DNA of 53,212 nt from contig JAKONK010000013.1 in assembly GCA_022701985.1 (NCBI GenBank), positions 1 to 53,212 of the forward strand, given 5' to 3'. Source of the stretch: Actinomycetales bacterium. Lineage in GTDB: Bacteria > Actinomycetota > Actinomycetes > Actinomycetales > Quadrisphaeraceae. The notes beneath the pieces were generated by a model. The model was not told where the DNA came from, made no database searches, and saw nothing but the letters and a program-made list of their open reading frames with translations. Positions 1 through 53,212 of the stretch are shown in pieces. Within the stretch, counting starts at the first letter, position 1; each line of letters opens with the position of its first letter. The translations under genes and the position numbers were made by a program.

Positions 1-18
1 CCCGACTTCCTGAAGTAG
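1..18 (+). CDS. ftsZ: FtsZ C-terminal end (partial)
   Basis: The first five codons read PDFLK followed by TAG. This matches the conserved C-terminal tail of actinobacterial FtsZ (typically ending in VPDFLK), the tip that binds SepF and other division proteins. The gene order downstream (pgeF, yggS, sepF, yggT, divIVA) is that expected after ftsZ. Only 18 bases lie in the window, so the call rests on the tail motif plus synteny. Confidence 0.8.
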   Translation, partial: PDFLK

Positions 19-25
19 TCCCACC

Positions 26-62
26 CGAGGGCCCTCCGGCGCAGGTCGCCGGAGGGCCCTCG
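26..62 (+). terminator. Strong hairpin after ftsZ
   Basis: A perfect 16-bp inverted repeat (26-41 with 47-62) encloses a 5-base loop eight bases after the ftsZ stop. No T-run follows, which is usual for terminators in high-GC actinobacteria. It probably ends or attenuates ftsZ transcription before pgeF. Confidence 0.7.
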
Positions 63-96
63 TCGGCTCCGGCGGCGGTCGGGCAGGCTCGTCCCC

Positions 97-798
97 GTGA
101 CGAGCCCGCCCGACCGTCTCGCGTCCACCTCCTCCCGCCCCACCCGCGCCGGCGCGAGGTGGCGGCGCGACCTGCCCTCCGGCGTCCGCTGGGCCCTGAG
201 CACCGCGGCCGACCCCGGCGCCGCGGTGGGCGCGGGGGCTGGCAGCGCCCTCGCCGCCCGGCAGGTCCACGGCGCGAGGGCGGTCATGGTCCGCGGCCCC
301 TGGGGAGGAGACCCGCCGGAGGCCGACGCGCTGGTCACGGACCGGCCCGGCGTCGTGCTCGCCGTGCGCGTGGCCGACTGCGTGCCCGTCCTCCTGGCCG
401 ACCCGGCCGCGGGGGTGGTGGGCGTCGCCCACGCGGGTCGCCGCGGGATGGACGCCGGCGTGGTCCCCGCCGCCGTCGCCCTGATGGCCGAGGCCGGCGC
501 GGAGCCCGCCCGCACCCTGGCGGTGCTCGGCCCGTCGGTGTGCGGCCGCTGCTACGAGGTCCCCGCCGCGATGCGCGACGACGTCGCCTCGCGCCACCCG
601 GTCACGGCCACCCGGACCTGGCGCGCGACGCCGGGGCTCGACGTGGCCGCCGGGGTGCTGGAGCAGCTGGCCGCGCTCGGCGTCGCCGCCGAGCAGGTGC
701 CCGGGTGCACCGCCGAGGACGAGGCGCTGGGCTCCGTGCGCCGCTCGGGCCCCGACGCGCCGCGCTGGCACGGCCTCGCCTGGAGGGAGCTCTCGTGA
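97..798 (+). CDS. pgeF: Peptidoglycan editing factor PgeF (YfiH/YlmD, DUF152)
   Basis: This 233-residue protein belongs to the laccase-like YfiH family, now known as PgeF, which removes mis-incorporated amino acids from peptidoglycan precursors and also shows purine-nucleoside activity. The three zinc ligands of the family are visible: His in RQVHG, Cys in VADCVPV and His in VAHAGRRG. The last motif has Arg where most family members have Trp (AHAGWRG). The block VLGPSVCGRCYEVP is also typical. The GTG at 97 gives a slightly extended, charged N-terminus, so a downstream start is possible. The stop overlaps the yggS start by four bases (GTGA), which implies translational coupling. Confidence 0.9.
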   Translation: MTSPPDRLASTSSRPTRAGARWRRDLPSGVRWALSTAADPGAAVGAGAGSALAARQVHGARAVMVRGPWGGDPPEADALVTDRPGVVLAVRVADCVPVLLADPAAGVVGVAHAGRRGMDAGVVPAAVALMAEAGAEPARTLAVLGPSVCGRCYEVPAAMRDDVASRHPVTATRTWRATPGLDVAAGVLEQLAALGVAAEQVPGCTAEDEALGSVRRSGPDAPRWHGLAWRELS

Positions 799-1529
799 GC
801 GGCGGGCGGGCGCAGGAGCTGGCGACCTCGCTGGGGGAGGTGCGGCAGCGGGTGGCCGAGGCGGAGCGCGCGGCGGGGCGGCCCCCCGGCGACGTCGTGC
901 TCGTGGTGGTCACCAAGACGTTCCCCGCCTCCGACGTGCGGCTGCTCGCCGCGGGCGGCGCGGTGGACGTGGGGGAGAGCCGGGAGCCCGAGGCCGGCCG
1001 CAAGGCGGTGGAGTGCGCCGACCTGGGGCTGCGGTGGCACCAGGTGGGGCAGGTGCAGACCAGGAAGGCCGCCGCGGTGGCGGCGTGGGCCGACGTCGTC
1101 CACTCCGTCGACAGGGCCCGCCTCGTCGGCGCGCTCGAGCGCGGGCACCGGCGGGCGCTCGACGAGGGCGCCCGGCCGGAGGGGCACGTGCTCGAGGTGC
1201 TGCTGCAGGTCGACCTCGCCGAGGACCCGGCCGGTGACGGGGAGCGCGGTGGCGCCTCCCCGCGGGAGCTGGCGGAGCTGGCCGACGCCGTCGAGGCCGC
1301 CGAGGGGCTCCGCCTGGGGGGTCTGATGGCGGTGGCCCCGCTGGGCGTCGACCCTCGCGAGCCGTTCGCGCGGCTCGCGCAGCTGTCGGCGCGGCTGCGC
1401 CGGGACCACCCCGGGGCCGCGGCGGTCTCGGCGGGCATGAGCGGCGACCTGGAGGCCGCGGTGGCCGCGGGCGCGACACACGTGCGCGTCGGTCGCGCCG
1501 TGCTGGGCGCGAGGCCGCCCATCGTGTAA
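795..1529 (+). CDS. yggS: PLP homeostasis protein YggS/YlmE (PLPBP)
   Basis: This 244-residue single-domain TIM-barrel protein binds pyridoxal phosphate and helps vitamin B6 and amino-acid homeostasis. It has no known catalytic reaction. The PLP-binding lysine lies in VVVTKTFPASDV. Family blocks DVGESREPEA, WHQVGQVQTRK, GLMAVAP and SAGMSGDLEAAVAAG are present, the last being the phosphate-binding segment. Gln-Val-Gln in the QVGQVQ block replaces the His-Leu-Gln of E. coli YggS. The start is the GTG that overlaps the pgeF stop. The 105 bases after the stop presumably carry the sepF promoter. Confidence 0.92.
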   Translation: MSGGRAQELATSLGEVRQRVAEAERAAGRPPGDVVLVVVTKTFPASDVRLLAAGGAVDVGESREPEAGRKAVECADLGLRWHQVGQVQTRKAAAVAAWADVVHSVDRARLVGALERGHRRALDEGARPEGHVLEVLLQVDLAEDPAGDGERGGASPRELAELADAVEAAEGLRLGGLMAVAPLGVDPREPFARLAQLSARLRRDHPGAAAVSAGMSGDLEAAVAAGATHVRVGRAVLGARPPIV

Positions 1530-1634
1530 CTTCTGTGACTAGCGAGACGAATGTGAACCTCTGAGCCAGGCGGGTCGCACGGGTCTCAAGGGTCGCGGGA
1601 GTCACCGGGGTTCGCAGAGCGGGAGGAGACGGTC

Positions 1635-2117
1635 ATGGCTGGAGCGCTGCACAAGTCGATGGTGTGGATGGGACTGCGGGAGGACGACCCCCGCTACGCG
1701 GAGTCCCGGGAGCTCGAGGCGTGGGAGGAGAACGACGTGGACGACGCCGCCGAGGACGACTCCGACTACCGCGCCGAGGTGACCCCCATCACCCGCGACC
1801 GGCCCGCCACCCGCTTCGCCGCCGCGCCGTCGCCGGCCGCGGACCTGCGCCGCATCACCACGATCCACCCCCGCACCTACAACGAGGCCAAGGCCATCGG
1901 CGAGTGCTTCCGCGGTGGTGTCCCGGTGATCATGAACCTCACCGACATGACCGACGCCGACGCCAAGCGCCTCGTCGACTTCTCCGCCGGGCTGGTCTTC
2001 GGGCTGCACGGCAACATCGAGCGCGTGACCAACAAGGTCTTCCTGCTCTCCCCGGCCCACGTCGAGGTCACGGGAGAGCCGGTCGCCCCGGTCAAGGCGG
2101 TCTTCAACCAGTCCTGA
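1635..2117 (+). CDS. sepF: Cell division protein SepF
   Basis: This 160-residue SepF is the membrane anchor and bundler of FtsZ in actinobacteria, which lack FtsA. The N-terminal [17 protein letters not shown] is the amphipathic membrane-targeting helix. An acidic linker follows at about residues 30-60. The C-terminal DUF552 domain contains [25 protein letters not shown] and [10 protein letters not shown], and the protein ends in the usual FNQS. A strong ribosome-binding site (GGGAGGAG, about 1622-1629) sits before the ATG. Length and ends are normal, and the gene is in its canonical place after yggS. Confidence 0.96.
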
Positions 2118-2168
2118 GCCGGCCTCCCGCCGCTCGGGTGGCGTGCGGCCTCCCCAACCGCCCGTCAC

Positions 2169-2198
2169 GAGGGGGCACCGCTGCCGCGGTGCCCCCTC
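2169..2198 (+). terminator. Hairpin terminator after sepF
   Basis: A perfect 13-bp inverted repeat (2169-2181 with 2186-2198) with a 4-base TGCC loop lies 51 bases after the sepF stop. It probably separates the pgeF-yggS-sepF unit from yggT. Confidence 0.75.
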
Positions 2199-2255
2199 CG
2201 CGCGTCTCGTGCACAGGTGGCCCGCGCGGCCGCCGGACTCAGGGATGATGGAGCG

Positions 2256-2558
2256 GTGAGCCTGGTCTTCTCCCTGCTGTACTTCGTGGTGCTGCTCTTC
2301 TTCATCCTGCTCATCGGCAGGCTGGTGCTCGAGTGGGTGCAGGTGTTCGCGAGGGACTGGCGCCCCCGCGGCGCGGCGCTCGTCATCGCCGAGGTGGTCT
2401 ACACCGTGACCGACCCGCCGCTGCGCGGGCTGCGGCGCGTCATCCGACCCATCCGGATCGGGAGCATCCAGCTCGACCTGGCCTTCCTGATCCTGGCCCT
2501 GGGCTGCTCGGTGCTGATGGGCGTGCTGTCGCGCGCCGCGGCGGCCTCAGCGGTCTGA
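2256..2558 (+). CDS. yggT: YggT family membrane protein
   Basis: This protein of about 100 residues has two hydrophobic helices, one at each end, separated by the conserved ARDWRP...YTVTDPPLRGLRRVIRP segment of the YggT/YlmG family. The family is linked to membrane and division-site organisation, but its biochemistry is unsettled. The GTG at 2256 was chosen because the protein then starts directly with the first helix (VSLVFSLLYFVVLL), as in other actinobacterial YggT. An in-frame start at 2217 would add an unlikely tail inside the post-sepF leader. There is no clear ribosome-binding site, so the mRNA may be leaderless. Confidence 0.88.
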   Translation: MSLVFSLLYFVVLLFFILLIGRLVLEWVQVFARDWRPRGAALVIAEVVYTVTDPPLRGLRRVIRPIRIGSIQLDLAFLILALGCSVLMGVLSRAAAASAV

Positions 2559-2626
2559 CCGGCTCCCACCCCGGGGCGGGACACACCGCCCTCCCGCTCC
2601 TGCCCGCATCCGCGGCGGAGGTCGGC

Positions 2627-2632
2627 TACCGT
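2627..2632 (+). promoter_or_regulatory. Possible -10 box for divIVA
   Basis: TACCGT inside GGCTACCGTGG fits the actinobacterial -10 pattern TANNNT and lies 62 bases before the divIVA start in a GC-rich gap. No convincing -35 box is visible. This is pattern recognition only. Confidence 0.3.
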
Positions 2633-2694
2633 GGCCCGCGATCGTTCGCGTGCCCGGTGCGCTCCACCGCGGTGACTCTCGAAGAGGTGACCAC

Positions 2695-3351
2695 ATGGCG
2701 CTGACGCCCGAGGACGTTGTCAACAAGAGGTTCCAGCCGACCAAGTTCCGCGAGGGCTACGACCAGGACGAGGTCGACGACTTCCTCGACGAGGTCGTCG
2801 GCGAGCTGCGCCGCCTGACGGCGGAGAACGAGCAGCTGCAGCAGAGCCTGTCGACCTGCGAGCGGCGCGTCTCCGAGCTGAGCCGCAGCGGTGCGGCCCA
2901 GGCCCCCGCGCCGGCACCCGCCCCGGTCCCCGTGCAGCAGCCGGCCCCCGCCGCGCTCACCGGGCCCCTCGGCGGCCAGCCGCTGGAGTCCGCCACCGGC
3001 ATGCTCGCCCTGGCGCAGAAGCTCCACGACGACTTCGTCCGCAGCGGCGAGGAGCAGCGCGACCAGATCCTCGGCGAGGCCAAGGAGCGCGCCTCCCGCC
3101 TGGTGCGCGAGGCCGAGGACAAGCACCGCCAGACCCTGGGCAGCCTCGAGCAGGAGCGCTCGCTGCTCGAGCGCAAGATCGACGAGCTGCGCATCTTCGA
3201 GCGCGACTACCGCAACCGCATGAAGTCGTACCTCGAGTCGCAGCTGCGCGACCTCGAGACCCGCAGCAGCGGTGGCGCCGGTTCGGCCAACGGCCGCCCG
3301 ACCACCCCGGCGCAGGACGTCGGGTACGCCTTCGGCGGCGGTGCTAGCTGA
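2695..3351 (+). CDS. divIVA: DivIVA / Wag31 polar growth protein
   Basis: This 218-residue DivIVA (Wag31, antigen 84) marks the cell poles and recruits the cell-wall synthesis machinery for tip growth. The N-terminal membrane-binding domain is nearly canonical: MALTPEDVVNKRF, then TKFREGYDQDEVDDFLDEV. A first coiled coil follows, then an Ala/Pro-rich linker of about 30 residues (about 69-95), then a long second coiled coil (about 105-190) and a short Gly-rich tail. The ATG at 2695 has a good Shine-Dalgarno (AAGAGGTGA) and gives the conserved N-terminus. An upstream GTG at 2650 would add 15 unlikely residues. Confidence 0.95.
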   Translation: MALTPEDVVNKRFQPTKFREGYDQDEVDDFLDEVVGELRRLTAENEQLQQSLSTCERRVSELSRSGAAQAPAPAPAPVPVQQPAPAALTGPLGGQPLESATGMLALAQKLHDDFVRSGEEQRDQILGEAKERASRLVREAEDKHRQTLGSLEQERSLLERKIDELRIFERDYRNRMKSYLESQLRDLETRSSGGAGSANGRPTTPAQDVGYAFGGGAS

Positions 3352-3464
3352 GCGAGCCCGCGGCCTCGCCGGCGGAGCGCTCCGGCGCCAGCGCCGAGCA
3401 GGGCCCGTCCGACCCCGCGTCCGAGCACCTCGCCCCTGACGAGGAGCTCGGCCACGCGCGAGCG

Positions 3465-3977
3465 GTGAAGGCGCGCCGCCTGCGCCGGTTCCTGGCGGTG
3501 GTGGCCCTCCTGGGCCTCGCCGCCGACCAGGTCACCAAGGTCCTCGCGGTCGCGCTCCTGACCCCCGGCGAGCCGGTGCCGGTGGTGGGTGAGGTGCTGC
3601 AGCTAGTGCTGCTGCGCAACCCCGGCGCGGCCTTCTCCTTCGCCACGGGCGCCACCTGGGTGTTCACGGTCATCGCCGTGGTCGTCGTCATCGCGGTGCT
3701 CCGCGTCTCGCGCAAGCTCGGCAGCCGGGCCTGGGCGCTGGCACTCGGGCTGCTGCTGGCGGGCGCCACGGGCAACCTCGTCGACCGCCTGGTGCGCGCC
3801 CCCGGGTTCGCCCGCGGGCACGTCGTCGACTTCCTCGCGCTGCCGAACTGGCCGGTCTTCAACGTCGCCGACTCGATGATCTGCACCGCGGCGGCGCTCA
3901 TCGTGCTGCTCGCGCTGCGCGGCACGGAGATCGACGGCCGCAGGGCCAGCGGACGCCGCGGAGCACCCCGGGCGTGA
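3465..3977 (+). CDS. lspA: Lipoprotein signal peptidase LspA (signal peptidase II)
   Basis: LspA cleaves signal peptides from diacylglyceryl-modified prolipoproteins in the membrane. This one has 170 residues with four predicted membrane helices. The catalytic aspartate motifs are present: GNLVDRLVR and, near the end, VFNVADSM. The GTG at 3465 is the first conventional start and begins with KARRLRRFLAVV before helix 1. However, the frame is open back to a CTG at 3348 that overlaps the divIVA stop (CTGA), giving an extra Ala/Glu/Pro-rich cytoplasmic tail of 39 residues. No good ribosome-binding site sits close to 3465, so the true start is uncertain. Confidence 0.93.
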   Translation: MKARRLRRFLAVVALLGLAADQVTKVLAVALLTPGEPVPVVGEVLQLVLLRNPGAAFSFATGATWVFTVIAVVVVIAVLRVSRKLGSRAWALALGLLLAGATGNLVDRLVRAPGFARGHVVDFLALPNWPVFNVADSMICTAAALIVLLALRGTEIDGRRASGRRGAPRA

Positions 3978-4052
3978 GGCCGTCCCGCGGCCCCGCCGTC
4001 GGCGGAGGGCGCACCACCTGGCCGGAGCACCCCGCCGCATGCACGACCATGG

Positions 4053-4988
4053 GTGACCGTGGCTGAGACCAGGTCCCTCCCCGTTCCCGACGGGCTCGAC
4101 GGCGAGCGCCTCGACGCGGGCCTGTCCCGGCTGCTCGGGCTCTCCCGCTCCCGCGTCGCCGAGGTGGCGGCCGACGGTGGGATCGCCCTGGACGGCGTCG
4201 CCGTCGGCAAGTCCGACCGGCTGCGCGCCGGGGCCTGGCTCGAGGTCACGCTGCCCGACCCGCCGGCCGCCCCCCAGGTGGTGGCCGAGCCCGTCGAGGG
4301 CCTCGCGGTCGTGCACGACGACGACGACCTCGTCGTCGTCGACAAGCCCGTCGGCGTCGCCGCGCACCCCTCCCCGGGGTGGACCGGGCCCACGGTCATC
4401 GGCGGGCTGGCGGGCGCCGGCTACCGGATCTCGACGTCGGGCGCCGCGGAGCGCCAGGGCGTGGTGCACCGCCTCGACGTCGGCACCTCGGGGCTGATGG
4501 TGGTCGCCAAGAGCGAGCACGCCTACTCGGTGCTGAAGGACGCGTTCCGGGAGCGGACCGTCGAGAAGACGTACCACGCGCTGGTCCAGGGCCACCCCGA
4601 CCCGAGCGGCGGCACCGTCGACGCCCCCATCGGCCGCCACCCCTCCTCGGACTGGAAGTGGGCGGTCACCTCGGCGGGCAAGCCGAGCGTGACCCACTAC
4701 GAGACCCTCGAGGCGTTCCGGGCGGCGTCGCTGCTCGAGGTGCACCTCGAGACGGGGCGCACCCACCAGATCCGGGTGCACATGAGCGCCCTGCGCCACC
4801 CCTGCGTCGGTGACCTCACCTACGGCGCCGACCCTGCCCTCGCCAAGCGCCTCGGGCTGACCCGGCAGTGGCTGCACGCCGTCGGGCTGGCGTTCCACCA
4901 CCCGGCCACGGGGGAGTGGACCTCCTTCACGAGCACCTACCCCGCTGACCTCCAGGGCGCCCTCGACCAGCTGGCCGAGCCCGTCTGA
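4053..4988 (+). CDS. rluD: RluA/RluD-family 23S rRNA pseudouridine synthase
   Basis: This 311-residue enzyme has an N-terminal S4 RNA-binding domain (about residues 15-75, including [20 protein letters not shown]). It is followed by the RluA-type pseudouridine synthase domain, with the catalytic aspartate in [15 protein letters not shown]. The [12 protein letters not shown] block near the C-terminus is also diagnostic. It isomerises uridines in large-subunit rRNA. Which positions it modifies (RluD-like helix 69 or other) cannot be read from sequence, but the location after lspA is the standard actinobacterial one. Two in-frame GTG starts, 4053 and 4059, are equally possible. Confidence 0.92.
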
Positions 4989-5000
4989 CGCCCCCCTCTC

Positions 5001-5064
5001 CGCAACCGGGTGTCTGGTTGCGGTTCGGGGCCACCCCGGAACCGCAACCAGACACCCGGCTGCG
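5001..5064. terminator. Long palindrome between convergent rluD and VOC genes
   Basis: Arms of about 30 bases, roughly 5001-5030 and 5034-5064, pair almost perfectly with one internal mismatch and one bulge. The core of each arm is CCGGGTGTCTGGTTGCGGTT or its complement. It fills the whole gap between two convergent genes, so it most likely acts as a bidirectional terminator. Confidence 0.75.
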
Positions 5065-5066
5065 GG

Positions 5067-5546
5067 TCAGGGCTCCAGGGGTGCCGACAGCTCCAGGTTG
5101 ATTCCGTCGGGATCCTGCACCGAGAGGATCGTGACGCGGAAGTCCGGCAGGTCCACCACCTCGCCGTGCTCGACGCCGTCCGCGGCGAGCCGCTCGGCCG
5201 CCGCCTCCAGCTCGGCGCGGGAGCCGACGGAGAGGGCCAGGTGGTCCAGTCCCACGCGGTCGGGGTCGAACCTGTCGCCGGCCGGCGCCACCGGCCTCAG
5301 GCCCAGCACCTGACGGCCGACCGTGAAGCTGCAGCCGCCGTAGACGCGGTGGGGGTCGTCCCGCACCGCGGGGTCTCCCCACAGGTGGGAGAAGTCCGTG
5401 CGGAGGGCGTCGGCTCCGAGGAGCCGGCTGTAGAAGGCCTTGGACCGGTGGACGTCGGTGACGGTCAGGCGCACGTGGCCGATGCCCGACGGGCGGGCCA
5501 CCGCGCCGGCGCCCGCGCCAGCTGCTCCGGGGTCGGTCTCGCTCAC
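5067..5546 (-). CDS. VOC superfamily (glyoxalase/bleomycin resistance-like) protein
   Basis: This 159-residue protein has the vicinal-oxygen-chelate fold: two beta-alpha-beta-beta-beta modules, with HVRLTVTDVHRSKAFYSRLL at the start and DPDGINLEL at the end. The metal ligand positions are partly visible (His in IGHVRLT, His in GLDHLAL, Glu in NLEL). No specific substrate can be assigned. It is clearly related to the VOC protein at 28978-29400, sharing LGLRPVAP, DRVGLDHL and GVEHG blocks. The GTG at 5546 was chosen because sequence further upstream is low-complexity intergenic. It is divergent from the ABC exporter. Confidence 0.8.
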   Translation of the reverse strand: MSETDPGAAGAGAGAVARPSGIGHVRLTVTDVHRSKAFYSRLLGADALRTDFSHLWGDPAVRDDPHRVYGGCSFTVGRQVLGLRPVAPAGDRFDPDRVGLDHLALSVGSRAELEAAAERLAADGVEHGEVVDLPDFRVTILSVQDPDGINLELSAPLEP

Positions 5547-5710
5547 ACGAGCAGGGTGCCCGACGCCCGGGCCCGGCGCGAGGTGCTCGGGAAGTCCATG
5601 ATCACCGGGGGTGGGTGGGGAAGGTGTGACATTCCGGACACCCGGGAGGAGGATGGTCGGGTGCTCGTTGCTCTGACACACCGCTCCGGGCGGGGGACGG
5701 CGCAGGCTCG

Positions 5711-7594
5711 GTGAGCCCGCGCTCCCACGCCGACCGCACCGCCGACCGCACCGCCGACCGCTCCCGACCACCCACCTCCGCCCGCCCCGCGTCGACCGCC
5801 CGCAGCCTCCTGCGCCTGGTCGACTGGGCCCGCCCCGCGCTGCCGCGGATGGCCATGGGCACGCTGGTGGCGCTGCTCGCGAGCCTCATCGCCCTGGCCG
5901 TGCCGCAGGTGCTGCGCGAGCTGGTCAACGGCCCGCTGCTGACCTCGGGCTCCCGCACGGCCGTCGTCGAGGCGGCGGCCCTGGTGCTGGCCCTCGGCGT
6001 CGTGGAGGCGGTGCTCATCTGGAGCCGCCGCGTCTTCGTGGCCACTCCCGGGACCACGGTCGAGGCGACCATGCGGCTCGACCTCTTCCGCCACCTGCTC
6101 GACCTGCCGCTCAGCTTCCACGACCGCTGGTCCACCGGGCAGCTGCTGCAGCGCGCCATGTCCGACCTGTCCACCGTGCGCCGCTGGCTGATCTTCGGCC
6201 TGCTGATGCTGGTCGTCTCCGCCACCACGGTGGTGGTGGGCGTCGGCCTGATGCTGTGGACCGCGTGGCCGCTGGGGCTGGTCTACCTCGTGGGCGCGGT
6301 GCCCGTGATGGTGCTGGGCTTCCGCTTCGGCGAGGACTACCGCGTCGTGGCGCGCCGCGCCCGCGACCAGGCCGGTGACCTGGCGGGCCGCGTCGAGGAG
6401 TCGGTCCACGGCATCCGCGTGCTGAAGGCCTTCGGGCGCGGGGCCGACGCCCTGGACGACTTCACCCGCGAGGCCGAGGCGCTGCGCACCACCGAGGTGG
6501 CCAAGGCGCGGACCCTGTCGCGCGTGGTGCTGGCGCTCAGCGCCGTCCCCGAGACCGCCGCCGCCGTCAGCCTGGTGCTCGGTGTGTGGCTGGCCTCGCA
6601 GGGCCTGGTGTCCGTCGGCGCGCTCGTCGCGTTCTTCGCCACAGCGGCCGTGGTCAACGGGCCGGTCGAGCGCATCGGCCAGCTGCTCGCGATGACCCTC
6701 GACGCCCGCACCGCCACCGACCGCTACCTGGACGTGCTCGAGACCGTCTCCGCGGTGCAGGACCCGGCCCGCCCCGTCGAGCCCGCCGTCCCCGGACCGC
6801 GCGGCTCGCGGGTGGAGCTGCGCGGGGTCGGGTTCGCCCACGACGGCGGTGAGCCGGTGCTCGACGGCGTCGACCTGGTGCTGGAGCCGGGCCGCACCAC
6901 GGCCCTGGTGGGTCTGACGGGCAGCGGCAAGACCACGCTCGCCCAGCTCGTGCCGCGCCTGGTCGACCCGACGCGGGGGCAGGTGCTCCTCGACGGCGTC
7001 GACGTGCGCGACCTGCGCCGCGAGGACGTGCGCGCCGCCGTCGCCGTCGCCTTCGAGGACCCGGTGCTGTTCTCGGAGTCGGTGGCGGAGAACGTGCTGC
7101 TCGGTCTGCCGGAGGCGCCGCACGGGCCCGACGACGACGAGCGGCGCCGCCTGCTCGCGGAGGCGCTGGAGGTGGCGAGCGCCGACTTCGTCGCCGACCT
7201 GCCCGACGGCGCGGCCACGCGCGTGGGGGAGGAGGGGCTGAGCCTGTCCGGTGGCCAGCGCCAGCGCCTGGCCCTGGCCCGCGCGGTGGCCGCTCACCCC
7301 CGCGTGCTGGTGCTCGACGACCCGCTCTCCGCGCTCGACGTGACCACCGAGGCGGTGGTGACCGGCCGGCTCCGCGAGGTGCTGGAGGGCACCACGACGC
7401 TGGTGGTCGCGCACCGGACGTCGACGGTCGCCCTCGCCGACCGCGTCGCCGTCCTGGAGGAGGGGCGCATCACCGGCGTCGGCACCCACGACGAGCTGCT
7501 GCGGGAGCACCCGCACTACCGGTACGTGCTCACCGCGCTGGCGGCCCGCGAGGACGACGCGGACGAGGACGACGACGAGGAGGCCGTCGCATGA
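5711..7594 (+). CDS. ABC exporter subunit with degenerate ATP site (half-transporter 1)
   Basis: This 627-residue half-transporter has a six-helix type IV exporter membrane domain (about residues 35-330) and an ATPase domain (about 355-600). Walker A (GLTGSGKTT), signature LSGGQ and the H-loop (VVAHRTS) are intact. However, Walker B reads VLVLDDPLSALD, with Asp where the catalytic Glu should be, and the Q-loop Gln is replaced by Glu (VAFEDPVLF). This is the pattern of the degenerate partner in heterodimeric exporters such as TM287/288 or BmrCD. A 12-base tandem repeat at 5729-5764 encodes ADRT repeats in the N-terminal tail. It overlaps the next gene by ATGA. The substrate is unknown, but a lipid or drug is likely. 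Confidence 0.9.
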   Translation: MSPRSHADRTADRTADRSRPPTSARPASTARSLLRLVDWARPALPRMAMGTLVALLASLIALAVPQVLRELVNGPLLTSGSRTAVVEAAALVLALGVVEAVLIWSRRVFVATPGTTVEATMRLDLFRHLLDLPLSFHDRWSTGQLLQRAMSDLSTVRRWLIFGLLMLVVSATTVVVGVGLMLWTAWPLGLVYLVGAVPVMVLGFRFGEDYRVVARRARDQAGDLAGRVEESVHGIRVLKAFGRGADALDDFTREAEALRTTEVAKARTLSRVVLALSAVPETAAAVSLVLGVWLASQGLVSVGALVAFFATAAVVNGPVERIGQLLAMTLDARTATDRYLDVLETVSAVQDPARPVEPAVPGPRGSRVELRGVGFAHDGGEPVLDGVDLVLEPGRTTALVGLTGSGKTTLAQLVPRLVDPTRGQVLLDGVDVRDLRREDVRAAVAVAFEDPVLFSESVAENVLLGLPEAPHGPDDDERRRLLAEALEVASADFVADLPDGAATRVGEEGLSLSGGQRQRLALARAVAAHPRVLVLDDPLSALDVTTEAVVTGRLREVLEGTTTLVVAHRTSTVALADRVAVLEEGRITGVGTHDELLREHPHYRYVLTALAAREDDADEDDDEEAVA

Positions 7595-9384
7595 GCTCTG
7601 CGAGCCCGCAGCAGGTGGCCGACCTCGACGACGAGCGCGGCCAGTCCCTGCCGCTGCTGCGCTCGGTGCTGGGCCCGGTCCGCGCCCGGGTGTGGCTGGT
7701 GGTGGTGCTGGTGGTGGTCAGCCAGGCCGCGGTGGTCGCCGGTCCCGCGCTGGTGGCGGTCGGCATCGACGTCGGGCTGCCCGCGCTGCGGGAGGGCGAC
7801 GCCGCGCCGCTGGTCCTCGTCGGCGCCGGGTACCTGGTGGCGGCGCTGGTCGGGGGGACGCTGGCCGCCGCCGTCGTCAGGCAGTCGGCGCGGGTCAGCC
7901 AGACCGTGCTGCTCGACCTGCGCCGCCGGGTCTTCCGGCAGACCCAGCGCCTCGACCTGGAGTTCCACGAGCGCTACACCTCGGGCCGGATCATCTCCCG
8001 GCAGACCTCCGACCTGGAGGCCGTGCGCGAGCTGCTCGACGGCGGTGTCACCACCCTCGCCATCAGCGCCACGTCGATGCTGCTCACCGCGGCCTCGCTC
8101 GCGGTGCTCGACTGGCGGTCCGGGTCGGTGCTGCTGGTGGCGGTGGTGCCGGGGATCGTGCTCGTGCGGTGGTTCCAGAAGCGCTCCCAGGTGCAGTACC
8201 GGCGCACGCGGGTGGTCGCGGCGCGGGTGATCGTGGCCTTCGTCGAGACGATGACGGGTGTGCGCGCCGTGCAGGCGTTCCGCCGGGAGCCCCGAGCGGC
8301 CGACTCCTACGCCGAGCTCGCCGAGGACTACCGCGCCGTGCAGGACAAGGCGCTGCGGGTCAACGGCGTCTTCGACCTGTGGCTCACCATGATCGGCAAC
8401 GTGACGGTGGCCGTGGTCCTGCTCGTCGGCGGGCTGCGGGTGCTCGACGGGCAGCTCGCGGTCGGCGTGCTCGTGGCCGCGGTGCTCTACGCCCGTCGCT
8501 TCTTCACCCCGCTGCGCGACGTCGGCATGTTCTACAACTCGTTCCAGTCCGCGCAGGCGGCGCTGGAGAAGCTGGCCTCGCTGCTGGTCAAGGAGCCGCG
8601 CCTGGCCGACCCGGCCCACCCGGTGGCGCTGCCCGACCCGCGCGGCGAGCTGGAGCTCGACCGCGTCGGCTTCGGCTACGCCGACGGCCCGGAGGTGCTG
8701 CACGACGTCGACGTGCGCGTCCCCGCCGGCCAGACCGTGGCGCTCGTCGGCTCCACCGGCGCGGGCAAGTCGACGGTGGCCAAGCTGGTGGCCCGCTTCT
8801 ACGACGTCCGCCGCGGCGCGGTGCGCCTGGACGGGGTCGACGTGCGCGACGTCGACCCGGAGGACCTGCGCCGCGCCGTCGTCCTGGTCACGCAGGAGGC
8901 GTACCTCTTCTCCGGCTCGGTGGCCGACAACATCGCCATCGGGCGACCGAGCGCCACGCGCGCTGAGGTCGAGGAGGCCGGACGGGCCGTCGGCGTCCAC
9001 GACCTGGTGATGACCTTCCCCGACGGGTACGACACCCCCGTCGACAGCCGCGGCGTGCGCCTCTCGGCCGGGCAGCGGCAGCTGGTGAGCTTCGCCCGCG
9101 CGTTCCTCGCCGACCCCGCCGTGCTCGTGCTCGACGAGGCGACCAGCTCCCTCGACGTGCCGGGGGAGCAGCACGTGCAGGAGGCCCTCGAACGGCTGCT
9201 GGCCGACCGCACCGCCGTCGTCGTCGCCCACCGGCTGTCGACGGTGATGACCGCCGACCGCGTGCTGGTGGTCGAGGGCGGCCGCGTGGTGGAGGACGGG
9301 TCACCGGCCCAGCTCGTGGCGGGTGGCGGGCGGTTCGCGCGCCTGCACGAGGAGTGGCAGGCCTCCATCAGCGCCGCCGCCTGA
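7591..9384 (+). CDS. ABC exporter subunit with catalytic glutamate (half-transporter 2)
   Basis: This 597-residue half-transporter starts on the ATG overlapping the end of the previous gene. It has six membrane helices, then an ATPase domain with Walker A (GSTGAGKST), Q-loop (VLVTQEAYLFSGS), and Walker B with catalytic Glu (VLVLDEATSSLD). Its signature is altered to LSAGQ. The altered signature faces the degenerate Walker B of subunit 1. The catalytic Glu here pairs with the intact LSGGQ of subunit 1. The two genes therefore encode one asymmetric heterodimer with a single fully active ATP site. Confidence 0.92.
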   Translation: MSSASPQQVADLDDERGQSLPLLRSVLGPVRARVWLVVVLVVVSQAAVVAGPALVAVGIDVGLPALREGDAAPLVLVGAGYLVAALVGGTLAAAVVRQSARVSQTVLLDLRRRVFRQTQRLDLEFHERYTSGRIISRQTSDLEAVRELLDGGVTTLAISATSMLLTAASLAVLDWRSGSVLLVAVVPGIVLVRWFQKRSQVQYRRTRVVAARVIVAFVETMTGVRAVQAFRREPRAADSYAELAEDYRAVQDKALRVNGVFDLWLTMIGNVTVAVVLLVGGLRVLDGQLAVGVLVAAVLYARRFFTPLRDVGMFYNSFQSAQAALEKLASLLVKEPRLADPAHPVALPDPRGELELDRVGFGYADGPEVLHDVDVRVPAGQTVALVGSTGAGKSTVAKLVARFYDVRRGAVRLDGVDVRDVDPEDLRRAVVLVTQEAYLFSGSVADNIAIGRPSATRAEVEEAGRAVGVHDLVMTFPDGYDTPVDSRGVRLSAGQRQLVSFARAFLADPAVLVLDEATSSLDVPGEQHVQEALERLLADRTAVVVAHRLSTVMTADRVLVVEGGRVVEDGSPAQLVAGGGRFARLHEEWQASISAAA

Positions 9385-9415
9385 CCCCGACCTGCCGGGA
9401 GCCCGGCCCGAGGTG

Positions 9416-10108
9416 TCAGCGGCGCGCGGCGGAGGAGTCCCGCGCGGCGTGCGCCTCGCGCCGGGCGAGCACGACGCCGGCCACGGCGGCTCCGAGGCAC
9501 CCGAGGGCCAGGTCGCCGAGGGTGTCGCCGTAGGCCGCGGCCAGCCCGCCGTCCACCTCCCCGAAGCGGATGAAGGTCGCCCACTCGCCGAGCTCCCACC
9601 CCACCGCCAGCAGCGCGCCCACCCCGGCCGTGCAGAGCGCCAGCGCCCAGCGGGGACCCACGCCGCCGTCGCGCAGGAGCAGACCGGCCCCGCCCGAGAG
9701 CAGGGCCCAGTTGACGAGGTGGTTGGCGTCGTCCCACCAGGTCACGGCGTCGTACAGGTCGGCGGTGTTGCCGGTGACGTCGATGAGGAACGGCAGCGCC
9801 ACGAGCAGCGTCGCCCACCACGGCAGCGGTCCCGGCTCCAGGCCCCGGGTGCGGCGCCGGGCGCGCCGCAGCGCTGCCACGAGGGGCACCAGCAGCATGA
9901 GCACCGGGTAGGTGGCGAGGCGCGCCCCGAACCCCTTGCCGGCGAACTGCGGAAGGTCGCTGAACGCCCCCAGCGCGAGCTGCCCGACGGTGGCCAGCAC
10001 CACCCCCAGCACGGCCCAGGGCACCCACCGTGCGTGGCGGTGCGCGGACGCGGGGCCCGTCCGGTCGTCGTGTCGGACGGGTGGGGCCACGCCCCGATCA
10101 TGTCCCAC
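9416..10108 (-). CDS. Predicted membrane protein, DUF2238 (YjdF)-like
   Basis: This protein of about 230 residues has six or so hydrophobic helices. The central block DAVTWWDDANHLVNWALL and the C-terminal YGDTLGDLALGCLGA resemble the conserved WYD-H and D-L-N-LGA blocks of the DUF2238/YjdF family of integral membrane proteins. I cannot assign a function. The GTG at 10108 is the likely start because the sequence before it reads into the hydrolase fragment in another frame. An in-frame GTG at 10090 is an alternative. It ends 31 bases from the convergent ABC exporter. Confidence 0.6.
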   Translation of the reverse strand: MGHDRGVAPPVRHDDRTGPASAHRHARWVPWAVLGVVLATVGQLALGAFSDLPQFAGKGFGARLATYPVLMLLVPLVAALRRARRRTRGLEPGPLPWWATLLVALPFLIDVTGNTADLYDAVTWWDDANHLVNWALLSGGAGLLLRDGGVGPRWALALCTAGVGALLAVGWELGEWATFIRFGEVDGGLAAAYGDTLGDLALGCLGAAVAGVVLARREAHAARDSSAARR

Positions 10109-10322
10109 GCACCACCACCGGGGACTGCGACGAGGCCGGTGCGTCGCGGTGGTCCCGCACCAGGACGCGGTGGCGCTCACCCAGCCGCTCCAGCAGCGCA
10201 GGTGGCCAGACGGCGCCGGACGAGGCGGCTCCCACGACCAGCAGCACCGCGGAGCCGTCGGCGGCCCCCGAGGCGCTGGCCCACAGCTCGCCACGGGGGG
10301 CCTCATCGTCGTCGCTGACCAC
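10098..10322 (-). pseudogene. Truncated alpha/beta hydrolase (N-terminal fragment)
   Basis: The 74-codon frame encodes the start of a typical alpha/beta hydrolase. GELWASASG is followed by a hydrophobic strand VLLVVGAASSGAVWP, then LLERLGERHRVLVRDHRD, equivalent to the usual RYDHRDTGRSS block. The frame then stops with no nucleophile elbow, and I see no continuation in other frames because the next sequence is the membrane-protein gene. This looks like a decayed remnant, although a short functional protein cannot be excluded. Confidence 0.5.
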
Positions 10323-10345
10323 GACGACCGTGCCGCGGGCGGCGG

Positions 10346-10379
10346 CCCGGCCGCCACCCGGTTCCCGGTGGCGGCCGGG
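10346..10379 (-). terminator. Hairpin terminator after gntR
   Basis: A perfect 13-bp inverted repeat (10346-10358 with 10367-10379) with an 8-base loop begins three bases beyond the gntR stop codon on the minus strand. It probably ends the folE-gntR transcript. Confidence 0.7.
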
Positions 10380-10382
10380 GCG

Positions 10383-11048
10383 TCAGATGACCGAGCGGAC
10401 CGCGACCTCGAAGCCCCGCACGTGCTCGGCGGCCCGCTCGGCGGCGTCCGCGCCGTCACCGGAGGCGATGGCGCGCAGCAGGGCGACGTGCTCGCCGACG
10501 TGGTCGTCGACGTCGGGCAGGCGGTCCAGGAAGAGGCAGAAGATCCGGGTCGCGAGGTTGTGGTGCCGCACGAGGGCGTCCTCGAGGTGCGGGTTGCCCG
10601 CCACCCGGTAGATGGCCCGGTGGACCTGCGCGTCGTACTGCATGAGGTCGTGGTTGCCGGTGGTGGCCAGGTCGAGCGCCTCGAGCCGGTCGGCGAGCTC
10701 GAGGAGGTCCTTCTGCTCGGTGGGGGTGGCGCGCTCGGCGGCGTGGCGGGCGGCCAGCGGCTCCAGCAGGGCGCGGACCTCGGAGATGTGCGCGAGGTCG
10801 GTGATGTCGACGCCCGTCGCGAAGGTGCCGCGCCGCGGGTAGGTGACGATCAGCCGGTCGCCCTCGAGGCGCTTGATGGCCTCGCGGACCGGGGTCTTGC
10901 CCATCTCCAGCTCGTCGGCGAGCGCGTCGTCGTCGAGGGGCTCGTTGGGCCGGATCTCGAGCATGATCAGCCGGTCGCGGATCTCGGCGTAGGCCTTCTC
11001 CGCCAGGGAGGTGTAGCGCTCCTCGCGGATGCCGGGCACGGACTTCAC
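10383..11048 (-). CDS. GntR-family (FadR/FCD) transcriptional regulator
   Basis: This 221-residue regulator has a winged-helix domain (about 15-80), including ADELEMGKTPVREAIKRLEG, the classical GntR recognition region. The all-helical FCD effector domain follows. Likely metal- or ligand-binding residues are in YDAQVHRAIYRVAGNP, EHVALLRAI and AEHVRGFEV. It lies downstream of folE on the same strand, next to the divergent one-carbon operon, so control of betaine/sarcosine catabolism is a reasonable inference. The palindrome ACTGAT-N2-ATCAGT at 11916 and 23643 is the best candidate for its operator. The GTG at 11048 gives the usual short N-terminal arm. Confidence 0.9.
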   Translation of the reverse strand: MKSVPGIREERYTSLAEKAYAEIRDRLIMLEIRPNEPLDDDALADELEMGKTPVREAIKRLEGDRLIVTYPRRGTFATGVDITDLAHISEVRALLEPLAARHAAERATPTEQKDLLELADRLEALDLATTGNHDLMQYDAQVHRAIYRVAGNPHLEDALVRHHNLATRIFCLFLDRLPDVDDHVGEHVALLRAIASGDGADAAERAAEHVRGFEVAVRSVI

Positions 11049-11182
11049 GCCGCGATCGTACGGGCGTCCCGTCGTCGTTCCCCGGCGGCGGACGGTGCTC
11101 GCGCGCCGTCCGGCGGAGCGCCGCAGGGCGGTCGGCGCCGGGGACCCCGCCACCTCCGCCGCCACGGGCACCGCCTCGGCGC

Positions 11183-11851
11183 TCACGGTTGCGACCTGCG
11201 GGTGAGGTCCAGGAACTCCGCGCGGGTGCGCCCGTCGCTGCGCAGCAGCCCCCGCAGGGCGGAGGTGCGGGTGCGGGCTCCGGTGGCGCGAGCGCCGCGC
11301 AGCGACATGCAGGTGTGGTCGGCGTCGAGGACGACGCCGACGCCCCGGGGGACCAGGGCCTCCTCGAGCAGGTCGGCGACCTGGACGGTGAGCCGCTCCT
11401 GCACCTGGGGCCTGCCCGCCGTCGCCTCCACGGCGCGGGCCAGCTTGGACAGGCCGACCACCCGCTCGCCCGGCAGGTACCCGACGTGCGCGACCCCGGC
11501 GAAGGGCAGCAGGTGGTGCTCGCACAGCGACCGGAAGGGGATGTCGCAGACGACGACGAGCTCGTCGTACCCCTCGTCGTTGGGGAAGGTGGTGAGGGTG
11601 AACGGGCGGGGGGAGAGCACCTCGGCGTAGGCCCGGGCCACGCGCCCCGGCGTGGCGGCGAGGCCGGGGGAGGACGTGTCGAGCCCGAGCGCGCGCAGCA
11701 GGTCGGCGACGGCGCGCTCGGCGGCGCCCAGGTCGGCGGAGGACGCCGCGGGCTCCCACGTGCGGTCGGCCCGGGGCCCGAGGAGGGCGCCCGGCAGGGC
11801 GTCGTCGGCGCTGCGCGGGCGCGTGACGGGCGGGTGGTGCTGCGCGGACAT
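11183..11851 (-). CDS. folE: GTP cyclohydrolase I (FolE)
   Basis: FolE converts GTP to 7,8-dihydroneopterin triphosphate, the first step of tetrahydrofolate synthesis. The 222-residue protein has the zinc site (Cys and His in [10 protein letters not shown], Cys in [10 protein letters not shown]) and the T-fold core block [19 protein letters not shown]. The ATG at 11851 is chosen because GGAGG lies six bases upstream. A longer frame from 11932 would cross the putative operator. It is divergent from glyA across a 104-base gap. Its placement beside folate-dependent oxidases suggests a supply copy for one-carbon catabolism, with a housekeeping folE expected elsewhere. Confidence 0.93.
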
Positions 11852-11915
11852 CTCGACCTCCGGATCTCGACCCGCGCCCTTGACCGCGGCGCATGTCGCT
11901 CCTACGTTACCGACA

Positions 11916-11929
11916 ACTGATACATCAGT
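11916..11929. promoter_or_regulatory. Candidate GntR operator in the folE/glyA gap
   Basis: ACTGAT-AC-ATCAGT is a palindrome with 6-bp arms, followed by CA. The same motif, ACTGAT-GC-ATCAGT, occurs before the BCCT gene at 23643-23656. It lies 26 bases before the glyA start and 64 bases before the folE start, so one site could control both. Assignment to the adjacent GntR protein is inference. Confidence 0.65.
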
Positions 11930-11955
11930 CACCTGGCCACCGTGGAGGAACCTCC

Positions 11956-13317
11956 GTGACCGCAGAGCTCGCCCAGGCCGTCCGCCGCGGCGGACCGACC
12001 CTCGACAGCGCGCTCGGCGCCGTCGACCCCGACGTCGCCGCCGCCATCGACGCCGAGCTCGTGCGCCAGCAGAGCACCCTGGAGATGATCGCCAGCGAGA
12101 ACTCCGCCCCCCTGGCCGTCATGCAGGCCCAGGGCTCGGTGCTCACCAACAAGTACGCCGAGGGCTACCCCGGCCGCCGGTACTACGGCGGCTGCGAGAA
12201 CGTCGACGTCGTCGAGCAGCTCGCGATCGACAGGCTCAAGGCCCTGTTCGGCGCGCAGTTCGCCAACGTCCAGCCGCACTCCGGCGCCCAGGCCAACGCC
12301 GCCGTCATGCACGCGCTCATCCGGCCCGGCGACACGGTCCTCGGGCTCGACCTCGCGCACGGCGGGCACCTGTCGCACGGCATGGAGCTCAACTTCTCGG
12401 GGCGGCTGTACGACGTCGCCGCCTACCACGTCCGCGAGGACGACCACCGCGTCGACATGGACGAGGTCGCCCGCCTGGCGCGCGAGCGCCGTCCCCAGCT
12501 GATCATCGCCGGCTGGTCGGCGTACCCCCGCCAGCTCGACTTCGCCGCCTTCCGCGAGATCGCCGACGAGGTCGGCGCGCTGCTCATGGTCGACATGGCG
12601 CACTTCGCCGGCCTGGTGGCCGCCGGTCTGCACCCCTCCCCGGTGCCCCACGCGCACGTGGTCACCTCCACCACGCACAAGACCCTCGGCGGTCCGCGCG
12701 GCGGCATCATCCTCAGCAACGACCCGGCGATCGCCAAGAAGATCAACAGCGCCGTGTTCCCCGGCCAGCAGGGCGGGCCCCTCGAGCACGTCATCGCCGC
12801 CAAGGCCGTCGCCTTCAAGCTCGCCGCCGAGCCGGAGTTCCGCGACCGCCAGGAGCGCACCCTGCGCGGAGCGCGCACCATCGCCGACCGGCTCACCGCG
12901 CCGCAGGCCCGCGCGGCCGGCATCGGCGTCGTCAGCGGCGGCACCGACGTGCACCTCGTGCTGGTCGACCTGCGCCGCTCCGCCCTCGACGGGCAGCAGG
13001 CCGAGGACCGCCTCCACTCGGTCGGCATCACCGTGAACCGCAACGCCGTCCCCTTCGACCCCCGGCCGCCGATGGTCAGCTCCGGCGTCCGCATCGGCAC
13101 CCCGGCGCTCGCGGCCCGCGGCTTCGACGACGCCGACTTCGCCGAGGTGGCCGACGTCATCGCCCGCGCGCTCGCCCCGGAGGTCGACGGCGCGGAGCTG
13201 GCGGCGCTCGGGCAGCGCGTGCACGACCTGGCCCAGGCCCACCCGCTCTACCCGCACCTCGCCCCCCTGTCAGAGCAGCGGCGCACCGCCGACCAGACCC
13301 CGGAGCCGAGCCTGTGA
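11956..13317 (+). CDS. glyA: Serine hydroxymethyltransferase (GlyA)
   Basis: This 453-residue PLP enzyme interconverts glycine plus methylene-tetrahydrofolate with serine. The PLP lysine is in [14 protein letters not shown], with family blocks [31 protein letters not shown] and [12 protein letters not shown]. In this operon it uses the glycine and methylene-folate released by dimethylglycine and sarcosine oxidation, making serine for the dehydratase downstream. The GTG at 11956 has GGAGGA just upstream. The stop overlaps the soxB start (GTGA). It is the first gene of a long operon that runs to purU. Confidence 0.95.
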
Positions 13318-14624
13318 CCACCGTCGACGCCTTCTCGACCGACCCCGCCGACGCCGTCCCGCACACCCCGGCGCCGGACCGGCTGAACGGGAGCTCCCCC
13401 CGGACCCCGGGGGCGGAGCTGCCCGAGCACCCGGAGTTCCTCTGGAGCAACCCCGACCCGCAGAAGGCCTACGACGTCGTCGTCATCGGCGGCGGCGGCC
13501 ACGGCCTGGCCACGGCGCACTACCTGGCGAAGAACCACGGCATCACGAACGTCGCGGTGCTCGAGAAGGGCTGGCTGGCCGGCGGCAACACCGCCCGCAA
13601 CACCACCCTGATCCGCTCGAACTACCTGTGGGACGAGAGCGCCGCGATCTACGAGCACTCCCTCAAGCTCTGGGAGGGCCTCGAGGACGACCTCGGCTAC
13701 CCGATCCTGTTCAGCCAGCGCGGCGTGCTGAACCTGGCGCACACCCTGCAGGACGTGCGCGACAGCGTCCGCCGGGTCGAGGCCAACGTGCTCAACGGGG
13801 TCGACGCCGAGTGGCTGGAGCCCGACGAGGTCCGCAAGGTCTGCCCGATCGTCAACACCTCGACCGACATCCGGTACCCGGTGCTGGGGGCGACGTACCA
13901 GCCGCGCGCCGGCATCGCCAAGCACGACTACGTCGCCTGGGGCTTCGCGCGGCGCGTGGACGAGGCCGGCATCGACATCATCCAGGACTGCGAGGTCACC
14001 GGCTTCGTCCGCGACGGGAACCGCGTCACCGGCGTCCGCACCACCCGCGGTGACATCGCCTGCGGCAAGGTGGCCCTGGCGGCGGCCGGCAGCACTTCGG
14101 TGCTCACCGACATGCTCGGCCTGCGGGTGCCGATCCAGTCGCACCCCCTGCAGGCGCTGGTCTCCGAGCTGCTCGAGCCCGTGCACCCCACGATCGTCAT
14201 GTCGAACGCCGTGCACGTGTACGTGTCACAGGCCCACAAGGGCGAGCTGGTGATGGGCGCGGGCGTCGACGCCTACAACGGCTACGGCCAGCGCGGCGCC
14301 TTCCACATCATCGAGCGCCAGATGGCCGCCGCGGTCGAGCTGTTCCCGGTCTTCGCGCGCGCGCACCTGCTGCGGACCTGGGGCGGCATCGTCGACACCA
14401 CGCCCGACGCCTCGCCGATCGTCGGGCGCACCCCCTACGACAACGTCTTCCTGAACTGCGGCTGGGGCACCGGCGGCTTCAAGGCGACGCCGGGGGTCGG
14501 GTGGGTGTTCGCGGACACGATCGCCAACGACGAGCCGCACCCCTACGCGGCGCCCTTCTCCCTCGACAGGTTCGTCACCGGCCGCCTCGTGGACGAGCAC
14601 GGCGCCGCCGCCGTGGCCCACTGA
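13314..14624 (+). CDS. soxB: Sarcosine oxidase beta subunit (SoxB)
   Basis: SoxB carries the catalytic FAD and the covalent FMN site of heterotetrameric sarcosine oxidase. The 436-residue protein has the dinucleotide fold [20 protein letters not shown], then [15 protein letters not shown], and near the end [14 protein letters not shown], all characteristic of SoxB. About 38 residues precede the usual LPEHPEFLW start. No alternative start codon lies between, so the extension is probably real. Translation is coupled to glyA through a four-base overlap. Confidence 0.95.
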
Positions 14625-14679
14625 CCCCTCCGACGCCCCCCGACGCCCCCCGACGCAGAGACCAGCCAGGAGACCCGCC

Positions 14680-14985
14680 GTGCAGATGATCCGGTGCCCG
14701 TGGTGCGGCCCCCGCGAGGAGGTCGAGTTCCACTACGGCGGCCAGGCCCACGTGCCCTACCCCGCCGAGCCCGCCGCCCTGTCCGACGAGGAGTGGGCGC
14801 ACTACGTGTTCTTCCGCGACAACACCCGCGGCGCCTTCGCCGAGCGCTGGTCGCACAGCGCCGGGTGCCGCCGGTGGTTCAACGCCCTGCGCGACACCGT
14901 GAGCTACCGCTTCCTCGCCGTGTACCGCCCCGGTGACCCCCGACCCGTGCTCGACCAGACCCCGACGGCAGGAGCCAGCTCGTGA
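14680..14985 (+). CDS. soxD: Sarcosine oxidase delta subunit (SoxD)
   Basis: This small 101-residue zinc-binding subunit has the characteristic IRCPWCGPREEVEFHYGGQA start, followed by His and a later Cys (SAGCRRWFN), the zinc ligands of the family. It is a structural part of the heterotetrameric oxidase. The GTG at 14680 follows an AGGAGA ribosome-binding site. The stop overlaps the soxA start (GTGA). The gap after soxB (55 bases) is short and has only C-rich CGACGCCCC repeats. Confidence 0.95.
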   Translation: MQMIRCPWCGPREEVEFHYGGQAHVPYPAEPAALSDEEWAHYVFFRDNTRGAFAERWSHSAGCRRWFNALRDTVSYRFLAVYRPGDPRPVLDQTPTAGASS

Positions 14986-17835
14986 GCGCCCCCTTCCGCA
15001 CCGCCAGCGGCGGCCGCGTCGAGCGGTCGGTGCCGGTGTCCTTCACGTTCGGCGGCACCTCCTACGAGGGCCTGCGCGGTGACACCCTCGCCTCCGCGCT
15101 GCTCGCCCACGGCGTGCACCAGGTGACCACCAGCATCAAGCTGGGCCGCCCCCGCGGCGTCGGTGCCGCCTGGGCCGAGGACCCGAGCAGCCTGGTCCAG
15201 GTCGAGGAGCCCTTCCCGGACCCGATGCAGCTGGCCACCACCACCGAGGTCTTCGACGGCCTGGTCGCCCACGGCGTGCCCGGGCAGGGCCGGCTGGCCG
15301 ACATCGGCGACTCCGCCCGCTACGACTCCCGCCACCTGCACGTCGACCTGCTCGTGGTCGGCGCCGGGCCCGCCGGCGTGCAGGCGGCGCTGACCGCGGC
15401 CCGCTCAGGCGCCCGGGTGGCGCTGGTCGACGAGCAGTCCGAGCCCGGCGGCTCGCTGCTGGGGACCACCGACCTCGTCGACGGCCGACCGGCGCTGGAG
15501 TGGGTGGGCGACGCCGCCGCCGAGCTCGCCGCGGCCCCCGAGGTGGTGCACCTGCAGCGCACCACGGTCTTCGGCGTCTACGACGACGGCTTCGCGCTCG
15601 CCGTCGAGCGGCGCACCGACCACCTCGGCGGGGCAGCCCCCCGCGAGGTCTCGCGCCAGCGGGTGTGGCGCATCCGCGCGCGCCGCACCGTGGTGGCCAC
15701 CGGCGCCCACGAGCGCCCGGTCGTCTTCACCGACAACGACAGGCCCGGCACGATGCTCGCCGGCAGCGCCCGCACCTTCCTGCACCGCTACGGCGTGCTG
15801 GCGGGCACCCGCGCCGTCGTCCTCACCACCAACGACAGCGCCTACCGCGCGGCGGTCGAGCTGGCCGACGCCGGCGTCGAGGTCGCCGCCGTCGTCGACA
15901 CCCGCCCCCAGGTGCCCGCCCACTGGGCCGCCGAGTGCGCGGGCCGCGGCATCGAGGTCCGCAGCGGCAGCGCCGTCGTGGGCACCCGCGGCACCGACCG
16001 GGTCACCCACGCCAGGGTGGCGGCGCGCGACGGGGGAGCCGTCGACGACGTCGCCTGCGACCTGCTGCTCGTCAGCGGCGGCTGGAACCCCGCCGTCCAC
16101 CTGTACAGCCAGGCCCGCGGGAAGCTCGCCTTCGACACCTCCCTCGGGGCGTTCCTGCCCACCGGCCGCCTCGACGACCTGCTCGTCGCGGGCGCCGCGG
16201 CGGGTGCCCAGGAGCTCGCCACCTGCCTGCGCCAGGGCGGCGCGGCGTCGGCCACGGCCCTGGTCGAGCTGGGCCTGGACGTCGTCCCGGTCCCCGTCCC
16301 CTCCACGCCCGCCGCGCCGCCGGTGACGGCACCCGACCTGGTGTGGACCGTGCCGGACGTCGACGGCGACACCTCGCGGCAGTTCGTCGACCTGCAGCGC
16401 GACGCGACCGTCGCCGACGTGCAGCGCGCGCTCGGCGCCGGCCTGCGCTCGCCCGAGCACGTCAAGCGGTACACGACCATCGGCACCGCCCACGACCAGG
16501 GCAAGACCTCCGGCGTGGTGACCTCGGGGATCATCGCCGAGCTGCTCGGCGGCGGCCCCGACGACGTCGGCACCACCACCTTCCGGCCCCCCTACACGCC
16601 GGTGGCGTTCGCGACGCTCGCGGGCCGCGACCGCGGCCAGCTGTTCGACCCGGTCCGCACCACCGCCCTGCACGACTGGCACGTCCGGGCCGGTGCGGTG
16701 TGGGAGGACGTCGGCCAGTGGAAGCGCCCGCGGTACTACCCGCTGGCGGGCGAGGACGTGGAGACCGCTGTGCTGCGCGAGTGCGCGGCGGCCCGCACCG
16801 GGGTCGGCATCCTCGACGGCTCCACCCTCGGCAAGATCGACGTGCAGGGCCCTGACGCCGGTGAGCTGCTCGACAGGCTCTACACCAACCTGATGAGCAG
16901 CCTGGCCGTCGGCAAGGTCCGCTACGGGGTCATGTGCGGCGCCGACGGCATGGTCATCGACGACGGCACCGTCCTCCGCGTCGCCGAGGACCGCTTCCTG
17001 GTGATGACGACGACCGGCGGCGCCGCGAAGGTCCTCGACTGGATGGAGGAGTGGCACCAGACGGAGTGGCCCGAGCTGGGGGTGCACCTCGCCTCGGTCA
17101 CCGAGCAGTGGTCGGCCTTCCCCGTCGTCGGCCCGCGCTCGCGCGACGTCATCCAGGCGGTCTTCGGCCCGTCCGGTGTCGACGCCGCCAACGAGGCGTT
17201 CGGCTTCATGACCTGGCAGGACACCGTGCTCGACGGGGCCCCGGTGCGCCTGGCGCGCATCAGCTTCTCCGGTGAGCTGGCCTGGGAGGTCCACGTCAGC
17301 TCCTGGCACGCCGTCGCCGTGTGGGAGCGGCTGGTCGAGGCCGGTCGCCCGTACGGCATCACCCCCTACGGCACCGAGACCATGCACGTGCTCCGCGCCG
17401 AGAAGGGCTACCCGATCATCGGGCAGGACACCGACGGCACCGTCACCCCGCAGGACCTCGGCATGGCCTGGGTGGTCTCGAAGAAGAAGCCCGACTTCGT
17501 GGGCAAGCGATCCTTCGCCCGCGCCGACAACCTCCGCGAGGACCGCAAGCAGCTGGTCGGCCTGCTGCCGGTCGACCGCACCACCGTGCTGCCCGAGGGG
17601 TCGCAGGTGGTCGAGCTCGCGGAGAGCGGCGAGCTGCCGCCCCCGCCGGTGCCGATGCTGGGCCACGTCACCTCCAGCTACCGCAGCGCGCACCTCGAGC
17701 GCCCGTTCGCGCTCGCCCTGGTCAAGGGCGGTCGTGCCCGCGCCGGCCAGCTCGTGCACGTCCCCGTCAAGGGGCGCCTGGTCGCCGTCGAGGTGACCGG
17801 CCCCGTCCTGGTCGACCCCGAAGGAGCGCGCCGCG

Positions 17836-17843
<8 letters not shown>
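14982..17843 (+). CDS. soxA: Sarcosine oxidase alpha subunit (SoxA)
   Basis: The 953-residue alpha subunit binds NAD and hosts the tetrahydrofolate site. It has an N-terminal ferredoxin-like domain (about 15-100), an NAD-binding Rossmann domain (LLVVGAGPAGVQAALTAARS near residue 125) and a C-terminal GcvT-type folate domain from about residue 560 (TGVGILDGSTLGKIDVQGPD and later LRAEKGYPIIGQDTDG). It passes the methyl group of sarcosine to tetrahydrofolate as methylene-tetrahydrofolate, with release of peroxide. It overlaps soxD by four bases and soxG by eight. Confidence 0.95.
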
Positions 17844-22405
<4,562 letters not shown>

Positions 22406-22417
22406 GGAGGCACCCCC

Positions 22418-23320
22418 ATGACCACCACCGCCACCCCGGTCAGCAGCCCCGCCCCCGCGTCCTCGAGCGCCTCGGCCCCCGCCGTGCTGTCGCTGAGCTG
22501 CCCCCAGCAGCCCGGCATCGTCAACGCGGTGACGTCGTTCCTGTACCAGCAGGGCCACGACATCGTGGAGCACCAGCAGTTCGACGACGCGCTCTCGGGC
22601 CGGCTCTTCTCCCGCACCGCGTTCACCAGCCTCGGCGGCGCCACCGACGTGGCGCAGCTCCAGGCGGCCTTCGCGCCGATCGCGGCCAAGTACGGCATGG
22701 ACGTGCGCTTCAGCGGTGGGGAGCGCCCGCGGGTGCTGGTGATGGTCTCGAAGATGGGCCACTGCCTGAACGACCTGATCTTCCGGTGGCGCTCGGACAC
22801 CCTCGGCGCGGAGCTGGTGGCCGTGGTCTCCAACCACGAGGACCTCCGGCCCATGGCCGAGGCCGCGGGCCTGCCCTTCCACCACGTGCCGATCACCGCC
22901 GCCACCAAGCCCGAGGCGGAGGCCCGCCTGCTGGAGCTGGTGGAGGAGACCGAGGCCGAGCTGGTGGTGCTGGCGCGCTACATGCAGGTGCTGTCGAACG
23001 AGACGTGCACGGAGCTGCGCGGCCGGGCCATCAACATCCACCACTCGTTCCTGCCGGGGTTCAAGGGCGCCAAGCCCTACCACCAGGCCTTCGACCGCGG
23101 CGTGAAGCAGGTGGGCGCCACGGCGCACTACGTGACGCCCGACCTCGACGAGGGGCCGATCATCGAGCAGGAGGTGATCCGGATCGACCACACCCACGAC
23201 CCGGCCTCCCTGGCGACGGTGGGCCGCGACGCCGAGGCCCTGGCCCTCTCGCGCGCGGTGCGCTGGCACTGCCAGCAGCGCGTGCTGCTCAACGGGCACC
23301 GCACCGTCGTCTTCCGCTGA
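22418..23320 (+). CDS. purU: Formyltetrahydrofolate deformylase (PurU)
   Basis: The 300-residue enzyme hydrolyses 10-formyl-tetrahydrofolate to formate and tetrahydrofolate. An N-terminal ACT domain (LSLSCPQQPGIVNAVTSFL) precedes a formyltransferase-fold domain. The catalytic block is INIHHSFLPGFKGAKPYHQA, followed by TAHYVTPDLDEGPIIEQ. In this operon it would regenerate free tetrahydrofolate from one-carbon units produced by the two oxidases. An extra 20-residue Ser/Ala-rich N-terminus precedes the ACT domain. A perfect TGAGGAGG ribosome-binding site overlaps the sdaA stop. Confidence 0.94.
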   Translation: MTTTATPVSSPAPASSSASAPAVLSLSCPQQPGIVNAVTSFLYQQGHDIVEHQQFDDALSGRLFSRTAFTSLGGATDVAQLQAAFAPIAAKYGMDVRFSGGERPRVLVMVSKMGHCLNDLIFRWRSDTLGAELVAVVSNHEDLRPMAEAAGLPFHHVPITAATKPEAEARLLELVEETEAELVVLARYMQVLSNETCTELRGRAINIHHSFLPGFKGAKPYHQAFDRGVKQVGATAHYVTPDLDEGPIIEQEVIRIDHTHDPASLATVGRDAEALALSRAVRWHCQQRVLLNGHRTVVFR

Positions 23321-23387
23321 CCGGTCCGCAGCCCTCCGCCCTCCGCCCCAGGGCCCCTTCCCGCACCCGCCACGGCGAGTGAGCTCC

Positions 23388-23440
23388 CAGCACCCCTGCA
23401 GACCGCGCCCTCCACGGGAGTGCGGTCTGCAGGGGTGCTG
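23388..23440 (+). terminator. Terminator of the glyA-purU operon
   Basis: A perfect 19-bp inverted repeat (23388-23406 with 23422-23440) with a 15-base loop lies 67 bases after the purU stop. It is the only strong hairpin between the folE/glyA gap and this point, which supports one transcript from glyA to purU. Confidence 0.8.
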
Positions 23441-23613
23441 TCGCGCGTCTGCGCAGGCGCGTCTGACCACCGCCCGGGGGACGCCCGGGTGGCGGGAGTG
23501 CGTGACCGCGGGCAGTGTCGACGCGCCGCCGTGACCCTGCGGTCGCCCACCGCGCCTCGCTGGATCCGCCACGCAGGGCGACTGCGGGCGACGCTCCGTG
23601 GTGACACGCCGCG

Positions 23614-23633
23614 GGAGTGACCTGAGTCACTCC
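23614..23633. promoter_or_regulatory. Second palindrome upstream of the BCCT gene
   Basis: GGAGTGAC-CTGA-GTCACTCC is a perfect inverted repeat with 8-bp arms and a 4-base centre, eight bases upstream of the GntR-type palindrome. It looks like an operator for a different regulator. No other copy was noticed in the window. Confidence 0.45.
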
Positions 23634-23641
23634 AAGGTCTG

Positions 23642-23657
23642 GACTGATGCATCAGTC
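23642..23657. promoter_or_regulatory. Candidate GntR operator before the BCCT gene
   Basis: GACTGATGCATCAGTC is a perfect 16-bp palindrome whose inner 14 bases match the site in the folE/glyA gap (11916-11929) except at the two centre bases. It lies about 105 bases before the BCCT start. It would place carrier and degradation operon under one regulator. Confidence 0.65.
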
Positions 23658-23761
23658 ATCGTGTTACATCTGGGTCACGCGCGGCAGTGCTGCCCGCAAC
23701 GGCCCTAGCGTCCTGGTCCACCCGCCACTCCGGCAGGGCCGCCGTCACGAGAGGACACCCC

Positions 23762-25438
23762 ATGTCGTCTGAGCTCGGAACACCCGCGCGAGAGGGCAAG
23801 CGGCCGCTCGACCTCCCCGTCCTCGCCGTCTCCGGCGTCGTCGTCGTCGCGCTGTGCATCTGGGGCGTCGCGGCCCCGGAGCAGCTGCAGGCGGTCTCCG
23901 GTGACTGGCTGGGCTGGATCACGACCAACCTCGGCTGGGCCTTCGCCGTGAGCGCGAGCGGCTTCGTGGCGCTCGCGCTGGTGCTGGCCTTCAGCCGCGC
24001 CGGGCGCATCCGCCTCGGCGCCGACGACGAGCGGCCCCAGTTCAGCCGCGCCTCGTGGATCGCGATGATGTTCTCGGCCGGCATGGGCATCGGCCTCATG
24101 TTCTACGGCGTCACCGAGCCCGTCACGCACCTCATGACCCCGCCCGAGGGCGACGTCACCGCCGGCACCCCGGCTGCCGCCGACGAGGCGATGCAGTACA
24201 CGCTCTTCCACTGGGGCCTGCACCCGTGGGCGATCTACGCCGTCGTCGGTCTGGCGCTGGCCTACTCGAGCTACCGCAAGGGCCGCCCCGGCGGCTTCTC
24301 CGCGGCCTTCGCGCCGCTGCTGCGCGGCCCCCGCGGCCGCGGCGCCGCCAAGGCGATCGACGTCCTCGCCATCTTCGCCACCGTCTTCGGCTCGGCCGTC
24401 AGCCTCGGCCTCGGCGCAGCGCAGATGAACGGCGGCCTCGCCCACGTCTTCGGCACCGCCAACAACAGCGGTGTGCAGGTCGCGATCATCGCGGTCCTGA
24501 CCCTCTGCTTCGTCATCAGCGCCGTCTCCGGCATCGAGCGCGGCGTCAAGATCCTCTCGAACACCAACATGGTGCTGGCCGGCCTGCTGCTGCTCTTCCT
24601 GTTCGTCGTGGGCCCGACGGTCTTCATCCTCGACATGGCCCCCAACGCCGCCGGCAACTACCTCGCGGCGCTGCCCCACATGTCGCTGCGCACCGGCGTC
24701 TTCGGCGGCCAGGAGTGGCTGTCCGGCTGGACGATCTTCTACTGGGCCTGGTGGATGTCCTGGACGCCCTTCGTGGGCGCCTTCCTCGCCAAGATCTCCC
24801 GCGGCCGCACCATCCGCGAGTTCGTGGTCGGCGTGATGCTCATCCCCACGCTGGTCAGCCTCATCTGGTTCTCCGTCTTCGGCGGCACCGCCATCAACGC
24901 CCAGCTGACCGGCGCCCTCGACGTGCTCGCCGACACCGACCAGACGGCGCAGATGTTCAACCTGCTCGCCCTGTTCCCGTGGTCCGGCGTGACCTCGCTG
25001 CTCGTCGTGGCGCTGGTGGCCATCTTCTTCGTCTCCGGCGCCGACGCCGCCAGCATCGTCATGGCGTCGCTGTCCAGCCACGGCGACGACGAGCCGCGCC
25101 GCTGGCTCACCGCCGCCTGGGGAGGCCTGACCGGAGTCGTCGCCATCGTGCTCCTCGGCGCGGGTGGCCTGCAGGCGCTGCAGAACCTCACGATCATCGC
25201 GGCCACGCCGTTCCTCGTGGTCATGGTGCTCATGTGCTGGGCCCTGCTGAAGGACCTGCGCAGCGACACGGCCCCGGTGTCGGCCATCACCGGCAAGATG
25301 CTCGCCGTGCCGCCCTCGCGGAGCGCGAGCCGGCCGCCGGCACCGTCGGGGCCCTCCGTGACCTCGGCGCCCGCGGCCCCCGAGCCGGAGGTCGGTGGCG
25401 GCCGCACGGGCGAGCCCGTCGGCGCCGGGCGCGACTGA
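23762..25438 (+). CDS. BCCT family transporter (betaine/choline/carnitine carrier)
   Basis: The 558-residue carrier has twelve membrane helices. Family signatures are MMFSAGMGIGLMFYGVTEPV in helix 3 and the helix 8 block FYWAWWMSWTPFVGAFLA followed by KISRGRTIREF. The Gly-Met-Gly-Ile-Gly stretch resembles sodium-coupled betaine carriers such as BetP. The C-terminal tail of about 45 residues is Pro/Ala-rich rather than the charged osmosensing tail of BetP, which fits a role in nutrient uptake. Its position between the sarcosine operon and gbcAB, with a shared operator, suggests glycine betaine as substrate. The ATG at 23762 follows GAGAGGACA. Confidence 0.93.
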   Translation: MSSELGTPAREGKRPLDLPVLAVSGVVVVALCIWGVAAPEQLQAVSGDWLGWITTNLGWAFAVSASGFVALALVLAFSRAGRIRLGADDERPQFSRASWIAMMFSAGMGIGLMFYGVTEPVTHLMTPPEGDVTAGTPAAADEAMQYTLFHWGLHPWAIYAVVGLALAYSSYRKGRPGGFSAAFAPLLRGPRGRGAAKAIDVLAIFATVFGSAVSLGLGAAQMNGGLAHVFGTANNSGVQVAIIAVLTLCFVISAVSGIERGVKILSNTNMVLAGLLLLFLFVVGPTVFILDMAPNAAGNYLAALPHMSLRTGVFGGQEWLSGWTIFYWAWWMSWTPFVGAFLAKISRGRTIREFVVGVMLIPTLVSLIWFSVFGGTAINAQLTGALDVLADTDQTAQMFNLLALFPWSGVTSLLVVALVAIFFVSGADAASIVMASLSSHGDDEPRRWLTAAWGGLTGVVAIVLLGAGGLQALQNLTIIAATPFLVVMVLMCWALLKDLRSDTAPVSAITGKMLAVPPSRSASRPPAPSGPSVTSAPAAPEPEVGGGRTGEPVGAGRD

Positions 25439-25494
25439 CGGCCCACCGGAGGGGTCTTCGTGCGGCCCGGCGGGGCGCGGCGGTCACCGTCCGC

Positions 25495-26286
25495 TCAGCC
25501 GGGCTTCACGGCGCCCAGGCGCCAGGACGCCCGGGCCGCGGAGGCGAGCAGCTGCTCGGCCAGCACGGGGAGGGCCGCTGGGGTGAGGCGGTAGGTGGGG
25601 CCGCCGACCGTCAGCGCGGCCGCCACGGACCCGTCGGCGCCGCGCACCGGCGCGGCCAGCACCACCAGGCCGGCCTCGTGCTCCTCCTGGGCGAGGGCCC
25701 ACCCGCGGGCGCGGGTGAGCTCGAGGTCCTCCGCCAGCGCCGCGAGGTCGACCAGCGTGTGCGGGGTGTAGCGCTCCAGCCCGGCGGCCGCGAGGCGCTC
25801 CACCTCGCCCGCCGGCGCTGCGGAGAGGAAGACCTTCCCCGCCGCCGTGGCGTGCAGGGGGCCGCGCCGGCCCACGTGGTCGGCGCTGGTGACGATGGCG
25901 GGGCCGCTCGCCTGGTCGACCGTGGTGATCTCGCTGCCGTCGCTCACCACGAGGTTCACCGTGTCGCCGACCCGCTCGGCCAGCTCGGCCAGCAGGGGGC
26001 GGCACAGGGCGGCGACGTCGTGCGCGCGGGCCGCGCCCGCGGCGAGCTGGCCGGCGGAGGGTCCCAGCCGGTAGCGGCCGCGGTCGCCGTCCTGCTGGAC
26101 CATGCCCCGGGCCTCGAGCGTGGCCAGCAGCCGGAAGGCCGTGCCCTTGTGGACCCCGACCTCCCCGGCGAGCTCGCTCAGCCCGCTGGGCCCGCGGGTG
26201 GCCAGCGCCTGCAGCAGGGAGACCGCCCTGTCGACGGACTGGACCGTGGTGTCGCGGCGCGCGCCGCGGGGCTCGTCGTTCCGCAC
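25495..26286 (-). CDS. IclR-family transcriptional regulator
   Basis: The 263-residue protein has an N-terminal winged helix (SVDRAVSLLQALA, LSELAGEVGVHKGTAFRLLA) and a C-terminal IclR effector domain (GDTVNLVVSDGSEITTVDQ, LHATAAGKVFLSA). It is divergent from gbcAB and convergent with the BCCT gene. The GTG at 26286 gives the conserved N-terminus. A TACTGT -10 box lies six bases before it, so the mRNA is probably leaderless. A 17-base palindrome covers this start codon, which implies autoregulation. A longer frame upstream would run through the promoter region and is not favoured. Confidence 0.9.
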   Translation of the reverse strand: MRNDEPRGARRDTTVQSVDRAVSLLQALATRGPSGLSELAGEVGVHKGTAFRLLATLEARGMVQQDGDRGRYRLGPSAGQLAAGAARAHDVAALCRPLLAELAERVGDTVNLVVSDGSEITTVDQASGPAIVTSADHVGRRGPLHATAAGKVFLSAAPAGEVERLAAAGLERYTPHTLVDLAALAEDLELTRARGWALAQEEHEAGLVVLAAPVRGADGSVAAALTVGGPTYRLTPAALPVLAEQLLASAARASWRLGAVKPG

Positions 26287-26294
26287 GGCGGAAC
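26278..26294. promoter_or_regulatory. Candidate IclR operator over the iclR start codon
   Basis: GTTCCGC-ACG-GCGGAAC is a perfect inverted repeat with 7-bp arms. It covers the GTG start codon (26284-26286 on the minus strand) and touches the putative -10 TACTGT at 26293-26298. An identical pair of arms occurs before gbcA at 26403-26419. Confidence 0.7.
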
Positions 26295-26298
26295 AGTA
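26293..26298 (-). promoter_or_regulatory. Probable -10 box for leaderless iclR
   Basis: TACTGT on the minus strand fits TANNNT and ends six bases before the GTG at 26286. This is the spacing expected when transcription starts at the first base of the start codon. No clear -35 box is visible. Confidence 0.45.
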
Positions 26299-26402
26299 GG
26301 CGCGCCTCGGGCGACCCGCCGGGTGGTCCCGCTCGATCTCGCCCCACCCCCTTGACCGCCTGATCGTCCGGGCAAGAAGATTTCCCCACTCAGAGCGCAA
26401 CA

Positions 26403-26419
26403 GTTCCGCATCGCGGAAC
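26403..26419. promoter_or_regulatory. Candidate IclR operator before gbcA
   Basis: GTTCCGC-ATC-GCGGAAC has the same 7-bp arms as the site over the iclR start. It lies 65 bases before gbcA, downstream of a possible TTGACC (26352-26357) and AT-richer AAGATTT (26377-26383) promoter, so binding here could block transcription. Confidence 0.7.
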
Positions 26420-26484
26420 GGACGTGACGACGCTGTCGCAACAGCACCGCCCAGGTCACCCCACCGCGAAGGGAAGCGCCCCCG

Positions 26485-27801
26485 ATGACCGCTCAGCTGA
26501 CCAACCCCTCAGCGCCGGCCGCGCCGTCGGCCGGGCGGGCCGCTCCGCCGTCGGTGGGCGCCTCCGCCGCCGAGATGGTGGCGCGCCGCAAGAAGGGGTA
26601 CAGCCTCGAGGGCGGCTTCTACACGAGCCAGGAGGTCTACGACCTCGACGTCGACGTCGTCTTCAGCAAGAACTGGATCTTCGTGGCGGCCGCCGCCGAG
26701 ATCCCCGAGGCGGGCGACTTCGTCACCGTCGACGTCGGCAGGGCGTCCGTGATCGTCGTCCGCGACGACGACGACCAGATCGCCGCCTTCCACAACGTGT
26801 GCCGCCACCGCGGCTCGCGCCTCCTGGAGGACAAGGGCTTCGTCGGCAACATCGTCTGCCCGTACCACCGCTGGACCTACGCGCTCGACGGCTCGCTGCT
26901 CCACGCCGAGTCGCAGCCGCCCGCCTTCGACAAGACCTGCTTCTCGCTGCGGAAGGTCCACGTCCGCAACCTCGCCGGGCTGGTCTTCATCTGCCTCGCG
27001 CAGGACGCCCCCGCCGACTTCGACGAGGTCGCGGCGATCGTCGAGCCGCACCTGGCGCCCTACCAGCTCGACAGGGCCAAGGTGGCCCGCCAGGTGGACC
27101 TGCCCGAGGCGGGCAACTGGAAGCTCGTCATGGAGAACAACCGCGAGTGCTACCACTGCGACGGGCACCCGGAGCTGACCAGCGCCTACTTCCCGATCTT
27201 CGCCTACGACGAGGAGGACATCACCCCCCGCCTCAGGCCCCTGTACGACCGGTACACCAAGGCCGCGGAGGCGCTGGCGGAGAAGCGCCGGGAGCAGGGC
27301 ACCCCGCTGCAGGACCACATGCAGCTCGACACCCGCCAGGTCGGCTTCCAGCTGACCCACCTCCCGCTCGACGGCGAGGGCAGGTCGTTCGCCGCGGGTG
27401 GCGCCGCCGTGTGCTCCAAGCTCATCGGTGAGATCAAGGACGCCGCGTTCGGCGACCTGTCGCTGCACATGCAGCCCAACAGCTGGTTCCACCTCCTCGG
27501 CGACCACGCCGTCGTGTTCTCGGTGATGCCCACCTCGCCCAGCACCAGCGTCCTGCGCACCACCTGGCTGGTGCACCCGGACGCCCAGGAGGGGGAGGAC
27601 TACGACCTCGAGTCGCTGTGCACCGTCTGGAACGCCACCAACGACCAGGACCGCGTGCTCGTCACGAACACCCAGATCGGCTGCAGCGACCCGAGCTACG
27701 TCCCCGGCCCGTACTCGATGGTCGAGGACCAGGTCGAGGGCTTCGTGAACTGGTACGTGACCCGCCTGCGCGAGCACCTCGGCGTCGAGGCGACGGCGTG
27801 A
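26485..27801 (+). CDS. gbcA: Glycine betaine monooxygenase, Rieske oxygenase subunit (GbcA)
   Basis: The 438-residue Rieske-type oxygenase demethylates glycine betaine to dimethylglycine and formaldehyde. The [2Fe-2S] Rieske motif is intact: NVCRHRGSRLL, then CPYHRWTYALDGSL about 18 residues later. The mononuclear iron site is NNRECYHCDGHPEL. The Ser/Ala/Pro-rich first 25 residues look disordered. The family also contains carnitine and stachydrine oxygenases, but the neighbours (dimethylglycine oxidase, sarcosine oxidase, BCCT carrier) argue for betaine. A ribosome-binding site AAGGGAAG precedes the ATG. Confidence 0.88.
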   Translation: MTAQLTNPSAPAAPSAGRAAPPSVGASAAEMVARRKKGYSLEGGFYTSQEVYDLDVDVVFSKNWIFVAAAAEIPEAGDFVTVDVGRASVIVVRDDDDQIAAFHNVCRHRGSRLLEDKGFVGNIVCPYHRWTYALDGSLLHAESQPPAFDKTCFSLRKVHVRNLAGLVFICLAQDAPADFDEVAAIVEPHLAPYQLDRAKVARQVDLPEAGNWKLVMENNRECYHCDGHPELTSAYFPIFAYDEEDITPRLRPLYDRYTKAAEALAEKRREQGTPLQDHMQLDTRQVGFQLTHLPLDGEGRSFAAGGAAVCSKLIGEIKDAAFGDLSLHMQPNSWFHLLGDHAVVFSVMPTSPSTSVLRTTWLVHPDAQEGEDYDLESLCTVWNATNDQDRVLVTNTQIGCSDPSYVPGPYSMVEDQVEGFVNWYVTRLREHLGVEATA

Positions 27802-28973
27802 CCGCGCTGGCTGCGGCGGACCCGGCGCTGCGCCCCCACCACCCGCCGCACCCGGTGGGCCTGGCGTGCTGGGGCGACGCCGAGGACGAGTCGGTGCTCG
27901 TGGTGCAGGACGTCGTCGACGTCACCCACGACGTCAAGACCTTCACCCTCGCCTCGCCGGGGCAGCACCTGTTCCACTTCGAGCCCGGTCAGTTCGTCAC
28001 CCTGCGGCTCGACGTCGACGGCACCGAGGTGCTCCGCTCGTACACGGTCTCGTCGCCGCCCACGCGGCCCCACGCGCTGTCCATCACGGTCAAGCGCAAG
28101 CCGGGCGGCGTGGTCTCGCCGTGGCTGCACGACACCGTGCGACCCGGCTCCGAGCTGCGGGTCCAGCCGCCGCTGGGCGTCTTCAGCACCAGCCGCCACC
28201 CGGCGCCGAAGTACCTCTTCCTGTCGGCGGGCAGCGGCATCACCCCGCTGATGTCGATGACGCGCACCCTGGCCGACCTCGGCCGGACCGCCGACGTCGT
28301 CTTCGTGCACAGCGCCCGGACGCCGGCCGACATCATCTTCCGCAGGGAGCTGGAGGCCCTCGAGGCCGTCCACCCCTGGCTGCGGGTGGTGCCCGTGGTC
28401 GCGAGCGCCGGCGACGAGCCCGGGTGGAGCGGCACCACGGGCCGGCTCGACGGCGCGGCTCTGGCCACCGCGGTGCCGGACCTCGCCGACCGCGAGGTCT
28501 TCGTCTGCGGGCCGGCGCCGTACATGGAGGCGATGCGCACCGCCCTCCTGGCCGCGGGGCTCCCCGAGGCGCGCCACCACCAGGAGACGTTCTCCTTCGA
28601 GGGCCTCGGGCTCCCGGCGAGCGAGCAGCTCGACGGCGGTGAGGTGGAGCTGGTCGCCGACGCGGACGCCGACGCCGCCGGGGGAGCGGGCGCCGACGAC
28701 GCGCTGGCCGCGGGCTTCGCGGTGCAGCTCACCCGCAGCGGCTGCACGATCCGCTGCGGCCGCGACGAGACGATCCTGCAGGCGGCGTTCCGCGCCGGGA
28801 TCACGCCGCCGTCGTCGTGCAGCGAGGGCGTGTGCGGCACCTGCAAGACCGTGCTGGTCGACGGCGAGGTGGACATGCAGCACCAGGGCGGCATCCGCCC
28901 GCGCGAGATCGCGATGGGCAAGGTGCTGATCTGCTGCTCACGGCCCCTGACCGACGTGGTCGTCGAGGCCTGA
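27798..28973 (+). CDS. gbcB: Glycine betaine monooxygenase reductase (GbcB)
   Basis: The 391-residue electron-transfer partner of GbcA starts on a GTG overlapping the gbcA stop. A flavin domain (LRSYTVSSPPT) and an NAD(P)H domain (LFLSAGSGITPLMSM, VFVCGPAPYM) are followed by a C-terminal plant-type [2Fe-2S] domain (CSEGVCGTCKTVLVDG, then CC near the end). An acidic Ala/Asp linker (about 300-317) joins the last two. The 1:1 pairing with gbcA follows the known GbcAB system. The gene ends four bases from a convergent VOC gene. Confidence 0.9.
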   Translation: MTALAAADPALRPHHPPHPVGLACWGDAEDESVLVVQDVVDVTHDVKTFTLASPGQHLFHFEPGQFVTLRLDVDGTEVLRSYTVSSPPTRPHALSITVKRKPGGVVSPWLHDTVRPGSELRVQPPLGVFSTSRHPAPKYLFLSAGSGITPLMSMTRTLADLGRTADVVFVHSARTPADIIFRRELEALEAVHPWLRVVPVVASAGDEPGWSGTTGRLDGAALATAVPDLADREVFVCGPAPYMEAMRTALLAAGLPEARHHQETFSFEGLGLPASEQLDGGEVELVADADADAAGGAGADDALAAGFAVQLTRSGCTIRCGRDETILQAAFRAGITPPSSCSEGVCGTCKTVLVDGEVDMQHQGGIRPREIAMGKVLICCSRPLTDVVVEA

Positions 28974-28977
28974 GGGC

Positions 28978-29400
28978 TCAGCCCTTCGCGGCGACCAGCT
29001 CGAGCGCGATCCCGTCGGGGTCGCGGAACTCCAGCAGGTGCATGGTGCCGGCGTCCTTGACCCCGCCGTGCTCGACCCCCGCCGCGTCGAGCACGGCGGT
29101 GGCGGCGTCGAGGTCGGCCTTCGAGGCGACCGAGAACGACAGGTGGTCCAGGCCCACGCGGTCCTCGTCGAAGGCGTCGTCGTCCGGCGCCACGGGGCGC
29201 AGGCCGAGCAGGCCGCCCGGCACCTGGTAGATCACCCCGTCGAAGACGAACCAGAGCTGCTCGCGGGTGGCCGCGTCGGCGTCGGCGGGCACCTCGTAGG
29301 CCACGTCCCACCCGAAGACGGCGTCGTAGAAGCGCCGCGAGACCGCGATGTCGCGCACGGTCAGGCGGACGTGGCTGAACCCGGTGGTGGTGATCGGCAT
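28978..29400 (-). CDS. VOC superfamily protein (paralogue of 5067-5546)
   Basis: The 140-residue protein has the VOC fold with SHVRLTVRDIAVSRRFYDAV at the start and FRDPDGIALELV at the end. It shares LGLRPVAP, DEDRVGLDHLSFSVAS and GVEHGGV with the VOC protein near rluD, so the two are paralogues. Substrate is unknown. The ATG at 29400 begins just before the conserved first strand. It is convergent with gbcB and divergent from the ohr-like gene. Confidence 0.82.
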   Translation of the reverse strand: MPITTTGFSHVRLTVRDIAVSRRFYDAVFGWDVAYEVPADADAATREQLWFVFDGVIYQVPGGLLGLRPVAPDDDAFDEDRVGLDHLSFSVASKADLDAATAVLDAAGVEHGGVKDAGTMHLLEFRDPDGIALELVAAKG

Positions 29401-29568
29401 GCTGGAACGGTCGCACGCGACCCGTCCGCCTGCACCCCGTCGCCCGGCGACCCGCCCTGAGCGCCGCGGGTGACCGCTGTCAGCCAGCTCCTCCGACGGG
29501 TGCTCGCGCGACTCCCTCCGCGCCGGCCCATGCTGGAGGCGCCGCACCGATCCGCACCAGGGGAGCCC

Positions 29569-30006
29569 ATGACCGCGAAGCTCGAGAAGACCGTCTACAC
29601 CGCCGAGGCGCTCAGCACCGGCTCCGGCCGGTCCGGCCGCGCGCGCACCAGCGACGGCGTGCTCGACGTCCAGCTCGCCCCGCCGAAGGAGACCGGCGGC
29701 TCCGGTGAGGGCACCAACCCCGAGCAGCTGTTCGCCGCCGGGTACGCGGCCTGCTTCCACTCCGCGCTCCTCGGCACCGCCCGCCAGCGGAAGGTGTCCG
29801 TCGAGGGCAGCAGCGTCGGCGCCCGCGTGAGCCTCGGTCCCGTCGAGGGCGGTGGCTACGGCCTGGCCGTGCACCTCGAGGTGACCATCCCCGACGTCGA
29901 CGCCGCCCAGGCCCAGGAGCTGGCCGACGCCGCGCACGCGGTCTGCCCGTACTCCAACGCCACCCGCGGCAACATCGAGGTGACGGTCACCGTCTCCGAC
30001 GACTGA
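29569..30006 (+). CDS. ohr: Organic hydroperoxide resistance protein (Ohr, OsmC fold)
   Basis: This 145-residue thiol peroxidase reduces organic and fatty-acid hydroperoxides. The two catalytic cysteines are in AAGYAACFHSALL and AVCPYSNATRGN, which place it in the Ohr rather than OsmC subgroup. MTAKLEKTVYTAEA is a typical Ohr start, with AGGGGAG upstream of the ATG at 29569. No OhrR-type MarR gene is adjacent. Confidence 0.93.
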   Translation: MTAKLEKTVYTAEALSTGSGRSGRARTSDGVLDVQLAPPKETGGSGEGTNPEQLFAAGYAACFHSALLGTARQRKVSVEGSSVGARVSLGPVEGGGYGLAVHLEVTIPDVDAAQAQELADAAHAVCPYSNATRGNIEVTVTVSDD

Positions 30007-30015
30007 CCCCCGCCC

Positions 30016-30070
30016 TCCGTGATCATGGGCGCTGTGCACAGCAAGCGTGCGCAACGCCCATGATCACGGA
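30016..30070. repeat. Palindromic intergenic element, copy 1
   Basis: A perfect 16-bp inverted repeat (30016-30031 with 30055-30070) with a 23-base loop fills the gap between convergent ohr and the aminotransferase gene. The arm core CCGTGATCATGGGCG is shared exactly with the element at 42639-42692. It probably serves as a bidirectional terminator. Confidence 0.75.
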
Positions 30071-30083
30071 CGGGGAGGGCGGG

Positions 30084-31301
30084 TCAGCGCTGGCGACCGG
30101 CCAGGAACCTCTCGAGGCGGTCGGCGGCGTCGTCGAGCACGTCGACCGGCGCGAGGAACACCATCCGCAGGTGGTCCGGCGTCGGCAGGTTGAAGCCGGT
30201 GCCGTGGGTGAGCAGCAGGTGCTCGGCGTTCAGCAGGTCCATGACGAGGGCCTCGTCGTCGTCCACCGCGATGACGTCGCGGTCGAGCTTCGCGAACAGG
30301 TACAGCGCCCCGCGGGGCTCCACGCAGGAGACACCCGGGATCGCCCGGAGCCGGCGCAGCGCGTGGTCGCGCTGCTCGCGCAGCCGGCCCCCGGGAGCGA
30401 GCAGCGGGTCGATGCTGGCGCGGTCGGCCAGGGCCGCGGCCACGGCGTGCTGCGCCGGCACGTTGGGGCACATGCGCATGTTGGCGAGCAGCTCGAGGCC
30501 GTCGAGGTAGTCGGCGGCGCGCTCGCGAGGGCCGCTGACCGCCATCCAGGCCGAGCGGAAGCCGGCGGCGCGGTGGTTCTTCGACAGCCCGCACAGCGTC
30601 AGCACGACCAGGTCGGGCGCGAGGGCCGCGGCGTGCTCGTGGACGGCGCCGTCGAACAGGATGTGGTCGTAGATCTCGTCGGCCAGCACCAGCAGGCCGT
30701 GCTGGCGCGCCACCTCGAGCAGGCCCAGCAGCACCTCGCGGGAGTACACCGCGCCGGTGGGGTTGTTCGGGTTGATGATCACCAGCGCCTTGGTGGCGGG
30801 GGTGACCCGCGCGGCCACGTCGGCCACGTCGGGCTGCCAGCCGGCGTCCTCGTCGCAGCGGTAGTGCACCGCGGTGCCGCCGGACAGCCGCACCGCGCCC
30901 GTCCACAGCGGGTAGTCGGGGGCGGGGACGAGCACCTCGTCGCCCGGGTCGAGCAGGGCCTGCAGCGTCATCACGATGAGCTCGGAGACGCCGTTGCCCA
31001 GCATCACGTGGTCGGGCCCGAGGCCCTCGACGCCGCGGCCGGTGTAGTAGTCGGCCACCGCCTCGCGCGCCACCAGCACGCCCCGGGCGTCGCTGTAGCC
31101 CTCGGCGTCGTGGATGTGCTCGACCAGGCCCTGCACGACGGCGTCGGGCGCGTGCATGCCCCAGGCCGCCGGGTTGCCGATGTTGAGCTTCACGACCTCG
31201 TGGCCGGCGGCCTCGATCTCCCGGGCGCGGCGCAGCAGCGGCCCGCGGATGTCGTAGCGCACCGTGCGCAACCGGTCGGCCTGGCGGACAGCGCTGCTCA
31301 C
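30084..31301 (-). CDS. alaA: AlaA-type alanine/glutamate aminotransferase
   Basis: This 405-residue class I PLP aminotransferase has the N-terminal segment YDIRGPLLRRAREIEAAG and the block KLNIGNPAAWG, typical of the AlaA (YfbQ) group that transfers amino groups between pyruvate and glutamate. INPNNPTGAVYS and the PLP lysine in LCGLSKNHRAAGFR are present. The GTG at 31301 gives the usual short lead-in. Here it could interconvert the pyruvate made by the betaine pathway with alanine, but it is likely housekeeping. Confidence 0.88.
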   Translation of the reverse strand: MSSAVRQADRLRTVRYDIRGPLLRRAREIEAAGHEVVKLNIGNPAAWGMHAPDAVVQGLVEHIHDAEGYSDARGVLVAREAVADYYTGRGVEGLGPDHVMLGNGVSELIVMTLQALLDPGDEVLVPAPDYPLWTGAVRLSGGTAVHYRCDEDAGWQPDVADVAARVTPATKALVIINPNNPTGAVYSREVLLGLLEVARQHGLLVLADEIYDHILFDGAVHEHAAALAPDLVVLTLCGLSKNHRAAGFRSAWMAVSGPRERAADYLDGLELLANMRMCPNVPAQHAVAAALADRASIDPLLAPGGRLREQRDHALRRLRAIPGVSCVEPRGALYLFAKLDRDVIAVDDDEALVMDLLNAEHLLLTHGTGFNLPTPDHLRMVFLAPVDVLDDAADRLERFLAGRQR

Positions 31302-31411
31302 GCACCCAACTCTGGCACGCGGCGTCCCGGCCCCTGCCGCGGTGGCGCGTCGCGGCCGGTGCCGGCCCCCGGGACGGGGCCCGTCACCCCCCCGGAGGCC
31401 CGCTGACGGGC

Positions 31412-31570
31412 TCAGTCGCGCGTGACGACCAGCAGGCCGTAGATGACGCCCGGGACGTGGCCGAGGAGCTGGAGCAGGAAGGCGATGAGCACCCGCTTCG
31501 TCAGGCCGTCCTTGATGAGCACCGCGATGAACGGGAAGAAGAAGCACAGGACGATCAGCAGGATCTTCAT
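31412..31570 (-). CDS. YqaE/Pmp3 family small membrane protein
   Basis: This 52-residue peptide has two membrane helices, KILLIVLCFFFPFIAVLI and LIAFLLQLLGHVPGVIYGLL. The PPxAV and G-PG-IYA features of Pmp3 proteins appear here in variant form. These stress-related proteolipids influence membrane potential. The ATG at 31570 begins directly before helix 1. Confidence 0.88.
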   Translation of the reverse strand: MKILLIVLCFFFPFIAVLIKDGLTKRVLIAFLLQLLGHVPGVIYGLLVVTRD

Positions 31571-31622
31571 GGGGTGATCGTGATCCGGTCGCGCGCGATC
31601 CGCTCGCCGAGACCGGGACCTC

Positions 31623-32558
31623 TCAGGGAGCCGTCGGCGTCCCGTCATCGTGCTCGGCCACAAGGCGCGCCAGCACCTCGGCCCCGGGGTCGCCGGCGGC
31701 CGCCGCGCGCTCGGCGGTGCGGGCACCCCACTGCCACGTCGCGGGGTTCGACCGGGCCGCCTCGCGCAGGAGCTCCCGCGCGGCGTCGGCGTCACCGGCC
31801 AGTGCGGTGCGGAAGGCCAGCAGCGGGGCCACGACGCGCTCGCCGGGGGTGGTCTCGGCGGCGCGGCGCACGAGGGCCAGCCGTTCGACGTCGTCCTGCG
31901 CCGTGCCCGCCGCGATGAGGTGGCGGTGGGCGCGGTGGACGTCGAGCAGGCGGGCGAGGTCCTGGGTGGGGTGGGCGGAGTCGTCGACGCGGAGGTCGAC
32001 GTGGGGGTCGTCGGCGTCGCCGGTCGGGACGCGGCCGCGCTCGGCGGGCACCACGCGGACGGCGGCGGACTGGCGTCCCCGCACGTCGGGGCCGTGGTCG
32101 CCGAGGATGTCGGCCGCCAGCAGCGCCGCGACGAGGCGGTGCTCCAACGGCCCGTCCGCGGCCGCGAAGGCCTCCAACAGCGTCTCGGGGACGCCGGTGA
32201 CGGCCATCGTGTTGGCCTGGGCACTCGCGGCGCCGCGCACGAGGTGGCTGGTCACCGGCGTGCTGCTCGGACCGGTGACCGCCGAGGCCGGGCCGCCGGC
32301 CCCGACGGCCGCGATCTGGCTGGCGGGGGCGTCCTCGGCCAGGGCGAGCATCGCGGTCGCCTCGGCGGCGGTCAGCCCGCGGTCGAGCAGGTCCAGGAGG
32401 GCGTCTCGCCAGTGCAGCCAGCCGCCGTCCTGCACCGCGACGGCGCCGACGCCCGCCCGGGCGCCGCAGATCCGCGTACCTACGGCCAGGACGCACGAGG
32501 CCACCGCGTAGCCGAACCTGCCGGTCTCCTCGCAGCGGGCGATGATCGAGAGGGTCAC
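31623..32558 (-). CDS. DUF1028 family protein
   Basis: The 311-residue protein belongs to DUF1028, predicted to have an Ntn-hydrolase-like fold. The family start MTLSIIARCEETGRFGYAVA, the GVGAVAVQDGGWLHW block and LVRGAASAQANTMAVTG are visible. The C-terminal 80 residues form a helical, tetratricopeptide-like extension. Function is unknown. Confidence 0.8.
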   Translation of the reverse strand: MTLSIIARCEETGRFGYAVASCVLAVGTRICGARAGVGAVAVQDGGWLHWRDALLDLLDRGLTAAEATAMLALAEDAPASQIAAVGAGGPASAVTGPSSTPVTSHLVRGAASAQANTMAVTGVPETLLEAFAAADGPLEHRLVAALLAADILGDHGPDVRGRQSAAVRVVPAERGRVPTGDADDPHVDLRVDDSAHPTQDLARLLDVHRAHRHLIAAGTAQDDVERLALVRRAAETTPGERVVAPLLAFRTALAGDADAARELLREAARSNPATWQWGARTAERAAAAGDPGAEVLARLVAEHDDGTPTAP

Positions 32559-32599
32559 GCCCGTGACCCTGCCACCGCTGTGAGCACATCGTGCCCGGG

Positions 32600-33295
32600 T
32601 CAGCGGCGGCGCTCCTCCCGCAGGGGCTTCACCGACGGCGGCACCGCGTCGCCGACCACCTCGGGGTAGGTGCAGGTGAACCAGCCGCGGTAGCCGACCA
32701 GCGGCCCGAAGCGCCGGTTGGTGACGCGGACGTCGATGGTGAAGCGCTCGCGCTCGTCGTCGAAGGCCTCCCGCAGCTCCGCCGTGCCCGAGGCGAGCAT
32801 GGGGAACCGGAAGCCGACCCGTCCCTCGTAGAACCGCTGGCCGTGCGAGGTGAGGCGGAGCGCGCCGTCGTCGTCGACCCGGAGGCGCAGGTCGACGGCG
32901 AGGTGCTGGTGCGTGCCCAGGTAGTCGAGCACCCGGCCGGAGCCGGAGCGGCCGTCAGGGGAGCCGTCGACGAGGGTCGCGTCGAAGCGGCGCCGCCTCC
33001 CGGGGCCCACCTCGAAGGTGCGGACCACCGTGAGGGTCTCGCGGCCGAACGCGTCGGTGTAGGCGAAGCTCTCGACGGTGAAGGGGACGTCGGTCGCGGC
33101 GTCGGGGACGAGGATGTTGCGCCAGGCCCCGACGTGCAGGAACGGCAGCGTCCACGCCGGGCCGTGCCACACGTCCTCCATGACCCCGCGCCCCACGCAG
33201 CTGTAGCCCGCGGCGGTGCTCGCGCCGAAGCGGCGGCGCAGCTGCGGGTGGAGGCGGGCGGCGTCGTCACCGAGGGCGTGCAGGACCACGCTCAC
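32600..33295 (-). CDS. DUF4166 domain protein
   Basis: The 231-residue protein shows the DUF4166 pattern: LHPQLRRRFG near the start, a strand-rich middle with WHGPAWTLPFLHVGAWRNIL, and VGFRFPMLASG and YRGWFTCTYPE at the end. Biochemical function is unknown. The GTG at 33295 overlaps the stop of the SRPBCC gene by four bases, so the two are translated together. Confidence 0.7.
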   Translation of the reverse strand: MSVVLHALGDDAARLHPQLRRRFGASTAAGYSCVGRGVMEDVWHGPAWTLPFLHVGAWRNILVPDAATDVPFTVESFAYTDAFGRETLTVVRTFEVGPGRRRRFDATLVDGSPDGRSGSGRVLDYLGTHQHLAVDLRLRVDDDGALRLTSHGQRFYEGRVGFRFPMLASGTAELREAFDDERERFTIDVRVTNRRFGPLVGYRGWFTCTYPEVVGDAVPPSVKPLREERRR

Positions 33296-33993
33296 CGCTG
33301 CACCCCGCGGGTGGGGCGGCGCTCGCAGCGCCGTGCGCTCGGGACGGCGGGCGGGGTGGGGAGCGCCAGGGCGCTCGCGGTCACCAGTGCCACCAGGGGG
33401 CGCCGGTGGCGGAGCGCGGTGGCGGTCGCGAGGACGGCGGTGGCGCGGGCGGCCGTCCACGCCAGGGCCAGGTCGCGGCTGCGCTCGGGGGTCTGGCCGC
33501 GCTCGGCCCACAGGCGGAGCCTGTCGAAGCTCCACGCCGTCGCCCAGCCCACGAGGGGCCGGGTCAGCCACGGGTCGAGCGCGGCGCCGAGGCGGCCCCA
33601 GCCGGGGAGGTAGTCGTAGCCGGTGGTGAAGCGGGTCCGGCCGTCCGGCTGCGGTGCGTAGCGCCAGTAGCCGGTGCCGCTGGCCAGGGGGGAGAGGCGG
33701 TCGGCGGGGGCGTGCCCGGCGGCGAAGCGGATGGCCGAGGTGCCTGCCCCGTCGTCACCCCGGCGCTCGGCGGTGCTCGTGCTGCTGCCGCGGACCGTCA
33801 GCAGCGGCAGCCGGGGGTGCGAAAGGGCGAGCGCGTAGGTGGAGCGCTGGTGCCCGTCGGCATCGGTGCCTGCGGGGGTGATGGCGCTGAAGCGCAGGTC
33901 CCAGCGGGGGTGGTGGCCGGTGTCCTGCGTGAGGCGCCAGAGGCGGTCGGGCGGGCCGGCGACGCGAGCGCTCACCCAGACCTGGCGTCCCAT
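33292..33993 (-). CDS. SRPBCC-like protein coupled to DUF4166 gene
   Basis: This is a 233-residue protein. The first 150 residues resemble a START/polyketide-cyclase (SRPBCC) fold: QVWVSARVAGPPDRLWRLTQ, HPRWDLRFSAI and RFTTGYDYLPGWGRLGAALD are typical ligand-cavity protein segments. The C-terminal 50 residues contain a weak hydrophobic helix and a basic tail. The ATG at 33993 was preferred over an upstream one at 34020. Function is unknown. Confidence 0.65.
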   Translation of the reverse strand: MGRQVWVSARVAGPPDRLWRLTQDTGHHPRWDLRFSAITPAGTDADGHQRSTYALALSHPRLPLLTVRGSSTSTAERRGDDGAGTSAIRFAAGHAPADRLSPLASGTGYWRYAPQPDGRTRFTTGYDYLPGWGRLGAALDPWLTRPLVGWATAWSFDRLRLWAERGQTPERSRDLALAWTAARATAVLATATALRHRRPLVALVTASALALPTPPAVPSARRCERRPTRGVQR

Positions 33994-34040
33994 GGCGCGA
34001 CCCTGGTGACGGTGTGGCACCGCCGGTACCAGGCTGGATC

Positions 34041-34187
34041 ATGACCTCGTCGTCGTGCTTCCCGGACTCCTCACCGTCGGAGGAGACGGACGACGAGGAC
34101 CCGCCCTCCCAGGTGGCCGACTGGCTGCGCACCCGTGACGTCCGACGTGCAGGAGTGCGTCCGCAGGGCGCGAGTCGCCCCGCCTGA
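34041..34187 (+). CDS. Possible short ORF, unknown
   Basis: An ATG frame of 48 codons encodes an acidic Ser/Asp-rich start (MTSSSCFPDSSPSEETDD) and then VADWLRTRDVRR. Third positions are almost all G/C for the first 30 codons but not afterwards, where CGA, GCA, GGA and AGT appear. No ribosome-binding site is evident. It could be a chance frame or a gene remnant. Confidence 0.15.
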   Translation: MTSSSCFPDSSPSEETDDEDPPSQVADWLRTRDVRRAGVRPQGASRPA

Positions 34188-34281
34188 GGGAGTTCTGCCG
34201 GTCCGGGGTCACGCCCCGGGGCAGCCCGGCGGACGCCGCGACCGGCACTCGGGGGACGCCCCCGCCGTCGGTCCCGGCGCC

Positions 34282-34287
34282 TACAGT
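34282..34287 (+). promoter_or_regulatory. Possible -10 box for dnaE
   Basis: TACAGT in GCGCCTACAGTGAGGGG matches the TANNNT pattern and lies 50 bases before the dnaE ATG. No convincing -35 box is visible. Confidence 0.4.
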
Positions 34288-34337
34288 GAGGGGCCTTCCC
34301 CGACCTGCTCCGCCCGCTCCACGGAGGTCCTCGCCCC

Positions 34338-37300
34338 ATGCCCGCTGGTGACTCGTTCGTCCACCTGCACAACCACACCGAGTACTCGATGCTCGACGGG
34401 GCCGCCAGGATCGACGAGCTGTTCGCCACCGCGGCCGAGATGGGCATGCCGGCGCTGGCGACCACCGACCACGGGTACATCTTCGGGGCGTACGAGTTCT
34501 GGAAGGCCGGCCGCAAGCACGGGGTCAACCCGGTCATCGGGCTCGAGGCGTACCTCACCCCCGGCACGGCCCGCGGTGACCGCACCCGTGTGAAGTGGGG
34601 TGACCCGAGCGCCGGCCGCGACGACGTCTCCGGCGCCGGCGCCTACACCCACATGACGATGTGGGCGCAGGACACCGCCGGCATGCACAACCTGTTCCGC
34701 ATGGCGAGCCTCGCCAGCCTCGAGGGGCACTTCTACAAGCCCCGCATGGACCGCGAGCTGCTCTCCACGTACGGCACGGGGATCATCGCCACCACCGGCT
34801 GCCCCTCCGGGGAGGTGCAGACCCGCCTGCGCCTGGGCCAGTACGACGCCGCGGTGGCGGCCGCGGCGGACTTCCGCGACATCTTCGGCGCGGGCAACTT
34901 CTACTGCGAGCTGATGGACCACGGCCTCGAGATCGAGACCCGGATCCAGAAGGACCTGCTCCGCCTCGCGAAGGACCTGGGCCTGCCGCTGGTCGCCACC
35001 AACGACCTGCACTACACGCGCCCGGAGCACCACGAGGGCCACGCGGCACTGCTGTGCGTGCAGTCGGGCTCCACCCTGGCCGACCCGAACCGCTTCAAGT
35101 TCGACGCCGAGGAGTTCTACCTCAAGAGCCCCGCCGAGATGCGCCACCTGTGGCGCGAGCTCCCCGAGGCCTGCGACAACACCCTCGCCATCGCTGAGCG
35201 CTGCTCGGTGGAGTTCTCCGAGGGCATCGGCACCTACATGCCGCGCTACCCGGTGCCGGAGGGGGAGAGCGAGGACTCCTGGTTCGTCAAGGAGGTCGAG
35301 CGCGGGCTGCAGATGCGGTTCAAGGGCGCCGTCCCCGAGGAGAGCCGCAAGGTCGCCGAGTACGAGATCGGCGTCATCACCGGGATGGGGTTCTCCGGGT
35401 ACTTCCTCGTCGTCGCCGACTTCATCCGCTGGTCCAAGCGCAACGGCATCCGGGTGGGCCCCGGCCGCGGCTCGGGCGCCGGCTCGATCGCCGCGTACGC
35501 GCTGGAGATCACCGACCTCGACCCGCAGCGCCACGGCCTGATCTTCGAGCGGTTCCTCAACCCCGACCGCGTCTCCATGCCCGACTTCGACATCGACTTC
35601 GACGAGCGCCGCCGCGGCGAGGTCATCAAGTACGTCACCGAGAAGTACGGCGAGGACCGCGTCGCCCAGATCGTCACCTACGGCACGATCAAGGCCAAGC
35701 AGGCCGTCAAGGACGCCTCCCGCGTGCTCGGCTACCCCTTCGCCATGGGCGACCGGATCACCAAGGCGATGCCCGCCGCGGTGATGGGCAAGGACGTCCC
35801 GCTCTCGCAGATCTTCGAGCCCACCCACAACCGCTACGCCGAGGGCCAGGAGTTCCGCGCCCTGTACGAGGCCGAGGCCGACGTGCAGAAGGTCGTCGAG
35901 ACGGCCAAGCAGCTCGAGGGCCTGAAGCGCCAGTGGGGCGTGCACGCCGCCGGCGTCATCATGTCGAGCGACCCCCTGCTCGACCTCATCCCGATCATGC
36001 GCCGCGAGCAGGACGGGCAGGTCATCACGCAGTTCGACTACCCGAGCTGCGAGTCGCTGGGCCTGATCAAGATGGACTTCCTCGGCCTGCGCAACCTCAC
36101 GATCATGGACGACGCCGTCCGGCTCGTGGAGCGCAACCGCGGCGAGAAGGTGGTCCTGGAGGAGCTGGAGCTCGACGACCCGGGCACCTACGAGCTGCTC
36201 CAGCGCGGCGACACCCTGGGCGTCTTCCAGTTCGACGGCGGCCCGATGCGCTCGCTGCTGCGCCTCATGCGCCCCGACAACTTCGAGGACATCTCCGCCG
36301 TCGGCGCGCTCTACCGCCCGGGCCCCATGGGCGCCGGCTCGCACACGAACTACGCGCTGCGCAAGAACGGCCAGCAGGAGATCACGCCGCTGCACCCCGA
36401 GCTGGCCGAGCCGCTCGCGGAGGTCCTCGGCACGACGTACGGCCTGATCGTGTACCAGGAGCAGGTCATGTCGATCGCCCAGACCGTGGCGGGCTTCAGC
36501 CTCGGCCAGGCCGACCTGCTGCGGCGGGCGATGGGCAAGAAGAAGAAGTCCGAGCTCGACAAGCAGTACGAGAAGTTCTCCGGCGGCATGCACGAGCGCG
36601 GCTTCTCCGAGGGCGCGGTCAAGGCCCTGTGGGACGTGCTGCTCCCGTTCTCCGACTACGCGTTCAACAAGGCGCACTCCGCGGCCTACGGCGTCGTGTC
36701 CTACTGGACCGCCTACCTGAAGGCGCACTTCCCGGCCGAGTACATGGCCGCGGTGCTGACCTCGGTGCGCGACGACAAGGACAAGTCCGCGCTGTACCTG
36801 AACGAGTGCCGCCGCATGGGCGTCACCGTGCTCCCACCGGACGTCAACGAGTCGATCGCGACGTACGCCGCGGTCGGGCCCGACATCCGCTTCGGCCTGG
36901 CGGCCATCCGCAACGTCGGCGAGAACGTCGTCGAGGCGATCGAGAAGGCCCGCGAGGAGAAGGGCGCCTTCACCAGCTTCGGCGACTTCCTCGCCAAGGT
37001 GCCGGCCGTCGTCTGCAACAAGCGCACCGTCGAGTCGCTCATCAAGGCGGGCGCCTTCGACTCCCTCGGCGCCAGGCGGCGCGCCCTGCTGGCCGTCCAC
37101 GAGGACGCCGTCGACTCCGTCGTCGGGCTCAAGCGCCAGGAGGACAAGGGGCAGTACGACCTGTTCGGCGGCCTCATGGGCGACGCGGAGGACGGGGAGG
37201 GGGAGGGCGGTGGCTCGCTGCTCAGCGTGGCGGTCCCCGACATCCCCGAGTGGGACAAGAAGGAGCTGCTCGCCCGCGAGCGGGAGATGCTCGGCCTGTA

Positions 37301-37886
37301 CGTCTCCGACCACCCGCTGTTCGGGCTCGAGCACGTCCTCACCTCCGCCGCGGACTGCTCGGTGGCGGCCCTGCTGACCGACGAGTCCCGCCAGGACGGC
37401 TCGATGGTCACCATCGCCGGGCTCATCACGGGCCTGCAGCGCAAGATGACCAAGCAGGGCAAGCAGTGGGCCATCGCCACCGTCGAGGACCTCGGCGGCG
37501 CCGTCGAGGTGCTGTTCTTCCCCTCCAGCTACGAGCAGTTCGCGCACCTGCTGGCACCCGACGCCGTCGTGGTGGTCAAGGGGCGGCTCTCCCGCCGCGA
37601 CGACGTGCCCTCGCTGCACGCCCAGGACCTCACCCTCCCCGACACCTCCGTCGCCGCCGACGGCCCGGTGGTCATCACACTGCCCGAGCAGCGCGTGACC
37701 GAGCCCGTGGCCGAGAAGCTGCGCGGGGTGCTGCAGTTCCACCGCGGCCAGACGGCGGTGCACCTGCGGCTGGTCACCACCGACAAGCAGGTCACCACCT
37801 GCCTGGCCGACGCGCTGCGGGTCACCCCGTCGCCGTCGCTGTTCGGCGACCTCAAGGCGCTGCTGGGGCCGAGCTGTCTCGTCTGA
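34338..37886 (+). CDS. dnaE: DNA polymerase III alpha subunit (DnaE1)
   Basis: The 1182-residue replicative polymerase begins with a PHP domain whose metal ligands look intact: FVHLHNHTEYSMLDG, TTDHGY, GLEAYL, YTHMTMWA and ATNDLHYT. This agrees with PHP-based proofreading known for actinobacterial DnaE1. The catalytic aspartates are in MPDFDIDFDERRRGE. The helix-hairpin-helix, OB-fold (MVTIAGLITGLQRKMTKQG) and C-terminal domains are complete. CACGGAGG precedes the ATG. Position a few genes after the division cluster is conserved in actinobacteria, although the gap from rluD is unusually long here. Confidence 0.97.
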   Translation: MPAGDSFVHLHNHTEYSMLDGAARIDELFATAAEMGMPALATTDHGYIFGAYEFWKAGRKHGVNPVIGLEAYLTPGTARGDRTRVKWGDPSAGRDDVSGAGAYTHMTMWAQDTAGMHNLFRMASLASLEGHFYKPRMDRELLSTYGTGIIATTGCPSGEVQTRLRLGQYDAAVAAAADFRDIFGAGNFYCELMDHGLEIETRIQKDLLRLAKDLGLPLVATNDLHYTRPEHHEGHAALLCVQSGSTLADPNRFKFDAEEFYLKSPAEMRHLWRELPEACDNTLAIAERCSVEFSEGIGTYMPRYPVPEGESEDSWFVKEVERGLQMRFKGAVPEESRKVAEYEIGVITGMGFSGYFLVVADFIRWSKRNGIRVGPGRGSGAGSIAAYALEITDLDPQRHGLIFERFLNPDRVSMPDFDIDFDERRRGEVIKYVTEKYGEDRVAQIVTYGTIKAKQAVKDASRVLGYPFAMGDRITKAMPAAVMGKDVPLSQIFEPTHNRYAEGQEFRALYEAEADVQKVVETAKQLEGLKRQWGVHAAGVIMSSDPLLDLIPIMRREQDGQVITQFDYPSCESLGLIKMDFLGLRNLTIMDDAVRLVERNRGEKVVLEELELDDPGTYELLQRGDTLGVFQFDGGPMRSLLRLMRPDNFEDISAVGALYRPGPMGAGSHTNYALRKNGQQEITPLHPELAEPLAEVLGTTYGLIVYQEQVMSIAQTVAGFSLGQADLLRRAMGKKKKSELDKQYEKFSGGMHERGFSEGAVKALWDVLLPFSDYAFNKAHSAAYGVVSYWTAYLKAHFPAEYMAAVLTSVRDDKDKSALYLNECRRMGVTVLPPDVNESIATYAAVGPDIRFGLAAIRNVGENVVEAIEKAREEKGAFTSFGDFLAKVPAVVCNKRTVESLIKAGAFDSLGARRRALLAVHEDAVDSVVGLKRQEDKGQYDLFGGLMGDAEDGEGEGGGSLLSVAVPDIPEWDKKELLAREREMLGLYVSDHPLFGLEHVLTSAADCSVAALLTDESRQDGSMVTIAGLITGLQRKMTKQGKQWAIATVEDLGGAVEVLFFPSSYEQFAHLLAPDAVVVVKGRLSRRDDVPSLHAQDLTLPDTSVAADGPVVITLPEQRVTEPVAEKLRGVLQFHRGQTAVHLRLVTTDKQVTTCLADALRVTPSPSLFGDLKALLGPSCLV

Positions 37887-37912
37887 GCCCCGTCGTCCGA
37901 CGGCTCGCCCCC

Positions 37913-38428
37913 GTGGTCCCGGCGGTGGCGCCGGTGCTGCTGGGCCTGCTCGTCGGGCTCGCCTGGTGGCTGCTGGCGCCGACAGGTCCGGTGGTGCTGC
38001 TCCAGGGCGGTGCGGTGCTGTCGCAGGTCGACCCCGAGCAGAGCGCCGCGCAGGACGGCGTGCTGGTGCTCCTCGGCGCGGGCGCCGGGCTGCTGTGCGG
38101 GCTGGTCGCGGCGGCGCGACCGGGGGAGTCGCCGACCAGGCGCAGCCTGCTGGTGGTGGCGGGGTGCCTGCTCGGCTCCGCGCTGGCCGCCGCGGTGGGC
38201 GGCCTGCTGGGGCCGCCGTCGGTGGCGTCGCAGCTCGCGGCGGGGGCCACGCCGGCCGAGGGCCTGGTCAGCCCGCTGGTGGCCCACAGCACCGGGGTGC
38301 TGCTCGTGTGGCCGGCCGTGGCGGCGCTGGTGATGTGCGCCGGGCACCTGACCGCGGCGTGGACCGGCTCCTCCCGCGCCCGCGCCGAGGCGGAGGACGC
38401 AGCAGCAGGGGACGTCAGCGGCGGGTGA
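37913..38428 (+). CDS. DUF2567-like integral membrane protein
   Basis: The 171-residue protein has about four membrane helices and the block LLAPTGPVVLLQGG, followed by EQSAAQDGVLVLL. This resembles the LAP-x-V-x-x-GG and D-W/V pattern of DUF2567 membrane proteins in actinobacteria. The function is unknown. The GTG at 37913 is the first standard start. A CTG at 37883 overlapping the dnaE stop (CTGA) would add ten residues. The gene overlaps the convergent rlmC by 14 bases at its end. Confidence 0.65.
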   Translation: MVPAVAPVLLGLLVGLAWWLLAPTGPVVLLQGGAVLSQVDPEQSAAQDGVLVLLGAGAGLLCGLVAAARPGESPTRRSLLVVAGCLLGSALAAAVGGLLGPPSVASQLAAGATPAEGLVSPLVAHSTGVLLVWPAVAALVMCAGHLTAAWTGSSRARAEAEDAAAGDVSGG

Positions 38429-39605
38429 GCTGGACGAGCACCTCGGCGTGCTCCGTCTGCGGGAACATCGCGAACAGCCGCCCCCGCACCGGCACCCACC
38501 CGGGCAGGGCCTCGAGGTCACGGGCCAGCGAGACCGGGTTGCAGCTGGAGTAGACCAGGTGCCGCGCCCCGCCGGCCGCCGCAGCGCCGTCGAGCCAGGT
38601 GCAGAGCCGCTCGCCCAGCCCGCGCCGCGGGGGGTTGACGACGACGACGTCGGGCGCGGCCTCCTGCTGCTCCGCCCAGGCGGTGGCGTCGGCGCTGGTG
38701 AAGCGCGCCTCGGCCTCGCCGAGACCCAGCTCGGCCGCGGCGTCGCGGGCCGCGGCCACCGCCTGCTCGCTCGTCTCGACGCCCACGACCTCGCGCCCCG
38801 GACCGGCGACGTGCAGCGCGAAGCCGCCCGCGCCGCAGTACAGGTCCCACACCCGCAACGGGGCGTCGTCGTCCTGCTCGTCGTCCTGCTCGTCGTCCTG
38901 CTCGGCGCGTTCTGCTGCGAGCTCGTCGACCCAGGCGGCCACCTGGCGGTACAGCTGGCCCGCGACGTCGGTGTTGGTCTGGAGGAACCCCTGGGGCCGG
39001 GTGAGCAGCGCGACGGAGCCCTGCCGCACCGGGAGGCGGGTCTGCTCGGTGAGGGGGACCTCGACGTCGCCCTCCAGCAGCGCGGCGTGGGCGGGCAGCA
39101 GGTTCGCGGAGACGACGCGCACACCGGGCACCTGCTCCAGCAGGTGCGGCAGGTGCTTGCGGATCCGGGGGAGCGACTCGGTGGAGCGGAGCACGAAGCG
39201 GACCACCAGCTCGCCCGCGTCGTTGGTGGTGACGTGGACGTGCTTCAGCTCGCCGCGGCGGGCGGGGACGTCGTAGGGCACGAGCCCGGCGCGGGTGACG
39301 AAGGCCCGCAGCGGCTCCATCGCCGCCGTGACCGACGGGGGGTACAGGCCGCAGGCGACGAGGTCGACCCCGCGGCCGGTGCTGTCGAGTATCCCGAGCA
39401 GCGGTGCCTCGACCGTGCCGCTGACCACCATCTTGGCGCGGTTGCGGAACCCCTCGGCGGGACCGGTGGCCGGGGGCGCCCAGTGCGGCACGCTCGGCAG
39501 CAGGGTGGCCACGCGCTGCTGCGCGTCAGCGACCTGCACCTGCTCCGGAACGCCCATCAGCGTGCACGAGCGGCACGCCCCGGCGTCGAAGTAGTCGCAC
39601 TGCAC
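38415..39605 (-). CDS. rlmC: 23S rRNA (uracil-C5)-methyltransferase RlmC-like
   Basis: The 396-residue SAM-dependent methyltransferase has the N-terminal iron-sulfur cysteines of RlmC (MQCDYFDAGACRSCTLMG), a SAM-binding motif (WDLYCGAGGFALHVAG), VVVNPPRRGLG, and the catalytic cysteine in LVYSSCNPVSLARDLE. It methylates a uracil corresponding to U747 in 23S rRNA of E. coli. An acidic EQDD repeat sits just before the SAM-binding motif. The ATG at 39605 follows GAGAGGA. Confidence 0.9.
   Translation of the reverse strand: MQCDYFDAGACRSCTLMGVPEQVQVADAQQRVATLLPSVPHWAPPATGPAEGFRNRAKMVVSGTVEAPLLGILDSTGRGVDLVACGLYPPSVTAAMEPLRAFVTRAGLVPYDVPARRGELKHVHVTTNDAGELVVRFVLRSTESLPRIRKHLPHLLEQVPGVRVVSANLLPAHAALLEGDVEVPLTEQTRLPVRQGSVALLTRPQGFLQTNTDVAGQLYRQVAAWVDELAAERAEQDDEQDDEQDDDAPLRVWDLYCGAGGFALHVAGPGREVVGVETSEQAVAAARDAAAELGLGEAEARFTSADATAWAEQQEAAPDVVVVNPPRRGLGERLCTWLDGAAAAGGARHLVYSSCNPVSLARDLEALPGWVPVRGRLFAMFPQTEHAEVLVQLTRR
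38868..38903. repeat. Three perfect 12-base tandem repeats inside rlmC
   Basis: The unit GTCGTCCTGCTC occurs three times without a break and encodes (EQDD)x3 on the minus strand. It lengthens a surface loop in front of the methyltransferase core in steps of four residues, so copy number could vary among strains without shifting the frame. Confidence 0.85.
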
Positions 39606-39679
39606 GGGACATCCTCTCGCGAGGCGGAGGGGAGACCGCCGCCCGTGGCGCGTCGTCCGCGCCGTGGTGGCAGGATGGC

Positions 39680-39755
39680 GGTACGTCCTGCAGCTTTCGC
39701 CAGGTCGCAGGGCCAGGTCCCCGTCGGCTTCTACCCGACGGGGATCGCCTTTTCC
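39680..39755 (+). ncRNA. Possible small RNA ending at the 39718 hairpin
   Basis: The plus strand has a CAGGAT box at about 39671-39676, a short stem (CCTGC at 39688-39692 with GCAGG at 39707-39711) and then the hairpin with T-run. A transcript of about 75 bases is possible. The same span contains a short reading frame from 39675 with poor codon use. I recognise no known RNA family. Confidence 0.25.
39718..39755 (+). terminator. Plus-strand hairpin with T-run between rlmC and ybaK
   Basis: A perfect 10-bp stem (39718-39727 with 39735-39744) with a 7-base loop is followed by ATCGCCTTTTCC. This is the most factor-independent-looking terminator in the window. It points along the plus strand, where no gene is annotated, because both neighbours are on the minus strand. 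Confidence 0.55.
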
Positions 39756-39771
39756 CGGTGCTCCGCGGCCG

Positions 39772-40284
39772 TCAGCGCGCGGCGACGGGCGCGGTCACCG
39801 CGCCGGTGAGCATGACCAGGTCGGCGGGGGAGAGCTCGACGTCGAGCCCGCGCCGCCCGCCGCTGACCAGCACCGTCGGGTGGTCCAGGGCGCTGGCGTC
39901 GACCACCGTGGGCAGCCGCCTGCGCTGCCCCAGCGGGCTGATGCCTCCCCGCACGTACCCGGTGGTGCGCTCGGCGGCGGCCGGGTCGGCCATGGCGGCG
40001 CGCTTGCCGCCGAGCGCCGCGCCCACCGCCTTGAGGTCGAGCTTGGCGCTGACCGGCAGCACCGCGACGCCGAGCGCGCCGTCGACCTCCACCACCAGCG
40101 TCTTGTAGACGCGCTCGGGGTCGATGCCGAGCGCGTGCGCCGCCTCCAGGCCGTACCCGACCTCGGCCGAGACGGCGGCGTCGTGGGCGTAGGCGTGGGC
40201 CGTGTGCGCGACGCCCGCCTCCACGAGCGCGGCGGTGGCGGGCGTGCTGGGGCTCGCCGCCCTTCCCGCTGCCTTCTTCGCCAC
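39772..40284 (-). CDS. ybaK: Cys-tRNA(Pro)/aminoacyl-tRNA deacylase YbaK
   Basis: The 170-residue protein belongs to the YbaK/ProX-like editing family that hydrolyses mischarged Cys-tRNA(Pro). The motifs ERVYKTLVVEVDG (with the key lysine), VLPVSAKLDLKAVGAALGGK, RTTGYVRGGISPLGQRRRLP and VLVSGGRRGLDVEL are nearly diagnostic of YbaK. The GTG at 40284 starts a basic lead (KKAAGRAA). It follows the LON-domain gene by eight bases on the same strand. Confidence 0.92.
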   Translation of the reverse strand: MAKKAAGRAASPSTPATAALVEAGVAHTAHAYAHDAAVSAEVGYGLEAAHALGIDPERVYKTLVVEVDGALGVAVLPVSAKLDLKAVGAALGGKRAAMADPAAAERTTGYVRGGISPLGQRRRLPTVVDASALDHPTVLVSGGRRGLDVELSPADLVMLTGAVTAPVAAR

Positions 40285-40292
40285 GGGCGACC

Positions 40293-40979
40293 TCAGTTGG
40301 GGTTGGGGGTCTCGGAGGTGAGGTCCTGCGCCGGCAGGGACCGCAGCTCGCGCACGAGCACCTGCTCGGTGCGCAGCAGGGCGCGCTCCTCGCGCAGGCG
40401 CGTGGCGGTGTCGGGCAGCTCGAGCAGGTGCTGGCGCTCGGGCACGTCGAGCACCACGCCCGCCAGCACCAGGTAGCTCAGCACCGACGGGTCCTGCGGG
40501 AGGCCCCCGACGACGCCGCTGGTCGAGATGCCCAGCTGCGCGCGGTAGGCGGACCACTCCACGGCCACCGCTGACGCGAGGTCGCGCAGGGTGTCGTCGT
40601 CGGCGCCGGCGCGCTCCGGCAGGGGGCTCACCAGCCCCGTCAGGTAGGGCGTCGAGGCGCTCTCGTCGAGGCCGTCGAGGCGGAACCTGACCGCACCGGA
40701 GGTGACCAGCTCGTAGCGCCCGTCTCCGGGCCCGTCGGGCTCGGAGACGTCGCGGACCACCGCGCTGCAGCCGACGGCGTGGAGGTCTGCCGCCGTGTGC
40801 CGGGTGCCCGCGTCACGGCCGTGCCGCAGGGCCACGACGCCGAAGGCGCGCTCCTCCTCGGGCAGGGAGAGCAGGTGCTCGACCAGCGCCACGTAGCGCG
40901 GCTCGAACACCGTCAGCGGCATCACCAGACCGGGCACGAGCACGGTGCGCAGCGGGAACAGGGGCAGCCGCTCGCTCAC
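40293..40979 (-). CDS. LON peptidase N-terminal substrate-binding domain protein
   Basis: The 228-residue protein consists of the Lon N-terminal (PUA-like) domain alone, without ATPase or protease domains. RLPLFPLRTVLVPGLVMPL, then TVFEPRYVALVEHLL, and VVLDVPERQHLLELPDTATRL are typical. Such stand-alone proteins are common in actinobacteria and their role is unknown. The GTG at 40979 begins directly before the first strand. The gene is next to ybaK and probably cotranscribed. Confidence 0.88.
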   Translation of the reverse strand: MSERLPLFPLRTVLVPGLVMPLTVFEPRYVALVEHLLSLPEEERAFGVVALRHGRDAGTRHTAADLHAVGCSAVVRDVSEPDGPGDGRYELVTSGAVRFRLDGLDESASTPYLTGLVSPLPERAGADDDTLRDLASAVAVEWSAYRAQLGISTSGVVGGLPQDPSVLSYLVLAGVVLDVPERQHLLELPDTATRLREERALLRTEQVLVRELRSLPAQDLTSETPNPN

Positions 40980-41055
40980 CAGGCCCACCCTAGGCAGGCC
41001 GGCCCGCAACGGCCCGCGGTCGAGGACGTGACGGCGGGCACAGGGGCGGTGGCGG

Positions 41056-42603
41056 TCAGGTGCCGCAGTAGGTGGTGTAGTCGCCGAAGGACGCGGGAGC
41101 GGGCTCGGCGTACCGCTCGAGGCCGGGGCGCGCCTCGAAGGGGCGGGAGACGGCGTCGACGAGCCGCTCCACCGGGGCGAGGTCGCCCTCGGTCGCTGCG
41201 GCGAGCGCCTCCTCGACGAGGTGGTTGCGCGGCACGACGACGGGGTTGGTGCGATCCGCGAGCTCCGCGTCAGGCCCCAGCGCCAGCCACCGGGGCACCC
41301 ACGCCTGCGCCCGCGACCGCACGGCGGGGTCGGTGAAGAGCGGCAGGACGGCGTCGCCGGTGCCGGTGCGGGCGGCCTCGCCGAGGCGGCGGTACAGGGT
41401 GGTGTGGTCGACGCGCCCGTCCGCGGCGAGGGCGAGGAGCTCGTCGACCACCGGACCCGAGACCGCCCTGTCGACAGCGCGGGCGTCCAGGCCGAGCTTG
41501 CGGTGCATGCCGACGGCGAACGCCGAGCCGAAGACGGTCCGGAACCCCCCCAGCGCCTCGGTCGCCACGGCGACGGCCCGGTCGGTGCGCGCGCCGTCGT
41601 CGTCCCCGCCCTCGGCGAGCAGCGGCAGCAGCGCCTCGGCGAAGCGAGCGAGGTTCCACTCCGCGATGCCCGGCTGGCGCCCGTACGCGTAGCGGCCGCC
41701 GGTGTCGATGCTGCTGAACGAGGCGAGCGGGTCGTAGGCGTCGATGAAGGCGCACGGCCCGTAGTCGATGGTCTCGCCCGAGATCGTGGTGTTGTCGGTG
41801 TTCATCACCCCGTGGACGAAGCCCAGGAGCACCCACTGCGCCACCAGCCGCGCCTGCGCCGCGACGACCTCCTCGAGGAGGGCGCGGTGCTGCGCGGCGG
41901 GGGAGCCCGCCTCGGCGGCGACGGGGTGGTGGCGGGCGATGGCGTGGCCTGCGAGGCGGGCCAGCAGGCCGCCGGGCGCCCCGGGCGCAGCGCCCGAGCC
42001 AGCTTCCACCGCTGCCGCGTACTGGAAGCTGCCCACCCGCAGGTGGCTGCTCGCGGTGCGGGCGAGCACAGCGCCCGGCAGCACGACCTCGCGCTGCACG
42101 TCGCTGCCCGTGGCGACCACGGCGAGGGCCCGGGTCGTGGGCACGCCGAGGGCGTGCATCGCGGTGCTGATGACGTGCTCTCGCAGCATCGGCCCGACGG
42201 CGGCCAGGCCGTCGCCGCCGCGGGCGAAGGGGGTGCGGCCCGAGCCCTTGAGGTGGAGGTCGCGCAGCTGGCCGTCTCGGGTGCGCAGCTCGCCCAGCAG
42301 CAGGGCGCGGCCGTCGCCCAGGCGCGGGGAGTACCCGCCGAACTGGTGGCCCGCGTAGGCTTGCGCGACGGGGCGCGCGCCGTCGGGGACCAGGGTCCCG
42401 GTGAGGAAGCGGAGGCCGTCGTCGGTGCGCAGCCACGCCGGGTCGAGGCCCAGGTCGCTGGAGACGTCCTCGTCGAGGGCGAGCAGCGACGGCGCGGGAG
42501 CGGGCTCGGCCTGCCAGGGGAGCGCCAGCTCGGGCACCGCGTCGGCGAAGGCGTGCGTCAGCCCGGGGGCGCCGGTGGTGGGCAGGCTGGTGGGAGCGCT
42601 CAT
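41056..42603 (-). CDS. selO: SelO / YdiU protein adenylyltransferase
   Basis: The 515-residue pseudokinase-fold enzyme transfers AMP to hydroxyl side chains of target proteins. Key blocks are [37 protein letters not shown] with the nucleotide-binding lysine, and [20 protein letters not shown] containing the metal-binding Asn and Asp. The protein ends in DYTTYCGT, placing a Cys at the position of the C-terminal selenocysteine of animal SelO. The ATG at 42603 is the first in a plausible position. Confidence 0.93.
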
Positions 42604-42638
42604 CCCCTCGTGCAACGACCGAGCGCCACCACCCCTTC

Positions 42639-42692
42639 CCGTGATCATGGGCGATGTGCGCAGCCGGGTGTGCACATCGCCCATGATCACGG
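42639..42692. repeat. Palindromic intergenic element, copy 2
   Basis: A perfect 21-bp inverted repeat (42639-42659 with 42672-42692) with a 12-base loop lies between the epimerase gene and selO. Its outer 15 bases per arm (CCGTGATCATGGGCG) match copy 1 at 30016-30070. It probably terminates the minus-strand transcript of the epimerase gene. Confidence 0.8.
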
Positions 42693-42703
42693 AGGGGAGG
42701 GGG

Positions 42704-43585
42704 TCAGGCGGTGAAGGAGCTCCGCCAGGAGTGCTCCGGCTCGTAGCCCAGCACGCGCCGGGCCTTCTCGATGCTCAGCAGGGTCTCGTGCTCGCCCAGC
42801 TCGCCGCGGACCTCGACGCTGGGGAACACCTCGGCCATCAGCTCGGCCGACGAGCGGCGCATCACCGTGTCGGCGTTGGCGATGATGAACACGTCGGCGC
42901 CGGTGGTCTGCAGCTCCAGCGCCCGGCGCACGCCCTGGGCGCCGTCGCGGGCGTCGATGTAGCCCCACAGGTTCCACACCCGGGTGGCCGGGTCGGCGTC
43001 GTAGTCGGGGAACTCGGCGTACTGGTCGGGGTACATGACGTTCGAGAAGCGGAGACCGATGATCTTCGTCTGCGGGTCCCAGCGGCAGAACTGCCGCGCC
43101 ATCTCCTCGCCGAGCACCTTGCTGAGGGAGTAGCTGCTGTTCGGGCGGGGGGTGTACTCCTCGTCGACCGGCGCGTACGGCGGCGGCTCCTCCTGGAACG
43201 GCAGGCCCAGCACCGTCTCCGAGGAGGCCCAGACCACGTTGCGGACGCCCGCGGCGCGGGCCGCGGCGAACGCGCTGTAGGTGGACAGCGTGTTGTTGGC
43301 GAACGTGGCCGCGTCGGTCAGCATCCCCGGCGCGGGCACGGCCGCCAGGTGGACCAGCGCGTCGACGCCGTGCCTGTGGTGCTCGTCGACGCCGAGCAGC
43401 GCCTCCAGCACCTGGCCGTGGTCGGCGAGGTCGACCTTCACGAAGCGCGCGCCCTCGGGCAGGGCGCCCGGCCCCCCGGGCGGCGGGGCCTGGTCGAGGT
43501 TGACGACGGTGTGGCCGTGGGCGACGAGGTCGGCCACCACCACCCGTCCGAGCTTGCCGGATCCGCCGGTCACTGCGATGTGCAC
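42704..43585 (-). CDS. NAD-dependent epimerase/dehydratase (extended SDR)
   Basis: The 293-residue extended short-chain dehydrogenase has the nucleotide-binding start [15 protein letters not shown] and the catalytic Tyr-Lys pair in [12 protein letters not shown]. The upstream Ser is in WASSETVLG. It is likely a sugar-nucleotide or NAD-linked epimerase or reductase, but the substrate is not evident. The GTG at 43585 starts directly on the first strand. It follows the lipase-like gene by 17 bases and is probably in one operon with it. Confidence 0.85.
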
Positions 43586-43602
43586 GTGTCAACCCTGCCG
43601 CA

Positions 43603-44496
43603 TCAGGCGGACAGGTGCGCCTCCAGCCAGGCCACGACGTCCGCGGTCACCTCGTCGCGGTTCGTCTCGTTGACCAGCTCGTGGCGTGCGCCCGGGTAGA
43701 GGCGCAGGACGACGTCGCGCACGCCCGCCGCCCGGTAGCGCTCCGCCAGCGCCGCGGCGTTCGCACCGCCGGGGCCGCCGACGGGGTCGCGGTCACCGGA
43801 GACGAGCAGCAGCGGGAGGTCGGGGCGGATGCGCCCCAGCGCGGCCGGGTCGGCGGTGCGGCCGGCGGTGGCGAGGACCCCGCCGATGACGGCGTCCTCC
43901 GTGGCGAAGCCGCACAGCGGGTCGGCGACGTAGGCGTCGACCTCGGCGGCGTCGCGGCTGAGCCACTCGAACCCCGTGCGCGGCTCGAAGCCGGCGTTGA
44001 ACCCCGCCAGGCCCTCGCCGGCGTCCGGGTCCGCGGCGAGCTCCTGCACCACGCCGACCAGGCCGTCGAGCGTCGTCGAGCCGCTGAGGACCACCCCGGC
44101 GAACGGCACCGGCCCGGTGACCAGCACGTTCTGCAGGCACATCGAGCCGAGGGAGTGCGCGAACGCGAACAGCGGCAGCCCGGGGTGCTGCGCGGCCAGG
44201 TGCTCGGCGTACGCGGCGGTGTCGACGAAGAACCCCTCGGCGCCCGGTGCCCCGAAGCTCCCCAGCGGCACCGCGTCGGACACCGAGCCGCCGTGGCCGC
44301 GGGTGTCGGCGCCGGAGACCACGAACCCCGCGCCGTTGAGCGCGCGGGCGAACCTGTCGTATCGGCTCGTGTGCTCGGCCAGTCCGTGCACCAGCTGCAC
44401 CACACCACGCGGTGCGCCGTCGACGTCGTCCCACGTGGTGGTGGCCAGCACCAGGCCGTCAGCGGGGGAGGTGGTGGTGCCGGGGTGTGCGGGCAT
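43603..44496 (-). CDS. Alpha/beta hydrolase, monoacylglycerol lipase-like (S33)
   Basis: This is a 297-residue alpha/beta hydrolase. Blocks VVQLVHGLAEHTSRYDRFA, SGADTRGHGGS, the nucleophile elbow FAHSLGSM, the acid in LLVSGDRDPVG and the catalytic His in YPGARHELVNE form a complete catalytic triad of the monoglyceride lipase type. AAGGAGT lies upstream of the ATG at 44496. It likely hydrolyses a lipid ester. Confidence 0.88.
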   Translation of the reverse strand: MPAHPGTTTSPADGLVLATTTWDDVDGAPRGVVQLVHGLAEHTSRYDRFARALNGAGFVVSGADTRGHGGSVSDAVPLGSFGAPGAEGFFVDTAAYAEHLAAQHPGLPLFAFAHSLGSMCLQNVLVTGPVPFAGVVLSGSTTLDGLVGVVQELAADPDAGEGLAGFNAGFEPRTGFEWLSRDAAEVDAYVADPLCGFATEDAVIGGVLATAGRTADPAALGRIRPDLPLLLVSGDRDPVGGPGGANAAALAERYRAAGVRDVVLRLYPGARHELVNETNRDEVTADVVAWLEAHLSA

Positions 44497-44592
44497 CGGG
44501 GCGACTCCTTCGTCGGTGGGTCCGTCGAGGCACATCCTCGCCCCGAGGCAGGTCCCGCCCGACCGGCGGTGGCCACCGGGCCACCTCCCCCG

Positions 44593-45093
44593 TCAGCGCG
44601 GCGCCTCCTCGTCGAGGAGCTGGCGCAGGTGGTGGTCCTGCCAGCGCCCGGCGATCCGCACGCACCTCGGCGCCGTCCCGACGCGCGTGGAGCCGTTGCG
44701 CGCCAGCACCCGCTGCGAGGCGGTGTGGTGCAGCGGGGTGCTGGCCTCCGACCGGTGCAGGCCCAGCTCGCCGAAGGCCAGCCGCGCGGTCGCCGCGACC
44801 GCCGCCGTCGCCACCCCGCGGCCGGTGCTGCGCGCGTCGACCCAGGAGCCGGTCGCCGCCGACGGGAACGCCCCGCGCACGACGTCGTCGAGCGGGAGGT
44901 GCGTGCCCGCGGCGTGCCGCTCCAGCAGCGCCGCGACGCTCGCGCGCTGGGAGGCCTCGGTGGAGGAGTCGTCATGCAGCGGCTCCCACAGCGCCAGGTG
45001 CCCGCGGCTGCGCAGCAGCAGCTCGGTGACGGCGGGGACGTCGTCCCCGGCGACCAGCCGGACCGAGACCCATCGAGCGGCACGAGCGGTCAC
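44593..45093 (-). CDS. GNAT acetyltransferase, RimJ-like, shortened core
   Basis: The 166-residue protein resembles RimJ/RimL-type acetyltransferases. VSVRLVAGDD is at the start and the acetyl-CoA loop lies in SWVDARSTGRGVATAAV, followed by LGLHRSEASTPLHHTASQRVLARNG. Between LDDVVRGAF and SWVDARST the usual two-strand segment that precedes the CoA loop seems about 15-25 residues too short, so activity is uncertain. The GTG at 45093 was chosen over upstream low-complexity sequence. Confidence 0.7.
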   Translation of the reverse strand: MTARAARWVSVRLVAGDDVPAVTELLLRSRGHLALWEPLHDDSSTEASQRASVAALLERHAAGTHLPLDDVVRGAFPSAATGSWVDARSTGRGVATAAVAATARLAFGELGLHRSEASTPLHHTASQRVLARNGSTRVGTAPRCVRIAGRWQDHHLRQLLDEEAPR

Positions 45094-45172
45094 CGCGCCA
45101 CGCCAGCCCGTCCCCGCACCCGCGGACCCCGGTGCTCCGTCCGAGGTGCGCGAGCGCGGGGAGGGCGCCTGG

Positions 45173-47623
45173 TCAGCGGGTGACGTCGAGGGCGGCCGCG
45201 ACGAGGCTGTCGACGTCGAGGCCTTGGTACCGGTAGACGCTGTCGAGGTCACCGGACTGCCCGAACCTCGTGACGCCCAGGTGCCGCGCCGGCTGGCGGT
45301 GCACCCCCGCCAGGAAGGCGAGCGTGTGCGGGTGGCCGTCGAGCACCGTGAGCAGCGGTGCCGCCCGTGACGCCGGGAGCGCTGCCTCCAGCACCCACGT
45401 GGGCGCCTGCGCCGACCCGCCCGTCGCCACCGCGGCCGGGCCCGAGCCGCTGCGCGCCTGCAGCGCCTCGAAGAGCCGTCCCGGGCTGGTGACCACGACG
45501 ACGTCCGCCGCCACGCCCTGCGCCGCGAGCCGGTCGGCGGCGGCCAGGGCCTCGCTGACCACCGCGCCGACCACGGCGATGGTCAGCGCCGGACGCTCGA
45601 CCTCGGCGCGCCGCAGCGGGTAGGCCCCCGCCACCACGAGGTCGCGGCGCCGCCGCCGCGCCGCGGGGTCGGTCGGCACCGAGGCCAGCGACTGGTCGAC
45701 CGGGCGCGTCGACAGGCGCAGGTACGTCGAGGACCCGTCGGTCCGCCCCAGGCGCGACAGGCCGTCCAGCAGGCACCACTCGGTCTCCACGGCGAACGCC
45801 GGCTCGAAGGCCACGCACCCCGGCTGCTCCAGCCCGAACGACGGCGTGGTCACCGACTGGTGCGCCCCGCCCTCCGGCGCGAGCGTCACCCCCGACGGCG
45901 TCCCGACGAGGATCGACTGCCCGCCGGCGTACATGCCGAACGTCCACGGCTCGGCCGCCCTCATCACGAACGGGTCGTAGAGCACGCCGACCGGCAGCAG
46001 GGGCTCGCCCCAGCGGCTCCAGGTGGCGCCCAGCTCGCCGAGCAGGCCCACGAGGTTGGTCTCGGCGATGCCCAGCTCCACGTGCTGCCCGCTGGGCCGC
46101 TCGCGCCAGTGCAGGAGGGTCTCGGCGTCGTCGGCGAACCAGTCGGTCCGCTCCGCGGAGGACCACACGCCCACCTTGTTGACCCAGCCCCCGAGGTTGG
46201 TGCTGGAGCTGACGTCGGGGCTGACGGTCACCACCCGCCCGGCGACGGCGGGTGCGGAGCGGGACAGGTCGAGCAGGGCCCGCCCGAGGGCGGCCTGCGT
46301 GGTGCCCGTGCCGGTGGGGGTGTGCCCGAGGTCGACCGGCACGTCGGCCACGGCGGAGGACGACGACGGCGGCGCGGGGTCGCGGCGCAGGCGCTCGCAG
46401 GCGGCGCGGCACAGCTCGTCCTCGGGGGAGCCGGGCTCGAAGCGCTGCCACGGGTGCGCCGGGTCGACGCCGGAGCGCCGGGCCAGCTCCTCCACCTGCT
46501 CGGTCTTGAGCAGCGCGGAGTGGTTCTGCGGGTGGCCCTCCACCGGCAGCCCGTGGCCCTTCACCGTGTAGGCGACCACGACGGTGGGCCGGGTGTCCTC
46601 GACCCTGTCGAAGGCCTCCAGCAGCGCCCCTAGGTCGTGCCCGCCGAGGTTGCGGACGGCGGCGAGCAGGGCGGCGTCGTCGACCTCGGCCACCAGCGCG
46701 GCGATCTCGGCGGCGCCGGGGCCGTCGCCGGGGAGCTGGTCGCGCACCCCGGCGGCGTCGCGGCGCAGCAGCCGCTGGTACTCGGGGTTGGTCATGGCGT
46801 CGATGCGAGCGCGCAGCGCGCCGCCGCCGGTGCGCTCGAACAGCTCGCCCAGCAGGTGCCCGTACTTGACGGTGATGACCTGCCACCCGGCGGCGGCGAA
46901 CATGCCCTCCAGCCGCTCGGCGCCCAGCGTGGGCACCACCCGGTCCAGGCTCTGGCGGTTGAAGTCGACCACCCAGCAGACCTCGCCGAGCTCGGCGACC
47001 ATCGGGTCGAGCACGGCCTCCCACACCGCGCCCTCGTCCATCTCCGCGTCGCCGACCAGCGCGAACTGCCGGCCCGGACCGGTGGAGCCGCCGTGCGCGT
47101 CGACGTAGCGGCGCGCCAGCGCGCCCCAGAGCGGGGCTGTGGCGCCCAGGCCCACGGAGCCGGTGGAGTAGTCGGCGGGCACCGGGTCCTTGGTGCGGCT
47201 GGGGTAGCTCTGCAGGCCGCCGAGCTCGCGCAGCGTGGTCAGCCAGCGCTCGTCGAGGCGGTGCTGGAGGTACTCCACCGCGTGCAGCACGGGGGAGGCG
47301 TGCGGCTTCACCGACACCCGGTCGCCGGCGCGCAGCACCGAGAAGAACAGCGCCGTCATGATCGTGGTCATCGAGGCGCTGGAGGCCTGGTGACCCCCCA
47401 CCTTGAGGCCCGTCGGGTTGGGGCGGACCCGGTTGGCGTGGTGCACCTGGGCGACGGCGAGCCACCGCACCCGCTCCTCGACGCGCCCGAGCAGCTCCAG
47501 CTCGGAGCCGGAACGGGCGCCGCGGGCAGCGCCCTCCGGGTCGGAGGAGCCGGCGCCGGCCTGCTGCACCCCCGCCGCGGCAGCGACGGCCGAGGCCGCC
47601 TGGCCGGTCGTCGGGGCGCTCAC
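45173..47623 (-). CDS. Transketolase-like / homodimeric pyruvate dehydrogenase E1-like enzyme
   Basis: The 816-residue thiamine-diphosphate enzyme has the single-chain E1 (AceE-like) layout. NPTGLKVGGHQASSASM lies near the start. The cofactor motif VGDAEMDEGAVWEAV leads to VVDFNRQSLD, the catalytic Glu is in LGIAETNLVG, and a transketolase C-terminal domain follows. The first 40 residues are an Ala-rich tail. It is probably an oxo-acid decarboxylating or transketolase-type enzyme, but the substrate is unknown and no E2 or E3 gene is adjacent. The GTG at 47623 overlaps the HMG-CoA lyase stop (GTGA). Confidence 0.85.
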   Translation of the reverse strand: MSAPTTGQAASAVAAAAGVQQAGAGSSDPEGAARGARSGSELELLGRVEERVRWLAVAQVHHANRVRPNPTGLKVGGHQASSASMTTIMTALFFSVLRAGDRVSVKPHASPVLHAVEYLQHRLDERWLTTLRELGGLQSYPSRTKDPVPADYSTGSVGLGATAPLWGALARRYVDAHGGSTGPGRQFALVGDAEMDEGAVWEAVLDPMVAELGEVCWVVDFNRQSLDRVVPTLGAERLEGMFAAAGWQVITVKYGHLLGELFERTGGGALRARIDAMTNPEYQRLLRRDAAGVRDQLPGDGPGAAEIAALVAEVDDAALLAAVRNLGGHDLGALLEAFDRVEDTRPTVVVAYTVKGHGLPVEGHPQNHSALLKTEQVEELARRSGVDPAHPWQRFEPGSPEDELCRAACERLRRDPAPPSSSSAVADVPVDLGHTPTGTGTTQAALGRALLDLSRSAPAVAGRVVTVSPDVSSSTNLGGWVNKVGVWSSAERTDWFADDAETLLHWRERPSGQHVELGIAETNLVGLLGELGATWSRWGEPLLPVGVLYDPFVMRAAEPWTFGMYAGGQSILVGTPSGVTLAPEGGAHQSVTTPSFGLEQPGCVAFEPAFAVETEWCLLDGLSRLGRTDGSSTYLRLSTRPVDQSLASVPTDPAARRRRRDLVVAGAYPLRRAEVERPALTIAVVGAVVSEALAAADRLAAQGVAADVVVVTSPGRLFEALQARSGSGPAAVATGGSAQAPTWVLEAALPASRAAPLLTVLDGHPHTLAFLAGVHRQPARHLGVTRFGQSGDLDSVYRYQGLDVDSLVAAALDVTR

Positions 47624-48630
47624 CGGGCGCTCCCGGCACCCGCGGCGACGGCCCGCTGGGTCTGGCGCGGATCCGCGCCCTCCGGCAGGGGTCTCGGCCG
47701 GGACCGGCCCCCGGCCCGCAGCAGGCCGCTGGGGAGGTCGTGCCCCACCAGCCGCTGCGCCAGCCCCGCCGCCGTGAGCACGGCGTCGGCGTCCACGCCG
47801 GTGCTCACCCCGGCGTCGTCGAGGAGGTAGAGCAGCGCCTCGGTGGCGATGTTGCCGCTCGCTCCGGGCGCGAAGGGGCAGCCGCCCATGCCGCCGACGG
47901 AGGCGTCGAGCTGGTCGACGCCGGCGAGCATCGCGGCCAGGGCGCTCGCGATCCCGGTGCCGCGGGTGTCGTGGAAGTGCGCCCCCAGCGGCACCGGACC
48001 CGCGGCGTCGCGCACCGCACCGACCAGCTCGACCACCCGGGCGGGGGAGGTGGTGCCGATGGTGTCGCCCAGGCAGAGCTGGTCGGCGCCCAGCTCGACC
48101 GCGCGGGCGGCCACGCCGGCGGTGCGGGAGGTGGGGACGACGCCGTCGAAGGGGCAGTCCCACGCCGTGGCGATGATCACCTCCAGGCGGCCTCCAGCGC
48201 TGCGGACGACGTCGGCCACCTCGGCCACGGCCTCCAGCGCCTCGCCCGTGGAGCGGCGCGCGTTGGCGCGGCTGTGCCCCTCGGCGGCCGAGACGACGTA
48301 CTCGACGGTCCGCAGGCCCGCCGCCACGGCGCGGCGGGCGCCGTTCGGAGAGGCGGCCAGGGCCGAGAACTCCACGCCGGCGCCCGGTGCGCCGGGTGCC
48401 GACAGCTCGGCGACGACCTCGGCCACGGCCTCGGCGTCGGCCAGGGAGGGCACCGCCCGCGGGGAGACGAAGGCGGTGGCCTCCAGGCGCGGGACGCCCG
48501 TGGCGACCAGGGCCCGCAGGAGCTCGAGCTTGGCCTCGGTCGTGATCGGCGCCTCGATCTGCAGGCCGTCGCGCATGCCGACCTCGCGGATGCTCACGGT
48601 CGCCGGCAGCGGCAGGGTGGGGGAGCTCAC
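47620..48630 (-). CDS. Hydroxymethylglutaryl-CoA lyase family protein
   Basis: The 336-residue protein has the TIM-barrel lyase pattern: IREVGMRDGLQIEAPITTEA, LEATAFVSPRAVPSLAD and, near the end, VGGMGGCPFAPGASGN with the active-site Cys loop and the metal-binding HFHDTRGTG. The family cleaves 3-hydroxy-3-methylglutaryl-CoA or related hydroxyacyl-CoAs to acetyl-CoA and an oxo acid or acetoacetate. The true substrate is undetermined. GAAGGGA lies before the GTG at 48630. It is coupled to the downstream E1-like gene. Confidence 0.9.
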   Translation of the reverse strand: MSSPTLPLPATVSIREVGMRDGLQIEAPITTEAKLELLRALVATGVPRLEATAFVSPRAVPSLADAEAVAEVVAELSAPGAPGAGVEFSALAASPNGARRAVAAGLRTVEYVVSAAEGHSRANARRSTGEALEAVAEVADVVRSAGGRLEVIIATAWDCPFDGVVPTSRTAGVAARAVELGADQLCLGDTIGTTSPARVVELVGAVRDAAGPVPLGAHFHDTRGTGIASALAAMLAGVDQLDASVGGMGGCPFAPGASGNIATEALLYLLDDAGVSTGVDADAVLTAAGLAQRLVGHDLPSGLLRAGGRSRPRPLPEGADPRQTQRAVAAGAGSAR

Positions 48631-48671
48631 GGTGTTCCCTTCGTCGATCGGGTCGTGCACGATCTGGTCTC

Positions 48672-49595
48672 GTGGACTACGCAGGAGCCAGAGAAGCCTT
48701 CTTCCAGCCCCGTCCCGCCGGTTCCGCTGCTGCGGGCACCGACGACTGGGACGGTCCCGGCCGCGCGCTGCGCGCGGCCATCGAGCCGATCGCCACGATC
48801 TGCTTCTGGAGCGAACCCGCCAGCGAGGTGTACGGGCGCATCGGCCTGGACTTCCTCACCGGCTACGTCTGGTCGCGCGGGTGCGTGCTGGGCGAGCCGG
48901 AGCCGACGGTGGTCGCCTCCGCCTTCGCGGTGTTCGAGCCGTCGGTCATCGCCGGGCTCTACGAGGCGGCGCGCTCCGCAGCGCCGCTGGCAGCGGTCCG
49001 GGCCGCCCGCGAGGAGGCGGCCGTGACGTCGCTGACCGCGGTGCTCGGCGACCCCCGCGGCGAGGTCGCCGGCGAGCTCGAGCGCACCACCGAGGCCCTC
49101 GAGCGCGGTGTGGCCGCCATCGACACCACCGGGCGCCCCATGAGCGCCGGTCTGGCCGCGCTGCCCGTGCCGAGCGACCCGTGGGGCCGCCTGTGGCACG
49201 CCGCCACGCGGCTGCGCGAGTTCCGCGGCGACAGCCACGTCGCCGCCTACCTCGCCTCGGGAATCACCGGGCTGGAGGCCAACCTGCTCACCGAGCGCCG
49301 CATCGGCTGGGAGCCGTTCGCCTACACCGGCACGCGCGCCTGGAGCCCGGAGGTGATGGGCGCGGCGGTCGAGGGCCTGCGTGAGCGCGGCCTGCTCGAG
49401 GGCGACGCCCTCTCCGAGCACGGCCGGGCCGTGCGCGACGAGGTGGAGGCCGTCACCGAGCGCCAGCTCGCCCCCGTGCGCGACGCGATCGGCGGGGAGC
49501 TGCCCGCGGTCACCGCCACCTGCTCGGCGTGGTCGGAGCGCATCGTCGAGCGGGGCTGGTTCCCGCCCGACCCGTACAAGCGCGCCGGCGGCTGA
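48672..49595 (+). CDS. SCO6745 family protein, possible winged-helix C-terminus
   Basis: The 307-residue protein resembles the actinobacterial SCO6745 family. It has a helical N-terminal domain (PIATICFWSEPASEVYGRIG, FLTGYVWSRG). Its C-terminal segment (AAVEGLRERGLLEG, LSEHGRAVRDEVEAVTE) looks like a MarR-type recognition helix and wing. A regulatory role is therefore conceivable, but the family has no established function. It diverges from the HMG-CoA lyase gene across 41 bases and is the only plus-strand gene in the last 14 kb. Confidence 0.7.
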   Translation: MDYAGAREAFFQPRPAGSAAAGTDDWDGPGRALRAAIEPIATICFWSEPASEVYGRIGLDFLTGYVWSRGCVLGEPEPTVVASAFAVFEPSVIAGLYEAARSAAPLAAVRAAREEAAVTSLTAVLGDPRGEVAGELERTTEALERGVAAIDTTGRPMSAGLAALPVPSDPWGRLWHAATRLREFRGDSHVAAYLASGITGLEANLLTERRIGWEPFAYTGTRAWSPEVMGAAVEGLRERGLLEGDALSEHGRAVRDEVEAVTERQLAPVRDAIGGELPAVTATCSAWSERIVERGWFPPDPYKRAGG

Positions 49596-49626
49596 GCCCG
49601 GCCGCCCACCCGCAGACGGACCAGCA

Positions 49627-49678
49627 GGGCGGGGGACGGCGACGGCGGGCCAGCGCTCGCCGTCGTCGTCCCCCGCCC
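49627..49678. terminator. Bidirectional hairpin between SCO6745 and ADH genes
   Basis: A 21-bp stem (49627-49647 with 49658-49678) with one G-T wobble and a 10-base loop occupies the gap between convergent genes, 31 bases after the SCO6745 stop. Confidence 0.75.
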
Positions 49679-49687
49679 CGCGGTGCG

Positions 49688-50707
49688 TCACGGCGCGACG
49701 ACCACCTTGATGGCCCCGCCCGACTTGGAGTCGGCCACCGCGAACGCCTCGGCGATCTCGTCGAGGGAGAAGCGGTGCGTCACCATCGGCTCCAGCTCGA
49801 TGCGACCGGTGCGCACCAGCTCCAGCGCCCGCTCGTACTGCCCCCGGCCGCCGTTGCCGCCGATCCCGTAGACCGTGAGGGTCTTGGCCATCACCGGGAT
49901 CACGGGGATCGGCGGCAGGTCGTTGGCCCAGCCGATGTGGACCAGCTTGCCCTCCTTGCGCACCAGGTCGATGGCGCTGGCCACCGACGCCGGTGAGCCG
50001 GACGTCTCGATGACGATGTCGGCGCCGTTCCCGTCGGTGAGCTCGAGCACGGCCTCCTTGACGTCGCGCTCGAGCACGTTGGTGGTCTCGGTGGCGCCGA
50101 AGCTCCGGGACACCGAGAAGGGCGCCTCGCGGGCGTCGGTGACGATGAGCTGGCCCGCACCGGAGAGAGCGCACAGCCGCGTCAGCGACAGGCCGATCGG
50201 GCCCTGCCCCAGCACGACGACCGACTCGCCCAGCTTGATGCCGAGCCTGTCGACGGTGTTGAGGCCCACGGCCAGCGGCTCCAGCAGGCTCGCCTGCCAC
50301 GCCTCCACACCGTCGGGGCGCGGTACGAGGTTGACCTGCGGCACCGCCACCTTCTCGGTGAGGCACCCGTCGGACCACAGCCCGATGAGCTTCTTCCTCT
50401 TGCAGTCCAGGAGCTTGCCGGCGCGGCACTCGGCGCACTCGGTGCACGGCAGCGACGGCTTCACGGCCACAGGGGTGCCGACGAGGGAGGGGTCGACGCC
50501 CTCGCCGACGGCCTCGACGCGGCCGGCGAAGTCGTGCCCGGGCACCCGCGGGAACGGGGTGTCGATGCGACCGTCGTACTGGTGGGCGTCGGTGCCGCAC
50601 AGCGACGCCGACTCCACCCGCACCACCACCCACCCCGGCCCGGCGACGGGCTCGGGGCGCTCCTGCAGCTCGACCTGCCTGATGCCGGTGAGGACGGCGG
50701 CGCGCAT
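49688..50707 (-). CDS. Zinc-dependent medium-chain alcohol dehydrogenase
   Basis: This 339-residue MDR dehydrogenase has the catalytic zinc Cys in ASLCGTDAHQY and His in PGHDFAGRVEA. Four structural-zinc cysteines appear in LPCTECAECRAGKLLDC. The NAD-binding turn is VVVLGQGPIGLSLTRL. It oxidises an alcohol or polyol to an aldehyde or ketone, with unknown substrate. The ATG at 50707 overlaps the DinB stop by one base (TGATG), so the two are probably in one operon with the CoA-transferase and aldehyde dehydrogenase. Confidence 0.9.
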   Translation of the reverse strand: MRAAVLTGIRQVELQERPEPVAGPGWVVVRVESASLCGTDAHQYDGRIDTPFPRVPGHDFAGRVEAVGEGVDPSLVGTPVAVKPSLPCTECAECRAGKLLDCKRKKLIGLWSDGCLTEKVAVPQVNLVPRPDGVEAWQASLLEPLAVGLNTVDRLGIKLGESVVVLGQGPIGLSLTRLCALSGAGQLIVTDAREAPFSVSRSFGATETTNVLERDVKEAVLELTDGNGADIVIETSGSPASVASAIDLVRKEGKLVHIGWANDLPPIPVIPVMAKTLTVYGIGGNGGRGQYERALELVRTGRIELEPMVTHRFSLDEIAEAFAVADSKSGGAIKVVVAP

Positions 50708-51246
50708 CAGGCGGCACCCCCGGAGGTGACGGCGTCGGCCTGCTCCTGGCTGACGGCGCCGCGGTCCACCAGGATCGTCAGGGCCTGGGGCACGTGGCTC
50801 GACAGGTGCCCGGTGATGAGCGGGGTCCACTCGCCGAGGGTCAGCGTGCCCAGGTCGGGGATCTCCACCACGCGCTCCAGCAGCTCCGGCTCGATGGCGG
50901 GCAGGGCGGTGCGCAGCGAGCGGCGGGTGCTGGCCAGCTGCGCCACCGCGAGCTCCACCGAGGGCGGCGGGTAGCCGGTGAGGTCGTGGCCGACCTCCTC
51001 CCGGAAGAAGAAGCGCAGCTCGGGGTCGGCGCGGAGCCGGGCGACGTCGCCCAGCCACACCAGCGTGCAGACGTTGATGTGGCTGACCACCTGGGCGACC
51101 GTCCACCCGCCGTCGCGGTGGGCGCGGTGCAGGTCGACGTCGGACAGCTCGCCCAGCAGCTCCTGGAGCCTGCCGAGCTCGGCGTCGATGGCCGCGGCGG
51201 CCGCCGCGGGGGGTGTCGGAGCGGGGCGCTCGTCAGTGGTGGTCAT
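50707..51246 (-). CDS. DinB-fold protein
   Basis: The 179-residue four-helix protein has the DinB-like pattern with metal-binding histidines in GGWTVAQVVSHINVC and ITGHLSSHVPQAL. Family members include thiol-dependent (mycothiol or bacillithiol) transferases and isomerases. The cofactor and substrate are unknown here. A strong AGAGGAG precedes the ATG at 51246. It sits between a CoA-transferase and an alcohol dehydrogenase. Confidence 0.78.
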   Translation of the reverse strand: MTTTDERPAPTPPAAAAAAIDAELGRLQELLGELSDVDLHRAHRDGGWTVAQVVSHINVCTLVWLGDVARLRADPELRFFFREEVGHDLTGYPPPSVELAVAQLASTRRSLRTALPAIEPELLERVVEIPDLGTLTLGEWTPLITGHLSSHVPQALTILVDRGAVSQEQADAVTSGGAA

Positions 51247-51309
51247 GGCGACTCCTCTGTCGTCGGTGGGGGCTGGCTGGCCTGGGGGGCTCGTGGCGGG
51301 GGCGGCGGG

Positions 51310-52545
51310 TCAGATGACGCCGTCGCGCCGCAGCGCGGCGACCTCGTCGTCGTCGAGGCCGGCCTCGCGCAGCACGTCGTCGGTGTGCTGGCCGAGGTGC
51401 GCGCCCGACCAGCGCACCGACCCGGGCGTGCGCGAGAGCTTGGGAGCCACGTTGGGCATGAGCACCGGGCCGACGCCCTCGGCCTCGACCTCGACGAGGC
51501 TCTGCCTCGCGGCGAAGTGCGGGTCGGCGGCCATGTCGGCGGGGCCGTACAGCAGGCCGGCCGGCACGCCCGCGGCGTGCAGGGCCTCCAGCAGGTCGGC
51601 GGAGGGCTGCGGCGCCGACCACTCGCCGATGAGGGCGTCCAGCTCGGCCATGTTCGCCCCGCGGGACCGGTGGTCCACGAAGCGCGGGTCCCGTGCCAGC
51701 TCGGGGGCGCCCATCGCCGCGCAGAGGCGGGCGAAGACGCTGTCCTGGTTGGCGGCCAGCAGCACCTGCCCGTCGGCGGTGGGGTAGACGTTCGACGGCG
51801 CGATGCCGTTGAGCGTGGGGCCGGTGCGGTGCCGCTCCAGGTGCGCCACCGCCCACTCCGGCACCAGCGCCTCGGTGATGGCGAGCACCGACTCGTAGAT
51901 CGACGCGTCCACCACCTGCCCGCGGCCGGTGCGGGTGCGCTCCTGGAGCGCCGCCAGCGCTCCGAGGGCGCCCATGAGCCCGGTGAGGGAGTCGCCCAGG
52001 GACACCCCGACCCGGGTCGGCGGCCGGTCGGGGTAGCCGGTGAGCGAGCGCAGCCCTCCCATGGCCTCGCCGATCGCCGCGTACCCGGCGCGCTGGGAGT
52101 ACGGCCCGGTCTGCCCGAACCCGGAGATCCGCACGAGCACCAGGCCGGGGTTCTGCGCGGACAGCTCCTCGTAGCCCAGGCCCCAGCGCTCGACGGTGCC
52201 GGGCCGGAAGTTCTCGACGACGACGTCGACCTCGCGGGCCAGGCGGCGCACGAGCGCCTGCCCGGCCGGCTGGCGCAGGTCGACCGTCACCGAGCGCTTG
52301 TTGCGCCCCGCCACGCGCCACCACAGCGAGTCGCGCTCGTCGGGGCTCCAGCCCCACTGGCGCAGCACGTCGCCCACCTCCGGCGGCTCGACCTTGACCA
52401 CGTCGGCTCCGAGGTCGGCGAGCATCTGCCCGCAGAACGGCCCCGCGATGACCTGGCCCAGCTCCAGCACGCGCACGCCGGCCAGCGGCCCCGTGGAGGG
52501 GGCGTCCGCCGTCGTGCTCTGCTGCTCCTGCGGCTGCGCCGTCAT
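51310..52545 (-). CDS. Family III CoA-transferase (CaiB/BaiF/Frc)
   Basis: The 411-residue CoA-transferase opens with LAGVRVLELGQVIAGPFCGQ, and ADLGADVVKVEPPE and VTVDLRQPAG are conserved. The catalytic Asp lies in GVSLGDSLTGLMGALGAL, matching the family Asp. It moves CoA between carboxylic acids. The ATG at 52545 overlaps the aldehyde dehydrogenase stop by four bases. The family includes formyl-CoA, carnitine-CoA and bile-acid CoA transferases, so the acid is not predicted. Confidence 0.92.
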   Translation of the reverse strand: MTAQPQEQQSTTADAPSTGPLAGVRVLELGQVIAGPFCGQMLADLGADVVKVEPPEVGDVLRQWGWSPDERDSLWWRVAGRNKRSVTVDLRQPAGQALVRRLAREVDVVVENFRPGTVERWGLGYEELSAQNPGLVLVRISGFGQTGPYSQRAGYAAIGEAMGGLRSLTGYPDRPPTRVGVSLGDSLTGLMGALGALAALQERTRTGRGQVVDASIYESVLAITEALVPEWAVAHLERHRTGPTLNGIAPSNVYPTADGQVLLAANQDSVFARLCAAMGAPELARDPRFVDHRSRGANMAELDALIGEWSAPQPSADLLEALHAAGVPAGLLYGPADMAADPHFAARQSLVEVEAEGVGPVLMPNVAPKLSRTPGSVRWSGAHLGQHTDDVLREAGLDDDEVAALRRDGVI

Positions 52546-53212
52546 CCCAGCGTGAACGGATCGCGGGTGGCGCCGGTCAGCTCCACCCAGACGGACTTGT
52601 TCTCCGTGTACTCCCTGACCGCGTCGACGCCGTTCTCGCGGCCGATGCCGCTGGCGCCGAAGCCGCCGAACGGCACGTGCGGGCCGACGACGCGGTAGGC
52701 GTTCACCCACACCGTGCCGGCGCGCAGGCGCGCGGCCACCCGGTGGGCGCGGTGCACGTCCTTGGTCCACACCGAGCCGGCCAGGCCGAACTCCGTGCCG
52801 TTGGCCAGTGCGACGGCCTCGTCCTCGTCGGTGAAGGTGCTCACCGCGACGACCGGCCCGAAGACCTCCTCGCGGACCACGCGCAGATCGGGCGTGGCAC
52901 CCACCACCACGGTCGGCTCCACGAAGTACCCGCCGAGCGCCTCGTGGGCCCTGCCGCCGGTGGCGATCGAGGCGCCCTGCTCGCGGGCGGAGGCGAAGTG
53001 GCTGAGCACCGTCTCGTACTGCTTGCCGGTGGCCATCGGGCCCATCTCGGTGTCCTCGTCCAGCGGGTCTCCCACCACGATGGTCTCCGCGCGCGCCACC
53101 ACCTTCTCCACGAGGGCGTCGGCGACGTCGGCGTGGGCGATGACGCGCGAGCCCGCCATGCAGGTCTGCCCGCTGGCCGCGAAGACGCCGGCGATGATCC
53201 CGTTGGCGGCGG
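52542..53212 (-). CDS. NAD(P)-dependent aldehyde dehydrogenase (N-terminus missing)
   Basis: Only the C-terminal 222 residues are in the window, and the frame is open to the edge. The catalytic cysteine lies in ASGQTCMAGSR. Later blocks REEVFGPVVAVSTF, NGTEFGLAGSVWTKD and PFGGFGASGIGREN are typical. It oxidises an aldehyde to a carboxylate and is coupled to the CoA-transferase downstream through a four-base overlap. The specific substrate is unknown. Confidence 0.93.
   Translation of the reverse strand, partial: AANGIIAGVFAASGQTCMAGSRVIAHADVADALVEKVVARAETIVVGDPLDEDTEMGPMATGKQYETVLSHFASAREQGASIATGGRAHEALGGYFVEPTVVVGATPDLRVVREEVFGPVVAVSTFTDEDEAVALANGTEFGLAGSVWTKDVHRAHRVAARLRAGTVWVNAYRVVGPHVPFGGFGASGIGRENGVDAVREYTENKSVWVELTGATRDPFTLG

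What the first reader, a model, noticed from the sequence alone, without database searches (positions are those of the whole stretch)
45173..53212. Unassigned catabolic cluster: ALDH, CoA-transferase, DinB, alcohol dehydrogenase, HMG-CoA lyase, E1-like enzyme
Read as a pathway, an alcohol could be oxidised to an aldehyde and an acid, activated with CoA by the CaiB-type transferase, cleaved by the lyase, and the resulting oxo acid decarboxylated by the thiamine enzyme. The genes overlap or nearly overlap in two blocks (53212-49688 and 48630-45173), separated by an SCO6745 gene. I know of no described pathway with this exact gene set. The DinB-fold protein suggests a thiol-cofactor step.
Basis: inference. 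Interest (0 to 1): 0.6.

Follow-up and report, generated by a model that had tools for sequence, protein, structure and literature searches.

The report
Conserved alcohol-degradation gene cluster in actinobacteria
Seven neighbouring genes in this bacterium form a real, recurring unit found in distant actinobacteria, most likely an undescribed route that oxidises an alcohol to an acid, attaches coenzyme A, splits the molecule and burns the leftover oxo acid; the actual food molecule is still unknown.

Summary
Observation confirmed; interpretation partly supported. Window 45173-53212 encodes ALDH (cut by the contig end), class III CoA-transferase, DinB-fold protein, zinc ADH, SCO6745-family protein (other strand), HMG-CoA-lyase-like protein and an E1-like thiamine enzyme. 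The set recurs. DinB homologues were found in 15 species across Nocardioides, Marmoricola, Williamsia, Actinomycetospora and Solirubrobacterales. Nine Nocardioidaceae loci carry all seven genes plus an AraC regulator as one compact unit with nothing conserved outside. Gene order differs from the window's, and the window's CoA-transferase, lyase and E1 belong to other subclades, so the same activities seem to have been assembled twice. SCO6745 belongs to the set. The six genomes lacking a local E1 carry one elsewhere (background 9-20%). A 36-bp tandem AraC-type operator precedes all three transcription units in most relatives. Outside the cluster the E1 often sits next to ACC deaminase or methionine gamma-lyase, both 2-oxobutyrate producers, and once overlaps an E2 gene, so it is probably the E1 of a 2-oxobutyrate-type dehydrogenase. 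Proposed route: alcohol, aldehyde, acid, acyl-CoA, lyase to acetyl-CoA-type product plus 2-oxo acid, E1 to acyl-CoA, with a thiol-transferase step. Substrate unknown. I found no described pathway with this set in the papers searched.

The parts
52542..53212 (-). aldehyde dehydrogenase, C-terminal part including the GQTC catalytic Cys; cut by the contig end
   Evidence: Pfam Aldedh 255 bits; 69-70% identical to the ALDH of the Nocardioides and Marmoricola clusters
51310..52545 (-). class III (CaiB/FRC-type) CoA-transferase, GDSLTG motif with the catalytic Asp
   Evidence: Pfam CoA_transf_3 425 bits; best NCBIfam match succinate-glutarate CoA-transferase, far below its cutoff; human SUGCT 236 bits in the PDB
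50707..51246 (-). DinB/YfiT-fold protein, putative mycothiol S-transferase, with conserved His triad H56/H147/H151
   Evidence: Pfam DinB_2 and MDMPI_N above cutoff; 15-sequence alignment; AlphaFold model pLDDT 87 matches YfiT and, less well, M. tuberculosis mycothiol S-transferase
49688..50707 (-). zinc-dependent alcohol dehydrogenase of the threonine/sorbitol dehydrogenase type; four-Cys structural zinc site present
   Evidence: 65-80% identical in the relatives that carry it; no ADH match at E<=1e-50 in the 19 other genomes tested
49624..49681 (.). 27-nt inverted repeat between the convergent ADH and SCO6745 genes, terminator-like
48672..49595 (+). SCO6745-family protein (HTH_67), C-terminal MarR-like winged helix
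   Evidence: NF047719 198 bits, cutoff 120; HTH_67 248 bits; model pLDDT 91 and MarR matches at Z about 7-8; 41-53% identical in relatives, in the same antisense position in the Nocardioidaceae and Williamsia loci
48646..48669 (.). imperfect palindrome (core TCGTGCACGA) in the short SCO6745/HMGL divergent gap; possible operator, not conserved in relatives
47620..48630 (-). HMG-CoA-lyase-family (DRE-TIM) enzyme; RDG, HFH and GGC...GNIATE active-site motifs kept; start 48630 or 48660
   Evidence: NF004283 263 bits, cutoff 246; motifs
45173..47623 (-). E1-like thiamine enzyme, probable E1 of a 2-oxo acid (2-oxobutyrate-type) dehydrogenase; lacks the first ~70 residues of E. coli AceE
   Evidence: neighbours of homologues

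Best explanation
The seven genes are one catabolic unit, shared with distant actinobacteria by descent, transfer and partial re-assembly. The zinc ADH and the ALDH oxidise an alcohol through the aldehyde to a carboxylic acid. The class III CoA-transferase puts CoA on it, probably from succinyl-CoA. The HMGL-type lyase cuts the resulting 3-hydroxyacyl-CoA by retro-Claisen cleavage into acetyl-CoA (or a homologue) and a 2-oxo acid. The E1-like enzyme, with an E2/E3 of the cell, converts that 2-oxo acid (2-oxobutyrate or similar) to an acyl-CoA. On this model the activated acid is of the 2-alkylmalate type, R-C(OH)(COOH)-CH2-COOH, with R ethyl (2-ethylmalate) or methyl (citramalate). The DinB protein is a mycothiol S-transferase acting near the start, and SCO6745 is a MarR-like regulatory or accessory protein. 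Shown: genes, set conservation, coupling, shared operator in relatives, E1 context. Inferred: step order, the chemical class of the acid, the thiol step. Unknown: the substrate.
For: Set recurs as a compact 8-gene unit (with AraC) in 9 Nocardioidaceae loci with unconserved flanks. HMGL-CoAT-E1 are translationally coupled there (mostly 4-bp overlaps) and DinB-ADH overlap or abut in all, window included. The window has a different gene order and non-orthologous CoAT, HMGL and E1 copies doing the same jobs. The 6 genomes with the DinB core but no local HMGL/E1 have E1 (58-62% identity) and HMGL (49-62%) elsewhere, against 23/248 order genomes and 43/216 Nocardioides with E1. CoAT+HMGL is a frequent adjacent pair. 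E1 homologues sit next to ACC deaminase in 8 order loci and 6 Nocardioides loci, next to methionine gamma-lyase or similar in 1 and 8 more, and overlap an E2 gene in L176. In most relatives a 36-bp tandem operator lies before DinB, HMGL/CoAT and ALDH. DinB fold and His triad.
Against: No substrate, transporter or biochemical datum. E1 scores far below the AceE equivalog cutoff (219.7 vs 859.9), and no E2 is in the cluster itself. Williamsia keeps CoAT without local HMGL or E1. The core DinB-ADH-SCO6745 occurs without CoAT in some genomes. The HMGL copies outside the cluster in the six genomes may serve other pathways: three lie beside hydantoinase-type genes. The window's own AraC and operators were not found.
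Confidence: 0.5

Rival explanations
1. Mevalonate-type route: ADH and ALDH oxidise mevalonate to 3-hydroxy-3-methylglutarate, the SUGCT-like transferase makes HMG-CoA and the lyase gives acetoacetate plus acetyl-CoA. E1 then serves something else.
For: The first four reactions fit exactly; CoAT resembles human SUGCT, which is named for HMG; HMGL passes the HMG-CoA lyase subfamily cutoff.
Against: Acetoacetate is not a 2-oxo acid, yet E1 is translationally coupled to HMGL-CoAT and its homologues sit next to 2-oxobutyrate-forming enzymes. The lyase motif HFHNTR / HFHDTR differs from the HDTY form that I recall for true HMG-CoA lyases. DinB unexplained.
Confidence: 0.15
2. Polyol or 1,2-diol route: ADH, ALDH and E1 handle a C4 diol (for example 1,2-butanediol via 2-hydroxybutyrate to 2-oxobutyrate), while CoAT/HMGL process a separate by-product.
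For: ADH is of the sorbitol/threonine dehydrogenase type; E1 context points to 2-oxobutyrate; an ALDH-E1 pair exists without the other genes in L039/L040.
Against: HMGL, CoAT and E1 are coupled in one operon, and all three activities were re-assembled in the window.
Confidence: 0.12
3. Thiol-conjugate (epoxide or detoxification) route: DinB adds mycothiol to an electrophile, ADH and ALDH oxidise the conjugate, CoAT activates it as in isoprene degradation.
For: DinB has the YfiT / mycothiol S-transferase fold with metal triad; mycothiol-type neighbour genes (PIG-L next to DinB in L124); an LLM flavin monooxygenase near DinB in L122 and under the operator in L170.
Against: No monooxygenase, thiol-release enzyme or isoprene-type oxygenase is conserved in the unit. 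HMGL and E1 are not part of the isoprene scheme as I know it.
Confidence: 0.15
4. Loose assembly of common catabolic genes with no joint pathway.
For: Each family is common alone; E1 and CoAT/HMGL occur separately in many genomes.
Against: Repeated full set in several genera, shared operators and coupling.
Confidence: 0.03

Closest known systems
Leucine catabolism, HMG-CoA lyase step
   Same: Same lyase family, NF004283 above cutoff
   Different: No isovaleryl-CoA dehydrogenase or methylcrotonyl-CoA carboxylase genes among the neighbours tested; lyase is paired with a class III CoA-transferase and a 2-oxo acid E1
(R)-citramalyl-CoA route (family III CoA-transferase plus DRE-TIM lyase, as in the 3-hydroxypropionate bicycle; own knowledge)
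   Same: Same two reaction types, giving acetyl-CoA plus a 2-oxo acid
   Different: Here the acid would be fed by ADH/ALDH, and the 2-oxo acid goes to a dedicated E1; substrate specificity untested
Pseudomonas putida mdeAB (methionine gamma-lyase with an E1-like 2-oxobutyrate enzyme; own knowledge, no paper found)
   Same: E1-like enzyme next to a 2-oxobutyrate producer, as seen for homologues of this E1
   Different: In this cluster the 2-oxo acid would come from a CoA-dependent lyase, not from an amino acid
Isoprene degradation (iso) cluster
   Same: Alcohol/aldehyde dehydrogenases, CoA-transferase and a thiol-transfer enzyme (own knowledge; PMC9804861 listed, abstract start only)
   Different: No isoprene monooxygenase or GST; has HMGL, E1, SCO6745 and a DinB-type thiol transferase
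Bacillithiol / mycothiol S-transferases (YfiT, BstA, Mst)
   Same: Fold and metal-binding His triad of the DinB protein
   Different: Only ~20% identity; thiol dependence not tested; embedded in a catabolic unit

Membership tests
HMG-CoA lyase family (DRE-TIM) | NF004283 score above cutoff and active-site RDG, HxH, GGC and GN.ATE motifs | tested here: met
   262.8 vs 246 bits; motifs
HMG-CoA lyase family (DRE-TIM) | HMG-CoA as the true substrate | not testable with these tools
   needs enzyme assay
Class III CoA-transferase | CoA_transf_3 domain with catalytic Asp in GDS.TG | tested here: met
   425 bits; GDSLTG read in the sequence
Succinate-glutarate / SUGCT CoA-transferase (NF052585) | score above equivalog cutoff 750 | tested here: not met
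   307.6 bits
Homodimeric pyruvate dehydrogenase E1 (aceE) | TIGR00759 cutoff 859.9 | tested here: not met
   219.7 bits
Homodimeric pyruvate dehydrogenase E1 (aceE) | N-terminal region (E. coli residues 1 to about 70, E2 contact by own knowledge) | tested here: not met
   alignment starts at AceE residue 73; Nocardioides copies begin only a short stretch earlier
Homodimeric-type 2-oxo acid dehydrogenase E1 (wider family) | coupling to an E2 | tested here: inconclusive
   E2 gene overlaps E1 in L176; no E2 in the cluster itself
DinB/YfiT metal-dependent thiol transferases | DinB fold with H...HxxxH metal triad | tested here: met
Mycothiol-dependent enzyme TIGR03083 | domain cutoff 50 bits | tested here: not met
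   27.4 bits
SCO6745 family | NF047719 above cutoff 120 | tested here: met
   197.8 bits
Isoprene degradation cluster | multicomponent isoprene monooxygenase genes | tested here: not met
   none among the conserved genes of the unit
iad indole-3-acetate degradation | Rieske oxygenase IadDE with IadC reductase | tested here: not met
   none among the conserved genes; definition from PMC12633357

The most novel reading that the evidence does not exclude
An undescribed actinobacterial pathway that degrades an alcohol through a mycothiol-assisted oxidation, CoA transfer, HMGL-type cleavage and a dedicated 2-oxobutyrate-type dehydrogenase. It would give the SCO6745 family and this DinB clade their first physiological role, and the lyase-transferase-E1 module would have been assembled independently at least twice.
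Probability: 0.35. Interest if true: 0.7.

Novelty: new variant of a known kind. Interest (0 to 1): 0.55.

Why it matters
A compact, recurring catabolic unit with a predicted regulator and operator makes the unknown substrate directly findable by an inducer screen in culturable Nocardioides or Williamsia. It also gives genome context to a family of unknown role (SCO6745) and ties an E1-like enzyme, hit only by low-scoring pyruvate dehydrogenase or transketolase models, to 2-oxobutyrate-type metabolism.

Tried and rejected
1) E1 as a stand-alone decarboxylase feeding the ALDH: suggested by the missing N-terminal region and ALDH neighbours, dropped after an E2 gene was found overlapping E1 in L176. 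2) Indole-3-acetate or isatinate degradation: suggested by the AndR-like AraC and hydantoinase neighbours of CoAT/HMGL; the published iad genes do not match. 3) Isoprene-type cluster: no oxygenase conserved. 4) Searching the own genome for the missing ALDH half and an AraC orthologue: not found. 5) Plasmid records with DinB or ADH: no match. 6) A conserved palindrome for SCO6745 in the divergent gap: none shared. 7) Rfam in the region: nothing. 8) SCO6745 fold search: only MarR-like matches of middling Z for the C-terminal part; the N-terminal part was not searched alone. 9) Papers on the gene set, SCO6745 or mdeB: none found in the library.

Full report
OBSERVATION. The window is the whole contig C287 of a 3.8 Mb, 289-contig assembly. 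A codon-usage gene caller trained on the region gives the same genes. Spacing in the window: ALDH/CoAT overlap 4 bp, CoAT-DinB 63 bp, DinB/ADH overlap 1 bp, ADH and SCO6745 converge across 92 bp that hold a 27-nt inverted repeat, SCO6745 and HMGL diverge with 11 bp between the called starts (41 bp if HMGL starts at 48630), HMGL/E1 overlap 4 bp.

CONSERVATION. The five same-genus genomes sampled carry neither E1, HMGL, CoAT nor DinB at the thresholds used. DinB is rare: 1 of 395 class genomes besides the window's own, and that genome has all seven genes in one place. A scan of 84,980 species with a two-sequence DinB profile gave 15 close homologues. In nine Nocardioidaceae loci the order is DinB-ADH-(SCO6745 antisense)-HMGL-CoAT-E1-AraC-ALDH, with nothing conserved beyond it. 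Two Williamsia loci lack HMGL and E1. Actinomycetospora and Solirubrobacterales have subsets: DinB with ADH, SCO6745 or ALDH. Loci with the full set appeared again in a Nocardioides sample (several may be the same strains as those).

TWICE-ASSEMBLED MODULE. ADH is 76-80% identical between the window and the Nocardioidaceae and Williamsia relatives (65% in Actinomycetospora), but CoAT and HMGL are only about 44% and 40% identical to those of L121. In trees, the window's E1 groups with L033 (99/96) and lies in another starred clade than the Nocardioidaceae copies; HMGL groups with L113 (95/93); CoAT lies outside the starred clade of the Nocardioidaceae and Williamsia copies. Some branches are long and the sampling is limited, so exact positions are unsure, but the window copies do not look like the orthologues of the Nocardioidaceae ones. 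The simplest reading is that the same three activities were recruited or replaced independently, which argues that all three are needed.

CO-OCCURRENCE. The six genomes with the DinB core but no E1/HMGL next to it all have E1 (58-62% identity) and HMGL (49-62%) elsewhere. Background for E1: 23/248 order genomes, 43/216 Nocardioides. These genomes are related in part, so no p-value is claimed. An ADH match at E<=1e-50 was absent from the 19 other genomes tested, most of which have E1 but no DinB.

REGULATION. The conserved AraC gene scores best against AndR, below its cutoff. A 36-bp tandem motif TGC-N6-CGG(ACA)-N6-TGC-N6-CGG(ATA), 21-bp period, was seen by eye in the SCO6745/HMGL gap and then scanned. 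Among 11 loci with the AraC unit, a site scoring 12 or more of 15 lies in the SCO6745..HMGL (or CoAT) gap in all 11, before DinB in most, and before ALDH in all but one (in one locus it falls inside a mis-called fused gene); background at 13 or more is about 0.1-0.2 per 20 kb. L121, L127 and L131 show no clear site before DinB, and L131 none before ALDH. In Actinomycetospora the same motif precedes an LLM flavin monooxygenase and an FMN reductase-RibB-ALDH unit. The weight matrix was built from these same Nocardioidaceae and Williamsia sites, so its scores on them are not independent; the L170 sites were not in it. The window has no such site and no AraC orthologue in the assembly, perhaps because the contig ends.

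WHAT THE PARTS DO. CoAT+HMGL: adjacent in many order genomes, beside a CitS-type symporter or hydantoinase-type genes, which suggests CoA activation followed by cleavage of hydroxy di-acids. E1: aligned to AceE from residue 73, with equivalents of H142, Y177, H407 and E571 kept (residue numbers from own knowledge of AceE). Outside the cluster it sits next to ACC deaminase (8 order loci, one typed and the rest linked by similarity; 6 Nocardioides loci) or methionine gamma-lyase or a lyase like it (8 Nocardioides loci, 4 of them at only 36-37% identity). ACC deaminase and methionine gamma-lyase both release 2-oxobutyrate. In L176 it overlaps an E2 gene, with CoAT, two hydantoinase-type genes and HMGL close by. 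DinB: model pLDDT 87, best matches YfiT, then other DinB proteins including M. tuberculosis mycothiol S-transferase. SCO6745: model pLDDT 91, C-terminal MarR-like winged helix, Z up to 8, which by the tool's own note is suggestive only.

MECHANISM. Coupling of HMGL, CoAT and E1 in one operon plus the E1 context point to: acid, acyl-CoA, retro-Claisen cleavage to acetyl-CoA (or homologue) and a 2-oxo acid, then oxidative decarboxylation. ADH and ALDH would supply the acid. Chemistry then requires R-C(OH)(COOH)-CH2-CO-SCoA, so 2-ethylmalate or citramalate types are the best guess for the activated acid; this is inference. The thiol step is inference from fold only.

CONFIDENCE. One functional unit: about 0.95. 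E1 acts on a 2-oxo acid made by the lyase: about 0.7. That acid is 2-oxobutyrate: about 0.45. DinB thiol-dependent: about 0.55. Whole scheme as stated: about 0.5, with the substrate left open.

Noticed in passing
L176:5237-16518; L105:1065-9392; L178:2833-10424; L182:1054-10408: A second recurrent actinobacterial cluster: GntR, CoA-transferase, two hydantoinase/caprolactamase-type subunits, an isochorismatase-type hydrolase and an HMGL-type lyase; in L176 with an E1-E2 pair next to it. Looks like breakdown of a cyclic imide or lactam to a hydroxy di-acid.
   Followed up: partly
L042-L048, L050, L226, L233, L236, L248-L250; L041, L229, L230, L251, L252: E1-like gene next to ACC deaminase or methionine gamma-lyase, a probable 2-oxobutyrate dehydrogenase context in Nocardioides and other genomes.
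   Followed up: partly
L170:12926-19778: In Actinomycetospora chiangmaiensis an LLM flavin monooxygenase and an FMN reductase-RibB-ALDH unit share the tandem operator next to an AraC relative, suggesting an oxygenation step in that lineage.
   Followed up: partly
L124:8218-9779: PIG-L (mycothiol-type deacetylase family) and GNAT genes next to the DinB-ADH-SCO6745 core in a Solirubrobacterales MAG.
   Followed up: no
L039:7244-11180; L040:8758-12668: E1-like plus an ALDH (84% identical to the Nocardioides one) as a two-gene pair without DinB or ADH, in large genomes of the same order.
   Followed up: partly
window 48646-48669: Imperfect palindrome around TCGTGCACGA in the SCO6745/HMGL divergent gap, possibly an operator; not shared by relatives.
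   Followed up: partly
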